A DNA stretch of 64,000 nt. It comes from Pseudoalteromonas nigrifaciens (lineage in GTDB: Bacteria; Pseudomonadota; Gammaproteobacteria; Enterobacterales; Alteromonadaceae). The notes below the pieces were generated by a model. That model ran no database searches. It worked only from the letters and a program-made list of their open reading frames with translations, and was not told where the DNA came from. The translations under genes and the position numbers were made by a program. How positions within the stretch are numbered: position 1 is the stretch's first letter; each line of letters begins with the position of its first letter. Shown here in pieces: positions 1-64,000 of this stretch. The DNA lies in NCBI RefSeq assembly GCF_002221505.1, contig NZ_CP011037.1, forward strand, positions 434,001 to 498,000. Direction: 5' to 3'.

Positions 1-1960
1 CTTGGAAACGACCTACGCCACCATTGATAGTAAGAGCCTCTGTTGCATAATATTTGAAACCAACACGAGGTAAAATAATATCTACACCATCAAGGTTTTC
101 TTGGTTAGTAAAACCATAGGTTTCTAAAAACTTTTCATTCAATGTTGGTTTATCGTCAGATGCCAAACGCTCATAACGTACACCTGCAGTTACTTCTAAA
201 TCATCAGTAGCATAAAACGTATCTTCTACGTAAAGAGCAAACTGACTGCGCGTTGCATCGTAAGCAGTATCTGCTGAGTTGTTGGTATAGGCATTACTGT
301 AAGTAAAGTCATGTTTACCTTTGTAATTACCTACTTCGCGGTTTTCGAAACCAGCAAAGTTATCAAACTCCCATGAGCCTAAAGAGTTGGCTGCAAATAA
401 ATTATATAAATTTAAAGATTCATACTTAGCACCAAACTTAATTTGATGTTCGTCTAATAAGTATGTGCCATCAAAAGTTAGTGTTAAATTTTCAGTCGCT
501 GCTTTATTGGCATGACGGTATTCATCAGTACCAAACTGATAAGCTGGTCCACGGAAATATTCTTCAACTTTAACACTACCAATTTTAGAATTAGTGATGC
601 TGTCAGATGTTACATCTTTATAAGCAATACCAATTTCAGTAGAGAAGTCTTCATTCCAATCTGAGTAAAGCTTGGTAGCAAAGTTGTTGAATTTAGTCGC
701 GTAAGTGTAACGATTTGAAGCAAGTGAAACGGTACTGCCACCAGTACCAAAATTACGCTCGTCTTTATCGTCTTGCCATTGGTATGTAAAGTCTAAACGA
801 TGGTCATCGTTGATGTTCCAGCTTAACTTAACCAATAATGACTCATTGGTGTCTTTAGGGTCGCCACCAAGAGAATCTTGCATACCGTACACGTTATCTA
901 ATATAGATAAAAACTGATCAAAGCTTTCTTTAGTTACATCGTATTCATTAGCAGCACCAGAGCCTTCAAAACCATAGTCTAAATCTAACTCGCTCTTCCA
1001 TGCATTGTAGTTTACAAAGTAAAAAAGCTTATCCTCTAGTATTGGTCCGCCAAAGTTAAAGCCGTAACGCGCTTCTGTTTGGATTGGCTTTACTTGTTCA
1101 GTAACAAATGTTCTGTGGCCATCTTCATCTAAAGCTGGTCTGCCATTTGCGTATACTTGTGAAATACTGTCTACATCACCCGCCATATCTGGGGTTGATG
1201 TTTCGTAAAAACCAGAGAACTTAAACTCGTTAGTACCTGACTTTGTTACTGCATTTATAGTACCGCCACCAAAGTTACCTTTAGCTGCTGAAAAAGGAGA
1301 TACGTCTACAGAAATTTGTTCAATTGCATCAAGTGCAACAGGTGGTTGCGAAGTAGGGTAACCGCCGAAGCTCAAGCCAAAATCGTCGTTTTGACCAATA
1401 CCATCAACAGTTAAGCTATTACTACGTGGATTATTACCAGCAAAGGTTAGCTCTCCATTACCGTTAATATTTGCAAGAGGATTTAAGCGAGCAATATCTT
1501 TAATATCGCGGTTAAAACTTGGCATGTTTTGAATTGTATCTTCGCCAAAAGAGCTGCTAGAGCCACCTGATTGTTGTACTATTTTATAGCCAGAAACTTC
1601 AATTTTTTCCATGTTTAATGGTCTAAGCTGAGAGTTTAAGCGATAAGTATCACCTAATTCTAGATAGATGTTTTCAAGCGTAGTGTCGTTAAACGTATCA
1701 GAGTCGATTATTACTGTATATGGACCCCCAACACGTAAACCATTAGCTATAAAAGTACCACTTGAATTGGTTGTAAGTTCACTTACAGTTCCAGTAGGAC
1801 CATGAATAACTTTAATTTTTACATTTGCAGCACTTTCACCAGATGGAGTAGTGATTTTACCGCGCATTGCAGATGACGTGTCAGCAGCCATAGCACTTGC
1901 AGAAACACCAAGAGCTAAAATAATTGCTCCGGTTAATTTCGAAAGGCGAAGTTTATTCAT
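1..1960 (-). CDS. Oar-like TonB-dependent receptor, C-terminus beyond window edge
   Basis: Minus-strand open frame without a stop down to base 1, so only the N-terminal ~653 residues are present. It starts MNKLRLSKLTGAIILALG and has a signal peptide ending near ASAMA. A carboxypeptidase-regulatory-like beta-sandwich follows (about residues 28-105: GKITTPSGESAANVKI, then an SGTFIANGL stretch), then a plug domain containing NNPRSNSLTVDGIGQND, then alternating amphipathic beta-strands of an outer-membrane barrel. This order is that of Oar/OmpA-related TonB-dependent transporters, which import large substrates across the outer membrane with TonB-ExbBD energy. The substrate cannot be read from the sequence. 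The gene starts 28 bp after the S1/P1 nuclease gene on the same strand, so the two are probably co-transcribed. GGGAAAA upstream of the ATG is a fair ribosome site. Confidence 0.88.
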   Translation of the reverse strand, partial: MNKLRLSKLTGAIILALGVSASAMAADTSSAMRGKITTPSGESAANVKIKVIHGPTGTVSELTTNSSGTFIANGLRVGGPYTVIIDSDTFNDTTLENIYLELGDTYRLNSQLRPLNMEKIEVSGYKIVQQSGGSSSSFGEDTIQNMPSFNRDIKDIARLNPLANINGNGELTFAGNNPRSNSLTVDGIGQNDDFGLSFGGYPTSQPPVALDAIEQISVDVSPFSAAKGNFGGGTINAVTKSGTNEFKFSGFYETSTPDMAGDVDSISQVYANGRPALDEDGHRTFVTEQVKPIQTEARYGFNFGGPILEDKLFYFVNYNAWKSELDLDYGFEGSGAANEYDVTKESFDQFLSILDNVYGMQDSLGGDPKDTNESLLVKLSWNINDDHRLDFTYQWQDDKDERNFGTGGSTVSLASNRYTYATKFNNFATKLYSDWNEDFSTEIGIAYKDVTSDSITNSKIGSVKVEEYFRGPAYQFGTDEYRHANKAATENLTLTFDGTYLLDEHQIKFGAKYESLNLYNLFAANSLGSWEFDNFAGFENREVGNYKGKHDFTYSNAYTNNSADTAYDATRSQFALYVEDTFYATDDLEVTAGVRYERLASDDKPTLNEKFLETYGFTNQENLDGVDIILPRVGFKYYATEALTINGGVGRFQ

Positions 1961-1988
1961 TATGTTGTTTTCCCGTATTAAAAGTTAC

Positions 1989-2855
1989 TTAGTTAGTTGT
2001 TTTTTCGCTAGTTTGCATCTTAAGTGCACTGACTAACGGTGTTGCTGATTCATCAAATAAACTATTTAATAAACCGGCGAGTCTTATTCCGCCTTGTTGC
2101 AGCCGAGTTTTAATTATTGTCATATGGTCGAAAATGTAGCTGTAGCTAATATTTGTTTCATTTTTATTATAAATTGATTCTGCTAAGTTGTTTGATTCTA
2201 CTAACCAACTTGTAGGGGTACTGGTTAGGTACTCGCTAATTAAAGTTTGATTATTAGTATTGATAAAGTCAGCAAATTCAGTATATGAGAGGTTTTCGCC
2301 TTCAATTAACTTACTGTCCCACAAACTGTGTAGGTTGGTTTCTTGACCAAAGTGCTTCACTTTAATATTGTTACCACCACGGTCATCTGCACGCCCAGCA
2401 TGAAAAGGCTGATGGCTGTCGCCTACCAGGTGTACTAAAAAGCGTAAGCTAAACTGCTTAGCATCTAATGAACTTTGCTCGTCTTGAAGTACTTTAATTG
2501 AGTAATGAATACCTTCAAGAATGTTGGTAACAGATTCTTTGTTTTTTGTATGAGAATGATTGAGTGAAATAGGTTTGTTTGCAGATGTATTAATATAATG
2601 CCAGCGTGATGATTTTCTTTGCCAAAACTCACCAGGAGCAGAGCGCATTTCATCAGGCCAAGTAGAAACTTGTGCTAAAGATTCATTATTTAATAACGGC
2701 AAAAGTTTTGTTTTTGTTGTCTCACTAAGATGAGACTCTGCAATTTTAGCTATGATCCTGTGTCCATTTTGACCCCATGCATGAGCATTAGTACAAACAA
2801 GTACAGCGCTGACGACCAGCGTTGCTTTAACTGAGGACATTAAGTTGTTACGCAT
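1989..2855 (-). CDS. S1/P1-type zinc nuclease, exported
   Basis: 288 aa. A signal peptide (MRNNLMSSVKATLVVSAV...CTNAHA) is followed directly by WGQNGHRIIAKIAE. In this family the mature N-terminal Trp and the His shortly after it are zinc ligands. Further ligand-type motifs are HLVGDSHQPFHAGRADDRGG and NLHSLWDSKLIE. These three blocks identify the S1/P1 family, three-zinc enzymes that cut single-stranded DNA and RNA to 5'-nucleotides and often remove 3'-phosphates. The protein should act in the periplasm or outside the cell. GAAGGAAACC lies just before the ATG. The gene is upstream of, and probably in an operon with, the Oar-like receptor. This fits release and uptake of nucleic-acid fragments, but that link is inferred. 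Confidence 0.93.
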   Translation of the reverse strand: MRNNLMSSVKATLVVSAVLVCTNAHAWGQNGHRIIAKIAESHLSETTKTKLLPLLNNESLAQVSTWPDEMRSAPGEFWQRKSSRWHYINTSANKPISLNHSHTKNKESVTNILEGIHYSIKVLQDEQSSLDAKQFSLRFLVHLVGDSHQPFHAGRADDRGGNNIKVKHFGQETNLHSLWDSKLIEGENLSYTEFADFINTNNQTLISEYLTSTPTSWLVESNNLAESIYNKNETNISYSYIFDHMTIIKTRLQQGGIRLAGLLNSLFDESATPLVSALKMQTSEKTTN

Positions 2856-3058
2856 TTGGTTTCCTTCAAATTATTATAGGGTCAAAATCACTAATCCGGT
2901 CAATTGTCCTTGTTTATTTGGAGGATAGGAAGGCGTTAAGAATATTCATATTAACTTGTAGGTAAATTAATTAAATCAGGTGCTTATAGTTAATAGGTGA
3001 AATTACTTATTGCAATAAGTAATTAAAATTGTTCAAATAGGCTAATAATAATATTAGG

Positions 3059-3958
3059 ATGTTTTGTTTGAACATTAAATGCGTCATTTACAATAAAATA
3101 CTGTTAATTGTATTTTTATATTTGTTAATTGTTTTGGTGTGGGTGTGTGGTCAACTAAGTGTTGATAGCAGTGAGTTACGCTTTGCAAAATTAATAGAAA
3201 CATCAATTGAATGCCAAACATCTGCAATTAAAAATGAAAACCAGTTAATCATTTTTGCACCATCAAAAAAAATAGCAGGTACATTAGCACATAGCTTATG
3301 TACAGATGATGTGGTAGCTAAGCAGTACGGGGCGGTTGTAAGTTATTGGCGCTATAACACGACGGAAAGCTTTGAATTTGTAGGAAAAGGCATTGCCGAT
3401 CTCATTTTAACTAAAAACAATATTATGGAAGCATTTAAAGCAGAGACTACCTATAACTACCAACCTGTAGTTGGGTTTTCTGATTACACTGCATTTTTTA
3501 TTTCGGCTAAAGAAAAACCTAAAATAGCAAAGGAATACTTTTTGGGTAAGCGCATTGGGTTGTTAGATTACCCTACGAGCCGCTCAGGGCATATATTGCC
3601 CAAGCAAATATTTAAAGAGTTGGATATTAACCTCGAAAACTTAAATATTGTTTATGCTAGCTCTCACGATGCCTTACGTGATTTATTGGCTAACGGAAAA
3701 GTAGATATTATAGCTTCGTTTTGGCAAGAAAGTGATGCAAAACGCTTTTCAAAAAACTATATTACCCCGCTAAAAAATAATATTGCAGGCACGCGGTGGT
3801 ATTTAAAAATGCCACATAATAATACCGATCTATTATGCTCGGTACAGGCGCATTTATTAGCCATGTCGCAAGAGCAATCTCTTCATTACTATAAAGGTGC
3901 GCAGTCATTTTGGCAGTGTGATAATGACGTTGTAACTTTTAAGCGAGATGAAATATGA
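3059..3958 (+). CDS. PhnD-like periplasmic binding protein, membrane-anchored
   Basis: 299 aa. A long N-terminal hydrophobic segment (about residues 10-32) reads as an uncleaved anchor or signal. The rest has the pattern of the PhnD/phosphonate-type substrate-binding fold: LIIFAPSKKIAGTLAHSLC, VVGFSDYTAFFISAKEKP, KRIGLLDYPTSRSGHILPK, LLANGKVDIIASFWQESD. Such domains also occur as sensory modules without any transporter. No permease or ATPase gene follows. Instead the next gene overlaps by four bases (ATGA) and encodes a membrane protein with a probable regulatory domain, so a sensing role is more likely than transport. The ligand is unknown. The family assignment is by motif pattern only. Confidence 0.7.
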   Translation: MFCLNIKCVIYNKILLIVFLYLLIVLVWVCGQLSVDSSELRFAKLIETSIECQTSAIKNENQLIIFAPSKKIAGTLAHSLCTDDVVAKQYGAVVSYWRYNTTESFEFVGKGIADLILTKNNIMEAFKAETTYNYQPVVGFSDYTAFFISAKEKPKIAKEYFLGKRIGLLDYPTSRSGHILPKQIFKELDINLENLNIVYASSHDALRDLLANGKVDIIASFWQESDAKRFSKNYITPLKNNIAGTRWYLKMPHNNTDLLCSVQAHLLAMSQEQSLHYYKGAQSFWQCDNDVVTFKRDEI

Positions 3959-4902
3959 GTAAGCAGTTATTTTCATTTATTACGCTATTCATTTTTTTAT
4001 TACTTTGTAGCGTATTTTATTACTCTGTAAGCTATAAACAACAGCAAGTGCAAAAGCTTAATATAGCCACGATAGAAAAACAGGTAGCGTTGGATTTACC
4101 TTTACTCGAGCTATCTAATGAACTGCTTAAGTACTCCAGTGATATAGATAATATAAATAGTTATTTAAAGCAGTTAAATTCGCAACTAATCGGCACTAAT
4201 TTATTATTGTTAAATATTGTCGCTGATAAAAAGCTATCAACCACATTAACCGGAGCGCAGTTTTTTACGCGTTTAACGACCAGTATTGGCCCTGTTTTTT
4301 TAGTTTTTGATATAAAACCACAGCCATTGCCGTGGCGTTATATTTATTATTATGTCGCTATTTTTATGTTAAGTGCTTTTGTTAGCCACTGGCTGAAAAC
4401 GGTTATTACAATTGAGCTAAAAAGTAAGCAGTTAGCTACGCTGCAGCCTGAACCTGTTGAGGAAAGTAAATCACCCGTGTTAGTTATTAATCTAAATACT
4501 AAAACGGTGTCAGTTAATATTAATCCGCAATACCAAGTATGTTTAGCAAATAAACCACTTAGCTTTTATTTAGCGCTTATTGAATTTTGTAACAGTAATA
4601 GCGATGTTGTGCTCAGCCATAATAAAGATGTACCTGATGAGCTAATTGAATTAGCTAATAAATATTTTTATCGATTAGTAGAGCTGGGACACACGATCCG
4701 CAAGCGCCCTAACTTTAATAATAGCCTTGAAAAAACATTGAGCGAAATACGCGCGGCGTTAGATGAAGTGTTGAGTGAATACCCGCAACAAAAAGAAATT
4801 TTTTATCCGCCTAAGGCATTTGGAGAGGGTTCTCGTTCGCGGCTACACAGTTACGGGTTAGTTAATATTGCTAAAGGCGATGTAGAAATAGTAGGCAAGT
4901 AA
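3955..4902 (+). CDS. Two-pass membrane protein with probable cytoplasmic winged-helix domain
   Basis: 315 aa. TM1 is at about residues 6-24, a periplasmic segment spans about 25-122, and TM2 is at about 124-144 (YIYYYVAIFMLSAFVSHWL). A ~170-residue cytoplasmic part follows. It has a strand-rich start (VLVINLNTKTVSVNINPQ), a hydrophobic helix (LSFYLALIEFC), a basic stretch (GHTIRKRPNFNN), a long amphipathic helix (LSEIRAALDEVLSEY) and a final GEGSRSRLHSYGLVNIA segment. The layout resembles winged-helix regulators of the OmpR/ToxR kind, or the unusual DNA-binding tail of ChiS-type regulators. The family could not be confirmed. The start overlaps the upstream binding-protein gene by four bases, so the two are translationally coupled and plausibly form one sensor-regulator unit. 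Confidence 0.6.
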   Translation: MSKQLFSFITLFIFLLLCSVFYYSVSYKQQQVQKLNIATIEKQVALDLPLLELSNELLKYSSDIDNINSYLKQLNSQLIGTNLLLLNIVADKKLSTTLTGAQFFTRLTTSIGPVFLVFDIKPQPLPWRYIYYYVAIFMLSAFVSHWLKTVITIELKSKQLATLQPEPVEESKSPVLVINLNTKTVSVNINPQYQVCLANKPLSFYLALIEFCNSNSDVVLSHNKDVPDELIELANKYFYRLVELGHTIRKRPNFNNSLEKTLSEIRAALDEVLSEYPQQKEIFYPPKAFGEGSRSRLHSYGLVNIAKGDVEIVGK

Positions 4903-4934
4903 TATACTCGTTCCTACTATCTCCAAAAAATAGA

Positions 4935-6551
4935 TTATTTAGGGGCAAACTGGGCCGCATCTATCGGGCTGTGCTCTGCAAAAAAACGCTTTAATGCGTT
5001 AGAGTCTGTTTCATCAGTAACTACAAAACCTTTTGCTGTGGTTAGTGCAGGGTAGCCATCACCACCTGAGGCGTTAAAGTTATTAATGCTCATACGGTAA
5101 GTTTTACTTTTATCTAATGCTTGCCCATTTATTAATACCTTTACTAAGGTGTTGTTTTTATGCTCAAACGATAATTTGTGGTACTGCATGTAAGCGCCTG
5201 AATCAGGCGGGAAACGCGTTACAACTTCTAAATATTGCCATAAATCTTCTCCTGCAATATCGATATAAGCCACTCGATTTTGAAACGGTTGGGCTTTTAA
5301 AATATCTTTATAACTTACTTCGCCTGCAGCAATACTGTCGCGTACACCGCCGCCACTCATAATGCCAAAGTCAGCATCGGTACTGTTCATTTGCGCTTGA
5401 ATAATCACGCGAGCTAAATTTGTTTGTTGGTAGCGTACTTTATTGCGATCGCCCTCAAGTCTGGCATTTACATAACCAATTTTACCTTCAATTTGTTTAG
5501 CGCCTTTTTCCTGATACTCGGCTAAAAATGCGTTTAACTGTGGATTAGGCGTAATGTACTCGTTAGCTAATACACTAGAAGTTGTGCCATCCGCGTGTTG
5601 TTTATCAACATATAAATTAACGGGTAGCAGTTTATAATTTAAGAGGGTTAGCTGGCCATTTTCAAGTTTAAATTCGGCTTTACCAACATATTTACCCCAT
5701 TCGTGGGCTTGCATTATCCAAGTGCCATTTTGTTGATCGGGCGTGCAGGCTAGGCCGGGTTTAAAGTTATCGTCATTTACGTTTTTAGCCGCCATACATA
5801 CAGGCTCTTGAGAGTGACCACCGATGATCATATCTAAGGTGTTAGTTGGCAGTGAGCGCGCAAGTGTTACATCTCCAGGCGCATTAATTGCGTGGCTGGC
5901 ATCCACATAATGCCCCATATGAGTGAGCGCAATAGTAATGTCGGGGTTATATTGTGCTTTAATTTTTTGTGCTAATTGTGCCGTGATTTCGATTGGATCT
6001 TTAAACTCTAATTGGCGAATATATTCGGGATTACCTATTTTGGCTGTATCAGTGGTGGTTAAACCTATAACAGCAATACTCAGCCCATTTTTATTAAATA
6101 CTTTATAGCTATCAAATACATTTTTACCGGTCGATTTTTCAAATATATTTGCCGATAAAAAAGGAAAGTTAGCCCATTGCTGTTGCTTTTTAAGCACGCT
6201 CATCGGGTTATCAAATTCATGATTTCCAAGGGCCATTGCATCATAGCCAATTAACGACATGCCTTTAAAGTCAGGTTCAGCGTATTGTAAATCTGACTCT
6301 GGAATGCCGGTATTTATATCGCCACCAGAAAGCAGCAGTACTGCATGTCCCTGCGCGATTGCTTTATTGCGTAGCGAGTCAATCAGGGTTTTACGGGCAG
6401 CCATGCCATACTCACCTTTTTCATTGTGCCAAAAGCGACCATGATTATCGTTAGTATGCAGTACGGTTAAATATTGTGGGGTGGGGCTAGTGAGTGTAGT
6501 ACTACATCCAAGTACACTAAAAGCAATGACAAACAAAAAAATTATGCGCAT
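4935..6551 (-). CDS. 5'-nucleotidase / UDP-sugar hydrolase family lipoprotein
   Basis: 538 aa from the ATG at 6551, chosen over a GTG 24 bp upstream because AGGTG lies seven bases before it and the protein then begins directly with a lipoprotein signal (MRIIFLFVIAFSVLGC, lipobox Cys 16). The N-terminal metallophosphatase domain shows the dimetal motifs HTNDNHGRF, GGDIN, GNHEFDN, THMGHY and GGHSQE. The C-terminal substrate domain has IMSGGGVRDSIAAGEVSY and NNFNASGGDGYPAL. This is the UshA-type architecture: hydrolysis of 5'-nucleotides and possibly UDP-sugars outside the inner membrane. It converges with the regulator gene pair, ending 32 bp from it. With the S1/P1 nuclease 2 kb away it could complete extracellular nucleic-acid breakdown (inferred). 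Confidence 0.92.
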   Translation of the reverse strand: MRIIFLFVIAFSVLGCSTTLTSPTPQYLTVLHTNDNHGRFWHNEKGEYGMAARKTLIDSLRNKAIAQGHAVLLLSGGDINTGIPESDLQYAEPDFKGMSLIGYDAMALGNHEFDNPMSVLKKQQQWANFPFLSANIFEKSTGKNVFDSYKVFNKNGLSIAVIGLTTTDTAKIGNPEYIRQLEFKDPIEITAQLAQKIKAQYNPDITIALTHMGHYVDASHAINAPGDVTLARSLPTNTLDMIIGGHSQEPVCMAAKNVNDDNFKPGLACTPDQQNGTWIMQAHEWGKYVGKAEFKLENGQLTLLNYKLLPVNLYVDKQHADGTTSSVLANEYITPNPQLNAFLAEYQEKGAKQIEGKIGYVNARLEGDRNKVRYQQTNLARVIIQAQMNSTDADFGIMSGGGVRDSIAAGEVSYKDILKAQPFQNRVAYIDIAGEDLWQYLEVVTRFPPDSGAYMQYHKLSFEHKNNTLVKVLINGQALDKSKTYRMSINNFNASGGDGYPALTTAKGFVVTDETDSNALKRFFAEHSPIDAAQFAPK

Positions 6552-6633
6552 AAAACACCTATTGATTAAAAGCACTTACGTTTATTGGCGCATAGTTTAA
6601 CTAGTTTGCTACAAAAACACACTTTTACATTCT

Positions 6634-6813
6634 TTAATCACACTTTAATTTTTTAGTAGCAGCTAACTCTCTGCGTTTTAGCTCTTCGCTGGCATATCTG
6701 GCTTTTTGATGATTAATACCTACCATCCAGATTAAAAAACTAGCAGGTAAGCGTGTGTAGGGCTCTCCCTTATGTAAACCAAAATCACAAATTTGGTTGT
6801 TTTTTTCTGACAT
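6634..6813 (-). CDS. DUF3820 family small protein
   Basis: 59 aa from the ATG at 6813, which has GGAGA eight bases upstream. A longer frame begins 36 bp earlier but lacks such a site. The sequence DFGLHKGEPYTRLPASFLIW is the signature of DUF3820, short cytoplasmic proteins annotated elsewhere as putative quorum-sensing-regulated factors. It ends in a charged helix (ASEELKRRELAATKKLK). The function is unknown. It lies alone between the nucleotidase and the cyclophilin genes. Confidence 0.75.
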   Translation of the reverse strand: MSEKNNQICDFGLHKGEPYTRLPASFLIWMVGINHQKARYASEELKRRELAATKKLKCD

Positions 6814-7061
6814 TACAATTCTCCATTTACGAATTTGCAGAGGAATCATAACAAAAATAAAACAATTTATAAGTGCATTTTCATTAAACAGCGTTTTTAC
6901 AAGGATAAGTTCAGTAGGAAGGTGATGAAATGTAATTAAGTTGTAACCGACTTGGTTTGAATTGTATCAGGGGCTATTTTGCAGTCGATTTTTAGTCTTA
7001 CTCGCATTACTCTAAGAATCACTAAACTTTACACTAAATAAAATAATAATAGGGAAAAACG

Positions 7062-7802
7062 ATGAAAAAGCTTTTATTAGCCTCGTTACTTAGCGCAGTA
7101 AGCTTTGCCAGTTCAGCAACCATTGTAGAAGTAAGTACCAGCCAAGGTGTTATTAAAATTAATTTATTTGATCAAAAAACACCAAAAACTGTAGAAAACT
7201 TTATGAGTTATTTAGATGATGCAGCGTATAACCAAACAGTGATTCATCGCTCAGTCAAAGATTTCATAATCCAAGGTGGCGGTTTTACCTACTCAGATGA
7301 TTTTGATCGAATTACAACCAAGCCAGCAGTCATTAACGAACCTATTTACTCTAATGTTAAAGGCACGATTGCCATGGCTAAACTAGGTGGAAACCCAAAC
7401 AGTGCAACTAGCCAGTGGTTTTTTAACTTAAAAGATAATAGTGCCAACTTGGATGTGCAAAACAGTGGTTTTACTGTGTTTGGACAGATTACGGATGATA
7501 GCCAAGCGACTTTAGATAAAATAGCTGCTTTAGTACATTGTGGTGAAATACCGGTAGTTGGTATCACTACAGAGCAGTGCTTAAAAAGTGATGTAACCAT
7601 TAGTAATGCTAATTTAGTGACTATTCAAAGCGTATTAGTTATAGATGACGATCCTAATTCAGCGCAGAACCTTACGCCGGCTAAAAACATATTAATTAGC
7701 CAAGTAGTGCCACCTTCGCAAAAAGAAGATTCAAGCGGTAGTATGGCTTGGTTACTAGGGGCTTTATTATTAGTGTTACCACGTTTAAAACGCGCTAAAT
7801 AA
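7062..7802 (+). CDS. Periplasmic cyclophilin-type peptidyl-prolyl isomerase with GlyGly-CTERM-like tail
   Basis: 246 aa. A signal peptide (MKKLLLASLLSAVSFASSA) precedes a cyclophilin domain at about residues 20-195. Active-site motifs are present: VIHRSVKDFIIQGGGF and GTIAMAKLGGNPNSATSQW. It should catalyse proline cis-trans isomerisation in the cell envelope, like PpiA. Beyond the usual domain there is a ~35-residue linker, then SSGSMAWLLGALLLVLPRL and a basic end (KRAK). This Gly/Ser-hydrophobic-basic tail looks like a GlyGly-CTERM signal, which is processed by rhombosortase in related bacteria. That tail is unusual for PpiA. A strong terminator follows at 7821. Confidence 0.92.
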   Translation: MKKLLLASLLSAVSFASSATIVEVSTSQGVIKINLFDQKTPKTVENFMSYLDDAAYNQTVIHRSVKDFIIQGGGFTYSDDFDRITTKPAVINEPIYSNVKGTIAMAKLGGNPNSATSQWFFNLKDNSANLDVQNSGFTVFGQITDDSQATLDKIAALVHCGEIPVVGITTEQCLKSDVTISNANLVTIQSVLVIDDDPNSAQNLTPAKNILISQVVPPSQKEDSSGSMAWLLGALLLVLPRLKRAK

Positions 7803-7820
7803 CAAATGCTCAAAATAAAG

Positions 7821-7855
7821 AAACCCCGCTATGGGTGTTAAATAGCGGGGTTTTT
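7821..7855. terminator. Bidirectional terminator hairpin
   Basis: AAACCCCGCTA and TAGCGGGGTTT form an 11-bp stem, followed by T residues on the plus strand. It serves the cyclophilin gene and probably the convergent MAPEG gene. Confidence 0.85.
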
Positions 7856-7873
7856 AGTTGTTTAATGTAAGAG

Positions 7874-8293
7874 TTAAAACAGTAATACCCGCCAAATTAT
7901 TACCAGCCATAACGCAAATACACTGCCACAGCCTATTAAGAATAGATTAAAGCGTATTCTTATTTTATTACTGCCTAAGTGAACAACGCTATGTAAAATA
8001 CGCGAAATCACAAACAGCCAAGCTAAAACAGCCACCAGAATGCTTGCACTATTGAGTTGCATTGCAAGTAAGCACCCAGCATAAAACAACACGGGTATTT
8101 CAAATTGATTGGTAAAGTTTCTATCAGCAACACGCACATTGTCACCTGCATTATCTAAACGCATAGTGGCAAAGTCGGTTAAATTTATGTGTTTATTTTT
8201 AGCTGCGGCAAAACGTCTTTTACCCATAATAATCATTACAATGAGTGAGAGTAAAACTTGGGCGAACATAGCTAAAATGATCAACTTTTCCAT
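7874..8293 (-). CDS. MAPEG family membrane protein
   Basis: 139 aa with four hydrophobic helices (about residues 3-23, 62-80, 82-102 and 115-137). The motif ADRNFTNQFEIPVLFYAGC followed by SRILHSVVHLGSN is characteristic of the MAPEG superfamily (membrane-associated proteins in eicosanoid and glutathione metabolism). Bacterial members of this branch have no firmly assigned substrate. It is convergent with the cyclophilin gene and apparently monocistronic. Confidence 0.85.
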   Translation of the reverse strand: MEKLIILAMFAQVLLSLIVMIIMGKRRFAAAKNKHINLTDFATMRLDNAGDNVRVADRNFTNQFEIPVLFYAGCLLAMQLNSASILVAVLAWLFVISRILHSVVHLGSNKIRIRFNLFLIGCGSVFALWLVIIWRVLLF

Positions 8294-8469
8294 GGTTTTT
8301 CCTTATTATTATTTGAATTAGTTGCAGTATGCAGGTGTTTTTCACAATGTGTTACACAATTAACGGATAAATTGTGGCAAAACATTAATCTAAAATGTTA
8401 ATTTAGGCTGTAAATAGCTTTTTAAATAAGCGTAGATCGCAGTTGCGACATACTTTTAATGGAAATAAA

Positions 8470-11352
8470 ATGAAAAAAATTATTGGCTTTAGTGCCATTG
8501 CACTTGCTGTACTAAGCGGTTGTTCAAATACATCATCTGTATCTCAAGCACCTCAAACTGTTTTATTATCAGACTCGCTGGTTGTAAGCCCTAATGATAA
8601 TCGCGAATATAAAACGCTTAAATTAGCTAACGACATTGAAGTTATTTTAGTATCAGACCCCAGTGCTGAAAAATCAGCCGCGGCATTAAGTGTTGGAGTG
8701 GGTTTATTACATGACCCAATGAGCCAACAAGGCATGGCCCATTATTTAGAGCATATGCTGTTTTTAGGCACAGAGCGCTACCCAGATACTAAAGGGTACT
8801 CTGACTTTATGACCAAAAATGGTGGCGCACACAACGCCTATACTTGGCTCGATATTACCAACTATATGTTTAAAATTAACAACGATGCGTTTGATGAAGG
8901 GTTAGACCGTTTTGCTGACTTTTTTAAAGCCCCTAAGTTATACCCTGAATACACAGACAAAGAAAAAAATGCAGTAAATGCAGAGTGGTCAATGCGCCGC
9001 GAAATGGACTTTTTTGGGCAGTTTAAACTAGCGCGTAAAATGATGGGTGAACACCCAGCTAACCGTTTTTTAATTGGCAACCTAGAAACCTTAGGTGACA
9101 AAGAAGGCAGCTCATTACACAAAGAAACAGTTGATTTTTATAATAAATACTACTCTTCAAATATTATGAAAGTAGCGCTTATCTCTAATTTGCCAATTGC
9201 GGCAATGGAGCAAAAAGCACAAAAATACTTTGCTGATATTAAAAATAAAAACATCGAAAAACCAACAGTAACCGCCAAGCTTAACTTTGATAATGCCGGT
9301 GGTAAGCGCGTGTTCTATGCCCCTAATGAAGATGTAAAACAGCTACAACTTGATTTTACCATTAGCAATAACAATAACGAATTTGCACTCAAGCCTAATC
9401 GCTTTGTGGCCTACTTATTAAGTAATGAAATGCCTGGCAGTCCAGCGCAAATATTACGTGATAAGGGGTGGGTATCGCAATTGTCAGCATCGGCAGTGCC
9501 AACCCACTATGGCAACTACGGGTCGTTAAACGTTAACGTAGAGCTTACAGATACAGGCATGCAAAATCGTGAAACGATAGTGGCGACTATAATGCAGTAT
9601 ATTGAATTGATTAAAAAAGAGGGCGTTGATAGTAAATACTTTAACGAAATTCGTACCTCGTTAAATAATCAATTTAAGTTTTTAGAAAAAGGCGATGAGT
9701 TTAACTACGTAAGTACATTGACTCAAAGCATGCAAGATTATCCATTAAATCATGCCATTAATGCGCCTTATTATTACGCTAAGTTTGATGCAGACTCAGT
9801 AAATAAAGTGCTTAAACAATTAAATGCCGACACTTTACGCATTTGGTATGTATCGCAGCAAGAAGAAACCGACTCACAGCTACACTTTTACGACGGTAAA
9901 TACCGCATTAGTGACATAAGCGAGCAGGAAGTTGCAAGCTGGAACAAAAAAAGCCAGTTTAATTTAGCGCTCCCTAGCGTAAATAACTTACTGCCAGAAA
10001 ATTTTGCTATTAAAACCCAAACATTTAAACAGCAAAAATCCCCAGAGCTTGCTTATGATAAAAATGGCGTGAAAATATGGCGTCAGGCAAGTCAAAAATT
10101 TGCCGAGCAACCAAAGGGACTTGTTGAAGTTTATATAAATACTCAGCCGGGGCTAAACGATGTAAAAGCGGAGGTTTTATACTCTGTTTGGGCCGATCTG
10201 TACAACATACAGCAAAGCCAACTAAGCACTGAGGCTGCTATTGCAGGTATGAGCGTAAACCTTGCACCAAGTAATGGTTTAGTTTTGTCTATGAGTGGCT
10301 TTACAGATAAGCAAAATGTACTGCTTAAACAAGCATTAAGTGGGTTAAACAGTGATATTAGTGGGCAAGCATTTAACCAAGCTGTAGATCGTTTTAAACG
10401 TAATTTACTTAACCAGCAAAAACAATTTCCTTACGCGCAAGCATTTGCTGAATATACAAAATTAAGCCGTACCGGTAGCTTTGATACTGATACTTTAATT
10501 AGCACAGCCAACACTTTAACTTTAGCTGATTTTAATGCTTTAAAACAAAACACCTTTGCTAATAACGATTTACGCGTATTTAGTTATGGTAACTATAACC
10601 AGCAAGACATAGCAGCAATAGCATCCGAGCTGAGTGCTATTTTGCCAAGTAACTATAAACACACTGAGTTTGCGCGCAGTAAAGCATGGTTACCACAATC
10701 AGGTGAAACCATAGTGTTACAAAAAGATATAGATGTAGCCGATGTAGCTTTGGTTGATATGACAGTTCATCCAACACCGGGTTACAAACAAAAAGCACAA
10801 GCTGCCGTGCTACAAGGGCATTTTAGAACCATTGCATTTGATAAAATGCGTACCGAGGAGCAACTTGCGTATGCCGTTGGTGCGTTAGCTCGCCCCATAG
10901 AGGATTACTCAGCGATTGGTTTGTTTATTCAAACACCAGTAAAAGGGCCAAAAGAAATACAAACGCGTTTTGATCTGTTTAAAAAAGAGTATGCAGTTGA
11001 GCTCGACAACATGAGTGAGGAGACGTTTGCACAGCTTAAAAATGCCACGTTAGTATCGCTTAAAGAGCAACCTAAAAACTTAAGTGACGAAATGAGCCCA
11101 CTATTAAATGATTGGTATCGTGAAAACTTTAATTTTGATTCAAAGCAACAGCTAATAAATGAAGTTGAGAAAGTAACGCTTAGCGATATTAAAGACTATT
11201 ACCAACAAACAATGCTTAACCCTAATGCGGCACGTTTAAATGTGCAATTACGCGGGACTAAGTTTATAGAAAGTGACTTCGCCGATTTACCAAATCAAAC
11301 AAAAATCACCACGCTAGATGCCTATTACAATGGTATTAAACTACAAAAATAA
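8470..11352 (+). CDS. Insulinase/pitrilysin-family (M16) zinc protease, lipoprotein
   Basis: 960 aa from the ATG at 8470. A TTG 27 bp upstream would put extra residues before the lipoprotein signal MKKIIGFSAIALAVLSGC, so the ATG is preferred. The zinc motif HYLEH (HxxEH) is at about residues 93-97, and the third ligand is in the downstream Glu-rich helix (KNAVNAEWSM). The second half carries the catalytically inactive M16 repeat, including the RTEEQLAYAVG segment typical of pitrilysin and insulin-degrading enzyme. It degrades small peptides and, as a predicted lipoprotein, would act at the envelope. It is monocistronic, with its own terminator. Confidence 0.93.
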   Translation: MKKIIGFSAIALAVLSGCSNTSSVSQAPQTVLLSDSLVVSPNDNREYKTLKLANDIEVILVSDPSAEKSAAALSVGVGLLHDPMSQQGMAHYLEHMLFLGTERYPDTKGYSDFMTKNGGAHNAYTWLDITNYMFKINNDAFDEGLDRFADFFKAPKLYPEYTDKEKNAVNAEWSMRREMDFFGQFKLARKMMGEHPANRFLIGNLETLGDKEGSSLHKETVDFYNKYYSSNIMKVALISNLPIAAMEQKAQKYFADIKNKNIEKPTVTAKLNFDNAGGKRVFYAPNEDVKQLQLDFTISNNNNEFALKPNRFVAYLLSNEMPGSPAQILRDKGWVSQLSASAVPTHYGNYGSLNVNVELTDTGMQNRETIVATIMQYIELIKKEGVDSKYFNEIRTSLNNQFKFLEKGDEFNYVSTLTQSMQDYPLNHAINAPYYYAKFDADSVNKVLKQLNADTLRIWYVSQQEETDSQLHFYDGKYRISDISEQEVASWNKKSQFNLALPSVNNLLPENFAIKTQTFKQQKSPELAYDKNGVKIWRQASQKFAEQPKGLVEVYINTQPGLNDVKAEVLYSVWADLYNIQQSQLSTEAAIAGMSVNLAPSNGLVLSMSGFTDKQNVLLKQALSGLNSDISGQAFNQAVDRFKRNLLNQQKQFPYAQAFAEYTKLSRTGSFDTDTLISTANTLTLADFNALKQNTFANNDLRVFSYGNYNQQDIAAIASELSAILPSNYKHTEFARSKAWLPQSGETIVLQKDIDVADVALVDMTVHPTPGYKQKAQAAVLQGHFRTIAFDKMRTEEQLAYAVGALARPIEDYSAIGLFIQTPVKGPKEIQTRFDLFKKEYAVELDNMSEETFAQLKNATLVSLKEQPKNLSDEMSPLLNDWYRENFNFDSKQQLINEVEKVTLSDIKDYYQQTMLNPNAARLNVQLRGTKFIESDFADLPNQTKITTLDAYYNGIKLQK

Positions 11353-11375
11353 GCTTTATTTTTACAGCTAAAAAT

Positions 11376-11407
11376 AAACCCCAATGTATTGCTACATTGG
11401 GGTTTTT
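11376..11407. terminator. Bidirectional terminator hairpin
   Basis: AACCCCAATGTA and TACATTGGGGTT form a 12-bp stem around TTGC, followed by T5. It lies between the convergent M16 protease and antiporter genes. Confidence 0.88.
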
Positions 11408-11441
11408 ATTTATTTCAGTTAATTTAAGCCATCACTAAAAC

Positions 11442-12824
11442 TTAAGCCATTAGTAAAAAGCCTATCACCGCAAGTGCTGCAGCAATAAGCGTATAAGGCA
11501 ATTGTGTAACAGCGTGGCTCATTAAGTTACAGCCAGCGCCTTGGGCTGCTAATACCGTTGAGTCTGAATAAAAACATGCTTGGCTGCCAAACGATGATGC
11601 TGATAATAACGCGCCAATGACTAATGGAATATTAGCATCTACCGCCGTTGCCAGCGGCATAACAATAGGAATAGACACAGCAAATATTCCCCAGCTTGAG
11701 CCCGTTGCAAATGCTAAAACAGACATTGCAATAAATACCACTGCAGGCAAGTAACCCGCGGTCATGTATGGGCTTAAACTATTAATAACATATTGCGGCA
11801 AGCCAATTAAATCGCACACATCTTTAAATATAAACGCGGCTATAACCGTGCCTATAGCCGGTATCATGCTTTTAAATCCATCGAGCATACGTTCAATCAT
11901 TTCACTAAACGACATTAATTTTTGTAACGCATAAAATGGCAAAATTATAGCCATAGTGGCCAGTAAACCTTTATAAACGTCTATCTCAAAGTAAACGGTA
12001 AAGCCGACTAATAAAATAATAGGCAATAAAAAGTTATGTAATTTACCTTTAGGATCAGCATCTTCAAAATTTTCTTCTACTGCTTTTACCGCGTACTCGT
12101 CTGCTGTTTGTACTTCACTGTATTGCGCCGGATCGACTTGTGCTTGCTCAATTTGTGCCATCTGTTCTGCTTTTTTCATTGGGCCAAAAGCAGGGATCAC
12201 ACCAAGTACCACTAACAGCACAACGAGTACCGCAAACCATGCGTAAAACATATACGGAATAGCCTGAATGTAAACAGCAATGCCTTTGCCTTCTTCAGCA
12301 ATACCGTTATCTACGAGTAAACCACCAAAAAATACCGCCCACGTAGATAGGGGCACAAGTACGCAAATTGGTGCCGCAGTTGAGTCGACAACGTAGGCTA
12401 GCATTTCGCGGCTTACTTTAAATTTATCGGTAATGCGTTTCATGGTTTCACCCACAGTAAGCGCATTTAAATAGTCATCAATAAAAATAACTAATCCAAG
12501 GCAAAAGGTCATAAATAATGAAGAGCGTTTGCCCTTAGTGTATTTAAGTGCCAACTTACCAAATGCAGAAGCACCACCGGTACGGACTAATAAGGCGATT
12601 AACGCACCAAAACCACCACACACCAATATTAACCAGCCAATGGTTTCGTCACTCATTACTTTAAGTGAGGTGCTGGCAAAATTAGCCAATACCTGCGAGG
12701 GATCAGCCATTATGAGCCCAACAAGGGCACCAATTAATAAAGATAAAATAGGGCGGCGTAGTACTACAGCCAAAATAACTACCACTAAAGGCGGCAGTAA
12801 GCTTAACGCAGAAGGTTCAAGCAT
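11442..12824 (-). CDS. NhaC-family Na+/H+ antiporter-like transporter
   Basis: 460 aa with roughly eleven hydrophobic segments. The N-terminus SLLPPLVVVILAVVLRRP, the central FIDDYLNALTVGETM block and the C-terminal ASSFGSQACFYSDSTVLA block are typical of the NhaC superfamily, which exchanges Na+ for H+ or couples Na+ to organic or amino acids. The substrate is not certain. A charged cytoplasmic loop lies at about residues 215-265. The ~260-nt leader upstream on this strand (12825-13085) is strongly structured and described separately. In several gammaproteobacteria homologues sit behind riboswitches, so control by an RNA element is plausible. Confidence 0.85.
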   Translation of the reverse strand: MLEPSALSLLPPLVVVILAVVLRRPILSLLIGALVGLIMADPSQVLANFASTSLKVMSDETIGWLILVCGGFGALIALLVRTGGASAFGKLALKYTKGKRSSLFMTFCLGLVIFIDDYLNALTVGETMKRITDKFKVSREMLAYVVDSTAAPICVLVPLSTWAVFFGGLLVDNGIAEEGKGIAVYIQAIPYMFYAWFAVLVVLLVVLGVIPAFGPMKKAEQMAQIEQAQVDPAQYSEVQTADEYAVKAVEENFEDADPKGKLHNFLLPIILLVGFTVYFEIDVYKGLLATMAIILPFYALQKLMSFSEMIERMLDGFKSMIPAIGTVIAAFIFKDVCDLIGLPQYVINSLSPYMTAGYLPAVVFIAMSVLAFATGSSWGIFAVSIPIVMPLATAVDANIPLVIGALLSASSFGSQACFYSDSTVLAAQGAGCNLMSHAVTQLPYTLIAAALAVIGFLLMA

Positions 12825-13085
12825 TTAAGTATTCACAAAATTAAAAGCATATTTAAAAATTTAAACTGCTTAACAAAAACAAAGAAGATGATAAGTTAGT
12901 TGTCTTATCACTTTCCAAGTCACTGCTTTTGCACGCGATATCACTAGGGAACTGTTATTTTAAATTAATAATCAGCAGTAATATGCGTTGGCTTGGCGCC
13001 AGACGGTGCAAGGAAGGAGTGCAACCGCTTTTGTTATGCCTATAAAAACATCGGCGCAAAAGTAATCTGCTTTACATCTTCAGTC
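12825..13085 (-). promoter_or_regulatory. Structured 5' leader of the antiporter gene, candidate cis-regulatory RNA
   Basis: Read on the minus strand, a closing stem CTTTTGC (near 13060) can pair with GCAAAAG (near 12930), enclosing ~130 nt. Inside are a GGTTGCA/TGCACC hairpin (near 13000-13025) and a CTG-TTATT/AATAA-CAG hairpin (near 12955-12980). Downstream, TGATAAG/CTTATCA forms a hairpin (near 12885-12910) followed by a T-rich run, which could be an expression platform. It does not carry the conserved AGAGG core of lysine riboswitches. No other known class was recognised. The pairing was found by eye and is a hypothesis. Confidence 0.35.
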
Positions 13086-13162
13086 AACAAATAAATGCTT
13101 TAATTGACTCATTTTTATAATTTAGGTGACTATAGCGCTACAAACCAAAAGGATAACAATAC

Positions 13163-13669
13163 ATGCGAAGGCAATTTAATACCGAGCGATTAATTATTCG
13201 CCATGCTGTTGAAGCAGATGCTGGCGATTTATTAAAGTTAGTAAATCAAAAAAGTTTTATAAAATACATTGGGGATAAAAAAATTTATACCCTTGAGGAT
13301 GCTATAACCTATATTAAGCAAGCTTTTAGTGAGGCGCACCAATCGCAAGGGTTTGGCCCTTATGTGATCACTTTAAAAAATCAGCAGTTAGTGGGGGTTG
13401 TTGGTTTTTATAGCCGTGCAATGTTGCAGCACCCCGATATAGGGTTTGCGTTATTAACAGCGTTTGAAAAACAAGGGTATATTTACGAAGCTGCAAAAGC
13501 GTTAGTTGAAAATAAAAGTATATATGGCATTAATAAATTATGCGCCATTACCTCAATAGATAATAGCGCATCACAAAATGTGTTAATTAAGCTTGGCTTT
13601 AAGCCACAAGGGCAAGTAATAATAGATAAAGAAAGCCGCAGCGTTGTTTCTTTATTTTTATATCATTAA
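13163..13669 (+). CDS. GNAT-family N-acetyltransferase (RimJ/RimL-like)
   Basis: 168 aa. The start FNTERLIIRHAVEADAGDLL, the central YVITLKNQQLVGVVGFY strand pair, the PDIGFALLTAFEKQGYIYEA block and the late ITSIDNSASQNVLIKLGFK motif are those of RimJ/RimL-type GNAT enzymes, which transfer acetyl from acetyl-CoA to an amine of a protein or small molecule. The substrate is unknown. AAGGATAA precedes the ATG. It is a single gene, convergent with pqiC and only 16 bp from it. Confidence 0.88.
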   Translation: MRRQFNTERLIIRHAVEADAGDLLKLVNQKSFIKYIGDKKIYTLEDAITYIKQAFSEAHQSQGFGPYVITLKNQQLVGVVGFYSRAMLQHPDIGFALLTAFEKQGYIYEAAKALVENKSIYGINKLCAITSIDNSASQNVLIKLGFKPQGQVIIDKESRSVVSLFLYH

Positions 13670-13685
13670 ATAATTTTAGTAATGA

Positions 13686-14300
13686 TTATTTAAACCGCGT
13701 TTGTTCAATTTGCTTGGCTACTGCTAGGTTGATTTCTTGCCAGGTTTTTTCAAGCGTTGCTACCAGCGCATCATAGCCGTCACCGTCGAGCTGCGTTACA
13801 TTAGCAAAATTATGCAAACTTAATAAGCGTCGGCCTGTTTCGGGGTGGGTATAATATAAACGCCATAGCCCAGATATATCTGCGTTGCCTTGAAGGTCGC
13901 CATTAAAATGATGAATTTCATATTCTAATTCATAAAAAGTTTGTTGATCTAGCTCGGTGATCACCGGTAAACCTTTTATTACCATCCAGTTAGGTAGGGC
14001 ATTAAAGAGTGTTTGTTGTGCACTTACGGTGAGCATCGAATCAGGTGACTCACCCCATAAGTGATAGTTTGCAGCATGAATTTGATTGTGATCTATTTTC
14101 ATAGCAATGCCGCGATTATTTAAGGCGCCCCTCAGTACAACTGTTTGTACTCTTAATTGCGCATCAGTTGCACTTACATCTCTAGAGGAGGCAACAATAG
14201 GTTGTTCAAACTGATAATACGCGATGGCAGTTTGAATTGATGAACTACAACCGCTAAGCAGTAAAGCGAGTAAAATAACAAAAAAAGATGATTTAACCAT
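13686..14300 (-). CDS. pqiC: PqiC-type auxiliary lipoprotein
   Basis: 204 aa. The lipoprotein signal MVKSSFFVILLALLLSGC gives a lipidated Cys 18. The rest fits the ABC-transport auxiliary (YmbA/PqiC) fold, an outer-membrane-linked lipoprotein that binds the PqiB tunnel in lipid transport. The start overlaps the pqiB stop (TAATG). Identification rests mainly on position and size, supported by the lipoprotein signal and the LWGESPDSMLTVSAQQTLF region. Confidence 0.85.
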   Translation of the reverse strand: MVKSSFFVILLALLLSGCSSSIQTAIAYYQFEQPIVASSRDVSATDAQLRVQTVVLRGALNNRGIAMKIDHNQIHAANYHLWGESPDSMLTVSAQQTLFNALPNWMVIKGLPVITELDQQTFYELEYEIHHFNGDLQGNADISGLWRLYYTHPETGRRLLSLHNFANVTQLDGDGYDALVATLEKTWQEINLAVAKQIEQTRFK

Positions 14301-15955
14301 TATTGCTTCCTTGGTATTGGATCTGCGGGTAATGCTTTATCAAATATAAACATATTAGGCTGCTCATTTAGGCCTTTAGTTAGCGGCTGTAGCTGCTCAC
14401 TTAAACGTTTAAACTCTTGCAAGGTTTGCTGTAGCTGATTATTAAACTGCGAACCTGCTTGATAGCTGGCCATGGTTTTATCAAATTGGCGCATAGTGAC
14501 TTCAAATTGTTCCATACTCTTGGTCATTTTTTTGAAATTTTGATTAAAGTCACCCGGTAAATTTTGTGTGTCTTTTTGGTTTAGCAAATCGCGCATGTCG
14601 TTGGCCAACCCTTGGTAGTCGCTAAAAGTGGCTTGCATTTGTGCTAAGCTATCTTCGATTTTTAGCTCGTTTACCTTATTAAGTACATCAGAAACCTGAT
14701 CGGCTAATACAGTAATACCGCTAGATATACTTGGAAAAACATCATATTGAGCCAGTTTTTCTAGTTTTGCATCAGGCGCATCTGTATAAATGTCAAAGTC
14801 GACATACACAGCACCGGTAAGTAAATTACCCGGTTTAAGCGAAGCGCGCATACCATTGTTTACCCAGCCATTTAAACTCGTTTGCCAATACTCTTTAGCT
14901 AAATCGTTATCGTGGTATAGGCGCCCATATTCTATTTTAATAAGCACAGGTACAGCCGTATTTTGGTTTTTAAAGTGAGCTGGTTTGCCGTTAATAATCA
15001 CATTGGCAGGGGCTTCTACTACTGTACCAATTCGAGTTCCTCGGTATTCAACCGGAGCGCCAGCGCGCAGGCCGCGAATTGATTGCTCAAACTCAATAAG
15101 ATAGTAGTCAAAGTCGTAAAAGCGCTCTTCTAGTGCTTCTTTATAGCTTTGACTAAGCGAAAAGCTATGCTCATTTTGGGCAATATCGCCAGGTGCTTGT
15201 TGATCGGGTAAGCCCACCGATATACCGCCTTTTAAAAGTTTACTAAGCGATCCGGTATTAATGTTTATGCCATCAGCAGAAAGGTCAATTTCTATACCAG
15301 AGTTAACCCAAAAAATAGAATTTAAGGTGATCAGGTTTTCGTAGGGTGCTTTAATAAAAATACCGTACTTCATGGCTTGGTTTTTCCAATCAAATGTCGC
15401 GGTTTCTATTTGCCCAATTTTATAGTTTTTGAAAAATATACCGGTACTTACTTCAAGTACCTCAGCGTTGTAGCTTAATAACTTAAAGCGTCCGCCTTTA
15501 ACATCTTTACCAATTAAGGCAGGCTCGTCTTGTAGTTCAAACTTTTCTTTTTTCTTTTTACTTTCTCCAGGCGAAAACTCTAAATATACACCTGATAAAA
15601 GCGTACTCATGCCACTAATGCCGGTTTCATCTATACGCGGTTTTACCACCCAAATTTTGGCATCTTCGGTGAGTAAGTTATCGTAGTTTTTATCTATTTG
15701 AGCGCGGGCAATAACACTGTCTTGCGAGTCGGATAAACGCACATGATCTATTTGGCCAATTTTAACACTGCGTACTTTAATTTCGGTTTTTCCCGCAACT
15801 ATCCCCTCCGCTTGTGGCATGGTTATATAAATAGTGGGGCCTAAATTAGTTTGGTATTGATAAAGCATCCAAACACCCACAAACAGGGCAATAACGGGAA
15901 TAATCCAAATTGCAGAAATTTTTGATTTTTGTGTAATATTAGCGGTTTCGGTCAT
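14300..15955 (-). CDS. pqiB: PqiB, MCE-domain lipid transport protein
   Basis: 551 aa. One N-terminal TM helix (IWIIPVIALFVGVWMLYQY, about residues 16-34) is followed by three MCE/MlaD domains at about 42-145, 160-270 and 285-400. Examples are ITMPQAEGIVAGKTEIKVRS and LRAGAPVEYRGTRIGTVVEA. A C-terminal coiled-coil region (about 425-530) would form the needle-like tunnel. PqiB bridges inner and outer membranes for phospholipid movement and envelope maintenance. The ATG overlaps the pqiA stop by four bases (ATGA), and pqiC overlaps its end, so pqiABC is one operon in the usual order. Confidence 0.95.
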   Translation of the reverse strand: MTETANITQKSKISAIWIIPVIALFVGVWMLYQYQTNLGPTIYITMPQAEGIVAGKTEIKVRSVKIGQIDHVRLSDSQDSVIARAQIDKNYDNLLTEDAKIWVVKPRIDETGISGMSTLLSGVYLEFSPGESKKKKEKFELQDEPALIGKDVKGGRFKLLSYNAEVLEVSTGIFFKNYKIGQIETATFDWKNQAMKYGIFIKAPYENLITLNSIFWVNSGIEIDLSADGININTGSLSKLLKGGISVGLPDQQAPGDIAQNEHSFSLSQSYKEALEERFYDFDYYLIEFEQSIRGLRAGAPVEYRGTRIGTVVEAPANVIINGKPAHFKNQNTAVPVLIKIEYGRLYHDNDLAKEYWQTSLNGWVNNGMRASLKPGNLLTGAVYVDFDIYTDAPDAKLEKLAQYDVFPSISSGITVLADQVSDVLNKVNELKIEDSLAQMQATFSDYQGLANDMRDLLNQKDTQNLPGDFNQNFKKMTKSMEQFEVTMRQFDKTMASYQAGSQFNNQLQQTLQEFKRLSEQLQPLTKGLNEQPNMFIFDKALPADPIPRKQ

Positions 15956-17181
15956 GCATTATTCTCTGCGTTATTATTTTTAGGTGAATCCCATAGCAAA
16001 CGTGGGTCAAAGGCGTGAGCTGCCATCATTTGACATAGTACCATAACAGTAAAAAAGGCAACGCCTAAGCCGGGCGTTACCGACATTAAGTTACCCAATT
16101 GTACCAAAGCAACTAAAATGGCCACAACAAACACATCAATCATAGACCATTTCCCAATAAATTCAGTAAGTTGATAAATACGTGTATACCCTATGGTGTG
16201 ATCATTTGCGGGTTTGGCAACCATAAAACACAAAAAGCTCAATACTAAAGCCTTTGCAAGTGGGACTACAACACTGGCAATAAATATAATCATAGCAATA
16301 GGGTACGAGCCATTTTGCCACAGTGCAATAACACCAGCAATTAAGGTTGAAGGGCTTTCATCACCTAAACTGGTGGTATACATAATGGGTAAAACATTGG
16401 CTGGAATATAGCAAATAATAGAGGTAATTAACCAAGCCGTAGCTTTTTGTACACTGTTGGGGTTTCTAAGATAGGTTTTACTATGGCAACGATTACAAAC
16501 ACTTTGCGTGCATAGTTGATGGCACACATGGCAAGCTTTTATATCGTTATCAATGGCGCGATGAGTAAGGTTTATATTTTCAAGTTTTTCTACTGGGCCA
16601 ATTTGTGCCCACAAGCGGGGGCGGTTTAAATGTGTTAACGCACTAATATATAAAATAACAAAGCCCACATAAGCCCAAAAGCTCACCCCAAAACTAATAT
16701 CGGCGAGAGACATTATTTTAACCATACTAACAAGTACGCCAATGAGAAAAATCTCCGACATAATCCAAGGTTCAAGCGCTAGGGTAAATTTTAATAATCG
16801 TCGAGCAATACCTTGAGGTAGCGCTCTAAGCGCACCTAAGTGTAATGGTATTAGTATAATAAGTAAGCTCATAGGCAAGGCTATAATACTTAAATCAATA
16901 AACAGCCCCAACAAGTTACTATCGTAATTAAATAAAATACGCGCGGCATCGGGCAAGGTTATAGTTTGCGTAATACCACTGCTGCTAAACGAAATAAAAG
17001 GATAAAACATGCTGCTGAGTAGCATTAGCAAGGCACTAAAGCTCAGCGCTACAACTCGGCTGTCGTGATCTGTATCTGAGTCAGAAACCTTATGCCCGCA
17101 ATGGGGGCACGTTGCGACATTTTTAGCCTCAACCTGGGGGACCTCAATAATATAGTCGCAACAAGGACACGCTATTTGCAA
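15952..17181 (-). CDS. pqiA: PqiA, paraquat-inducible membrane protein
   Basis: 409 aa with two PqiA halves. Each has a zinc-ribbon (CPCCDYIIEVPQ...CPHCGH at the N-terminus; CHVCHQLCTQSVCNRCHSK near residue 217) followed by about four TM helices. It is the inner-membrane partner of PqiB in the Pqi lipid-transport system. It is the first gene of pqiABC. The classical inducer in enterobacteria is the SoxRS superoxide response. No soxbox was searched for reliably in the 157-bp upstream gap. Confidence 0.95.
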   Translation of the reverse strand: MQIACPCCDYIIEVPQVEAKNVATCPHCGHKVSDSDTDHDSRVVALSFSALLMLLSSMFYPFISFSSSGITQTITLPDAARILFNYDSNLLGLFIDLSIIALPMSLLIILIPLHLGALRALPQGIARRLLKFTLALEPWIMSEIFLIGVLVSMVKIMSLADISFGVSFWAYVGFVILYISALTHLNRPRLWAQIGPVEKLENINLTHRAIDNDIKACHVCHQLCTQSVCNRCHSKTYLRNPNSVQKATAWLITSIICYIPANVLPIMYTTSLGDESPSTLIAGVIALWQNGSYPIAMIIFIASVVVPLAKALVLSFLCFMVAKPANDHTIGYTRIYQLTEFIGKWSMIDVFVVAILVALVQLGNLMSVTPGLGVAFFTVMVLCQMMAAHAFDPRLLWDSPKNNNAENNA

Positions 17182-17338
17182 AGTGTTCGCTTAGAATTAA
17201 ACAAAGAGTTAAATTTTGCTATAATTATCGCCTAAATACAAATGTTATAACTGTTGTTGAGCGTAATTAATTATTAGTTAAGAGTGCATTGCAGTGGCAC
17301 TCGCTACATTATATATAGCTAATACCACTGCTTATACA

Positions 17339-18154
17339 TCAATCAAATAATGCCACTGTTTGGCGAGTAAGGGCAATCAGCTCACCCGATTGCGACCAAA
17401 TACAGCCGTCTTCTAAGCCGTAACCACCTTTTGCATGATGGGTAATTGCTTCAAAGCCCAACCATTGACCAGGAGTTAAGTTAGGCGCTTGCACAAACTC
17501 TAGATACCACGACATGCTACTGGCAGGCGCTGGTTGTTTAAACATTTGTAATAAAGTAGGAGGCCATGCATCGGTTAGCGCTATAATATGTGCTTCAGTA
17601 ATGGCCGCTGGAGTTTCTTTAAAGCGCATCCACCCACCTAAATGGGAGGTTTCTGCACTGCTAAAAGGCATAGCACCTTGTTGTGGGCATAAATCAACAT
17701 GTTGAAAAAACTCCGGCATTTGCCCTTGTATAAATGGCAATGTATGGCGCTCATTAACTTCTTGTAAGCCTAACGACTTTGCAACGGGTACATTAATAGC
17801 TGAGTTGCGATTACTAGCAAAGCAGGCTTGTACAATTACACACACTTGCTCGTTTTGAATTGCTTTGGCCAGTACTTGAGTACTACTTTTGCCTTCACGC
17901 AGTATTTCTACCGATAAAGAAAATGGCGTATCGGCAAGCAGCGGGCCAACAAAGTTAGTACTTAAAGATAATAACCGGCGCTCACTATTTACTTGAGCTC
18001 TCATTGCTTGATATAAAAGTGCTGCAGATAACCCACCAAAAGCGGTGCGCCCTTGGCACCAATTAGCTTCAAACTGCATGGTGTTTGCCACATTATTAGT
18101 GTCGTCTTGATTATTAATATTAGCGGCTTGTTGCAGTAAATGATCGAAATTCAT
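17339..18154 (-). CDS. TesB-like acyl-CoA thioesterase
   Basis: 271 aa. The motif WCQGRTAFGGLSAALLYQAM opens a first hotdog domain. LSLSTNFVGPLLADTPFSL and ILREGKSSTQVLAKA continue it. A second hotdog half ends in EAITHHAKGGYGLEDGCIWS. This is the double-hotdog layout of the TesB-like thioesterases that hydrolyse acyl-CoA to free acid and CoA. The acyl preference cannot be told. It is transcribed divergently from dnaK and probably alone. Confidence 0.82.
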   Translation of the reverse strand: MNFDHLLQQAANINNQDDTNNVANTMQFEANWCQGRTAFGGLSAALLYQAMRAQVNSERRLLSLSTNFVGPLLADTPFSLSVEILREGKSSTQVLAKAIQNEQVCVIVQACFASNRNSAINVPVAKSLGLQEVNERHTLPFIQGQMPEFFQHVDLCPQQGAMPFSSAETSHLGGWMRFKETPAAITEAHIIALTDAWPPTLLQMFKQPAPASSMSWYLEFVQAPNLTPGQWLGFEAITHHAKGGYGLEDGCIWSQSGELIALTRQTVALFD

Positions 18155-18333
18155 TAGTTAGCGTGTCCTTAAAAGTACGAATTACTAAATATATAACACA
18201 GCCAAACTTGTCAGACCAGCAATTAAAGTTCAATACAAACGGCGTAAAAACCAGCGTTGCTAGCAAATATTGCACTTTATTTAGCTTATTTTGTAAAAAA
18301 ATCAAAAAAAATGATATTTTTTTCATTTTTACA

Positions 18334-18362
18334 GTTGAATTAAGTTTGCAGCATCCCTATTA
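18334..18362 (+). promoter_or_regulatory. Sigma-32-type heat-shock promoter of dnaK
   Basis: GTTGAA at 18334-18339 and TCCCTATTA at 18354-18362, separated by 14 bp, fit the RpoH consensus (CTTGAA, 13-17 bp, CCCCATNT). It lies ~47 bp upstream of the dnaK ATG, which has its own GGAG site. Confidence 0.72.
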
Positions 18363-18408
18363 ACTAGTCATCGAACGTATTAACGAATATTGAAGTTGGA
18401 GAAATTTC

Positions 18409-20325
18409 ATGAGTAGAATTATTGGAATAGACTTAGGTACTACAAACTCTTGTGTTGCAGTACTTGATGGTGGCAAAGCACGTGTTATTGAAAACGCGGA
18501 AGGCGATCGCACAACCCCGTCTGTTATTGCTTATACGCAAGACGGTGAAACTTTAGTTGGTCAGCCAGCTAAACGTCAAGCGGTTACTAACCCAACAAAC
18601 ACAGTATTTGCTATTAAGCGTTTAATTGGTCGTCGTTTTGAAGACGAAGAAGTACAACGCGATATCGGCATCATGCCATTTAAAATTGTTAAAGCCGATA
18701 ACGGTGATGCATGGGTTGAAGCGGGCGGCGAAAAACGCGCTGCACCACAAATCTCTGCTGAAATCCTGAAAAAAATGAAGAAAACGGCTGAAGACTTCTT
18801 AGGTGAAGCAGTAACTGAAGCGGTTATCACAGTACCGGCATACTTTAACGATTCACAGCGTCAAGCTACAAAAGATGCGGGTCGTATTGCTGGCCTTGAA
18901 GTTAAACGTATCATCAACGAGCCAACTGCTGCAGCACTTGCTTACGGCATGGACAAAAACCGTGGTGAAAACATTGTTGCAGTATACGACTTAGGTGGCG
19001 GTACTTTCGATTTATCAATTATTGAAATTGATGAAGTTGAAGGCGAGCACACGTTTGAAGTACTTGCTACAAATGGTGACACGCACTTAGGTGGTGAAGA
19101 TTTCGATAACCGCGTAATCAACTACCTAGTAGCTGAATTTAAGAAAGACCAAGGTCTAGACTTAAAAACTGACCCACTTGCAATGCAACGTGTTAAAGAA
19201 GCTGCTGAAAAAGCGAAGATTGAACTATCTTCTGCACAATCTACAGAAGTAAACCTTCCGTATGTAACTGCAGATGCAACAGGTCCTAAGCACATGAACG
19301 TGAAACTAACACGTGCTAAGCTTGAGTCACTTGTTGAAGACTTAGTAACTAAGTCAATTGAACCATTAAAACGTGCACTTGCTGATGCTGATTTATCAGT
19401 AAGCGACATCAACGACATTATTCTTGTTGGTGGCCAAACACGTATGCCTTTAGTACAAAAAACAGTTGCTGAGTTCTTTGGTAAAGAGCCACGTAAAGAT
19501 GTTAACCCTGATGAAGCTGTTGCAGTAGGCGCGGCAATTCAAGGTGGTGTACTAGCTGGTGACGTTAAAGACGTACTATTACTAGACGTTTCTCCATTAT
19601 CTCTAGGTATTGAGACAATGGGCTCGGTAATGACAGCACTGATTGAGAAGAACACCACGATTCCTACTAAGAAATCGCAAACTTTCTCAACAGCTGAAGA
19701 TAATCAGTCTGCAGTAACAATTCATGTACTGCAAGGTGAGCGTAAGCGTTCAAGCGACAACAAATCTCTAGGTCAATTTAACCTAGAAGGTATTCGTCCA
19801 GCACAACGTGGTACACCACAAATCGAAGTAACATTCGATGTGGATGCCGATGGTATCTTACATGTATCTGCTAAAGATAAAGATACAGGTAAAGAGCAAA
19901 AAATTACGATTCAAGCATCTTCAGGCTTAAGTGATGAAGAAGTTGAACAAATGATTCGTGATGCTGAAGCGCATGCTGAAGATGACAAAAAATTCGAAGA
20001 GCTAGTAGCGACTCGTAACCAAGCAGATGCAATGGTTCACGGTACACGCAAGCAAATTGAAGAAGCTGGCGATGCACTTCCAAGTGAAGACAAAGAAGCG
20101 ATTGAAGCGGCTGTAGTTGACCTTGAAACTGCTATTAAGAGTGACAAGAAAGACGAAATTGAAGCTAAAACTCAAGCGCTTGCTGAAAAGTCTCAAAAGC
20201 TTATGGAAATTGCACAAGCTAAAGCTCAACAAGGTTCAGCTGACGCAGGCGAGCAACAACAATCTGCTAAGCAAGATGACGACGTAGTTGATGCAGAGTT
20301 TGAAGAAGTTAAAGACGACAAGTAA
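18409..20325 (+). CDS. dnaK: Chaperone DnaK (Hsp70)
   Basis: 638 aa, full length. The start [15 protein letters not shown] (phosphate 1 loop), [16 protein letters not shown] (phosphate 2) and [13 protein letters not shown] (adenosine site) form the ATPase domain (1 to about 385). The linker [18 protein letters not shown] leads to the substrate domain and a lid ending in [16 protein letters not shown], the conserved acidic tail. It binds hydrophobic segments of unfolded proteins with DnaJ and GrpE. dnaJ follows after 189 bp and a partial terminator. grpE is not adjacent. Its more regular, highly expressed-type codon use contrasts with its neighbours. Confidence 0.99.
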
Positions 20326-20397
20326 TTGTTGCTTACGCTTCTAGCTAACACAAAGCACTGTAACTTAGTTAAGTGTTTAAGTTAGAATGAACGATTG

Positions 20398-20429
20398 AGG
20401 CGCGCAGGCAATAGCTTGACGCGCCTTTT
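20398..20429 (+). terminator. Hairpin between dnaK and dnaJ
   Basis: AGGCGCG and CGCGCCT form a 7-bp stem over an ~18-nt loop, followed by TTTT. It could be a partial terminator lowering dnaJ relative to dnaK. Confidence 0.6.
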
Positions 20430-20514
20430 GCATGAGAATTAGGTGGTAAATCGATACGATTTATCGGTTTATCAAGCAGCCTAGCTGCAAATAGAAAAGA
20501 GTAGTGTGGTAGAT

Positions 20515-21657
20515 ATGTCAAAACGCGATTATTACGAAGTCCTCGGCGTAAGCAAAGATGCGAGTGAGCGAGACATTAAAAAAGCGTATAAACGCTTAGC
20601 GATGAAATATCATCCAGATCGTACTTCAGGCGACAAAGAGCTTGAAACAAAGTTTAAAGAAGTAAAAGAAGCTTACGAGATATTAACTGACGCGCAAAAA
20701 CGTCAAACTTACGACCAATACGGCCATGCAGCTTTTGAGCAAGGTGGCGGCGGTGGTGGTCATGGTGGTTTTGGCGGCGGTCATGGCGACTTTGGCGATG
20801 TTTTTGGTGATGTTTTTGGCGATATTTTTGGTGGCGGCGGTGGCCGACGTCAATCTCGTCAGCAACGTGGATCTGATTTGCGTTACAACATGGACTTAAG
20901 CTTAGAAGAAGCGGTTCGTGGTAAAGAAGTCGAAATTAAAATACCAACTTGGGTAGGTTGTGATCCATGTGATGGCAGCGGTGCAAAAGCCGGATCCAAG
21001 CCTAAAACATGTACTACGTGTCATGGTGCTGGGCAAGTACAAATGCGCCAAGGCTTTTTTGCTGTTCAGCAAACGTGTCCTACGTGTCAGGGGCAAGGTC
21101 AGATTATATCTAACCCTTGTGACAGCTGTCATGGACAAGGCCGCGTAGAAAAAACGAAAACCTTATCGGTTAAAATTCCTGCGGGTGTAGATACCGGCGA
21201 TCGTATTCGCTTAACGGGTGAAGGCGAAGCGGGAATGCATGGTGCGCCTTCTGGCGACTTGTACGTGCAAGTATCTGTTCGTGAACACCGTATTTTTGTA
21301 CGTGACGCAAATAACTTACATTGTGAAGTTCCTATTAGCTTCACTACAGCGGGTCTTGGTGGCGAAATTGAAGTGCCAACACTTGATGGTCGCGCTAAGC
21401 TTAAAATTCCTTCTGAAACACAAACGGGCAAAATGTTCCGTATGCGTGGCAAAGGCGTTAAATCTGTTCGCAGTGGTGCAATTGGCGACTTAATTTGTAA
21501 AGTGGTTATTGAAACACCAATAAACCTGAACGAACGTCAGCGTGAATTATTAGAAGAATTAGAAGAAAGCATGGGCAAAGATAGCTCAAAAAACCGTCCT
21601 AAAGAGCAAGGCTTTTTTGACGGTGTTAAAAAGTTTTTTGATGATTTAACTAAATAA
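20515..21657 (+). CDS. dnaJ: Co-chaperone DnaJ (Hsp40)
   Basis: 380 aa from the ATG at 20515, giving [21 protein letters not shown] nine bases earlier adds three residues and is less likely. The J domain has the HPD motif (KYHPDR), followed by a Gly/Phe-rich segment with repeated GDVFGD. Then come four CxxCxGxG zinc repeats ([32 protein letters not shown]) and the two beta-sandwich substrate domains. It delivers clients to DnaK and stimulates its ATPase. It is in the dnaK operon. Confidence 0.99.
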
Positions 21658-21677
21658 TTAATGTGTTTTATAATATT

Positions 21678-21708
21678 AAACGGCGCTCTTTAGAACGTCG
21701 TTTTTTTT
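21678..21708 (+). terminator. dnaJ terminator
   Basis: AAACGGCG pairs with CGTCGTTT (one G-T pair) over a short loop, followed by a run of T residues. Confidence 0.75.
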
Positions 21709-21733
21709 GCTTAAAATAATAGCGTAGCAACAT

Positions 21734-22195
21734 ATGACACCAGCAATAGAGTTACTGAAAAAACAAAAAATTGGTTTTGAATTATTAAGCTATGAGCACG
21801 ATCCAAACACCACTAACTTTGGCCTTGAAGCAGCCCAAAAGCTAAACCTTAATAGGGATCAGGTTTTTAAAACCATAGTGCTGGAAAACCAAGATGGACA
21901 GCTCATAGTCGCCATTACACCTGTTTCTCAGCAAGTTAACTTAAAGCTGCTTGCCTCATTGTGTGGCGCTAAAAAGGTAGCTATGGCTGCGGCAAAAAAA
22001 GTGCAAGCAAGCACAGGTTATGTATTAGGAGGCGTGAGCCCACTGGGACAAAAAAAATGTCTTGCCACTTTTTTGCACAGCAGTGCTGCACAATTTGCAT
22101 GTATTTATGTAAGTGCAGGTAAACGAGGCTTAGACATTGCAATTAACCCCCATGAGTTAGCCAAATTAACAGCAGCAGTGTTGGGGGAATTTTAA
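21734..22195 (+). CDS. ybaK: Cys-tRNA(Pro)/aminoacyl-tRNA deacylase YbaK
   Basis: 153 aa. The start TPAIELLKKQKIGFELLSYE, the VFKTIVLENQ strand with its conserved Lys, GYVLGGVSPLGQKKCLATF and SAGKRGLDIAINPHEL are hallmarks of YbaK/EbsC. The enzyme hydrolyses Cys mischarged on tRNA-Pro as a trans-editing step. It begins 77 bp after dnaJ, beyond that gene's terminator, and is followed by a zinc-ribbon gene at 57 bp. Confidence 0.93.
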   Translation: MTPAIELLKKQKIGFELLSYEHDPNTTNFGLEAAQKLNLNRDQVFKTIVLENQDGQLIVAITPVSQQVNLKLLASLCGAKKVAMAAAKKVQASTGYVLGGVSPLGQKKCLATFLHSSAAQFACIYVSAGKRGLDIAINPHELAKLTAAVLGEF

Positions 22196-22251
22196 TCAGC
22201 ATTGATTTTATAACACTTAGTTAATTAAATTACTGCAAAAATGGAGGACAA

Positions 22252-22503
22252 ATGGCAAAGCCAAATAAAAAAGGGCCAACCAAAACGGTCGATATATTTT
22301 GCTCAAGCTGCAGGGCACCTCTATTTAAGTATCGTAAAGGGGGAAAAGGTGCGTTAGTTAAATGTTTTATTGAGCGCATTAGCCAAGACTATACTAAGCA
22401 GCCTTGTATTTGCCCAAAATGCGAACGCCCATTTGCGCGGCCTGCAATTATTAAAGGCACAGCTGCATATAAAATGATTGGTGGAAAAGTTACTTTTAAA
22501 TAA
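22252..22503 (+). CDS. Small zinc-ribbon protein, function unknown
   Basis: 83 aa. Two Cys pairs, CSSC (near residue 17) and CPKC (near residue 59), plus additional Cys between them suggest a zinc ribbon. Many Lys residues give a strongly basic protein, so RNA or DNA binding is possible. GGAGG-like AGGAC precedes the ATG. No family with known function was recognised. The stop codon lies 3 bp before the target duplication of the IS3 element, so the reading frame is intact. Confidence 0.7.
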   Translation: MAKPNKKGPTKTVDIFCSSCRAPLFKYRKGGKGALVKCFIERISQDYTKQPCICPKCERPFARPAIIKGTAAYKMIGGKVTFK

Positions 22504-22517
22504 GGCATCTGTAGTGG

Positions 22518-23698
<1,181 letters not shown>

Positions 23699-23918
23699 TT
23701 TTTCACCCAAATTTGTATGCTTATTAGCATAACACTTCTTTCTTAATGGGTGGCCAAAATCACTGTACCACTACAATCTGTTTATTTCAATATTCCGATT
23801 AGGGCGGACATAAGCCCTTGATTGAATTTGCTACATTGATAAACTTAACCGGTTTTGCTGTTTCAATGATTGAAAAATACCCTCCCCACGGATCGGGCCA
23901 GTCAATTGGGTTTTTAAA

Positions 23919-24200
23919 ATGGAAAAGGATAGACGTGTGATTGCACTTTTATTTGATATTGTAGGTATGACGGGTACTGCTTTAGTAGTGGGTTCATTTT
24001 TTTTGTTACAACTAAATAAAGTATCACCAGCGAGTTTGCTTTATAACATGATGAACTTAACCGGCGCTATATTGCTGCTTATTAGTCTTTGTTATAACTT
24101 TAATTTAGCCAGTTTTGTAATTGAAATATTTTGGATTGCAGCCTCTTTAATTGGTTTATATAAATATGTTAAAAATAAACCAAAGCTAGGCAAAGCTTAA
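23919..24200 (+). CDS. CBU_0592-like small membrane protein
   Basis: 93 aa with three hydrophobic helices (about residues 9-28, 41-59 and 62-82). The pattern DIVGMTGTALVVGSFFLLQL followed by YNMMNLTGAILLLISL is typical of the CBU_0592 family, whose function is unknown. It lies between the IS3 element and dctB, followed by its own terminator. Confidence 0.7.
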   Translation: MEKDRRVIALLFDIVGMTGTALVVGSFFLLQLNKVSPASLLYNMMNLTGAILLLISLCYNFNLASFVIEIFWIAASLIGLYKYVKNKPKLGKA

Positions 24201-24212
24201 TTATACTTTTAT

Positions 24213-24242
24213 ACCGTGAAATTGCCTTATTTCACGGTTTTT
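24213..24242 (+). terminator. Terminator hairpin
   Basis: ACCGTGAAAT and ATTTCACGGT form a 10-bp stem over six bases, followed by T4 or more. Confidence 0.85.
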
Positions 24243-24349
24243 ATGTTTTTAATACAATTGTTAACAAAAAGTTTATATCTCTCTTTGCATTATGCAGATA
24301 AACTATACCCCATTATTAATAGCTAACATTACCCGTTTTATAGGCGTTT

Positions 24350-26080
24350 ATGTTCTTCATTCCTAAAAAAATTATTTTCGCATTTTTATTGCTACTCTTG
24401 TTGTTAACAGTCACTTTTTGGTTTGGTCGAATACATGACTTAGAGCAAGCAAAAAAACAAGCCGACCAACAAGTAAGCCAATTAAATAACTACATTGATA
24501 ATGAGCTTGCTCGATTTGCTGCGATCCCGCAATTACTCACCAATAACAACTTACTCATTCGCTTTACTAATAATGAAGAAGAGCATTATAGCGCTATTAA
24601 CAACTACTTAGCGGATATACAAAAAGCCAGTGGCGCATCTGATATTTATATACTTAATACTCAGGGCGAGGTCGTTGCGAGTAGCAATTGGCAGGCCGAT
24701 TATACATTTTTAGGGAGTAACTTTTCATTTCGACCGTATTTTAAACAAGCATTTGCGGGTGAAAAGGTAGCTTATTTTGCGCTTGGTCAGCGTTCAAAAG
24801 AGCGTGGATTATATTTTTCGCAGGCTATTTATCATGAAGGTAAAGCAATTGGGGTTGTGGCGCTAAAAGTAAATGTTGCTAAGTTTGAAGACGACAGATC
24901 GCTGCTTAATACGGCAGCAGGTAGTCATTTTTATTTACAATTAGCAGATAATGTTATCGCTATGTCGGATGAGCCTAATTGGCGTTTAAACAGTTTTCAA
25001 GAGCTGGATATTGCAGCCAGGCGGGAAATAAATCAACGTCGTGCTTATTTAGATTACCAGCCTGGTCTTATTCCTTTACAACAATTTAATAGCCAAGATA
25101 TTACACAATTTAAAATTGCTAAGCGTTTATATGTAGTGGCCTCTAAGCCATTAAAACATTTTAATGCTCAAATGAGCGTATTAGTAGATGTTTCTAACAT
25201 AGCGGCCATGCAGTTACCTCGGTTATTATGGTTGATGATTTTTTATTGTGTGTTTATTTTTATTGTTTATAGTTTACTTGCACGCTTTGCCGGTTATAAA
25301 AAACTACTTTATTCTAGGCACAGTTTAGAGCAAAAAGTGATTGAGCGTACCCAAGCACTTGAAAAAGCTCAAACCGCTCTAGTGCAGTCTGCAAAACTTG
25401 CCACCATAGGGCAATTAAGCGCTGGCATAAACCACGAAATTAACCAGCCTTTGTGTGCCATGAATGCTTATTTAGCCAGTGCAAAGATATTGCTCAATAA
25501 AGGTAAGTTAACAGCATTAAACGAAAACTTAGTCATTATTGAGGGCTTAGTAGAGCGGGTGCATAAAATTGTTGCGCAATTAAAACACTTTAGTAAACCT
25601 TCAAAAATGCAACTGAGACCGCACCCTTTGTCGGCATTATTAAATAACGCTTTAATGATCACCCATTCACAACTAAAACAAGATGATATTAGTGTTATTC
25701 CTCCGCAGTTTGAGCAAAATATTACCGTTTTGGTCGACTCGCTTAAGTTTGAACAAGTATTAGTTAACGTTATTACTAATGCATCGCAGGCAATGAGTAA
25801 CTGCGCAACGCGGCAATTAAGTTTTGAAGTTGAATGCTTTGATGGACGCGTAAAACTATCGATATTAGATACAGGATCTGGCATAGAACACCATACTTTA
25901 GGCTCTATTTTTGAACCATTTTATAGTACCAAGTCGAGTACCGGTTTAGGCCTTGGTTTATCAATATCTAAGCAAATCATCGACTCGTTTGATGGTCGTT
26001 TAAGTGCGCATAATCGCCCAGAAGGGGGGGCGCAGTTTATTATTTGTCTTTGGAGTACTGCGGAGTCACAACATGATTGA
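24350..26080 (+). CDS. dctB: DctB-type sensor histidine kinase
   Basis: 576 aa. TM1 is at about residues 7-26. A periplasmic double-Cache region follows (about 45-280; ASDIYILNTQGEVVASSNW, FSFRPYFKQAFAGE). TM2 is at about 290-310, then a coiled coil, then HisKA with the H-box IGQLSAGINHEINQPLCAMN (His 362) and an HATPase domain with NASQAM, DTGSGI and GLGLGLSISKQI. This is the architecture of DctB, which senses periplasmic C4-dicarboxylates and phosphorylates DctD. Its stop overlaps the dctD start by eight bases. The porin and DASS transporter downstream support a dicarboxylate role. Confidence 0.88.
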   Translation: MFFIPKKIIFAFLLLLLLLTVTFWFGRIHDLEQAKKQADQQVSQLNNYIDNELARFAAIPQLLTNNNLLIRFTNNEEEHYSAINNYLADIQKASGASDIYILNTQGEVVASSNWQADYTFLGSNFSFRPYFKQAFAGEKVAYFALGQRSKERGLYFSQAIYHEGKAIGVVALKVNVAKFEDDRSLLNTAAGSHFYLQLADNVIAMSDEPNWRLNSFQELDIAARREINQRRAYLDYQPGLIPLQQFNSQDITQFKIAKRLYVVASKPLKHFNAQMSVLVDVSNIAAMQLPRLLWLMIFYCVFIFIVYSLLARFAGYKKLLYSRHSLEQKVIERTQALEKAQTALVQSAKLATIGQLSAGINHEINQPLCAMNAYLASAKILLNKGKLTALNENLVIIEGLVERVHKIVAQLKHFSKPSKMQLRPHPLSALLNNALMITHSQLKQDDISVIPPQFEQNITVLVDSLKFEQVLVNVITNASQAMSNCATRQLSFEVECFDGRVKLSILDTGSGIEHHTLGSIFEPFYSTKSSTGLGLGLSISKQIIDSFDGRLSAHNRPEGGAQFIICLWSTAESQHD

Positions 26081-27437
26081 GCCACTGCTTTGTAAGCAGG
26101 TAATGGTTATTGATGATGAGGCGATGATCCGCGATTCGTTAAATCAATTACTCACTTTGGAAGGCTACCAAGTTCAATGTTTTAGTGATGGGGCAACGGC
26201 GCTTAGTCGCTTAAGCCGAGGCTATAGCGGCGTGGTCCTTAGCGACATTAATATGCCAGCAATGGACGGGCTTACGTTACTTGAGCAAATAAAAGCGTTT
26301 GATAGTGAGTTACCGGTTATATTTTTAACTGGGTATGCCGATGTGTCGGTGGCGGTAAAAGCGATGCAGTTAGGCGCTTATGATTTATTTGAAAAACCCC
26401 TTAACGAGCATTTAATAGATTGTATTGCCAGAGCGTGCGATAAACGCAGCCTGGTAATGGAAAACCGCGCTCTTAAACGCGCGGTAGAAAAAACCTCAGC
26501 GCCGGGTGTGCGTATTTTAGGTGATACGCCTAAAATGCAGCACATGATGAAGCTGCTTAATACCGTGATAGATACTCCTGCAGATATATTAATTGAAGGT
26601 GAAACCGGGACTGGCAAAGAGCTGGTTGCACGTTACTTACACGACCACAGTAACCGTTCAAGCTGTCAATTTGTAGCGATTAACTGTGGTGCTGTGCCAG
26701 AGCAGCTCATAGAAAGTGAACTGTTTGGTGCTGTAAGCGGTGCATACACTGGGGCCACAAAAAATAGAAAGGGTAAATTTGAATTTGCCCAAGGTGGCAC
26801 TGTTTTTTTAGATGAAATAGAAAGCACCCCGTTGTCGTTACAAGTAAAGTTACTGCGTGTACTAGAGGAGCGAAAGGTAACGCCGGTTGGCGCTAATCAT
26901 ACCGTTAACTTAGATATTCGCATTGTTGCTGCTACTAAAGTTGATTTGCTGGCATTGGTGAATGAAGGTGGGTTTAGAGCCGATTTATATTATCGCCTTA
27001 GTTTGGTCAAAGTAAGCATTCCAGCGCTGCGCGATCGAAAAGCTGATATTCCTTTATTATTTAAGCATTTTAGCTCAATTGCGGCAACGCGGTTTTATAA
27101 ACCACTTGGGGCATTAAATGTAGAGTTAGAACAACGTTTATTAGCCTATGACTGGCCAGGTAACGTGCGTGAACTAAGAAACCAAGCAGAACGAGCAGTA
27201 TTGTTAGGGCCTGAATTAGCATTTGCGCAAAGTGATTCAGCTGATCAACAAGTGTTATCACAAGATTTAAGTTTGGCCGAAAAGGTCAGTTATTATGAGC
27301 AATCTTTAATAGAAGAAGCGTTAGAGCGTAACCATGGCAGTATAAAAAACACCATGGGCACGCTGCAAATTGCGCGTAAAACCTTGTACGACAAAATGAG
27401 TAAATATGGTCTAAATCGGGATATGTTTACTGATTAG
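26073..27437 (+). CDS. dctD: DctD-type sigma-54-dependent response regulator
   Basis: 454 aa from the ATG at 26073 inside the end of dctB. A longer GTG frame from 26004 only overlaps dctB further. The receiver domain has DDE acidic residues near the start and the phospho-acceptor in VLSDINMPAMDG (Asp 58). The AAA+ domain has Walker A GETGTGKE, the sigma-54 contact loop as GAYTGA (Tyr in place of the usual Phe) and Walker B VFLDEI. The Fis-type helix-turn-helix is NHGSIKNTMGTLQIARKTL. It should activate the sigma-54 promoter found at 27562. Confidence 0.92.
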   Translation: MIEPLLCKQVMVIDDEAMIRDSLNQLLTLEGYQVQCFSDGATALSRLSRGYSGVVLSDINMPAMDGLTLLEQIKAFDSELPVIFLTGYADVSVAVKAMQLGAYDLFEKPLNEHLIDCIARACDKRSLVMENRALKRAVEKTSAPGVRILGDTPKMQHMMKLLNTVIDTPADILIEGETGTGKELVARYLHDHSNRSSCQFVAINCGAVPEQLIESELFGAVSGAYTGATKNRKGKFEFAQGGTVFLDEIESTPLSLQVKLLRVLEERKVTPVGANHTVNLDIRIVAATKVDLLALVNEGGFRADLYYRLSLVKVSIPALRDRKADIPLLFKHFSSIAATRFYKPLGALNVELEQRLLAYDWPGNVRELRNQAERAVLLGPELAFAQSDSADQQVLSQDLSLAEKVSYYEQSLIEEALERNHGSIKNTMGTLQIARKTLYDKMSKYGLNRDMFTD

Positions 27438-27482
27438 GGCATGTAGTAGTGTGCGATAAAGGTGATGTTTTTAAATAAAAGC

Positions 27483-27504
27483 GTGCGGATATCCGCACAC
27501 TTTT
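27483..27504 (+). terminator. dctD terminator or activator-site palindrome
   Basis: A perfect 16-bp palindrome GTGCGGATATCCGCAC (27483-27498) is followed by AC and T6. It fits a short terminator hairpin. It also sits ~65 bp upstream of the sigma-54 -24 element, where a DctD binding site would be expected, so it may serve both purposes. Confidence 0.6.
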
Positions 27505-27561
27505 TTGCTTTAAAAACAGTGTTAATCATTTAACTTGCTGAAATTTATGTTTATTTAGTAG

Positions 27562-27579
27562 TTGGCCATCATTTTGCTT
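27562..27579 (+). promoter_or_regulatory. Sigma-54 promoter of the porin-transporter operon
   Basis: TTGGCCATCATTTTGCTT has the invariant GG (-24) and GC (-12) exactly 10 bp apart, matching the RpoN consensus (TGGCAC, N5, TTGCW). It lies 43 bp before the porin ATG and directly downstream of dctBD. Confidence 0.78.
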
Positions 27580-27621
27580 AATGGGTGTACAACAATAAGT
27601 AGATTCTAATTTTTAGGACAC

Positions 27622-28584
27622 ATGATGATAAACAACACACACGTTAAACGCTCTGCGCTTACTTTATTGTGTAGCATAACTGCCTTACCTAATATGGTAT
27701 TAGCTGCTGAATATTCTGTGTATGGTAAAGCAGAAGTACAAATAGCTAAAACCGATACAGGCGTTATGCGCTACGCCGATGAAGGCACACAAATAGACGC
27801 GCCATTTTCACGCATAGGGATCAAAGGACAACACACACTTAACGAGTACGTTAGCGCAGTATTTAAATACGAAGTACAAGTAAAGGGCTTTGAACATGAC
27901 GATACTAACGAGCCGTTTGCAGCGCGTAATACCTATTTAGGTTTAAAAGGTGCGTTTGGTGAAATAGTTGTCGGTAGAAACGATACCCGCTTTAAATACT
28001 CAGAAGGTAAGCTGGATAATTTTAACGAAACACAAGCCGATATAGCACAAGTTATTGCTGGGCAAGACCGCCTTGGTGATACCATAACTTACACTTCAAA
28101 CTATTGGCATAATGCTCAGTTTTCATTTACTTATGCCCCCAAAGACGATAATAAAGATAACCAAGCGGGTTTTGCCGCTACACTTATTTACGGTGATCGT
28201 AATTTAAACAATACGCCATATTATATTTCTTTAAGCCATATTGACTCACTTAATAATATTAAAGCGAGTCGGATTGCAGGTGTTTATAAGTTTGAGCAGT
28301 TACAGCTAGGTGCTTTGTATCAACACTCAGAGTCAATAGATGGCACTAAGTCAGGCAATGGCTATGTACTAAGTGCAAGCTATACATTAGATAAATGGGT
28401 TCCTAAATTACAGTTTGCAAAAGATGACTCAGCACTGCGTCAAGAGTCAGAAGCCACTCAGTGGAGTACAGGTTTAGACTATGTATTTGATAAACAAACC
28501 ACGGCTTATCTTTTATATACAGACTTAGACTTAGAAGAAAACGCCGATAGCAGCTTAGCGCTTGGTCTCAGGTACAAATTTTAA
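27622..28584 (+). CDS. Outer-membrane porin
   Basis: 320 aa. The signal peptide ends near VLAAEYSVYGKAEVQ. The body is a series of amphipathic strands (FSRIGIKGQHTLNEYVSAVF, YLGLKGAFGEIVVGRND) typical of trimeric Gram-negative porins. The C-terminus ends in ALGLRYKF with the terminal Phe used for outer-membrane assembly. It would let small anionic substrates enter the periplasm. It follows the sigma-54 promoter and precedes the DASS transporter by 11 bp, so it probably admits dicarboxylates. Confidence 0.9.
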   Translation: MMINNTHVKRSALTLLCSITALPNMVLAAEYSVYGKAEVQIAKTDTGVMRYADEGTQIDAPFSRIGIKGQHTLNEYVSAVFKYEVQVKGFEHDDTNEPFAARNTYLGLKGAFGEIVVGRNDTRFKYSEGKLDNFNETQADIAQVIAGQDRLGDTITYTSNYWHNAQFSFTYAPKDDNKDNQAGFAATLIYGDRNLNNTPYYISLSHIDSLNNIKASRIAGVYKFEQLQLGALYQHSESIDGTKSGNGYVLSASYTLDKWVPKLQFAKDDSALRQESEATQWSTGLDYVFDKQTTAYLLYTDLDLEENADSSLALGLRYKF

Positions 28585-28595
28585 GGTTTAGATAA

Positions 28596-30071
28596 ATGAC
28601 ACAACAAATTTTGCAAAATAACGCGCCTAAAAACCAATTTAAGCAATGGTTATTACTGCTACTTGGGCCAAGCATAATGCTATTGACCTGTTTACTCGAT
28701 CCCCCTACGGGCATGTCCAGTGCAGCGTTTAAAACTGCTGGGTTAGCATTTTGGATGGCGTCGTGGTGGGTAAGCGAAGTAGTACCTATTCCGGCGACTG
28801 CTTTATTGCCACTTGTTATATCGCCACTGGCTGGTATAGCAGGTATGAAAAGTGTAGCCGCGCCTTATGCTCATCCATTAATATTTTTATTTTTAGGTGG
28901 GTTTTTAATTTCTATCGCAATGGAGCGCTGGGGGTTACATAAACGCATAGCACTGAGCACCATGTTGTATGCAGGCACTAAGCCTAGCTTACAAATATTA
29001 GCTATGATGCTGGTTACGGCTTTTTTATCTATGTGGATGTCAAATACAGCCACTGCAGTGATGATGCTACCAATAGCTTTGTCTATTACACATTTAGTAA
29101 AGCAGTCAGATCCTAGCAATGAAGGATTTGGAAAAGCTTTACTACTTTCTATTGCTTATGGTGCCAGTATTGGTGGTATTGCAACATTAATCGGTACTCC
29201 GCCTAATGCTTTAATGGCAGCTTACTTGTCCGATAGCTACCAAATAGAAATTGGCTTTGCACAGTGGATGCTAGTCGGTGTGCCACTGGCGGTAAGTATG
29301 CTGTTTATTAGTTGGATTTGGCTTACAAAGTTTGCTTATAAAGTAGACGCAGGTATTAAAAATAATCAAAAAATAGACACCAAAGCTGTATTTACTGAAC
29401 AATTAAAAGCACTTGGTGAAATGCAACGCGCCGAAAAAGGCGTGTTATTTGTATTTGTGCTTGCTGGTGCGTGTTGGATATTTAGACCTTTGCTAGGCGA
29501 GTTTAGTGGTTTGAGTATTTCAGACACCACTATTGCGATTGCAGCGGCGTTATTATTATTTGTATTGCCTGCAAATAAAGGCACTAACGAGCGTATTTTA
29601 GATTGGGAAAGCGCTGCTAGAGTGCCATGGGGCGTATTATTATTGTTTGGTGGTGGCTTAACACTTGCCTCGCAAATAAAGTCATCGGGCTTGGCGCAAT
29701 ATATTGCACAAATGATTCAAGGCGCGAGTGCTATTCCTCTCGTTATGAGTATTTTAGTGGTCGTTGCATTAATTACATTTTTAACCGAAATCACCAGTAA
29801 CACCGCCACCGCGGCTGGTTTTTTACCCCTACTGGGCCCCGTTGCAGAATCGATTGCAGGCTCACCACTTGTGTGGGTTATTCCGGCGGCGATTGCCTGT
29901 AGTTGTGCATTTATGATGCCAGTAGCCACCCCACCAAATGCAATTGTGTTTGGCTCAGGGCAAATACAAATGCGCGACATGATACGTGCAGGCTTTGTGC
30001 TTAATATTGTGGCAATTGTTTTAATTACTCTAGTAACAATGACAATTGCAGCGCAAGTATTTGGCTTTTAA
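28596..30071 (+). CDS. DASS-family Na+/dicarboxylate symporter
   Basis: 491 aa, about 11-12 TM helices. The first substrate-binding SNT motif is in MWMSNTATAVMMLPIALS, and the second is in LTEITSNTATAAGFLPLLG. GTPPNALM and ATPPNAIVFGSG are further family signatures. DASS (SLC13) carriers import succinate, fumarate, malate or related anions with Na+. It is co-transcribed with the porin behind a sigma-54 promoter next to dctBD, replacing the more common DctPQM TRAP system. Confidence 0.9.
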   Translation: MTQQILQNNAPKNQFKQWLLLLLGPSIMLLTCLLDPPTGMSSAAFKTAGLAFWMASWWVSEVVPIPATALLPLVISPLAGIAGMKSVAAPYAHPLIFLFLGGFLISIAMERWGLHKRIALSTMLYAGTKPSLQILAMMLVTAFLSMWMSNTATAVMMLPIALSITHLVKQSDPSNEGFGKALLLSIAYGASIGGIATLIGTPPNALMAAYLSDSYQIEIGFAQWMLVGVPLAVSMLFISWIWLTKFAYKVDAGIKNNQKIDTKAVFTEQLKALGEMQRAEKGVLFVFVLAGACWIFRPLLGEFSGLSISDTTIAIAAALLLFVLPANKGTNERILDWESAARVPWGVLLLFGGGLTLASQIKSSGLAQYIAQMIQGASAIPLVMSILVVVALITFLTEITSNTATAAGFLPLLGPVAESIAGSPLVWVIPAAIACSCAFMMPVATPPNAIVFGSGQIQMRDMIRAGFVLNIVAIVLITLVTMTIAAQVFGF

Positions 30072-30076
30072 ATTGC

Positions 30077-30112
30077 GCAGCTATTGGCTGCTAAACAACA
30101 GCCAATAGCTGC
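30077..30112. terminator. Strong hairpin after the DASS gene
   Basis: GCAGCTATTGGCTG and CAGCCAATAGCTGC form a perfect 14-bp stem over eight bases. No clear T run follows, so it may be a terminator or an mRNA-stabilising structure. Confidence 0.55.
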
Positions 30113-30249
30113 AATAGTTACCACTTAGTTCCAACCAAAACCAGAGTAGTTTTGTATATAGTTCAATACTATGCAAAATTACTCTTTATTGCTCGTATTA
30201 CAGAACAAGGTTATAGTCTCAAATAACTTTAAAATTTGAGTAATCTATT

Positions 30250-31671
30250 TTGACTATCGACGCACCGCAAACACCTTCGTTAACTGCACAATTTGATGAG
30301 TTACAACAGTACTTTATAAAAACTCCTTACTTGTCGATTAATAAACGCATCACAGTGTTAAAGCAATTGCGCAGTCGTGTTGTAGAGTTTGAGCAAGAGC
30401 TGATAGACGCAGTATCAAAAGACTTTGGTTATCGCACCGCATTTGACACCTTGCTAGGCGATATATTACCCACCATGCAAGCCTTAGCGCACACCATAAA
30501 AAAACTACCAAAGTGGTCTAAACCAAGCAAGCGATCAGTAGGTTTAAGCTTGTGGCCTTCAAAGGTGAGCGTAACATACCAGCCTAAAGGCGTGGTTGGC
30601 ATTATAGCGCCTTGGAATTACCCAATACAGCTTGCCATTGTGCCTGTTATTACCGCATTGGCAGCGGGTAATCGTACAATGTTGAAGCTCAGTGAGTTTA
30701 CCCCCCACACCAATCAAGTGCTTGAAAAGCTATTTAGTGGTGAACTAGAGCAGCATTGTAAAATAATACAAGGGGGGAGTGACGTTGCTAGTGAGTTTTC
30801 ATCGCTGCCATTTGCACACCTGTTTTTTACAGGCTCAATTGCGGTAGGTAAGTTAGTAATGGGCGCTGCAAGTGCTAATTTAACGCCAGTTACCTTAGAG
30901 CTTGGCGGTAAATCGCCTGTTATTATTACTGAAAAAGCAGATATTAAAAAAGCGGCGCAAGCAATACTCTTTGGTAAAATGGCCAATGCTGGGCAAATTT
31001 GTGTTGCCCCCGATTATGTATTTGTACCCAAAGAGCTTGAGCATCAGTTGGTGCAACACTTGTGTGAATTATATAAGAAACACTACAAACAAGGGGTAGA
31101 AGGTAAAAATTTAACCTCTATTGTAAGCGATGCTCACTATGCACGCTTATCTGGCTATTTAGAACAAGCACAGCAGCTAGGCGCAACCATAATTAAACCT
31201 CTTGAAGATAACCAGCAAGACCCAGATAAACATCGAATGGGGCTAAATATTGTCACCCAAGTAACCGATGAAATGCAATTAATGAAAGATGAGCTATTTG
31301 GCCCAATATTACCTGTAATGAGTTACACCAACTTAGAGCACGCAATAAGTTATATAAAGCAGCATCATCACCCATTAGCCTTGTATATTTTAGGGCAAAA
31401 TAAACAAATTCAAGAATATATTATAAAGCAAACACTAAGTGGTACTGTTGCGGTTAACGACACCTTAGTGCAAGTAACTGCCGATGATGCGCCGTTTGGT
31501 GGAGTGGGGCATTCTGGAATGGGGCATTATCATGCTAATGAAGGGTTTTTAACCTTTAGCCATGCTAAAAACACGCTGGTTTCTGGATCATTCAATCCAC
31601 GTATCGGCATGCTACTTAAACAAAGCAAAGTACTAATTAAGTTATTAAAGTGGCTTTATATTAAAAAGTAG
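30250..31671 (+). CDS. Coniferyl-aldehyde-dehydrogenase-like ALDH
   Basis: 473 aa. The NAD(P)-binding stretch is IIAPWNYPIQLAIVPVITAL, the general-base Glu is in TLELGGKSP, and the catalytic Cys is in NAGQICVAPDY. The C-terminal motif is DDAPFGGVGHSGMG. Length and sequence fit the coniferyl aldehyde dehydrogenase/fatty-aldehyde branch of class-3-like ALDHs, oxidising aldehydes to acids. The C-terminus (GMLLKQSKVLIKLLKWLYIKK region) is hydrophobic and basic and may bind membrane. The apparent start is TTG with only a weak ribosome site. No in-frame ATG lies near it. Confidence 0.88.
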   Translation: MTIDAPQTPSLTAQFDELQQYFIKTPYLSINKRITVLKQLRSRVVEFEQELIDAVSKDFGYRTAFDTLLGDILPTMQALAHTIKKLPKWSKPSKRSVGLSLWPSKVSVTYQPKGVVGIIAPWNYPIQLAIVPVITALAAGNRTMLKLSEFTPHTNQVLEKLFSGELEQHCKIIQGGSDVASEFSSLPFAHLFFTGSIAVGKLVMGAASANLTPVTLELGGKSPVIITEKADIKKAAQAILFGKMANAGQICVAPDYVFVPKELEHQLVQHLCELYKKHYKQGVEGKNLTSIVSDAHYARLSGYLEQAQQLGATIIKPLEDNQQDPDKHRMGLNIVTQVTDEMQLMKDELFGPILPVMSYTNLEHAISYIKQHHHPLALYILGQNKQIQEYIIKQTLSGTVAVNDTLVQVTADDAPFGGVGHSGMGHYHANEGFLTFSHAKNTLVSGSFNPRIGMLLKQSKVLIKLLKWLYIKK

Positions 31672-31741
31672 TGAATATAACAAAAAGGCTAAACTCATCT
31701 TACTGCATTAGTTAGTATTAGCGAGCTTAGCCTTGTTATTT

Positions 31742-31778
31742 AAACGCTGTTTTAGAGCAATTAATTAAAACAGCGTTT
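31742..31778. terminator. Bidirectional terminator between convergent genes
   Basis: AAACGCTGTTTTA and TAAAACAGCGTTT form a 13-bp stem with an 11-nt loop. A second, looser pair (AAGGCTAA near 31684 and TTAGCCTT near 31728) precedes it. Both separate the ALDH and Sel1 genes. Confidence 0.7.
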
Positions 31779-31789
31779 AAAGCAGTTTA

Positions 31790-32515
31790 TTAAAACAACC
31801 GCCCTTCACCAGCGTAAGTGCCGGCTAAAATTCTGGCATAAATAGCGTCGGCTTTTTCTTTTGCTTCTTCAACTTCTTTAGGCAGCATTTTTTGCTCGTC
31901 GAGCTTGCGACTATGGCTTGCTTGCATATTGCCGTTATACTCGGCAATGGTGTTCCAAATATATGACTTTTCTAAATTCTTAGGCATGCCTAAGCCTTCA
32001 AAGTACATTAAAGCTAAATTAAATTGCGCCAAAGTATAATTATTGGCTGCAGCTTTTTCATACCACGTTTTAGCAAGTTCATAATCTACGCTTACGCCAT
32101 CACCATTGGCATACATAACGCCTAGGTTAAATTGTGCAGCGGGTAGGTTTTTGTTTGCCGCTTGTTCAAATAACTTTATTGCCATTTGTTTGTCGAGTTT
32201 TACCCCGTTGCCTTCATCGTATAAAACAGCGAGAGCAAACATAGAATCAGGGTGGTTTTTTGCTACCCCTTGTTGGTAAAGTTGAGCAGCTTTACGGTAG
32301 TCACGCGTTACACCATAACCACCTTCATATAATTTACCCAGCTCATAAATACCAGGGGCAAAGCCTTTATCTGCTAGGTAATTAAACTCTTTTAGTGCTT
32401 GTGCAAACTCGCCTTCATTAGCGGCTTTGATCCCTTCCTCCAACCCGGCATGAGCGAAAGGGCTGCTAAGTAAAATGCCAGCTAGGAGTAAGGTTTTTAA
32501 ATTAAACTGTGACAT
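31790..32515 (-). CDS. Sel1-like repeat (TPR) exported protein
   Basis: 241 aa from the ATG at 32515, which has GGAGAC upstream. An earlier in-frame start lacks one. The signal peptide ends near SSPFAHA. Sel1-type repeats of ~36 residues follow: YELGKLYEGGYGVTRDYRKA, MFALAVLYDEGNGVKLDKQM, FNLGVMYANGDGVSVDYELA, FNLALMYFEGLGMPKNLEKS. Such solenoids bind protein partners in the periplasm. No enzymatic domain is present, and the partner is unknown. Confidence 0.9.
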   Translation of the reverse strand: MSQFNLKTLLLAGILLSSPFAHAGLEEGIKAANEGEFAQALKEFNYLADKGFAPGIYELGKLYEGGYGVTRDYRKAAQLYQQGVAKNHPDSMFALAVLYDEGNGVKLDKQMAIKLFEQAANKNLPAAQFNLGVMYANGDGVSVDYELAKTWYEKAAANNYTLAQFNLALMYFEGLGMPKNLEKSYIWNTIAEYNGNMQASHSRKLDEQKMLPKEVEEAKEKADAIYARILAGTYAGEGRLF

Positions 32516-32597
32516 AAGAATGTCTCCAATAAGTGATAGTTGCAATGTGTATTATTTAAACATTATTCTATTTAAAATTTTTGTGCTAAATGAGGTA

Positions 32598-32735
32598 ATG
32601 CAACGTTTAAAGATTAAGTGCAAAGTTTATTGCTTGTTATGTTTTACGCTGGCCTTAGTATTAAGCACCGCATTAGCAAATGCAAAGTACGCTTATTATA
32701 GCCTAAAGCCGAGCAGAGTTGTTTTAGCAGTGTAA
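32598..32735 (+). CDS. Possible small secreted peptide gene
   Basis: 45 codons. MQRLKIKCKVYCLLCFTLAL and a following VLSTALANA look like a signal peptide with an AxA cleavage site, leaving a ~16-residue basic peptide. GAGG lies only three bases before the ATG, which is short. A good terminator follows 34 bp after the stop, which suggests the region is transcribed. No homologue is recognised, and it could be a chance frame. Confidence 0.3.
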   Translation: MQRLKIKCKVYCLLCFTLALVLSTALANAKYAYYSLKPSRVVLAV

Positions 32736-32768
32736 GATACAGATATTACAAAAAATTTAAAGCAGTAA

Positions 32769-32788
32769 AAAAGCCCTTTCGGGCTTTT
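32769..32788 (+). terminator. Terminator hairpin
   Basis: AAAAGCCC and GGGCTTTT with a TTTC loop form a compact stable hairpin. Between 32516 and 33026 this and the small frame at 32598 are the only features seen. Confidence 0.75.
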
Positions 32789-33026
32789 GGGTCATATCAA
32801 CCGTCACTAATATGAAAAATGAAGATGTAGGCTAAGCTTTGTTTATTACAACCCGAGCAACATAAGTATTACGGGCTTATAAAAATAACAGCATCCGTGC
32901 TGAAAGTTCATCCTTGGGCACTGAGGTCGGCACATTTAACTTATGCGAGTGATTATCAGTTAGATTTAAATTAAAGTCAAATGCAAATAAAAACTATTAT
33001 CAACTTTGTGTGTGCGCAGGAGAGTT

Positions 33027-33890
33027 ATGTTAATTAAAATAAATACAAAAAAAATAATACATTTAATGATAGCCGTCAGCTTTGTACTTTTAGCTAGCTG
33101 CTCTACTTCTTTTGCTTATAACAATTTACCTTGGCTATCATCATTTTGGGTAGATGACTACATAGACCTAAACAGTAGCCAAGCAAAACAACTTAAAATT
33201 ATAATTAAACAAACCCGTAATTGGCATCGTCAGGTAGAGCTGCCTAAGTACAAGCAAGATCTTATCAAGTTACAAAAAACATTTAATAGTGAGTTTAATA
33301 TCAGCGATTTAACACAGCAGGTTACTGTAGCTAAATTGCATTGGAGCAATTTATTAATACAGGTTAAAGCGCCTTTAATCGAATTGGCTAAAACACTTAG
33401 TACTAAGCAACAACAAGAGCTTGTAACTAACATACAAGCTAACTTAGCTGACGAGTTAAAACAGTATCAAGAGCAAACGGCGCAACAACTAAGCGAGGAG
33501 CGCCTAAAAGAGCAGCTTAATTATTATAAAGATTGGTTAGGGAAATTAACTAAGCAGCAAACCCAGCTTATAACATTGGCTAACGAGCAGCATATTAATA
33601 CCTTTGTGCTTTGGCAGCGCTATAAGCAAAATAGGTTAAACGCACTGCAACACGCTTTTAATTATGAATTACGTAATGTTGAGCAGTTTGATCAGCAAAT
33701 GGGCATTATAATTACCGAGCGTGAATATTTTATTAGTGAAGAATTAGCGGCCAAAAACCAAGCTAATTTAATGGCTCATGTAAATTTACTTGTTAGTTTA
33801 AATAGTACTTTATCGGATAAACAACGCCGCCACGTAAATAAGCACTTTGCTGAGTTGATAGAGACTGTGGATGATCTTATTGCTGATTAG
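33027..33890 (+). CDS. DUF6279 family lipoprotein
   Basis: 287 aa from the ATG at 33027, preceded by AGGAGAG at ideal spacing. An earlier start 21 bp upstream is not supported. The lipoprotein signal MLIKINTKKIIHLMIAV...LLASC is followed by AYNNLPWLSSFWVDDYIDL, the hallmark of DUF6279. The remainder is alpha-helical and rich in Gln and Leu, probably coiled. The function is unknown; it would be a periplasm-facing lipoprotein. Confidence 0.82.
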   Translation: MLIKINTKKIIHLMIAVSFVLLASCSTSFAYNNLPWLSSFWVDDYIDLNSSQAKQLKIIIKQTRNWHRQVELPKYKQDLIKLQKTFNSEFNISDLTQQVTVAKLHWSNLLIQVKAPLIELAKTLSTKQQQELVTNIQANLADELKQYQEQTAQQLSEERLKEQLNYYKDWLGKLTKQQTQLITLANEQHINTFVLWQRYKQNRLNALQHAFNYELRNVEQFDQQMGIIITEREYFISEELAAKNQANLMAHVNLLVSLNSTLSDKQRRHVNKHFAELIETVDDLIAD

Positions 33891-34021
33891 GTTTTTTGCG
33901 CAGTACAGTAACGAATTTTTATATAATTATTTACCAGCAGGGCTGCTATTGTAGGTAAACTATTTTGTTATATTTATGTTTCACGCTAAACTAATTTTTT
34001 ATTTTTTATCAAGTTTCATAA

Positions 34022-35053
34022 ATGGATATAGCAGCACTTAATAGTACAGAGTTTTTAAGGAAAAATGTTCTCAAATGGGTCAGCTTATGCTTTGGTTGCT
34101 TGGCGTTGGTATTTTCAGGTTTTAATCTTGCTGTGAATAATTTAAGTGTGCTTGGTTATTTTGAAGCTGTTTTTGCGCTGTATTGTTTTTGCATTTATTT
34201 TCGTTTGGGTAAACACCCGGTGCAAGTTTGGCAGTCTGTTGTTATGTGTGCCTTTATTTCTTTTATTGTGGTTTTTGGGGCTTATATGGCCACGCTTAAT
34301 AATGCGGTGTTTGTTTGGGCGTTGGTGCTGCCTACTATGTATTATTTATTGCTAGGAAAAAACTATGGATTTATTTTTTCTATGGTTTTGCTTAGCTTAC
34401 AAAGTATTGTATTAATGAATAAATCCTCGTTAGCTCCTTTTACTTCTCTGAATTTATATTTAAATATATTATTTGCTTATATTGTTATTTGGGCTATTTC
34501 ACATACATTTGAAAGCAACCGCGCACAGTTTTCAAAAAGACTTAAAAACCTTGCCATGCTTGACCCTCTGACCGGATCGGGTAATCGTTTGGCAATGAAT
34601 CATTATTTTTCGGTTGAGTTACATGAGCGTACCCAGCTTTACTTATTTTTAGTTGATTTAGATTTTTTTAAGCAAATAAATGATAAATACGGCCACGATG
34701 TGGGCGATAAAGTACTGATAGAAGTAGCCACGCTATTAAAGGTCACTTTTGCTAAAGGTTATGTTTTTAGGATCGGGGGCGAGGAGTTTGCACTTATAAG
34801 CTCGTTTAATAGTGAGCATGCAGCGCTTGCTGTTGCCGAAAAAGTAAGAGCAGCACTGGAAAATAAATACATAAACGTTGATAACTATAAAATAAACCTA
34901 ACAGCAAGTATTGGCGTTGCACGTTATAAACCCCAACAATCACTCAATGAATTGCTTAAAGCAGCCGATAAACAGCTTTATAAAGCCAAAGATTTAGGGC
35001 GCAATAGCGTTTATTATCCAGCGGTTAAAAGTGACAAAACAGCGCTTATATAA
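34022..35053 (+). CDS. Membrane diguanylate cyclase (GGDEF)
   Basis: 343 aa. Five to six TM helices lie in residues ~18-165. A GGDEF domain follows (about 180-335) with DPLTGSGNRLAMN, the Mg-binding VDLDFFKQINDKYGHDVGD block and the active site GGEEF. It makes cyclic di-GMP from two GTP. The RxxD inhibitory site expected just upstream of GGEEF is absent (FAKG at that position), so product inhibition by this route is unlikely. The signal sensed by the membrane part is unknown. It is a single gene convergent with the LysR gene, with a 3-bp gap. Confidence 0.92.
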   Translation: MDIAALNSTEFLRKNVLKWVSLCFGCLALVFSGFNLAVNNLSVLGYFEAVFALYCFCIYFRLGKHPVQVWQSVVMCAFISFIVVFGAYMATLNNAVFVWALVLPTMYYLLLGKNYGFIFSMVLLSLQSIVLMNKSSLAPFTSLNLYLNILFAYIVIWAISHTFESNRAQFSKRLKNLAMLDPLTGSGNRLAMNHYFSVELHERTQLYLFLVDLDFFKQINDKYGHDVGDKVLIEVATLLKVTFAKGYVFRIGGEEFALISSFNSEHAALAVAEKVRAALENKYINVDNYKINLTASIGVARYKPQQSLNELLKAADKQLYKAKDLGRNSVYYPAVKSDKTALI

Positions 35054-35056
35054 CGA

Positions 35057-35995
35057 TTAATACATGTGATCAAAATTTGGGATACTGTTTTCCCAAATCG
35101 GTTTATCTTTGCCTAAATACTCGCGCACAGCATCAAAAAATAGTCGCGTTCTGACCGGTAAGTCGCGGTGCGGATATAGCGCATACATAGCACTGTGGTC
35201 CATTATTTTTATATTGGTAAGTAATGGCACTAACTCGCCATCAATAACTTCGTTATCGAGTAAAAATGCAGGCGCCAAAAAGTAACTGGTGCCAGAGAGT
35301 GTTTTCATTAGCAATACTTCAGCGTCGTTAGCCCGAAACACACTCCTTATTTTTTGCTCGCAAGCCTCACCTTTATCGTTATAGTAATTTATTGCATCCA
35401 CTCTAAATGCATTGCTTTTATAGCTTGCCGCCGGTAATTGAGCCAGATCGCTCATAGTTTTAGGCATGCCATAGGTTTTTACAAATTCAGGTGTTGCTAA
35501 TATTAATAAACGATTACGGGCAATTTTACGCGCAATGAGCGATGAATCTTTTGGCTCGCCAATTCTAAATGCTAAATCAAACCCTTCAGATACTATATCG
35601 ACCAAGCGGTCATCTAAACGTAATTCTACTTCTACTTGTGGAAAGCGTTTTTGAAAATCATTAATAACAGGTTGTAAATAACGGCGACCAATAATGGTTG
35701 ACGCTGTTATTTTTAATAATCCACGCGGCTCTTGGTGATAGTTTTCGGCCATGCGCAGGGTTTCACCTAGCAGCTCTCTAAGGTCGGCTGCTTTTTTTAT
35801 CATTTCGGCGCCCGCTGCAGTAAGCGAAAAAGAACGTGTTGTTCTGTTTAACAACCTCACGCCAAGCTCATCTTCTAAGCGGCTAATTTGTTTTGATATA
35901 ACGGAGCGGTCAATATTACGTATTTCAGCTGCTTTGGCAAAAGAGCCTTGTTCAACCACTTCAAGTAACATTAAAAGTCGACTAGTTGTATCCAT
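35057..35995 (-). CDS. LysR-family regulator of the adjacent efflux operon
   Basis: 312 aa. The N-terminal winged helix-turn-helix is GSFAKAAEIRNIDRSVISKQ with ISRLEDELGVRLLNRTTRSF. The effector domain spans about 90-300. The sequence is of the CrgA/AaeR-like LysR branch. It is divergent from the RND efflux operon with a 118-bp gap that contains a palindrome of LysR type, so it very probably controls that operon and itself. The inducer is unknown. Confidence 0.92.
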   Translation of the reverse strand: MDTTSRLLMLLEVVEQGSFAKAAEIRNIDRSVISKQISRLEDELGVRLLNRTTRSFSLTAAGAEMIKKAADLRELLGETLRMAENYHQEPRGLLKITASTIIGRRYLQPVINDFQKRFPQVEVELRLDDRLVDIVSEGFDLAFRIGEPKDSSLIARKIARNRLLILATPEFVKTYGMPKTMSDLAQLPAASYKSNAFRVDAINYYNDKGEACEQKIRSVFRANDAEVLLMKTLSGTSYFLAPAFLLDNEVIDGELVPLLTNIKIMDHSAMYALYPHRDLPVRTRLFFDAVREYLGKDKPIWENSIPNFDHMY

Positions 35996-36016
35996 AACAT
36001 TACCTAAAATAGTTTA

Positions 36017-36037
36017 TTGATGCCATTTTGGCATTAA
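36017..36037. promoter_or_regulatory. Candidate LysR operator
   Basis: TTGATGCC, ATTTT, GGCATTAA is a near-perfect inverted repeat (7 of 8) and contains the T-N11-A pattern of LysR-type sites. It lies in the only gap between the divergent regulator and efflux genes, 22 bp from the lysR start and 77 bp from the efflux start. Confidence 0.55.
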
Positions 36038-36113
36038 TGAATTTAGAAATCTATTATTTTTGTCAGCACGATTGTTCCGTACCATGCAACGCTAATTATA
36101 AAGGAGCGTCGTA

Positions 36114-37283
36114 ATGAACAAACATTTAATTGCTGTAGCACTGGCTACAGCATCCTTAACACTTACAAGTTGTGCCGATGAAAGCACGGCTCAGTCGGCT
36201 CCAACAGCGCAACATCAGCCAATAGATGTTGCCAAGGTTATTGTTAAACCGGTACAAAGCTGGCACACCTACACAACTCGCTTAGAATCGCCTCAAGAAG
36301 TTGCTTTAATGCCACGAGTATCGGGTGTTATCGACAGCATCGAGTTTAACGAAGGCGACTTGGTAAATAAGGGCGACGTGTTATTTCAATTAGATAACCG
36401 TTCATTTACAGCCAAGGTTGCCAGCCTTGAGGCGCAAGTTAACAGTGCAAAAGCAGCGCTTGAACAAGCAATCAGTGAAGCAACCCGTGCGGTACGCTTA
36501 ACGCAGCGTAAAGCTATTTCAACTGAGCAAGCACAAGCACGTACTTCAACACTGCGCCAACGCGAAGCGCAACTAGCGGCGCTACAAGCACAGTTAACAT
36601 CGGCGCAGCTTGATTTAGAATTTACCTCAGTTGTATCGCCTATAGATGGCATTATTTCGCGCGCTAATATTACTAAAGGTAATAATATTTTAGCGGGGCA
36701 AAGCGTATTAACGTCGATTGTTTCAAATGAAAAAATGTACGCTTATTTTGATATAGACGAGCGCACTTGGAATTCATCGTTTAATGATGTTAGTGCAGCA
36801 AGCCGCCAACCTGTGGTAATGCAAAAGGTAGGTCAAGATGATTTTGCTTATTCAGGTTACATCAACTTTATTGACAACCAAATTAACGCCGCTACGGGTA
36901 CTTTACGCGTGCGAGCAGTGTTTGCAGATAATAGCGGGCAGTTACGTGCAGGTTCGTTTGCGCGTATTAAGTTAGCCGCTAATGCAATTACTGAAACAGT
37001 GATAGTGCCAGATAGAGCAATAGGTACAGATTTAAAAAATCGCTTTGTACTTACGGTCGGCGAAAACAATGTTCTGCAATATAAATTAGTAACCGTTGGA
37101 GAGCGTTATGGCTCATTACGCGCGATTACTGCAGGCCTTACAGAGGGTGATGTGATTGCTGTAAATGGCCCCGCTCGCGTCGGACCTGGTATGCCAATTT
37201 CTCCTAATACCGTCACTATTGATACCAGTGGAATTGCATTTACTTTAGGTAATAGCAACAACCAGTTAGTCGCTAAACAATAA
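36114..37283 (+). CDS. RND efflux periplasmic adaptor (membrane fusion protein)
   Basis: 389 aa. A lipoprotein-type signal (MNKHLIAVALATASLTLTSC) leads to a beta-barrel/lipoyl/hairpin arrangement: VALMPRVSGVIDSIEFNEGD (first lipoyl half), an alpha-hairpin of about residues 100-160, and FTSVVSPIDGIISRANITKG (second half). It links the inner-membrane pump to the outer-membrane channel. GGAG lies before the ATG. It is the first gene of a four-gene operon. Confidence 0.94.
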   Translation: MNKHLIAVALATASLTLTSCADESTAQSAPTAQHQPIDVAKVIVKPVQSWHTYTTRLESPQEVALMPRVSGVIDSIEFNEGDLVNKGDVLFQLDNRSFTAKVASLEAQVNSAKAALEQAISEATRAVRLTQRKAISTEQAQARTSTLRQREAQLAALQAQLTSAQLDLEFTSVVSPIDGIISRANITKGNNILAGQSVLTSIVSNEKMYAYFDIDERTWNSSFNDVSAASRQPVVMQKVGQDDFAYSGYINFIDNQINAATGTLRVRAVFADNSGQLRAGSFARIKLAANAITETVIVPDRAIGTDLKNRFVLTVGENNVLQYKLVTVGERYGSLRAITAGLTEGDVIAVNGPARVGPGMPISPNTVTIDTSGIAFTLGNSNNQLVAKQ

Positions 37284-37292
37284 GGTTTATTG

Positions 37293-40200
37293 ATGAAGTT
37301 TTCGCACTTTTTTATCCAGCGCCCAATATTTGCGGCGATGTTGTCGTTAATCATTTTAATAGCAGGGGGAATTTCATTATTTCAACTGCCAGTAAGTGAA
37401 TACCCAGAAGTTGTTCCACCTACCGTAGTGGTAACAGCCAGTTACCCGGGGGCAAACCCAACCGTTATTGCACAAACGGTAGCAACGCCATTAGAGCAAG
37501 AAATTAATGGCACCGAAAACATGTTGTATATGTTTTCACAAGCCACTAGTGATGGTCGTATGACCTTAACGGTGACGTTTGCGCTTGGCACCGATTTAGA
37601 CCGAGCACAAGTACAAGTACAAAACCGAGTAAATAGCGCATTGCCGCGTTTACCACAAGAAGTACAGCGCTTAGGCGTAGTAGCCGAAAAGTCATCGCCC
37701 GACTTAACCATGGTGGTGCATTTATATTCTCCTGAAAACACCCACGATACGGCGTATTTATCAAATTATGCCGATTTAAATATTAAAGATGAAATTGCAC
37801 GCTTATCGGGCGTAGGTGATATTCGCCTGTTTGGTGGCGGTAAATATTCTATGCGTGTGTGGCTTAATCCCGATGCTTTAGCATCGCGCGAGTTAACCGC
37901 ATCGGATGTAGTAAGTGCACTGCGCTCACAAAACCAGCAGGTTGCTGCGGGTAGCTTAGGCGCTCAGCCAATTTCGAACGACAGCCAGTTTCAAATATTG
38001 TTAAATGTTAAAGGTCGTTTAAACAGTATTGAAGAATTTGAACAAGTTATTATTAAAGTAGGTGAGCAAGGGCAGTTAACCCGTTTATCTGATATAGCTC
38101 GTGTAGATTTAGGGCAAGACACTTATGCACTGCGCGCTGAGCTTGATAATCAACCAGCACTGGCTATGCCAATATTCCAACGCCCGGGTTCTAATGCAAT
38201 TGAGCTCTCTGATCAAGTACGCGAAACCATGGCGCGTTTAGCGAAAGACTTTCCTACCGGTGTTGAATACGACATAGTGTACGACCCTACAGTATTTGTA
38301 CGCGGCTCTATCGATGCGGTAATTACTACCTTGCTAGAAGCAATCGCATTGGTTGTTATTGTGGTGATTGTATTTTTACAAACATGGCGTGCATCTATAA
38401 TTCCATTGATTGCGGTGCCTGTTTCACTCATTGGTACTTTTGCAGTGATGCAGTTGCTGGGAGTGTCTATTAATACCTTGTCGCTGTTTGGTTTAGTATT
38501 GGCCATAGGTATTGTGGTAGATGATGCCATAGTAGTGGTAGAAAACGTTGAGCGTAATATTGAAAAAGGTCTGTCGCCACTTGAAGCAACCCGCGTTGCC
38601 ATGAGTGAAGTAACCGGCCCTATTATTGCAATTGCCTTGGTACTTAGTGCGGTATTTATTCCTACAGCGTTTATTACCGGGTTGTCTGGGCAGTTTTATA
38701 AGCAATTTGCCTTAACCATTACTATTTCTACTATTATTTCAGCTTTTAACTCGCTGACTTTATCCCCAGCACTCGCTGCATTATTATTAAAACCCCATGA
38801 CGCAAAGCCAGACGCTTTTACGCGGTTGTTAAATAAACTATTTGGCCGTTGGTTATTTGCACCCTTTAATCGCGTGTTTAATCGTGGCGCTAAAGGCTAC
38901 GAAAAACTGGTACAAAAGCTGATCCGCATGAGCGTGGTGGTCATGGTTGCTTACGTTGCTTTAGTGGGCGGTACTATTAAGTTATTTGACTCTGTACCCG
39001 GTGGCTTTATTCCTCAGCAAGATAAACAGTATTTAGTGGCGATTGCACAGCTCCCTGATGCTGCGAGCCTAGATCGTACCGAAGCGGTTATTAAACAAAT
39101 GCAACAAATAGCGCTAGAAGTGCCCGGCGTTGCCCATACGGTTGCCTTTCCGGGGTTATCGGTTAACGGTTTTACCAACAGCCCTAACAGCGGTATTGTA
39201 TTTACGCCCTTAGCTCCTTTTAGTGAGCGGACTGATCCTAGCCTATCTGCCATGGCAATTGCAGCGCAACTTAATCAGCGCTTTGCAGCAATTGACGAAG
39301 CATTTGTAGCGGTATTTCCGCCGCCGCCTATTCAAGGTTTAGGCACCACAGGTGGCTTTAAATTACAAATTGAAGATAGAGCAAACAAAGGCTTTGAAGC
39401 ATTATTTAATAGCCTACAAGCGGTAATAGCCAAAGCGCAACAAGACCCAGCATTAGTTGGCCTGTACTCAAGTTTTCGTATTCAAGTACCACAAATGGAT
39501 ATAGATATTGACCGTGAACAAGCGCTTATTCAAGGCATACCACTGGATGAAGTGTTTAATGCGTTACAGATATATTTAGGCTCAGTGTATGTAAACGACT
39601 TCAACTTATTTGGCCGTACTTACCAAGTAAATGCACAAGCTGACGCCGATTATCGCGTTGATCCAGAACAAATATTGCATTTAAAAGTACGAAATCGTGC
39701 GGGTAATATGGTGCCATTAGGATCAGTGTTAACGGTAACTCCTACCATAGGCCCAGACAGAGTAATGCATTACAACGGCTACCCAAGTGCAGAACTTAAT
39801 GGCAGCCCAGCGCCAGGTTATAGCTCAGACCAAGCGCAAGTTGCGATTGAAAAAGTACTTGCCGATACGCTACCTTCAGGTATTGAATACGAGTGGACCG
39901 AAGTAACCTATCAGCAAGTACTTGCGGGTAATACTATGGTGTATGTATTTCCGTTAGTGGTACTACTGGTATTTATGGTGCTGGCTGCACAATACGAAAG
40001 CCTACGTTTACCATTGGCAATTATAATGATTGTACCTATGACCATATTTTCAGCGCTAATTGGGGTGTGGTTTGTGGGCTCAGACAACAACATATTTACG
40101 CAAATTGCATTAATTGTGCTGGTGGCTTTGGCCTCTAAAAACGCGATACTTATGGTGGAGTTTGCCAAAGATCAACACGAAACCGGTTTATCACATTTAG

Positions 40201-40445
40201 ATGCCATGTTAGCGGCATGTCGAATGCGCTTACGTCCCATATTAATGACCTCAATAGCCTTTACCGCGGGCGTTGTACCATTAGTATTAGCAACGGGTGC
40301 GGGAGCCGAGATGCGCCACGCTATGGGTAATGCTGTATTTGCAGGCATGATAGGAGTAACCGTATTCGGCTTATTATTTACCCCGGTATTTTATATGTTA
40401 GTAGCCAATAAAAAGCAAAAAGCACAGCAGGTATCACATGATTAA
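37293..40445 (+). CDS. RND multidrug efflux transporter (HAE-1, AcrB-like)
   Basis: 1050 aa from the ATG at 37293, giving MKFSHFFIQRPIFAAMLSL. A TTG three bases earlier is not needed. It has twelve TM helices in the AcrB arrangement, and the proton-relay Asp pair is in IGIVVDDAIVVVENVERN. The central porter regions and the second half motif (PILMTSIAFTAGVVPLVLA) are present. It exports diverse hydrophobic compounds with proton antiport. Its end overlaps the next gene by eight bases. Confidence 0.97.
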   Translation: MKFSHFFIQRPIFAAMLSLIILIAGGISLFQLPVSEYPEVVPPTVVVTASYPGANPTVIAQTVATPLEQEINGTENMLYMFSQATSDGRMTLTVTFALGTDLDRAQVQVQNRVNSALPRLPQEVQRLGVVAEKSSPDLTMVVHLYSPENTHDTAYLSNYADLNIKDEIARLSGVGDIRLFGGGKYSMRVWLNPDALASRELTASDVVSALRSQNQQVAAGSLGAQPISNDSQFQILLNVKGRLNSIEEFEQVIIKVGEQGQLTRLSDIARVDLGQDTYALRAELDNQPALAMPIFQRPGSNAIELSDQVRETMARLAKDFPTGVEYDIVYDPTVFVRGSIDAVITTLLEAIALVVIVVIVFLQTWRASIIPLIAVPVSLIGTFAVMQLLGVSINTLSLFGLVLAIGIVVDDAIVVVENVERNIEKGLSPLEATRVAMSEVTGPIIAIALVLSAVFIPTAFITGLSGQFYKQFALTITISTIISAFNSLTLSPALAALLLKPHDAKPDAFTRLLNKLFGRWLFAPFNRVFNRGAKGYEKLVQKLIRMSVVVMVAYVALVGGTIKLFDSVPGGFIPQQDKQYLVAIAQLPDAASLDRTEAVIKQMQQIALEVPGVAHTVAFPGLSVNGFTNSPNSGIVFTPLAPFSERTDPSLSAMAIAAQLNQRFAAIDEAFVAVFPPPPIQGLGTTGGFKLQIEDRANKGFEALFNSLQAVIAKAQQDPALVGLYSSFRIQVPQMDIDIDREQALIQGIPLDEVFNALQIYLGSVYVNDFNLFGRTYQVNAQADADYRVDPEQILHLKVRNRAGNMVPLGSVLTVTPTIGPDRVMHYNGYPSAELNGSPAPGYSSDQAQVAIEKVLADTLPSGIEYEWTEVTYQQVLAGNTMVYVFPLVVLLVFMVLAAQYESLRLPLAIIMIVPMTIFSALIGVWFVGSDNNIFTQIALIVLVALASKNAILMVEFAKDQHETGLSHLDAMLAACRMRLRPILMTSIAFTAGVVPLVLATGAGAEMRHAMGNAVFAGMIGVTVFGLLFTPVFYMLVANKKQKAQQVSHD

Positions 40446-41850
40446 ATTAGTGCAAAAAAACCTTAAAACGTCGCTTACCACAAGCGCTATATTAATTGCT
40501 GCTATGTTATCGGGTTGCGCCGCTAAAATTGACGCTGCCAGCGAGCAAAACGTGGTTAGTGAGTTTATAGCTAGTGCCAATATAGCCAGCGAGCTTAATA
40601 ATATTGATGAGACAAACTGGTGGCAAAAGCTAGAATCAGCTCAGTTAAATCAGTTGGTTACAGACGCATTAGCCAATAACCACAACTTACAAACCAGTCA
40701 GTTAGTACTTAAAAGCGCCTTGGCGCGCTTAGGTGAGCAACAAGCGCAGTATTTACCGCAAGGCGGGGTAGAAATTGGCGCGCAGCGCAGTGGTTTAGGC
40801 GATACTAACAGTCGTCAATCGAGTGCTAATTTAGCACTTAATTGGCAGCTCGATTTATTTGGTCGTATTACGGCATTGGTTGATGCAGCGAATGCATCGG
40901 CCATGAGCCAAGCCGAGCAAGTACGTTTATTGCAAATTGAAGTGGTTTCGTCGGTTGTTAAAGGCTTTGTGAGCTATCAAGGTAATGTACAAAAGCAGCA
41001 CATTGTTACGTTGCAAATAGACGCACTAGAGCAAAGTATTGCGGTACTTCAAGCCCAGGTTGATGAAGGCGTAGCAAACGAGCTTGATTTAAATCGTACT
41101 ATGGCACAACTTAAGCAACAACAAGCACTAATGCCGGCAATTGAATACGCTAAATATCGCGATTTATCTACACTGGCTGTGCTTAGCGGACGACTAGCAC
41201 AAAATGTTAAACTCACTAATGAGCAAGCCATTTTAGAGCATAAATTTACCGTATCGTTAAATGATGCTAATGAATCTATCGCACTTAGGCCCGATATTAG
41301 CCAAGCACTTTATGCATTTAGCCAAGCAAATAGTTTAAGTGTTGCTGCAAGTAAAGCGTTATTACCAGATATAAGCTTAAGTGGTTTTGCAGGCGTGCTT
41401 AGTATTGGTAGTAATAGCTTTAGTGATACACAGCAGCAATGGCAGGTGGCTCCGCAAATTCAGTGGTCAATACTGAGCTACCCGGCACTCTTAGCGCAGC
41501 GCGATGCACAGCAATTTTTAACTCAAGCGGCTTATAGCGATTATCAACAAGTGATACTCCAAGCGCTGAGCGAAAGTGAACTTTCTTTGCAATTGTTGGT
41601 CAACCAAGCTCAGCAAAAGAGCTTTGCTGAGCAGCGTTATCAGTTTGCGAATAATGCATTTTTACAAGCGCAAGCAATGTACGAAGAAGGGCAAATTCCT
41701 TACTTAGAGTTGTTAGATGCGCGTCGGGATGTTCTAATAGCTCAAGAAAATGCTGTTGATTCAACGATTTCATCACTGCTCGCTAAAGTAAATGCTTACC
41801 AATCATTTAACGGGCGATGGAGTTATGCGTTAAATAATACTAACCAGTAG
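40438..41850 (+). CDS. Outer-membrane efflux channel (NodT/OprM type)
   Basis: 470 aa. A lipoprotein signal ending ILIAAMLSGC is followed by ETNWWQKLESAQLNQLVTDA, the usual N-terminal motif of NodT-type factors. LALNWQLDLFGRITALVDAA and APQIQWSILSYPALLAQRDA are the two repeated outer-membrane-factor halves. It forms the trimeric TolC-like duct of the efflux system. The overlap with the pump gene implies coupled translation. Confidence 0.95.
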   Translation: MIKLVQKNLKTSLTTSAILIAAMLSGCAAKIDAASEQNVVSEFIASANIASELNNIDETNWWQKLESAQLNQLVTDALANNHNLQTSQLVLKSALARLGEQQAQYLPQGGVEIGAQRSGLGDTNSRQSSANLALNWQLDLFGRITALVDAANASAMSQAEQVRLLQIEVVSSVVKGFVSYQGNVQKQHIVTLQIDALEQSIAVLQAQVDEGVANELDLNRTMAQLKQQQALMPAIEYAKYRDLSTLAVLSGRLAQNVKLTNEQAILEHKFTVSLNDANESIALRPDISQALYAFSQANSLSVAASKALLPDISLSGFAGVLSIGSNSFSDTQQQWQVAPQIQWSILSYPALLAQRDAQQFLTQAAYSDYQQVILQALSESELSLQLLVNQAQQKSFAEQRYQFANNAFLQAQAMYEEGQIPYLELLDARRDVLIAQENAVDSTISSLLAKVNAYQSFNGRWSYALNNTNQ

Positions 41851-41859
41851 AGTTTTTTG

Positions 41860-42888
41860 ATGTCTGATACTGATATTTCACCGCAATACACGCTACCGCA
41901 GACTATGCGAGCAATTGTATTGCCTGAGCCTAATGAAAAAATTTGTTTAGCCGATGTTGAGTACGCTGTTCCTGAGTGTGCAGACAACGAGCTGCTTATT
42001 AAAGTTGAATATGTTGGCTTAAACCCAGTTGATGGCTTGTTTGCTAAATCGGGTTTTTGTAAGTGGCAATATCCACATATTTTAGGGCTTGATGCCGTTG
42101 GCGTAGTGGTAAAGGCTGGTAAAGGTGTTTTCCCGGGCGTTGGCACGCGTGTAATGTGGCATGCCAGTATTGGCGATCAAGGGGCGTTGAGTGAATATAC
42201 CAAAGTAGCTAACTATGCTGTATCGGTTGTTCCTGCTGAGCTTGCAGGCGATATGGCGGCTACTTTACCTTGTGCCGGTATGGCTGCACTCATAAGCCTA
42301 GATAAAATTAATATTACCGAGGGCGATACCGTATTAATTGACGGTGGCGCAGGGGCTGTAGGGCAGTTTGCCATTCAGTTTGCAAAGCAGCGCGGTGCCG
42401 ACGTATTTACCACAGCAGCTAAGCGTAATCATAAATTGGTAAAACAATTAGGCGCTGATGTGGTATTTGCTTACCAGGATAAAGACTTATGCGAAAAAAT
42501 TCGCCGAGAGCTTGGCCCACAAGGCTTTGATGCGGTAATAGACACCGTTGGTGGCGCCTCTACAATACGCAATATAGAACTAATGCGTTTTTGTGGGCGC
42601 ATTGCTTGTTTAAACCCATTACCACATTTTGAACAAGAGCTAATGTATCGTCGAGCACCCAATATTGGTGTTGTATCCTTAGGAGGTGCTTGGTTGGCAA
42701 ATAGTTTATGTGCCCAGCAACGTTTAAGTTTTATGGGTAACTTATTAATAGAAGGTGCTTTGAGTGGTGACATTAAAACACCCGAAATTACAGCTGTCGA
42801 CTTTAACGCACAAGCAGTATCAGCAGCACTACATAAACAATTAGACGGCGGTTTTACCGGCAAACAAGTGGTTAAAATAAGCACTTAG
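41860..42888 (+). CDS. MDR-superfamily zinc-type alcohol dehydrogenase/quinone oxidoreductase
   Basis: 342 aa from the ATG at 41860. A TTG three bases earlier is less likely. The N-terminal GroES-like domain contains KVEYVGLNPVDGLFAKSG and HILGLDAVGVVVKAGKG. The Rossmann domain has VLIDGGAGAVGQFAIQFAKQ (NAD(P)H-binding). It lacks the full Cys set for structural zinc, so quinone-oxidoreductase-like activity is more likely. It follows the channel gene after 9 bp and is apparently the last gene of the efflux operon, perhaps modifying the exported compound (inferred). Confidence 0.87.
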   Translation: MSDTDISPQYTLPQTMRAIVLPEPNEKICLADVEYAVPECADNELLIKVEYVGLNPVDGLFAKSGFCKWQYPHILGLDAVGVVVKAGKGVFPGVGTRVMWHASIGDQGALSEYTKVANYAVSVVPAELAGDMAATLPCAGMAALISLDKINITEGDTVLIDGGAGAVGQFAIQFAKQRGADVFTTAAKRNHKLVKQLGADVVFAYQDKDLCEKIRRELGPQGFDAVIDTVGGASTIRNIELMRFCGRIACLNPLPHFEQELMYRRAPNIGVVSLGGAWLANSLCAQQRLSFMGNLLIEGALSGDIKTPEITAVDFNAQAVSAALHKQLDGGFTGKQVVKIST

Positions 42889-42918
42889 TTAATTTTATAA
42901 TTGAGCGGATACTAATTA

Positions 42919-42948
42919 ACGCAGCATATAATTATGCTGCGTTTTTTT
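42919..42948 (+). terminator. Efflux operon terminator
   Basis: ACGCAGCATA and TATGCTGCGT around TAAT, followed by T7. Confidence 0.9.
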
Positions 42949-43168
42949 ATGCCCGTTAAAGTCGCTTTATCTTTAAGGCGTGATTTAGCTAAGTTTTGTT
43001 GTTTAATTAGCCAAATGAAGAAAAATAATGTTTTTCAGCGCATAGCCGTAAGCCCTTGTGTTTAAACAGTTTACGTTCACGTAAAGAAAATAAATTGAAA
43101 AAACTGTTAATTATTTGCATAGAGTAATTGATCTAATCGAATTTTTATGACGTAATGTAGTTATTATT

Positions 43169-43185
43169 ATCTGGTCGGATGAGTT
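43169..43185 (+). promoter_or_regulatory. FadR-like operator at the fadE start
   Basis: ATCTGGTCGGATGAGTT matches the FadR consensus AACTGGTCNGACCTGTT at most conserved positions, including CTGGTC, the spaced GA and the final GTT. It overlaps the first of two possible ATG codons. Binding would repress beta-oxidation in the absence of long-chain acyl-CoA. It could also be chance similarity. Confidence 0.5.
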
Positions 43186-43190
43186 CAATC

Positions 43191-45446
43191 ATGAGTTTAC
43201 GTACAAAATTAAAAAAAGTATTACCAAGTATTTCAATTACTGAACAAGAAGCGCTAGACGCCGGCGATGTATGGTTAGAAGGGTCTATCTATCAAGGTAA
43301 ACCTGACTTTAGTGCACTACGCGCCGTGCCAGCTGCAGTATTAAGCGCAGACGAAAAAGCCTTTATTGATGGCCCACTGCAAGACTTGTTGGGTATGATT
43401 GATGACACCGAAATTCAAAATGGCATTCATTTACCGGATTACATTTTAGACTTTTTAAAGAAAGAGCGTTTCTTCTCGCTGATCATTCCTAAATCGTTTG
43501 GCGGTTTAGAGTTCAGCCCATACGCTAACTCAACAATTGTAGCCACTATTGCCACTAAAAGCTCTGCAGTAGCGGTAACAGTAATGGTACCTAACTCGTT
43601 AGGCCCAGGTGAGCTATTACTGCATTTTGGTACGCAAGAGCAACAAGCACACTACCTACCACGTTTAGCAAATGGTACAGACATTCCATGTTTTGCATTA
43701 ACTAGCCCAGAAGCGGGTTCTGACGCAGGTGGCATTCCAGATTTAGGTACAGTTACTAAAGGCATGTACAACGGCGAAGAAGTACTAGGTTTAGAAATTA
43801 CGTGGGACAAGCGTTACATTACACTGGCGCCTATTGCGACTGTATTAGGCTTAGCATTTAAAGTTGTTGACCCTGATGGTTTGCTTGGCGGCAAAGAAAA
43901 CCTAGGTATTACCTGTGCGCTTATTCCTAAAGAGCACCCGGGTGTAGAGTTAGGTAATCGCCATGATCCTATGAATATTCGTTTTTATAACGGTACTACG
44001 CGTGGTAACAAAGTATTTGTACCTATGGACTTTATCATTGGTGGCCAGAAAAACATTGGTCGCGGTTGGCAAATGCTAGTTAGTTGTTTAGGCGCAGGGC
44101 GTGGTATTTCATTACCAGCACTGGGTGTAAGTACGGCGCAAGTTGCATTTAAATCAGCGTCTGAGTACGCTGCTGTGCGCGAGCAATTTGGTTTAGCAAT
44201 AGGCCAGTTTGAAGGTATTCAAGAAAAGCTTGCCGATATAGCAGGTAAAACATACCTACAAGAAGCAATGCGAGTGCTTACAACTGAAGGCTTAGGCATG
44301 GGCTTAAAACCATCGGTAGTAACTGCAATTGCTAAATACCACATGACTGAGTTGGGCCGTGATGTACTCGACTCTGCAATGGATATTCAAGCGGGTAAAG
44401 CAATTCAAAATGGTCCACAAAACACGCTAGCAAGCGGTTATGTAGCACAGCCAATTGCCATTACGGTAGAGGGCGCGAATATTCTTACTCGTAACCTGAT
44501 GATCTTTGGTCAAGGTGTAATGCGTTGTCATCCATACTTACAATCTATGGTTGAATCAATTCATAGCGAAGATAAAAATGCAGATAAAGAATTTAACCGT
44601 ATTTTACGTAAAACAGTAAGTTACAGCGTAGCAAACAGCTTACGTGCGTTCCGCTTGGGTGTATTACCATTTACAGCAGGTGCAAGCTCAACGTTACCAG
44701 AAGTACGTGAATACGAAAAAGCAGCACATAAACTGTCAGCTAAATTAGCTGTATATGCAGATTTCTCGCTACTTGTACTTGGCGGTAAGCTTAAGCAAGC
44801 AGAAATGTTGTCGGCACGTTTAGGTGATGTAATGAGCTTTTTATACGCGGCAATGGCGTCAATTAAATACTACGAGCAAAAAGTATCAAGTAGTGAACGT
44901 GAGCAAGCAGCACCGTATTTTCATTATGCAACTCGCTTTGCACTACAAAGTGCTGAAGAAGCGCTGCACAAGTTTTTAGATAACTTCCCTGCAAGTGGCA
45001 CGCGTAAGTTCATGCGTTTTATTACCATGAATTACTCAACTAAAATGCCAAAAATTAGCGACGACTTAATTCGTGAACTAGCTAAGCAAGCTCAGCTAGA
45101 TACGGCCTTTAAAGCGCAAATTACGCATTTAGTTAAGCCAGTTAAAGGTGATGGACATTACATTAACGAGCAAGCGTACAAAGCTAAAATGGCATCGCTT
45201 GGTGAGTTGGCTAAAGTTAAAAAAGCACTGCGTGCTAAAACAATTAAAGCGGGTATTCGTTTTTCAATCACACTTGATAACGCACTTGCGGCTAATGTAA
45301 TTACAGCGGCTGAACATACTCAGCTTATTGATTACAACACTAAGCGCGAAAAAGCGATTCGTGTAGATGAGTTCGATTTTGATATGAACTTACTTGACGA
45401 CAACGCACAACCGGTTAACCCACTTAAAAGTGTTGTAAACCAGTAA
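43191..45446 (+). CDS. fadE: Acyl-CoA dehydrogenase FadE
   Basis: 751 aa from the ATG at 43191, chosen because GGATGAG lies eight bases upstream. An ATG 12 bp earlier overlaps the FadR-like site. The acyl-CoA dehydrogenase body shows FALTSPEAGSDAGGIPDLG, VPMDFIIGGQKNIGRGWQML, AVREQFGLAIGQFEGIQEKL and LMIFGQGVMRCHPYLQSM. A long C-terminal extension, from about residue 480, is typical of the FadE type rather than short mitochondrial enzymes. It catalyses the first step of fatty-acid beta-oxidation using FAD. It is a single gene with a terminator. Confidence 0.94.
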   Translation: MSLRTKLKKVLPSISITEQEALDAGDVWLEGSIYQGKPDFSALRAVPAAVLSADEKAFIDGPLQDLLGMIDDTEIQNGIHLPDYILDFLKKERFFSLIIPKSFGGLEFSPYANSTIVATIATKSSAVAVTVMVPNSLGPGELLLHFGTQEQQAHYLPRLANGTDIPCFALTSPEAGSDAGGIPDLGTVTKGMYNGEEVLGLEITWDKRYITLAPIATVLGLAFKVVDPDGLLGGKENLGITCALIPKEHPGVELGNRHDPMNIRFYNGTTRGNKVFVPMDFIIGGQKNIGRGWQMLVSCLGAGRGISLPALGVSTAQVAFKSASEYAAVREQFGLAIGQFEGIQEKLADIAGKTYLQEAMRVLTTEGLGMGLKPSVVTAIAKYHMTELGRDVLDSAMDIQAGKAIQNGPQNTLASGYVAQPIAITVEGANILTRNLMIFGQGVMRCHPYLQSMVESIHSEDKNADKEFNRILRKTVSYSVANSLRAFRLGVLPFTAGASSTLPEVREYEKAAHKLSAKLAVYADFSLLVLGGKLKQAEMLSARLGDVMSFLYAAMASIKYYEQKVSSSEREQAAPYFHYATRFALQSAEEALHKFLDNFPASGTRKFMRFITMNYSTKMPKISDDLIRELAKQAQLDTAFKAQITHLVKPVKGDGHYINEQAYKAKMASLGELAKVKKALRAKTIKAGIRFSITLDNALAANVITAAEHTQLIDYNTKREKAIRVDEFDFDMNLLDDNAQPVNPLKSVVNQ

Positions 45447-45475
45447 TCACCCGGTGTAAATAAATTCAACAATGT

Positions 45476-45501
45476 AAGCGCCTGTAGTTTGGGCGCTTTT
45501 T
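45476..45501 (+). terminator. fadE terminator
   Basis: AAGCGCC and GGGCGCTT over an eight-base loop, followed by T residues. Confidence 0.78.
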
Positions 45502-45513
45502 ACGTTTTTAAAG

Positions 45514-45545
45514 AAAGCCCCCAAAAGTTAATTGAGGGGCTTTTT
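45514..45545. terminator. Bidirectional terminator
   Basis: AAAGCCCC and GGGGCTTT with an ~14-nt loop, T-rich on the plus side and A-rich before. It ends the convergent barrel-protein gene and backs up the fadE terminator. Confidence 0.75.
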
Positions 45546-45565
45546 GTAACTTAATGAGGAGCTAT

Positions 45566-46117
45566 TTAAAATAAATAAGAAATAGTTAAGTTACCCGATA
45601 CAGCAACGTAGGTGCCTGTGCGGTACATAAAATCTTCATATTCATCAGCTTGGCGTAGAGTTAAAACAAAATCTAAAGCCGCAGGGCCCCAGTTGTAGCC
45701 TAAGCCGCCACCAAGTTGAAAGCCTGACATAGTCTCATTTTCACCCAATGCACTCCACTTATCTGAAAAGAAACCAGCACCGCCATAGCCCCTAAAGCCT
45801 TTTTTAGACAAACCCACACCCCCGTAAGCCATTAGGTCGAATCCATCACTTTCTATCGCTGAAAAATCGTCGTTTTCTAATGAGAAGTAGGTAGCTCTAA
45901 TTTGAAAGTGATTATTAACAGCATAACCAGCAGCTATATTAAAACCACTAAAATCCAAATCTTCGCTTGAGCTATTGTCATTGGCTAATGTGAACGCGTA
46001 AGCACCCGCCCCAATACTCCAATGTTTTTGAGGTACTGGTTCTAGCTCATTCGCTTGTACAAAAGAGCCTAGTAATAAAGAAGATAGCAGCAAAGTTCCC
46101 TGGAATGTTTTTTTCAT
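45566..46117 (-). CDS. Small outer-membrane beta-barrel protein
   Basis: 183 aa. The signal peptide MKKTFQGTLLLSSLLLGSF ends near VQA. About eight amphipathic strands follow (KHWSIGAGAYAFTLAN, GFNIAAGYAVNNHFQIRATY, GFDLMAYGGVGLSKKGFRGY). The C-terminus is ISYLF with a terminal Phe. It belongs to the OmpW/OmpX-like eight-stranded porin group in general terms. The specific function is unknown. The 467 bp upstream (46118-46584) hold only a short 11-bp tandem repeat and AT-rich sequence. Confidence 0.82.
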   Translation of the reverse strand: MKKTFQGTLLLSSLLLGSFVQANELEPVPQKHWSIGAGAYAFTLANDNSSSEDLDFSGFNIAAGYAVNNHFQIRATYFSLENDDFSAIESDGFDLMAYGGVGLSKKGFRGYGGAGFFSDKWSALGENETMSGFQLGGGLGYNWGPAALDFVLTLRQADEYEDFMYRTGTYVAVSGNLTISYLF

Positions 46118-46356
46118 TATTTTTCCTATTTTGATATTTTAAAAGTACGATTTAAAGATAATTCTCATAAAGCATATTCAGGTTTTAACGACTAAAAAAT
46201 TTAGCCCGTTACACCAAGTAAGCAGCATGTATGATGTTATAGAGATGAAATCGGCGAGAGAATAGCGCATACAAAAGCAAGTGTCTAATGTTAGGTTATT
46301 GTATTTATTGAGTTATTTGCAATGGTGGTGTGGTTGGGATACTTATCATACTAATT

Positions 46357-46388
46357 GTGAGCGGTATGTGAGCGGTATGTGAGCGTGT
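46357..46388. repeat. Short tandem repeat, 11-bp unit
   Basis: GTGAGCGGTAT occurs twice in tandem (46357, 46368) followed by a partial third copy (46379). It lies in the non-coding gap between the divergent barrel-protein and kinase genes. Confidence 0.8.
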
Positions 46389-46584
46389 ATTGAGCAATGC
46401 TGCTAATTGTTTTCTGTTTTTTGATTTAAAGATGAATAGAGGTAATAGCTAACGTTAATGAAAATAAATTTATAAATAAAATTGTTCTTTGTCACTTAAG
46501 TAGTTTTTACTATTAAATAACACTTTTTATAATAACAACGCTTTGCGTTAAACTAACTAAAATTTATTAATATTAAGTGCGGCT

Positions 46585-47541
46585 ATGGCTTTTTACCTTT
46601 CTTTATTACAGCAACAGTTTAAACAGATAAAAGTGGGGGCTACGCTGACTTCTTTGTGGAGTGGTTGTGGCAGCATAGTGGCTTGTGAGCTTGACGGACA
46701 GGCGTGTGTTATAAAGGCGGTGAATATTCCTGAGGTTATAAATCACCCAAAGATTAAACAAACGGCGTTTGCTGTTAATCGTAAGCGTAAATCTTATAAT
46801 GTTGAATACTACTTTTATAATGATTGCAGCCAGCAGTTACCTAATAACGCTGCTGCTATTGGCTGTTTAGCCGCAATCCAAAATGATCAGCAATATGTGC
46901 TGGCGTTTAACGATTTTACCCAGCAGGGCTATGTACAAGCTTTGCCTCAAGACTATCGCGAGGTTATTAAATGGTTAGCGCATTTTCATGCGTTTAATTT
47001 AACAATTGAAGCTGTTACTCACGCGGCTGAAAAGCTATGGTCACAGGGCAATTATTGGCATTTAAGTACGCGTCCCGATGAGCTTACAAAGCTCCAGCAA
47101 TCAGCTATTAAGCAGGTTGCAGCTAAGCTAAATACGACATTATGCAATAGTGCATATAAAACAGTAATTCATGGTGATGCCAAGCTGGCAAATTTTGCCA
47201 TAAACAAACAGCAGCACGTGCTAGGGTACGACTTTCAATATGTAGGTGCTGGTGTTGGGGTTATAGACGTGATGTATTTTATGACAAGCTGCTTTAACGA
47301 AACACAATTGCATCAGCATGCTGATAGTTGTTTAGAGTGGTATTTTAGCGAATTGAAGTTAGCATTAGGCGTTTATCATCCTAAGGTAGAGGCAAGTAAA
47401 GTGATTAACGATTGGCGCAATTTATGGAGTGTTGCATGGGCCGATTTTTATCGTTTTTTAGCAGGGTGGAGTCCAGAGCATAAAAAAATAAACAGTTACA
47501 TGTTGCTTCACGTAAATAGTGAGTTAAAAAAACACATTTAA
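46585..47541 (+). CDS. Phosphotransferase-fold protein, ecdysteroid-kinase/CHK-like
   Basis: 318 aa. The catalytic loop VIHGDAKLANFAINKQQ (HGDxKxxN) and metal-binding LGYDFQYVGAGVG identify the aminoglycoside-phosphotransferase/kinase-like superfamily, and the spacing fits the ecdysteroid-kinase-like (DUF1679/CHK) group. The N-terminal lobe is seen in CVIKAVNIP and KSYNVEYYFYND. It would phosphorylate a small hydroxylated compound, substrate unknown. It is a single gene. Confidence 0.82.
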   Translation: MAFYLSLLQQQFKQIKVGATLTSLWSGCGSIVACELDGQACVIKAVNIPEVINHPKIKQTAFAVNRKRKSYNVEYYFYNDCSQQLPNNAAAIGCLAAIQNDQQYVLAFNDFTQQGYVQALPQDYREVIKWLAHFHAFNLTIEAVTHAAEKLWSQGNYWHLSTRPDELTKLQQSAIKQVAAKLNTTLCNSAYKTVIHGDAKLANFAINKQQHVLGYDFQYVGAGVGVIDVMYFMTSCFNETQLHQHADSCLEWYFSELKLALGVYHPKVEASKVINDWRNLWSVAWADFYRFLAGWSPEHKKINSYMLLHVNSELKKHI

Positions 47542-47686
47542 TTAACGCTTGAATTAGGTATATTGCCTTAATATCAGGCAAAATAATGTTATTTGGCAGC
47601 AATTGTGAAAACTTAACGAAAACTGCAGGCCAAATGCACTTTTTTACTATAAAATACCGCAAATTTTATTACTAGGTTTTTTTAAT

Positions 47687-48316
47687 ATGGCTATTCACGT
47701 TATAACTCATCCCCTTGTTCAACATAAATTAGGCTTAATGCGCTCCCATGGAATTAGCACTAAAAGCTTTCGTGAATTGTGCTCAGAAGTAGGTACATTA
47801 TTAACCTACGAAGCAACTCAAAACCTACCGTTAGAAGATAACGAAATTACCAGCTGGGATGGCACAAAGTTAAATGTGCAGCATATTAAAGGTAAAAAAA
47901 TTACTGTAGTGCCTATTTTACGTGCGGGCTTAGGCATGATGGACGGTGTGATGCAGTTATTGCCGGCTGCCAAAGTAAGTGTTGTAGGCCTTGAGCGAAA
48001 CGAAGAAACATTAGAGCCAATTCCATACTTTGAAAAGCTAGTAAGTAATATTAATGAGCGTTTAAGCTTAGTGATAGATCCTATGCTTGCAACAGGCGGC
48101 ACTATGATTGCCACTATTGATATGCTTAAAAAAGCAGGCTGTAAAGAAATCAAGGTGATTGTATTAGTTGCTGCTCCTGAAGGGGTTGAAAAAACATTAG
48201 CTGCCCATCCAGATGTAGAAATATATACCGCATCGGTAGACAGCCACTTAAACGATAAAGGCTATATTGTGCCTGGTTTAGGTGATGCAGGTGATAAAAT
48301 TTTCGGTACGGTTTAA
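47687..48316 (+). CDS. upp: Uracil phosphoribosyltransferase
   Basis: 209 aa, standard length. The start [32 protein letters not shown] and the PRPP loop [20 protein letters not shown] are diagnostic of Upp. The C-terminus [19 protein letters not shown] binds uracil. It converts uracil and PRPP to UMP. The uracil permease gene follows immediately, making the usual salvage operon. Confidence 0.98.
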
Positions 48317-48340
48317 GTGAAAACAGTGCAAAACGATACG

Positions 48341-49582
48341 ATGAAAAACAATGCCATGTTCTCAATAAAAACGATACTTACTGGTGCGCAAATGTTGTTT
48401 GTAGCATTTGGTTCATTAGTATTAGTACCGCTGTTAACAGGGCTTGATCCAAGTGTTGCTCTTTTTACTGCGGGCTTAGGTACGCTATTATTTCAGTTTG
48501 TTACTAAAGGCCAAGTACCCATATTTTTAGCGTCATCGTTTGCTTTTATTGCACCGATTATTGCCTCAATACAAATGTGGGGCATACCTGCCACTATGGG
48601 TGGTTTAATGGCGGCTGGTTTTGCTTATATGCTATTGAGCTTTTTAGTTAAATTTAAAGGCACTGAAACGCTACATAAAATATTACCACCAATAGTAGTC
48701 GGGCCAGTTATTATGGTTATTGGCCTAGCTTTAGCACCGGTTGCGGTAAACATGGCCATGGGCAAAAGTGGTGACGGCAGCACGCAAATTATTGCTTATG
48801 ATAGTGCTATTTACATCTCATTATTTTCTTTAGTGGTTACGCTTATATTAGCGGTATGGGGTAAGGGTGTATTTAAACTTATTCCAATATTAGCAGGGGT
48901 GATAGCTGGTTATAGTTTATCGCTTGCTATGGGCGTAGTACAATTTGACGCCGTAACCAATGCACAGTGGTTAGCTGTGCCTAACTTTGTTTTACCTGAG
49001 TTTAAATGGCAAGCCATTTTGTTTATGGTGCCGGTGGCGATTGCTCCCGCTGTTGAGCATATTGGCGACATGATGGCGATTAGCCAAGTTACCAATAAAG
49101 ATTTTTTGAAAAAACCAGGGCTACATCGCACTCTATTTGGCGACGGATTAGCTACCTCAGCAGCATCATTGTTTGGTGGGCCGCCAAACACAACTTACTC
49201 AGAAGTAACCGGTGCGGTAATGCTGACTAAAAACTTTAACCCAAAAGTGATGATATGGACTGCAATTATTGCCATTACTTTAGCCTTTATAGCTAAAATG
49301 GGCGCAAGTTTACAAACAATTCCAGTGCCGGTTATGGGCGGCATTATGATTTTATTGTTTGGCTCAATTGCAGTGATTGGATTAAACACTTTAGTTAAAT
49401 CTGGGGATGATTTAAGCGAACCGCGTAATTTAAGCATAGTAGCGCTTATTTTGATTTGTGGTATTGGTGGAATGCATATTGGCAGTAGTCAGTTTAGCCT
49501 AGAAGGCGTAAGCCTCTGCGCTATTTTAGGCATAGTGCTAAACTTAGTGTTACCAAAAGCCGAGAAGAAAACCGCAGCTTAA
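48341..49582 (+). CDS. uraA: Uracil permease UraA
   Basis: 413 aa from the ATG at 48341, giving MKNNAMFSIKTILTGAQMLF. A GTG at 48317, directly after the upp stop, would add eight residues and is possible by coupling. Fourteen TM-type segments of the nucleobase-ascorbate transporter family are present, with VAPAVEHIGDM-like motif AIAPAVEHIGDMMAISQVTN and GGPPNTTYSEVTGAV. It is a proton-uracil symporter. Second gene of the upp operon. Confidence 0.93.
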   Translation: MKNNAMFSIKTILTGAQMLFVAFGSLVLVPLLTGLDPSVALFTAGLGTLLFQFVTKGQVPIFLASSFAFIAPIIASIQMWGIPATMGGLMAAGFAYMLLSFLVKFKGTETLHKILPPIVVGPVIMVIGLALAPVAVNMAMGKSGDGSTQIIAYDSAIYISLFSLVVTLILAVWGKGVFKLIPILAGVIAGYSLSLAMGVVQFDAVTNAQWLAVPNFVLPEFKWQAILFMVPVAIAPAVEHIGDMMAISQVTNKDFLKKPGLHRTLFGDGLATSAASLFGGPPNTTYSEVTGAVMLTKNFNPKVMIWTAIIAITLAFIAKMGASLQTIPVPVMGGIMILLFGSIAVIGLNTLVKSGDDLSEPRNLSIVALILICGIGGMHIGSSQFSLEGVSLCAILGIVLNLVLPKAEKKTAA

Positions 49583-49609
49583 ATTTATAGATAAGTTAAA
49601 CTAACCTAA

Positions 49610-49637
49610 TAGCGCATATATATGCGCTATTTTTTTA
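49610..49637 (+). terminator. upp-uraA terminator
   Basis: ATAGCGCATA and TATGCGCTAT form a 10-bp stem, followed by T7. Confidence 0.9.
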
Positions 49638-49662
49638 TCTAAAATAAAGGCGCAATAGAAAT

Positions 49663-50538
49663 ATGGATATCAGTGATTTTTTAGCAAAACATCAACTACC
49701 AATAAGCTATCAACAGCAGTGTGAACAGTTTTTTATTCCGGTAGCAAAAAATATATTGCACGCTAAAAAAACCAATACTCCGTTATTTGTTGCTATTAAT
49801 GGCAGCCAAGGCTCGGGTAAAACCACCTTGGCTGATTTTTTAGTAACTTGGTTGGCAAAAAATAGTTCGTTTAATAGCATAGCGCTTTCTATTGATGACT
49901 TTTACCTTACTAAGCAGCGCCGACTGCAGCTTGCAAAAAATGTACACCCGCTACTTGCCACTCGCGGCGTACCCGGCACGCACGATGTAGCTTTAATGAA
50001 AAGCACACTTGAGCAGTTACTAGCAGGGCACAGTGGTGTGCCTCTACCTCATTTTAATAAGCATTTAGATGACAGTGCACCACATAACGAGTGGCCGCGT
50101 AATAATACCGCTGTCGATATTATTATTTTAGAAGGGTGGTGCGTAGGTAGTAAGGCACAATCGGCATCAGCATTAACTGCGCCATTAAATGAGTTAGAGC
50201 AAAATGCAGATAGCCAAGGTGTTTGGCGTAACTATGTGAACAATTGTTTAAAAACAGAATATTTAAACATTTTTGCTAAAGTTGATTATTTAGTGATGCT
50301 TAAAGCCCCTAGTTTTGCTGCCGTATTTGCATGGCGAAAAGAGCAAGAGCAAAAGCTTATAGCCTTAAAAGGGCAAGGTGCAGGCACTATGAATGACGCC
50401 CAACTTAGATACTTTATTGCTCATTTTGAGCGTGTCACTCGAGAAAATTTAAACACACTAGCATCAACAGCAAACGCCCTTGTAACACTTAACGAGCAAC
50501 GGGAAATTAGTTGCTTGGAGTTTAAGCTGATTAATTAA
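49663..50538 (+). CDS. D-glycerate 3-kinase-like P-loop kinase
   Basis: 291 aa. The P-loop is AINGSQGSGKTTLADFLVTW, with IDDFYLTKQRR after it and RGVPGTHDVALM. ILEGWCVG is the Walker-B-like strand. This combination is that of plant-type glycerate kinase/YggC-YfhS-like proteins of the phosphoribulokinase-uridine kinase superfamily. The probable reaction is phosphorylation of glycerate at C3. The exact substrate is inferred. It is monocistronic. Confidence 0.82.
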   Translation: MDISDFLAKHQLPISYQQQCEQFFIPVAKNILHAKKTNTPLFVAINGSQGSGKTTLADFLVTWLAKNSSFNSIALSIDDFYLTKQRRLQLAKNVHPLLATRGVPGTHDVALMKSTLEQLLAGHSGVPLPHFNKHLDDSAPHNEWPRNNTAVDIIILEGWCVGSKAQSASALTAPLNELEQNADSQGVWRNYVNNCLKTEYLNIFAKVDYLVMLKAPSFAAVFAWRKEQEQKLIALKGQGAGTMNDAQLRYFIAHFERVTRENLNTLASTANALVTLNEQREISCLEFKLIN

Positions 50539-50750
50539 AATGTTATGTCAGCAGCAACTGTGGCTTGCTATAACAAGGTTGAGTTTACTAAGCTCCTCAA
50601 AAAAGTCGCTCTTTACTCTTTAAGTTTGCATCTAAAGTGTAAAGGGGCTTTACACAGCGAACAAGGCTAAACATTACACACTTTCATTTGCGGTTACTTA
50701 CTAGCGTATTATTGGTATAATCGACGGAGTTTTTAATTGAAAGGTTTATC

Positions 50751-51140
50751 ATGAAGTACTTTTATTTTGTTTTTATTTTACTCACGTCATCAGTCTCAAT
50801 TGCCAGCGCGCCAGTTGACCTTGAAATTAATATGAAAAACACGGGGCTTGCATATAAACAAGCAGTGCAAGCGACTAATATTGACGAGTTTAACCTTGCG
50901 ATTAATGAATTCATCTCGTTAGTGGAAATAAGTAAAACAGCTAAGTTTTATAAAGAACCAGAGCAATCATTACAAGGGCTTGATAAAGTCATTGCTCAGG
51001 CTGAGCTTGCAAAACAAGCTGCTAACCTACAAGGTTTGAGTGCGGCTAAACAGCCACTAAAAAACATAGATAATTTACGTAAAAAGTACCATGAGTTACA
51101 TGAGCCTCCAGGCTTTTTTGAATTACTATTTGGAAAATAA
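50751..51140 (+). CDS. Cytochrome b562 family protein
   Basis: 129 aa. The signal peptide ends near SIASA. The mature ~108 residues form the four-helix pattern of cytochrome b562: an N-terminal LEINMKNTGLAYKQA with the Met heme ligand position, and a C-terminal LRKKYHELHEP with the His ligand. It may carry heme b in the periplasm and transfer electrons, although some family members have lost heme. The OsmC gene begins 10 bp after it. Confidence 0.85.
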   Translation: MKYFYFVFILLTSSVSIASAPVDLEINMKNTGLAYKQAVQATNIDEFNLAINEFISLVEISKTAKFYKEPEQSLQGLDKVIAQAELAKQAANLQGLSAAKQPLKNIDNLRKKYHELHEPPGFFELLFGK

Positions 51141-51150
51141 GGGACCCTCG

Positions 51151-51537
51151 ATGGAAATTTCAGTTGCAATGTTAGATGGCCAAAAGCTCAGTGCTAAATT
51201 TGGCGATCATGAAGTGATAAGCGATCAGAGTTTGGCTGCAGGTGGCAACGCAGAGCACCCAGAACCGTTTGATTACTTTTTAGTGAGTATGGTGTTATGT
51301 GCAGGTTTTTATGCAAGAAAGTTTTGCCAACAACGCGATATTTCGACACAAGGGATGTCACTTAAGCAAAATAACGAAAATGTGGATGAAGATGGTAAAA
51401 AGTTATTTTCTATTGAGATAACACTCCCAGATGGATTCCCTGATAAGTATAAAAAAGCACTGGTTGCCGCGGTAAATACATGTACCGTGAAAAAAGTAAT
51501 TCAGGCAGTACCTGAATTTTCAGTGGTAGTTAAATAA
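51151..51537 (+). CDS. OsmC-family protein
   Basis: 128 aa from the ATG at 51151, with AAGGGAC upstream. A longer frame overlaps the previous gene and is not favoured. The family pattern is LAAGGNAEHPEPFDYFLVSM, then VLCAGFYARKFCQQRDI, then a second Cys late in VNTCTVKKVIQ. Two reactive cysteines are used by OsmC/Ohr-type peroxidases. Reduction of organic peroxides is likely but not proven for this branch. Confidence 0.85.
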   Translation: MEISVAMLDGQKLSAKFGDHEVISDQSLAAGGNAEHPEPFDYFLVSMVLCAGFYARKFCQQRDISTQGMSLKQNNENVDEDGKKLFSIEITLPDGFPDKYKKALVAAVNTCTVKKVIQAVPEFSVVVK

Positions 51538-51610
51538 CTAGTTAAATAAAGTCACTCTGTGTTGCACACAACACTGAGTGACTGCTTTATAAAGTGATAG
51601 TGGTTAAATG

Positions 51611-51745
51611 CTATTTCTTTTTCATACCCTGAACAGCTTTAAAGCGCGGGTTCTCCTTACAAATCACAAACACGCGTCCTTTACGTTTTACAACTTGACA
51701 CCCTGCACGCTGCTTAGCACTTTTAAGTGAGCTTAATACTTTCAT
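51611..51745 (-). CDS. rpmJ: Ribosomal protein L36 paralogue, YkgO type
   Basis: 44 aa. [30 protein letters not shown] and NPRFKAVQG are the L36 signature. The Cys/His set for zinc of the usual L36 is reduced to two Cys, so it is the zinc-independent version. GAGGT lies six bases before the ATG. In gammaproteobacteria this paralogue replaces the zinc-binding copy during zinc starvation. It is too short for most gene callers. A Zur-like palindrome lies upstream. Confidence 0.9.
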
Positions 51746-51799
51746 TTTATACCTCATTAATAAATAAAATAGGGAAATTCTCATAACAGCATTACGTTA

Positions 51800-51815
51800 T
51801 GTGATATTATATCAT
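51800..51815. promoter_or_regulatory. Zur-like box upstream of the L36 paralogue
   Basis: TGTGATATTATATCAT contains a perfect palindrome and matches the gammaproteobacterial Zur core TGTTATATTATAACAT in 14 of 16 positions. It lies 54 bp upstream of the L36-paralogue start, the expected place for zinc-dependent repression. Confidence 0.62.
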
Positions 51816-52010
51816 TTTATTCATCAGGATCTATAGCCACTCAAAAAATTATTTAATAAGCATTTAAAAACCATAATTGCTGGCTATTTATGCAAACAAA
51901 TCAAAAAATGAGCAGTTAAACCAAAAGTGCTGGCTATTGGCGTTTAGCCTGTTATAACTATAATTACATTCGTTAAAAATAGCATAAACAGTAGATCTCA
52001 GAGGTAACAT

Positions 52011-52280
52011 ATGAGCGACGCAATACAAAAACAACAACAAATAGATCAAGGAGTAATGGATACTCTAAAAGAGCGCGACCATAGTGTTTTAGCACAACAA
52101 GTAAACCCCTTAACTTGCACCCATAATGATATTATTGAGTTACTTGCCCAATATATGGCATTAAGTGAACAGGATAACGATGATCTATTTGATCACTGGT
52201 TTGATAATCTAACTAAAGAGCAGCATACAGTACTAAAAGTATTTGAAGTGTATCGTGGGCAATACGAACATCAAAACTAG
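52011..52280 (+). CDS. Conserved-looking small acidic protein, unknown
   Basis: 89 aa, soluble, rich in Gln and Asp, with no signal peptide or Cys cluster. Helical segments include HNDIIELLAQYMALSEQDND and FDNLTKEQHTVLKVFEVYRG. AGAGGTAAC lies upstream of the ATG, a good ribosome site, and a terminator follows. No family was recognised. It is probably cytoplasmic. Confidence 0.65.
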   Translation: MSDAIQKQQQIDQGVMDTLKERDHSVLAQQVNPLTCTHNDIIELLAQYMALSEQDNDDLFDHWFDNLTKEQHTVLKVFEVYRGQYEHQN

Positions 52281-52346
52281 CCTAATAATAATCTTATTTA
52301 TTGCTATGAAAGCTAAATAACAATGCTATATAAGTATAGAAAAACA

Positions 52347-52383
52347 AAAAACCCACTTATAGCCAAGCTATGAGTGGGTTTTT
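52347..52383. terminator. Bidirectional terminator
   Basis: AAAACCCACTTATAGC and GCTATGAGTGGGTTTT pair almost fully over CAA, followed by T residues. It ends the 89-aa gene and the convergent first csp gene. Confidence 0.88.
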
Positions 52384-52416
52384 AGTGCGCTTTAAAAACG
52401 CATCAGCTAAAACAGC

Positions 52417-52626
52417 TTAGATAGCTACGATGTTTTCAGCTTGTGGGCCTTTTTGACCTTGTGTAACAGTAAACTGTACGCGTTGGCCTTCAGCTAGAGT
52501 TTTAAAACCGTCGCCAGAAATTGCGCTAAAATGTGCAAAAACGTCTGCGCCAGATTCTTGCTCGATAAAACCAAAACCTTTTGCTTCGTTAAACCATTTT
52601 ACTGAACCAGTAGTTGTATTAGACAT
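52417..52626 (-). CDS. Cold-shock protein, CspA family (copy 1)
   Basis: 69 aa from the ATG at 52626. A frame reaching to 52734 runs through the leader and is not used. It contains the RNP1 motif KGFGFIEQ and RNP2 VFAHFSAI, the nucleic-acid-binding surface of a single cold-shock domain. It binds single-stranded RNA or DNA and melts structure at low temperature. It differs from copy 2 only at a few residues (KWFNE rather than KFFNE, final VAI). Confidence 0.96.
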
Positions 52627-52771
52627 AATAATATCCTTAAAAATTAATAAAAGTGTGCCTGAAAATAGGCGATTGAGCCGGAAAAAACCTATATTTAACT
52701 TGAGGATAACGCGAAGGATTATTACTAATATCAACGTGGTACTTACAAATAAACAGTATTTCTTTCAAACT
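52627..52771 (-). promoter_or_regulatory. Leader of csp copy 1, conserved with copies 2 and 3
   Basis: A ~140-nt leader shared by all three csp genes. The best-conserved block (52701-52756) contains CCACGTTGATATTAGTAATA on the minus strand. Long csp leaders in enterobacteria control mRNA stability and translation with temperature, so the same is likely here. Confidence 0.6.
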
Positions 52772-52815
52772 TATATAAATAGATGGGTTATAAATAACCC
52801 ATCAACTTAAACATC

Positions 52816-53025
52816 TTAGATACAAACGATGTTTTCAGCTTGTGGACCTTTTTGACCTTGTGTAACAGTAAACTGTACACGTTGGCCTTCAGCTAGAGTT
52901 TTGAAACCGTCGCCAGAGATTGCACTGAAATGTGCGAAAACGTCTGCGCCAGATTCTTGCTCGATAAAACCAAAACCTTTAGCTTCGTTAAAAAACTTTA
53001 CTGTACCAGTAGTTGTATTAGACAT
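52816..53025 (-). CDS. Cold-shock protein, CspA family (copy 2)
   Basis: 69 aa, nearly identical to copy 1. RNP1 KGFGFIEQ and RNP2 VFAHFSAI are present, and the second aromatic of the surface is Phe (VKFFNEA). It probably arose by a tandem duplication of ~400 bp that included the leader. A transcript start within its own leader (53026-53170) is likely. Confidence 0.96.
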
Positions 53026-53170
53026 AATTGTATCCTAAGAAATTAATAAAAAATGTGCCTGAAAGTAGGCGATTAAGCTGGAAAAAATAAATATTTAACT
53101 TGAGGATAACACAAAGGATTATTACTAATATCAACGTGGTACGTACAAATAAACAGAACTTCTTTCAAAC
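53026..53170 (-). promoter_or_regulatory. Leader of csp copy 2
   Basis: Same arrangement as copy 1. Conserved block at 53101-53156. Confidence 0.58.
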
Positions 53171-53215
53171 TAATATTCATTAACGGGTTATTACTAACCC
53201 ATTAAATTAAACAAT

Positions 53216-53422
53216 TTAGATGCAAACAATATTTTCAGCTTGCGGGCCTTTTTGACCTTGTGTAACAGTAAATTGTACACGTTGGCCTTCAGCTAAAGTT
53301 TTGAAGCCATCGCTAGTAATTGCGCTAAAATGAGCAAAAACATCAGGGCCAGACTCTTGTTCAATAAAACCAAAACCTTTTGCTTCATTAAACCATTTAA
53401 CTGAACCAGTTGTTGTAGACAT
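53216..53422 (-). CDS. Cold-shock protein, CspA family (copy 3)
   Basis: 68 aa, one Thr fewer at the N-terminus. It is the most diverged of the three ([17 protein letters not shown]), but all RNA-binding residues are kept. Silent changes are more frequent than between copies 1 and 2, which suggests it split off first. Confidence 0.96.
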
Positions 53423-53552
53423 AGTAGTATCCTAAAAAATTAAAGTGCGCCCTATATAAGGCAATGTAAAGAGTAAGAAAACATATATTTAACTGAGGAT
53501 AGCGCGAAGGATTATTACTAATAACAACGTGGTACTTACAAATAAACAGGGC
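53423..53552 (-). promoter_or_regulatory. Leader of csp copy 3
   Basis: Shortened version of the shared leader. Conserved block at 53494-53549. Confidence 0.55.
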
Positions 53553-53849
53553 TTTCTATCAACCCGATGCGAAGTACTTTAACAGTAACCTCAGCCGGAC
53601 ATCAAGTTTTATTTAGATTTATTTTTACCACTAGCAAAACGTACTGGCTTTTACGGATTATAATTTGTTAAATTATTTCAGGTAAAGAACGTTATATTAA
53701 GCAGTAACTTAAAAGATGAATTACTTGTTAATTACAGTTTTTATTATATACAGCAAGATAATGAGCTGTACGAAGTTAAATTACTAACACTAGGGTCTTA
53801 TATGGACTCCCTATTAATGTCAAAAATAAAATTGAAATAAATTAGATGC

Positions 53850-53967
53850 TAGCTTATATACGGGCTCAAATTGAGGAGCTACCCCTGGCCTCAAATGTAT
53901 TCGCACCTTCATGACTTTTCTGTTGAGCAGTTTTTCAAACTTCAGACCCTAACAGTCTATTGAAGGT
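53850..53967 (-). ncRNA. Candidate bridge RNA (seekRNA) of the IS1111-type element
   Basis: Two hairpins with internal loops on the transposase strand. Target loop (53905-53967): outer stem ACCTTCA/TGAAGGT plus GACT/AGTC, inner stem AGTTT/AAACT. The loop strands are TAGGGTCT (53944-53951), identical to the plus-strand left flank of the insertion (53791-53798), and TCAACAG (53920-53926), complementary to the right flank CTGTTGA (55021-55027). Donor loop (53853-53900): stem TTGAGG/CCTCAA, with strands AUACAUUU, which can pair with the left IS end including a G-U pair, and AUAUAAG, identical to the other IS end. The position downstream of the transposase is that reported for IS1111-group guides. 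Confidence 0.75.
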
Positions 53968-54005
53968 CGGTCTTACCTATTTCAATCGATCTTTCTGACA
54001 AGTTT

Positions 54006-54951
54006 TTAAGCCACAAGTAATTGTGGCTGATAATCTTTGTTATGCTTTTGCATTGCAAAAGCCGTTCTGATTGTTTTATTTGCTAACGCTATTGCGGCTA
54101 CTTTTTTGCCTCGACGTACACTTAATTCTTTTAACCATATATCTTTTTGGCTACGAACTTCTCTTTTTTCTAGTTGTGAAACAACAGCTAATGCGCCTTT
54201 ATACAAAGCACTACGCAGCTTCTCGACCATTTTTAAAATGGGTTGTATTACCTAGTGCTATTTTAATCAGTATTGCACAGACCGGTCCCACGCCTTCTAA
54301 TGCTTGCAAGCGTATACAGGTTTGATCTTCTTTAATTACTTCATGCAATTGCTTTTCAATCAGCTTCACCTCTTCGACCGCCTCAGTAAAACGCTGATAA
54401 ACTCGGTTAATTGTGAAGCGAAAAGCGCCTGTTAGGCTGTTTTCAGCATCTTCTAATATCTCAGGTATCGCTTGGGTCAACTTCGTATCCCCTTGAGCAA
54501 TTGGGTAACCAAACTCTAACAATAAAGCTCTTAGTTGATTACCTAAGCTGACTTTTTGTTTGACTAATAAATCACGCATACATTCAATGCCTTGTAAGCA
54601 TTGCTCTTGCACTGAAAGTAAACGACTTCCTTTTATATGAGGCTGTCTCGCTGCAACTGAAATAGCCAGCGCATCATTTGCATCGGTTTTCTGCCCTTGA
54701 CGAAACGCTTTTACCTGTCGCGCGTTGATCGCTTTGATCTGGTGCCCTGCCTGTTTAGCAAATTGCGCCCAATAATGCGTACCACCACATGATTCCATAG
54801 CAACTAAAGATTGCTGTTCTTTAATTAATAACTCTTTAAGCTTGGCTCTGCTTATTGTTTTGTTATAAATAACTTTGCCATTGCTTTGCGTTTTGCAAAC
54901 TTGAAATAAATTTTTTGCTAAATCAATCGCTATCACATTACAATTCAACAT
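54006..54951 (-). pseudogene. IS110-family transposase, internally deleted
   Basis: The N-terminal RuvC-like domain has the DEDD residues: AIDLAKNLFQV, AMESCGGTHYW and KTDANDALAI. The Tnp_IS110 C-terminal domain begins at LEGVGPVCAILI and runs to HFKNGREAA, where the frame stops at 54211. The rest continues in another frame from LRSALYKGALAVV to the natural end at 54006. The ~40 residues normally between GREAA and this point, which carry the catalytic Ser (SSGGK-like motif), are missing. The protein should be inactive. Confidence 0.85.
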
Positions 54952-55465
54952 GTATGGGCTCCTTAGTAAAAGTTTGAACACTTATTACGTTACTTCTGAT
55001 GGAAGTGGGAGTCCATACATCTGTTGATCTTTCAAGGTTAAATTTGCAGCAGTGTGTTTGGTATTTAGGCAAGGCTGAGCCTATGTGGTGTGGTTATTCC
55101 CCATAAATAGGCGATAACGTAGCATCAATGCCAAATATGCGCTGCCCGAAGGGTTCTGCCTAGGGGCGATTAACTCTTTGTTGCTCGGTTTTTACTTAGC
55201 CCACTAGGTTACAAACCTCACGCCGTGATTAAATCGCCCCTAGTTTGAACAAATTTCAATCCGTAAAGGTCAACAGACCCTAGAGTAATAATCAATAAAA
55301 TCATTAATTAACAAAAGCTTATGTTGTTTTGTGTTTGATTCGGGTTACATGCACTTTTTAAATATAAAACGTATAAATTGGCAAAACGAATTTTGACTTT
55401 ATACTGCTGGCCCACTAAGTTATTTACTTATGTCGAGTGTTTAACAGTATTGTTATAGCTGTATT

Positions 55466-58030
55466 TTAGGCTAATAAAAAGGGAGCTGTTTGGCTGGCTT
55501 TTGACTTTGCGACCTGTGCAGGGGAGCCTTGAGCAACAATTTGTCCGCCATGATCACCCGCACTGGGGCCCATGTCGATAACCCAATCGCTATTACTGGC
55601 AACCTGCATATCATGTTCGACCATAATAACGGTATTACCTGCATCTACAAGCTTATTTAATTGCACCATCAGCATTGCTATATCAGCTGGATGCAGGCCG
55701 GTAGTAGGCTCATCAAGTACATAAAGAGTATCACCGCGTTGTATGCGCTGTAATTCGGTTGCAAGTTTAATACGCTGGGCTTCGCCGCCAGATAACTCGG
55801 TTGCTGGCTGGCCGAGGCGTAAATATCCTAGGCCTACTTGTAACAAAGTGTCCAAAGCTCGCGATATTTGTGGTTCATCTATAAAAAATTGATGTGCAGA
55901 TTCAACCGTTAAATCGAGTACTTGAGCAATGTTTTTATCGCGATAATACACTTCAAGTGTTTGCTCGTTATAACGCTGGCCTTGGCATACTTGGCACTGT
56001 GAATAAACACTTGGCAAAAATAACAGCTCAACACTAACAAACCCCACACCCTCACAATTAGCACAGCGGCCTTTTTTAACGTTGAACGAAAAGCGGCCCA
56101 TATCGTAGCGTCGAGCTTTAGACTTGTTAGTGGATGCAAATAATTTGCGGACGTGATCAAATAAGCCAGTATAGGTGGCGAGGTTTGATCTGGGTGTACG
56201 CCCGATTGCCTTTTGGTCTACATTTACTAGACGTTTTACGTGCTGCATGCCATCTGTAATTTGCCCGCCAGTGGGAATTTCTAGTTCTTGCTCTAATAAC
56301 TCGGCTTCGTCAGTTGGGCTCTCTAAAGTAGCTTTTTGTCCTAACGCATCATAGACCAGATCTACTAAAGCTTGACTAATGAGGCTTGATTTACCCGAAC
56401 CAGAAACGCCGGTAACGGTTGTCATTACGCCCAATGGAAATTCAACATCTAATTTTTGTAAGTTATTACGCTCAATTGCTGCGAGCTTTAGCCAGGCTTG
56501 AGGTTGTCTGCAAGTGTGTTTGGTTATCGCGTCTGCAGTAAATAAAAATCGAGCGGTATGAGATTTAGCAACGCCTTGTAAACCACTAATAGGGCCGCTG
56601 TAAATCACTTCACCGCCATGCGTACCAGCATCTGGACCAACATCAACAATCCAATCGGCATGTTTAATCACGTTAATATCGTGTTCTACAACAAATACAG
56701 AGTTACCAGCTGCAATGAGTTGATCAAGCGCCCCAAGCAATGCTTGGGTATCTGCTGGATGTAGTCCTGCCGAGGGTTCATCTAAAACATAAACCACACC
56801 AAACAGTTGTGAACGAATTTGGGTTGCTAGTCGTAAACGTTGCAGTTCGCCTGCAGATAAAGTAGGTGTGGTACGTTGCAACGACAGATACCCTAAGCCA
56901 AGCGTTGTGAGTGCCTCTACTCGGGCCAAAATGTCGCTGGCAATTCGCTGAGCTACAATTGCTTTTTCTCTATTGGGCGCATTTTGGGTTGGCTTTATGT
57001 TAGCAATATCACGTAATCGCAGTGCTAGCTCTGTTAGTGTTAATTGTGATAACTCACCAATATCAAGGCCTGTAAACTTGACCGACAAGGATTGCTGTTT
57101 TAATTTTTTACCTTTGCAATCAGGGCATTCCGAAATTTGCATAAACTGTGATACGCGTTTTTTAGTTCGCGGGCTTTGCGTGGTAGCAAAAGAGTGCAAA
57201 ATAAAACGTTTAGCACTTGAGTATGTACCCATGTAACTCGGCTTCTCATTTTTTTCAATGGCGTTGCGAGTTTGCTCTTTGCTATATTGCGGATAAACAG
57301 GTACAACGGGAGTTTCGTCGGTAAATAGAATCCAATCGCGGGTTTTTTTAGGGAGTAATTTCCATGGTGTATCAATGTCATAACCAAGAGATACAAGTAT
57401 ACGGCTGAGGTTTTGTCCTTGCCACGCAGGTGGCCATGCAGCTATGGCGCGCTCGCGAATTGTTTTTGTATCATCAGGTACAAGTAACTTTTCAGTTACT
57501 GCAAACACTCGGCCAATACCATGACACAAGGTGCAGGCACCTTGTGGGGTGTTAGGTGAAAAGGCGTCGGCGTAGAGTATATTTTGACCGCTAGGGTAGT
57601 CGCCTGCACGAGAGTAGAGCATTCGCAGGGTATTAGAAATAGTAGTTACACTTCCCACAGATGAGCGAACCGATGGGGTGCCTCGTTGTTGTTGCAGTGC
57701 TACTGCAGGAGGTAGGCCGTTTATGTCATCTACATCGGGCTCATCTACTTGGTCAATTAATCTTCGCGCGTAAGGCGATACTGAATCGAGATAGCGGCGT
57801 TGTGACTCGGCAAACAAGGTGCCAAAAGCAAGAGATGATTTTCCAGAACCCGATATACCAGTAAAAACGATGAGTGCATTGCGGGGTAAGTCTACATCAA
57901 CATTTTTTAAATTGTGAACCCGCGCGCCTCGGACCTGAATACAGTGCTCAAGTGCATTGGAAATGCTGTGTGTTTGCTGTTGAGGCGTGTGGTTGACAGA
58001 CTGTGTTGCGTTTTTGCTGGTACTGCTCAT
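55466..58030 (-). CDS. UvrA-like ABC ATPase (class II, UvrA2 type)
   Basis: 854 aa, shorter than the usual ~940-aa UvrA. Two ABC modules are seen: first Walker A FTGISGSGKSSLAFGTL, second Walker A VTGVSGSGKSSLISQAL, and signature motifs LSAGELQRLRLA and LSGGEAQRIKLATELQRI. Zinc-module CxxC pairs are CTLCHGIG, CPDCKGKK, CANCEGVG and CQVCQGQ. The reduced length is mostly due to a shortened UvrB-binding/insertion region, as in UvrA2 proteins linked to damage tolerance or drug resistance. It lies next to the mobile-element nest. Confidence 0.92.
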   Translation of the reverse strand: MSSTSKNATQSVNHTPQQQTHSISNALEHCIQVRGARVHNLKNVDVDLPRNALIVFTGISGSGKSSLAFGTLFAESQRRYLDSVSPYARRLIDQVDEPDVDDINGLPPAVALQQQRGTPSVRSSVGSVTTISNTLRMLYSRAGDYPSGQNILYADAFSPNTPQGACTLCHGIGRVFAVTEKLLVPDDTKTIRERAIAAWPPAWQGQNLSRILVSLGYDIDTPWKLLPKKTRDWILFTDETPVVPVYPQYSKEQTRNAIEKNEKPSYMGTYSSAKRFILHSFATTQSPRTKKRVSQFMQISECPDCKGKKLKQQSLSVKFTGLDIGELSQLTLTELALRLRDIANIKPTQNAPNREKAIVAQRIASDILARVEALTTLGLGYLSLQRTTPTLSAGELQRLRLATQIRSQLFGVVYVLDEPSAGLHPADTQALLGALDQLIAAGNSVFVVEHDINVIKHADWIVDVGPDAGTHGGEVIYSGPISGLQGVAKSHTARFLFTADAITKHTCRQPQAWLKLAAIERNNLQKLDVEFPLGVMTTVTGVSGSGKSSLISQALVDLVYDALGQKATLESPTDEAELLEQELEIPTGGQITDGMQHVKRLVNVDQKAIGRTPRSNLATYTGLFDHVRKLFASTNKSKARRYDMGRFSFNVKKGRCANCEGVGFVSVELLFLPSVYSQCQVCQGQRYNEQTLEVYYRDKNIAQVLDLTVESAHQFFIDEPQISRALDTLLQVGLGYLRLGQPATELSGGEAQRIKLATELQRIQRGDTLYVLDEPTTGLHPADIAMLMVQLNKLVDAGNTVIMVEHDMQVASNSDWVIDMGPSAGDHGGQIVAQGSPAQVAKSKASQTAPFLLA

Positions 58031-58163
58031 AAAATTGCTGCTCCGGATTATATCGTGCTTTTCAATTTTTGCTTTAGTTTGGCGTTGTTAGTCTAGCTTG
58101 TTTACCTTAACGTACCTGCATTTATACTTCAAACCTGCATTTTAGTTTATCTAGTTTGTATTA

Positions 58164-58817
58164 TTACTTTATCGACAAATCGTATTTTAAAATAAGGGTA
58201 TCTATATAGCGGGTTCTAAGTGTGTGTTGCTTTTCGTGATCGGCACCATGGCTCAAAGCTCGGTTTAGTAATTTTATAGCGGGGTGCAATTTTGCCCGCT
58301 CATCTTGATCTAACCCCGCTTTACTGCGTAATTCGGTTATGTCATCAACCACCAGGCGGCCTATATCAACAGCCACTATTTCGTCTATTAAGCCATTTTG
58401 AGTAAGCACGCCATATTTGCTGCATAAAAATTGCTGCCATACTTGTTGTACATGCTCTTCTATTTCGCAACCAAATAGTTCTTCGTTAAATTCAAACCCT
58501 TGCTGAGCAAGTTTAGTTAAGCTGGCGGTATATTGCCGGGCAAAGTAATTAAATGCCTGGCTGGATGAATCAATTTTTTGTTTTATTAGCCCTTGCCCCC
58601 AGTTTACACAACCTCGCGGGTAATAATCGTCGTACTCTTCGCATTCGTATAAACCCGAATATGAGCTACAACTTAGTTGGTTTTTAATACAATAACTAGG
58701 CTTAGGAAATACACTTTGCTGTTGCCAATGCTCAAGCTTATCTGCATCAATATTGAGTGCCTGGCATAGCTCGTCGGTATGATAAAAATGGGTTGTTAAG
58801 TACTGAGATAAACGCAT
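58164..58817 (-). CDS. DUF6058 family protein
   Basis: 217 aa, soluble. The pattern FYHTDELCQALNIDADKLEH near the N-terminus resembles a helix-turn-helix-like or recognition segment, followed by ECEEYDDYYPRGCVNWGQG and a C-terminal LRTRYIDTLILKYDL. These features match DUF6058, frequent in Alteromonadales and of unknown function. It is divergent from the dapA paralogue. Confidence 0.72.
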   Translation of the reverse strand: MRLSQYLTTHFYHTDELCQALNIDADKLEHWQQQSVFPKPSYCIKNQLSCSSYSGLYECEEYDDYYPRGCVNWGQGLIKQKIDSSSQAFNYFARQYTASLTKLAQQGFEFNEELFGCEIEEHVQQVWQQFLCSKYGVLTQNGLIDEIVAVDIGRLVVDDITELRSKAGLDQDERAKLHPAIKLLNRALSHGADHEKQHTLRTRYIDTLILKYDLSIK

Positions 58818-58989
58818 AAAAGCTCGCCTAATATTAAAAATACAAACACTGTTTATATATACAGCTGTTCATTTTGTATTATCAAACTTAATATTACAAG
58901 CCATTTTATTACAAAATATGCGTTTACAGCTGCAAAAGCACACATAAATATGGTACAAATAGCGCAAGTTTTATAAAGAATGATTTTTT

Positions 58990-59907
58990 ATGCGCAGCCT
59001 AGAACAAATTAAACAAGCAAGTCTTATTACAGCAATTAAAACACCTTATTTATCGAGTGGCGAAATTGACCTTGCAACATACGATCGCCTTGTCGAGTTA
59101 CAAATAGCAGCTGGGGTTGATGGTATCGTTGTGGGCGGCACTACCGGCGAAGGCCAGTTAATGAACTGGGAAGAGCACTTAATGCTCATAGCCCATAGCG
59201 TAAATAAGTTTAGCAGTAAGCTAGTAATTGTAGGCAACACGGGCAGTAATAATACCCGAGAAGCGATTAAAGCCACTAAATATGGTTTTGCCAGTGGTAT
59301 GGATGCTGCTTTGCAAATTAACCCTTATTATGGGCGCACCTCTATTGCAGGTGTAAAAGAGCATTTAAAGCGTGTTCTTGATATTGGCCCTGCATTTATT
59401 TACAACGTAGCGGGGCGTACAGGGCAAGATTTAACGCCTGATATTATTGAACCACTAGCAAAGCACGAGCATTTTATTGGTGTTAAAGAGTGTGGTGGTA
59501 ACGAACGTATAGCTCATTATGAGAAGCAAGGCATAGCGTGTTGGTCGGGTAATGATGATGAAAGCCACGATGCTCGTCATATTCATGGCGCACATGGGGT
59601 TATTTCGGTCAGCTCTAATCTTATGCCAGAATTGTTTCGCCAGTTAATGGACGCGCCAAATGCTGCGCTAAATACGTCATTACAACCATTAATAAATTGG
59701 TTGTTTTGCGAGCCAAACCCAATTGCGATTAATACTGCACTTATGATGACTGAGGCAGTTAAACCGGTATTTAGATTACCATATTTACCCCTTAACGACG
59801 CGCAGCAACAGCAAGGTGAAAAGTTGATTAATCAGCTAAGCGCAAGTGATGTTGTTGGTGGCCATGCTCGCTGCATAAATGAACAAGAATTCTTTTTAAT
59901 ATCATAG
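58990..59907 (+). CDS. dapA: 4-hydroxy-tetrahydrodipicolinate synthase (DapA) paralogue
   Basis: 305 aa, TIM-barrel of the DapA/NAL family. Catalytic features are GGTTGEG (substrate loop Thr pair), NPYYGR (Tyr), FIYNVAGRTGQDL (Tyr and Arg) and FIGVKECGGN (Schiff-base Lys). The usual YNVPGRT is changed to YNVAGRT. It condenses pyruvate with aspartate semialdehyde in lysine/diaminopimelate synthesis if it is a true DapA. Standing alone with its own terminator, it may be a second copy or a related aldolase. Confidence 0.87.
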   Translation: MRSLEQIKQASLITAIKTPYLSSGEIDLATYDRLVELQIAAGVDGIVVGGTTGEGQLMNWEEHLMLIAHSVNKFSSKLVIVGNTGSNNTREAIKATKYGFASGMDAALQINPYYGRTSIAGVKEHLKRVLDIGPAFIYNVAGRTGQDLTPDIIEPLAKHEHFIGVKECGGNERIAHYEKQGIACWSGNDDESHDARHIHGAHGVISVSSNLMPELFRQLMDAPNAALNTSLQPLINWLFCEPNPIAINTALMMTEAVKPVFRLPYLPLNDAQQQQGEKLINQLSASDVVGGHARCINEQEFFLIS

Positions 59908-59914
59908 AATTATT

Positions 59915-59952
59915 AGCCAGCGCTGAATGAAAATTCAGCGCTGGCTTTTTTT
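59915..59952 (+). terminator. Terminator of the dapA paralogue
   Basis: AGCCAGCGCTGAAT and ATTCAGCGCTGGCT form a 14-bp stem with GAAA in the loop, followed by T6. Confidence 0.93.
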
Positions 59953-60024
59953 ATTGTTTATTTTACTTTTTTTGTTAAAAAATGTAAGATCCTGCGTCCT
60001 ATCATTAACTAAATATGTATATTT

Positions 60025-60738
60025 GTGAAATTTGTTGTTGAACAACTCGATACATGGATCCAGCCAGAACAGCGACAAATAGAAAGCGATCATTGGTATG
60101 ATAACTCGCCTATAACGCTTGATTGGGTTGCACCTATGCAACGCCGGCGTATGACTCGTTTTAGCAAAATGGTATTACACAGTGCTCAGCAAGTAAGTAG
60201 CGCTGATCAGTATACTAATTTATCGGCGGTGTTCTCATCGCGCCACGGGGACTTTCATAAAACAGCCAATTTATTAGTTGATATAGTTAATCAGCAACCA
60301 TTATCGCCCACAGGTTTTGGCCTGAGTGTGCATAATGCCGCAGCCGGACTTTTTAGTATTATAAAAAGTAATACCTGTGCAATGAATGCTATTGCAGCAG
60401 GGGCTGAGAGTTTTATGTGTGCAATTGTAGAGGCCTACATTCGCCTTGTTGATAGCAATGAGCCGTACATGTTAGTAGTCCATAGCGATGAAATCCTCCC
60501 CGATATATATAACCAATTTGCTGACGAGCTACAAATTACTCATTCCATTGCTATGATAGTGCGCCTTGCTCAAGCAAATGAGCCGTGCTTTAGTTTAAAT
60601 AAAGTACTTAACCCTGCTGCAAAAAATAGTAACTTACCAATGAGCCTGCAAGGTGCTAAAGCCCTACACGATAAAAAAAGTGCGATATTAACCCACACTA
60701 CATTGGCTCATCATTGGCAACTTACCTACCATGATTAA
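60025..60738 (+). CDS. Beta-ketoacyl synthase-like chain-length factor, aryl-polyene type
   Basis: 237 aa from a GTG start; no in-frame ATG lies near. It has the N-terminal half of a ketosynthase fold: VFSSRHGDFHKTANLLVDIV, LSPTGFGLSVHNAAAGLFSI and ESFMCAIVEAYIRL. The catalytic Cys is replaced (SVHNAAAG where a CxxA-type motif would lie), as in chain-length-factor-like Ketoacyl-synt_2 proteins. In aryl-polyene clusters it partners an active ketosynthase. Its stop overlaps the next gene by eight bases. Confidence 0.87.
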   Translation: MKFVVEQLDTWIQPEQRQIESDHWYDNSPITLDWVAPMQRRRMTRFSKMVLHSAQQVSSADQYTNLSAVFSSRHGDFHKTANLLVDIVNQQPLSPTGFGLSVHNAAAGLFSIIKSNTCAMNAIAAGAESFMCAIVEAYIRLVDSNEPYMLVVHSDEILPDIYNQFADELQITHSIAMIVRLAQANEPCFSLNKVLNPAAKNSNLPMSLQGAKALHDKKSAILTHTTLAHHWQLTYHD

Positions 60739-61516
60739 ACACATTATAAAAATAACAGGGCTTTGTTGGCGTGTGCTTGCAACCGGTGTTTGTTTTAGCG
60801 TGTTTGGCATAGGTGGTTTAGTACTGACATTAGTGGTTTTTCCGCTGCAAAACGTATTAGAAGCAGATGTAAACACCCGTAAAAACAGAGCAAGAGCGAC
60901 AGTACATTACTGTTTTAAATTTTTTGTTGGATTAATGCATTACACAGGCGTTATTCGTTTTAATATTAAAGACAAAACCCAGCTTGCTAATTTAAACGGA
61001 AAATTAGTACTTGCCAATCACCCCTCTTTAATTGATGTGGTTGTGCTTATATCTGTGATTAAAAATGCAGATTGCGTAGTAAAAGCCCATTTATTTAAAA
61101 ACCCCTTTATGCGCGGTGTAATTAAAAGTACTGGTTATATAAGTAACGAAGATCCAGAAGGTTTATTACGTGAATGTGAGCGCAGTATAAGCAAAGGAAA
61201 TAACTTAATAGTTTTTCCTGAAGGCACACGTTCACAGCCCCATACTGCACTTAAGTTTAAACGAGGAGCGGCCAATATAGCACTTAGATGTAATGTGCCA
61301 ATCGCTACAGTATTAATAAAAATGCAGCCTAATACCTTAACCAAGGGTACTCCTTGGTATAAAGTAGCGCCTTATCAAGCGCACTTTAGCTTGCAGCTGG
61401 CCAGCAAGCAGTTTAACAGTAACCTGCCTTATGTTAGTGACACACCCGCTATACAATCTCGGCATTTAACTAACAGCTTACAACATTATTTTACAGAAGA
61501 ACTGAGCAATTTATGA
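60731..61516 (+). CDS. 1-acyl-sn-glycerol-3-phosphate acyltransferase-like protein
   Basis: 261 aa. One N-terminal TM segment (about residues 8-35) is followed by an LPLAT domain: NHPSLIDVVVL (HxxxD variant of block 1 is NHPSLID), FPEGTRSQPHTALKFKRGAA (block 3) and NVPIATVLI. It would transfer an acyl or aryl-polyene chain to a lipid or glycerol-type acceptor in the inner membrane. It overlaps both neighbours. Confidence 0.9.
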   Translation: MIKHIIKITGLCWRVLATGVCFSVFGIGGLVLTLVVFPLQNVLEADVNTRKNRARATVHYCFKFFVGLMHYTGVIRFNIKDKTQLANLNGKLVLANHPSLIDVVVLISVIKNADCVVKAHLFKNPFMRGVIKSTGYISNEDPEGLLRECERSISKGNNLIVFPEGTRSQPHTALKFKRGAANIALRCNVPIATVLIKMQPNTLTKGTPWYKVAPYQAHFSLQLASKQFNSNLPYVSDTPAIQSRHLTNSLQHYFTEELSNL

Positions 61517-61770
61517 CTGAATTAAAAGTACAAATTAAACAATTAATTATATCCAGCCTTGATCTAGAAGATATGACAACTGCAGACATTGCTGATGATG
61601 AAGCATTATTTGTTGATGGTTTAGGGCTCGATAGCATAGATGCACTAGAACTTGGTTTGGCAATAAAAAAACAATTTGATGTGAAAATAGATGCCAATTC
61701 AGAGCAAACAAAAGCGCACTTTGCCTCGGTGAATTCTTTAGCACACTTTATAGAACAAGCACGTTCTTAA
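61513..61770 (+). CDS. Acyl carrier protein 1 (aryl-polyene cluster)
   Basis: 85 aa. The phosphopantetheine Ser is in GLGLDSIDALELGLAI. It begins four bases inside the acyltransferase gene (ATGA) and carries the growing polyene chain as a thioester. Confidence 0.95.
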   Translation: MTELKVQIKQLIISSLDLEDMTTADIADDEALFVDGLGLDSIDALELGLAIKKQFDVKIDANSEQTKAHFASVNSLAHFIEQARS

Positions 61771-61795
61771 ATTATAAAAATATATAGGAATAACA

Positions 61796-62041
61796 ATGAA
61801 AACCGCTGCTGAAATTTATGATGTATTACACGGCATTTTAGAAAACGATTTTGAGATAGACCCAGCCGACATAAACCTAGACGCCAACTTATATCAAGAC
61901 CTTGATTTAGACAGCATTGACGCTGTTGACTTGGTAGTAAAACTAAGAGAAATCACCGGTAAAAAAATTGATCCTGATGCATTTAAGCAAGTACGTACTG
62001 TGCAAAATGTAGTTAGCGAAATAGAAAAGCTCGTTAACTAA
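61796..62041 (+). CDS. Acyl carrier protein 2 (aryl-polyene cluster)
   Basis: 81 aa. The 4'-phosphopantetheine Ser is in DLDLDSIDAVDLVVKL. Two adjacent ACP genes are typical of aryl-polyene clusters. It lies 25 bp after ACP 1, with AGGAA before the ATG. Confidence 0.96.
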   Translation: MKTAAEIYDVLHGILENDFEIDPADINLDANLYQDLDLDSIDAVDLVVKLREITGKKIDPDAFKQVRTVQNVVSEIEKLVN

Positions 62042-62045
62042 ATAA

Positions 62046-62612
62046 ATGCTTAAAGCCTTGTTAACCACCCTTATTATGCTTTGTTTGGCCTGCTACCCAG
62101 TTATTGTGTATGTGGGCCTGACGCAGTTTAATAGCCAACTGCTATCGATCGTATTATTATTTTTGCTTGCACTACGCTTGTGGTTAAGCAAAGCATTATT
62201 TGACAAAATGCCGTGGTTAAAGCCAGCGACATTTTTAGCTGTGATAGCAATCGTATTGTCAAAAGTGTTCGACAGTGATGTGGGTTTACGTTTATACCCG
62301 GTGATTATTAACACTGTGATGTTGCTCGTGTTTAGCTACTCACTTTATAAAGGGCCATCAATAATAGAAACCTTTGCCCGCATCACTGAGCCTGAGCTCG
62401 ATGAGCAAGGTGTGCAATACACTAAAAAAGTAACTCAGTTGTGGTGCGTTTTTTTTATAGTTAATGGTGGTATTGCCTTATATACCAGCCTGTTTGCTAG
62501 TTTGGCAGTGTGGGCTTTTTATAATGGTGTGATTGCTTATGTAGCTATGGGCGTGTTGTTTGCCTTAGAGTGGCTAGTCAGGCTAAAAGTAAAAAGGAAA
62601 GCGCGTGTTTAG
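62046..62612 (+). CDS. COG4648-type membrane protein of aryl-polyene clusters
   Basis: 188 aa with five or so TM helices (about residues 5-25, 28-45, 58-74, 82-100 and 138-175). FARITEPELDEQGVQYTKKV and WCVFFIVNGGIALYTSLF are family-like motifs. The function is unknown, but it is a standard member of this gene order. It starts 4 bp after ACP 2 and overlaps the next gene by eight bases. Confidence 0.87.
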   Translation: MLKALLTTLIMLCLACYPVIVYVGLTQFNSQLLSIVLLFLLALRLWLSKALFDKMPWLKPATFLAVIAIVLSKVFDSDVGLRLYPVIINTVMLLVFSYSLYKGPSIIETFARITEPELDEQGVQYTKKVTQLWCVFFIVNGGIALYTSLFASLAVWAFYNGVIAYVAMGVLFALEWLVRLKVKRKARV

Positions 62613-63984
62613 TACCTTTCAAAGTAAAGTATTTCAAAGTAATAATGTTAGTGTGTGCTTTAATCATGAAAATAAGGCAGTGACACAACGCCAGTTTGTT
62701 AGCGATGTTAATCGGCTATTAGCTAAGTATTCACCGGGCACAGCGCCCACATCTGTGGTGTTATATAGCACTAACACTTATAAGTTTGCGGTGAGTTTAA
62801 TGGCACTCACCTTGCGCGGTTGCACGGTTATACTGCCACCTAATGGTCAACCCGAAACACTCAAAGCCTTACTACAGCAAACGCCTTGTTTTTTAGGTGA
62901 CTCAGAGCTTGTTGAACCACTGGGTATTGACTTTATCAATATAGAAAACTTGCCTGAACAGCCTGGCTTTTTTCCTTTAGCGCAACTTGTTTGGCCCAAA
63001 GAAGGGAACTTGGTGTTTTACACCTCGGGATCAACAGGTAAAGCTAAGCCAATTGTAAAGTCGTGGCAAACAATTAACAAAGAGCTGAGCATTTTATCAA
63101 GCAGTTATGCGTTAAAATGTATGCCAATGTTTATTGCTAGCGTATCGCATCAGCATATTTACGGGCTGCTATTTAGGTTGTTATGGCCACTTAGTACCGG
63201 ACATGTCGTTGATACCGATTTACTACACTACCCAGAGCATATAGCCGCCAAGCTCAAGGACGCTAAACAAGTAGTGTTAATTTCTAGCCCCGCACAGCTA
63301 AAACGATTACGCGCAGACAACGTATTAATTGAACAAAAATCTCACTTACAATGGATATTTTCATCTGGTGGGCCGCTGGCAAACGAAGATGCAGTATCGC
63401 TATTCAGTCAGTTAAATAAACCAATAACACAAGTGTTTGGCAGTACCGAAACCGGTGGTATAGCGTATCGACAAGTTACCTCGCTTGAAAACGTGAGCTC
63501 ATGGCAGCCGTTTTCAGGTATAAAAATGAGTGTTGGCACAGACGATAGACTCCTTTTAAATTCACCGTTAGTGAACCACAAAGATTACCCGCTTGACGAT
63601 AGAGGTTTGGTGCTTAAAAGTGGTCAATTTAAACTACTTGGTCGATTAGACCGAATTATAAAATTAGAAGAAAAACGCCTCAGTTTGGATGAACTAGAAT
63701 ACCACCTAGCAAGCAGTGAGTGGGTAAACGACGTTAAAGTAATTGTATTACCTGGGGCAAGGCAAGTAATAGGTGCGGTAGTTGTGCTTAGCCAGCAAGG
63801 GGTAAAATATTTACAAAGTGAAAGTAAATTAGCCACTAATAAGCTTTTAAAAGAGCATGCACTAACGCGTTTTGAGCGCATTTGTACGCCTAAAAAGTGG
63901 CGTTTTATAGAGCAGTTACCTTATAACAGCCAAGCAAAATTAAACTTAAAAGCATTGGAGCACCTTTTTGACAAAGTTGATTAA
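62605..63984 (+). CDS. AMP-dependent acyl/aryl ligase (ANL family)
   Basis: 459 aa from a GTG with AAAGGAAAG upstream. The phosphate loop is LVFYTSGSTGKAKPIVKS, the adenylate region ITQVFGSTETGGIAY, and the hinge region DRGLVLKSGQFKLLGRLDRI. A C-terminal domain is present. It would load an aryl or acyl starter on an ACP through an acyl-adenylate. It overlaps the COG4648 gene. The remaining 16 bases of the window presumably enter the next cluster gene. Confidence 0.9.
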   Translation: MFSTFQSKVFQSNNVSVCFNHENKAVTQRQFVSDVNRLLAKYSPGTAPTSVVLYSTNTYKFAVSLMALTLRGCTVILPPNGQPETLKALLQQTPCFLGDSELVEPLGIDFINIENLPEQPGFFPLAQLVWPKEGNLVFYTSGSTGKAKPIVKSWQTINKELSILSSSYALKCMPMFIASVSHQHIYGLLFRLLWPLSTGHVVDTDLLHYPEHIAAKLKDAKQVVLISSPAQLKRLRADNVLIEQKSHLQWIFSSGGPLANEDAVSLFSQLNKPITQVFGSTETGGIAYRQVTSLENVSSWQPFSGIKMSVGTDDRLLLNSPLVNHKDYPLDDRGLVLKSGQFKLLGRLDRIIKLEEKRLSLDELEYHLASSEWVNDVKVIVLPGARQVIGAVVVLSQQGVKYLQSESKLATNKLLKEHALTRFERICTPKKWRFIEQLPYNSQAKLNLKALEHLFDKVD

Positions 63985-64000
63985 AACGCAGCCGCAACTA

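Follow-up and report, generated by a model that had tools for sequence, protein, structure and literature searches.

A decayed IS1111-type element with a predicted two-loop guide RNA, inserted in the end of a MITE-like repeat of Pseudoalteromonas nigrifaciens

Organization of the element and its transposase gene

The window, i.e., the whole stretch of 64,000 nt that was analyzed, carries on its minus strand an IS1111-type element of 1222 bp (53799..55020), the ends of which are common to its relatives; the element can also be taken to include one copy of the AG/CT core (53797-53798 or 55021-55022). In the transposase sense, the two junctions read ..GATCAACAG/ATGTATGGACTCCC and GGGAGTCCATATA/AGACCCTAG.. 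(the slash marking the boundary). The ends contain a perfect subterminal inverted repeat (sTIR) of 11 bp, located at 53801..53811 in RE and at 55007..55017 in LE, which is within the usual range of IS1111 elements (11-13 bp, with extensions of 7, occasionally 6, and 3 bp). When the repeat is counted as 10 bp, the extensions amount to 6 and 3 bp, provided that one core AG is assigned to the left end. Elsewhere in the window, at 52417-53422 on the minus strand, three similar small frames are arranged in tandem, the products of which resemble cold-shock proteins.

The frame at 54211-54981 (minus strand) matches both PF01548 and NF033542 ("IS110 family RNA-guided transposase"); starting from the ATG used by the relatives, the N-terminal part of the transposase (PF01548) occupies 54211..54951 on the same strand. 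Compared with full-length relatives, the window copy lacks 92 bp of the transposase gene near position 54223. This deletion shifts the frame, leaving the C-terminal remnant (54006..54230, minus strand) out of frame, and removes the GL-P----SG segment. The motif, which is described as conserved in the available part of a report on these elements (PMC11187229), is present as GL-P----S(T)G in the relatives L002, L003 and L004 and is absent from the window frames. The unbroken 345-codon frame of L002 contains PF01548 together with PF02371, i.e., the DEDD N-terminal and PF02371 C-terminal domains of an IS1111 transposase, while the window copy contains PF01548 only; NF033542 was also matched in a relative with an unbroken frame. 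Owing to the loss of these 92 bp, including the GL-P----SG segment, the window copy cannot give rise to an entire transposase and has probably lost the ability to move by itself. The original prediction, which had been made from the sequence of the window, was silent on this deletion and on the host repeat described below. Among the relatives, of which 80 of 90 were retained, the identity of the transposase to the query extended down to 31%.

In a DNA search of its own genome, the element matched only itself. A search of the phage collection gave no match, and Rfam gave no matches in the window at the gathering score. Further long open frames of the IS110 family are encoded in the genome: two have 329 codons (G000:C2:115631-116584 and G000:C2:91474-92427, neither with a DNA match to the element) and one has 357.

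The insertion site

The element interrupts a MITE-like repeat, of which a short end is located at 53793..53798 and the remainder at 55021..55280. Uninterrupted, the target would read TCAACAGACCCTA, with AG as the core. This 13-mer occurs nine times in the own genome, one occurrence being the other end of the interrupted repeat, versus none for the reversed control. The insertion site is the end of a repeat that occurs in high copy in the genus and has a length of ~265 bp, inverted ends and the terminal sequence GGGTCTGTTGA. In total, 20 matches to the repeat were detected in the own genome, some of them partial and one of them the window's own, and uninterrupted copies exist among them; the repeat was matched in 21 of the 41 genomes searched. 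Judged by their flanks, the relatives of the element occupy both ends of the repeat.

Of these 41 genomes, G101 is the only one, besides the own genome, in which both outer flanks match at length, and its orthologous place contains neither the repeat nor the IS. Since both are missing from that site, the repeat most likely arrived first, and the IS was then inserted into its end. At L010:1501-1555, a 55-nt remnant of RE (96% identical) has MITE-end-like sequence directly on its inner side.

The predicted guide RNA

The noncoding region downstream of the transposase gene, in the position known for IS1111 elements, is ~200 nt long (54006 to 53799). Within it, alignment A1 and the covariation therein support a predicted bridge RNA/seekRNA region with two loops (53849..53980, minus strand). 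In the order of the RNA, the target loop presents TAGGGTCT (53944..53951) followed by TCAACAG (53920..53926), and the donor loop presents AATACATTT (53893..53901) followed by ATATAAG (53853..53859), all on the minus strand. The two strands of the target loop had originally been read as matches to the two flanks, and they are: TAGGGTCT stands at 53791-53798 and again on the minus strand at 53944-53951, being the reverse complement of the flank adjoining the RNA-bearing end, and CTGTTGA at 55021-55027 corresponds to TCAACAG at 53920-53926, which is identical to the flank beyond the transposase end. The own flanks of the window copy thus fit the first guide in 8 of 8 positions and the second in 7 of 7. 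The complement of the top strand lies ahead of the match to the bottom strand in the RNA, which is the IS1111 order.

On the donor side, ATATAAG, the guide for RE plus core, equals the RE end and the core, and AATACATTT, the guide for LE, fits the LE end and core with one mismatch, possibly a U-G wobble. The donor hairpin had been described as having the same geometry as the target hairpin. This description is right, but, given the mismatch in AATACATTT, the correspondence is not fully exact.

The stems were analyzed in alignment A1, which comprises 35 distinct RNAs with ATGTAT left ends only and from which L028 was excluded; the outer stem of the donor hairpin, where the alignment is ambiguous, does not enter the count. 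Over the 19 named pairs, standard pairing was found in 90.9% of the cells. The number of stem cells changed on both sides was 157 versus 50.4 in shuffles, and was reached by none of 500 shuffles. By a weaker measure, the number of further pair types, the observed value was reached by 52 of 500. The RNAalifold consensus contains 13 pairs, all of them among the 19, and 11 of these show changes on both sides. The inner hairpin of the target loop is the weaker part: only 77.1% of its cells are paired, and it is absent from the RNAalifold consensus. Moreover, the set of 19 pairs was drawn by hand from two of the sequences in the alignment (L001 and L008), which biases the slide control. The stems of both hairpins are conserved with compensatory changes, an outcome in favor of the original prediction, in which this check had been proposed.

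The folding energy itself is ordinary, with a z of -1.26 for 212 nt (equaled or bettered by 24 of 200 shuffles) and of 0.18 for 121 nt (by 107 of 200), and in the minimum-energy fold some of the bases of the first guide are paired. The reading of the loops therefore rests on covariation. Single-sequence folding, with energies like those of shuffles, was dropped as evidence; as the RNA is not unusually stable, stability provides no argument, and the support comes from the relatives.

Guides and targets among the relatives

A total of 110 loci yielded 84 raw end pairs, both ends of which were within one mismatch of the set motifs, and 70 of these remained after the removal of duplicates. Fourteen were wrong-orientation readings of listed elements, leaving 56 elements, and L028 (deleted) and L035 (with a flank of 6 nt) were then excluded. 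The resulting set comprises 54 elements with 50 distinct RNA regions and 49 targets; a second copy in G103 (C33) and the copies in G091 without RE were left unscored.

In this set, the target guides follow the varying target. Summed over the 49 targets, the fit of the guides to their own flanks was 654, versus a maximum of 536 in 100,000 permutations, such that the observed sum was never reached. The mean fit, out of 15, was 13.35 for own flanks and 10.07 for foreign flanks. The first guide was fully matched in 18 of the 49 targets (versus 0.5% for foreign flanks) and the second guide in 31 (versus 5.8%), while the own flanks were the sole best fit in only 23. Over the 54 elements, the own score was 11 in 4 elements, 12 in 8, 13 in 16, 14 in 9 and 15 in 17. 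Relatedness was lessened by taking one element from each of 21 clusters, in 20 random draws with 5,000 permutations each; the own sums then ranged from 272 to 284, the highest permuted sum was 240, and none of the 5,000 permutations reached the observed value in any draw. The 49 targets include MITE ends, sites with an attC-like appearance, and others. Together they provide 49 naturally occurring pairs of guide and target for this IS1111 clade, and the original prediction's proposal, that loop strands should follow the flanks in copies at varied sites, agrees with what was found.

Within the close group, only one base of the first guide varies (T, C or G), and it complements the own flank in all 8 two-ended elements, which carry 4 distinct RNAs. 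In L033 and L005, which are truncated copies, the first guide departs from a full match at one position. Matches were also present in 10 plasmid records, of which four, fetched after the permutation test, were examined. L180 is a full-length plasmid copy, 98.5% identical to the window copy; its transposase frame is unbroken and its guide region is identical to that of the window copy. As its flanks show, it lies in another copy of the MITE-like repeat, at a site with a score of 15 of 15. L182 and L183, both from plasmids of Photobacterium, also score 15 of 15 each; one guide base differs between them, and the complementary flank base differs as well. In these two elements the core is not common to the flanks, the left being AG and the right beginning with AA. 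The original prediction had named the same loop strands at an unrelated site as a finding that would count against it. One such case was seen in the close group, namely the plasmid relative L181, which has the same guides as the window copy and a site that fits in 11 of 15 positions, a miss; the remaining copies leave the prediction standing.

It is conceivable, though we consider it somewhat less than an even prospect, that this IS1111 lineage is an RNA-guided hyperparasite of one MITE family, in which the guide base would track variants of the MITE end and guide and MITE would coevolve. The pattern to which this would refer is a guide base of T, C or G against a flank base of A, G or C. A search of the literature on IS110, MITE and target site in Pseudoalteromonas returned no report.

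The deleted element L028 (L028:1501-1719; G021:C8:6553-6771) is a mini-element of the clade, 219 bp in length, which has kept both ends and the donor loop but no longer has the first target guide. The same genome contains the longer copy L005, and the guide of L005 is matched by the right flank of L028, AGTCCCTA, a hint of movement in trans; the left flank of L028 fits poorly. No second full copy of L028 was found in 108 genomes. An origin by reaction at an internal end-like sequence was considered for this one case.

Donor guides, core and junction promoter

In the donor guide, the two bases following ATATA are AG in 27 of the 28 elements with AG on both sides (in the other one the motif was not found) and CG in all 10 elements with CG at the left. 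With these two groups taken together, the donor guide follows the core in 37 of 38 elements, as in bridge RNAs. Another 16 of the 54 elements have AA at the left (12 of them with an RE ending in ATGTA), and in these the core rule is only partly followed or the motif was not found.

At 53818..53823 (minus strand), TTGACA would provide the -35 half of a predicted circle-junction promoter, 17 bp from TAAGAT. When RE, core and LE are joined, TTG occupies the -35 place in 37 of the 43 elements counted, and TAAGAT or TACGAT the -10 place in 39 of 43. A promoter at the circle junction has been reported for the IS1111 family, in the part of the account available (PMC11187229). The family is further characterized by a circular intermediate and by an RNA that co-purifies with the transposase and is required for movement; in the present clade, what the sequences show of this is the junction promoter motif in the relatives.

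An inverted copy of the LE repeat covers the ribosome site and start codon of the transposase gene (54950..54962, minus strand). In a read-through RNA (54940-55020, minus strand), a predicted hairpin would hide the transposase start (z -3.97, equaled by none of 200 shuffles). In 27 of 55 relatives, at least 11 of the 13 bases of the inverted copy match; when single elements were shuffled, the count never exceeded 12. The start-codon hairpin may insulate the transposase gene from outside transcription, and transcription from the junction promoter would start within the repeat.

Interpretation and alternative explanations

The locus is almost certainly a decayed IS1111 element, of a kind in which a seekRNA/bridge RNA and the transposase would direct insertion into the ends of the MITE-like repeat. 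The noncoding end downstream of the transposase gene would encode the RNA, the target loop of which would pair with both strands of TCAACAGACCCTA and the donor loop with both ends of the IS, united at the core AG. RNA and transposase together would then direct insertion, in one orientation, into the high-copy repeat ends (GGGTCTGTTGA). The sequences themselves show the guides and how these fit the flanks of many different targets, as well as stems that covary, the interruption of the repeat and an orthologous site lacking both repeat and IS; transcription, RNA binding, pairing and strand exchange are steps that we infer from them. That guide and site change together in related copies argues that the bridge-RNA reading is right, and the initial assignment to the IS1111 bridge RNAs holds, with guides that track targets and stems that covary. 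The guide RNA was readable by eye from one raw window and was then confirmed by comparison alone.

The flank matches were initially judged very unlikely to have arisen by chance. The window contains 127,974 13-mers when both strands are counted, and for 6 of them the 212-nt region holds both guides without a mismatch, at an order and spacing that are loosely comparable. The other end of the same repeat accounts for one of these, leaving five chance matches that fit as exactly as the insertion site; the ordinary folding energy would likewise suit an explanation by chance or by selection by eye. Among 4,000 random 13-mers, none scored 15 of 15 and 4 scored 14. It is the comparison across relatives that decides, since the sum observed for the 49 targets was reached by none of the 100,000 permutations, nor was it reached with one element per cluster, and chance or selection by eye now appears a negligible prospect. 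Alternatively, the transposase itself might read the target, the loop matches being fossils of target DNA that the IS had once captured at its end. Copies in the close group do have nearly the same target, so the matches there are not independent; however, each arm of a covarying hairpin holds one of the matches, the two correspond to opposite strands and their order is fixed, and the pattern holds for differing targets across transposases down to 31% identity with the query, which renders such fossils very improbable. Both explanations were set aside by the full and the one-per-cluster permutation tests.

A further question concerns the present role of the window copy, whose guide RNA might now serve other transposases in trans instead of its own. 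Its guide region is identical to that of the full-length plasmid copy despite the broken gene, and the other long open IS110-family frames of the genome could be thought to supply the protein. The own genome contains no further DNA match to the element, and we regard such service in trans as unlikely. The preferred reading remains that of a decayed element whose RNA and transposase would have directed its insertion.

Comparison with known systems

In its DEDD transposase, downstream noncoding region and sTIR, the element resembles ISEc11, ISKpn4, ISPa11 and ISPst6, as far as these are described in the available part of the report (Siddiquee et al. 2024, PMC11187229). IS1111 guide RNAs are stated there to have the complement of the top strand first, before the match to the bottom strand, as in the window element, and the circle-junction promoter of that family is here a predicted one. 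In contrast to the IS1111 seekRNA elements of that source, the window element has another target, its transposase gene is broken and its RNA is predicted from sequence. The target and donor loops, with two guides each that include the core dinucleotide, resemble those of the IS110/IS621 bridge RNAs in the accessible portion of the corresponding study (Durrant et al. 2024, PMC11208160). Unlike the window element, the IS110 type described there has its RNA upstream and the reverse order of target guides, and the core also differs from that of IS110/IS621, being AG on the transposase strand and CT on the other. The element had been presented as not a standard example, a view we do not share, as its architecture, guide order and noncoding position are those described for IS1111 in the parts of these sources at hand (PMC11187229, PMC11208160).

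The choice of mobile-element ends as a target is also familiar. The IS1111 members IS4321 and IS5075 are said to have been described by Partridge and Hall in 2003 as targeting the terminal inverted repeats of the Tn21 family; the window element is similar in targeting such ends, its host being a MITE-like repeat and not a member of the Tn21 family. In Coxiella burnetii, IS1111 copies are inserted in QMITE2, the target being called a GTAG palindrome (PMC5896051). That MITE differs from the present one, and the available part of the source does not mention a guide RNA. These insertions of IS1111 in QMITE2 (PMC5896051), together with those reported for IS4321/IS5075 in Tn21 ends, set a precedent for a target of this type. 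By the time the mechanism was published in 2024, IS1111 elements were already known to insert into a MITE and into the ends of transposons, and the element described here adds a new, decayed member to the IS1111 seekRNA/bridge-RNA class reported in that year.
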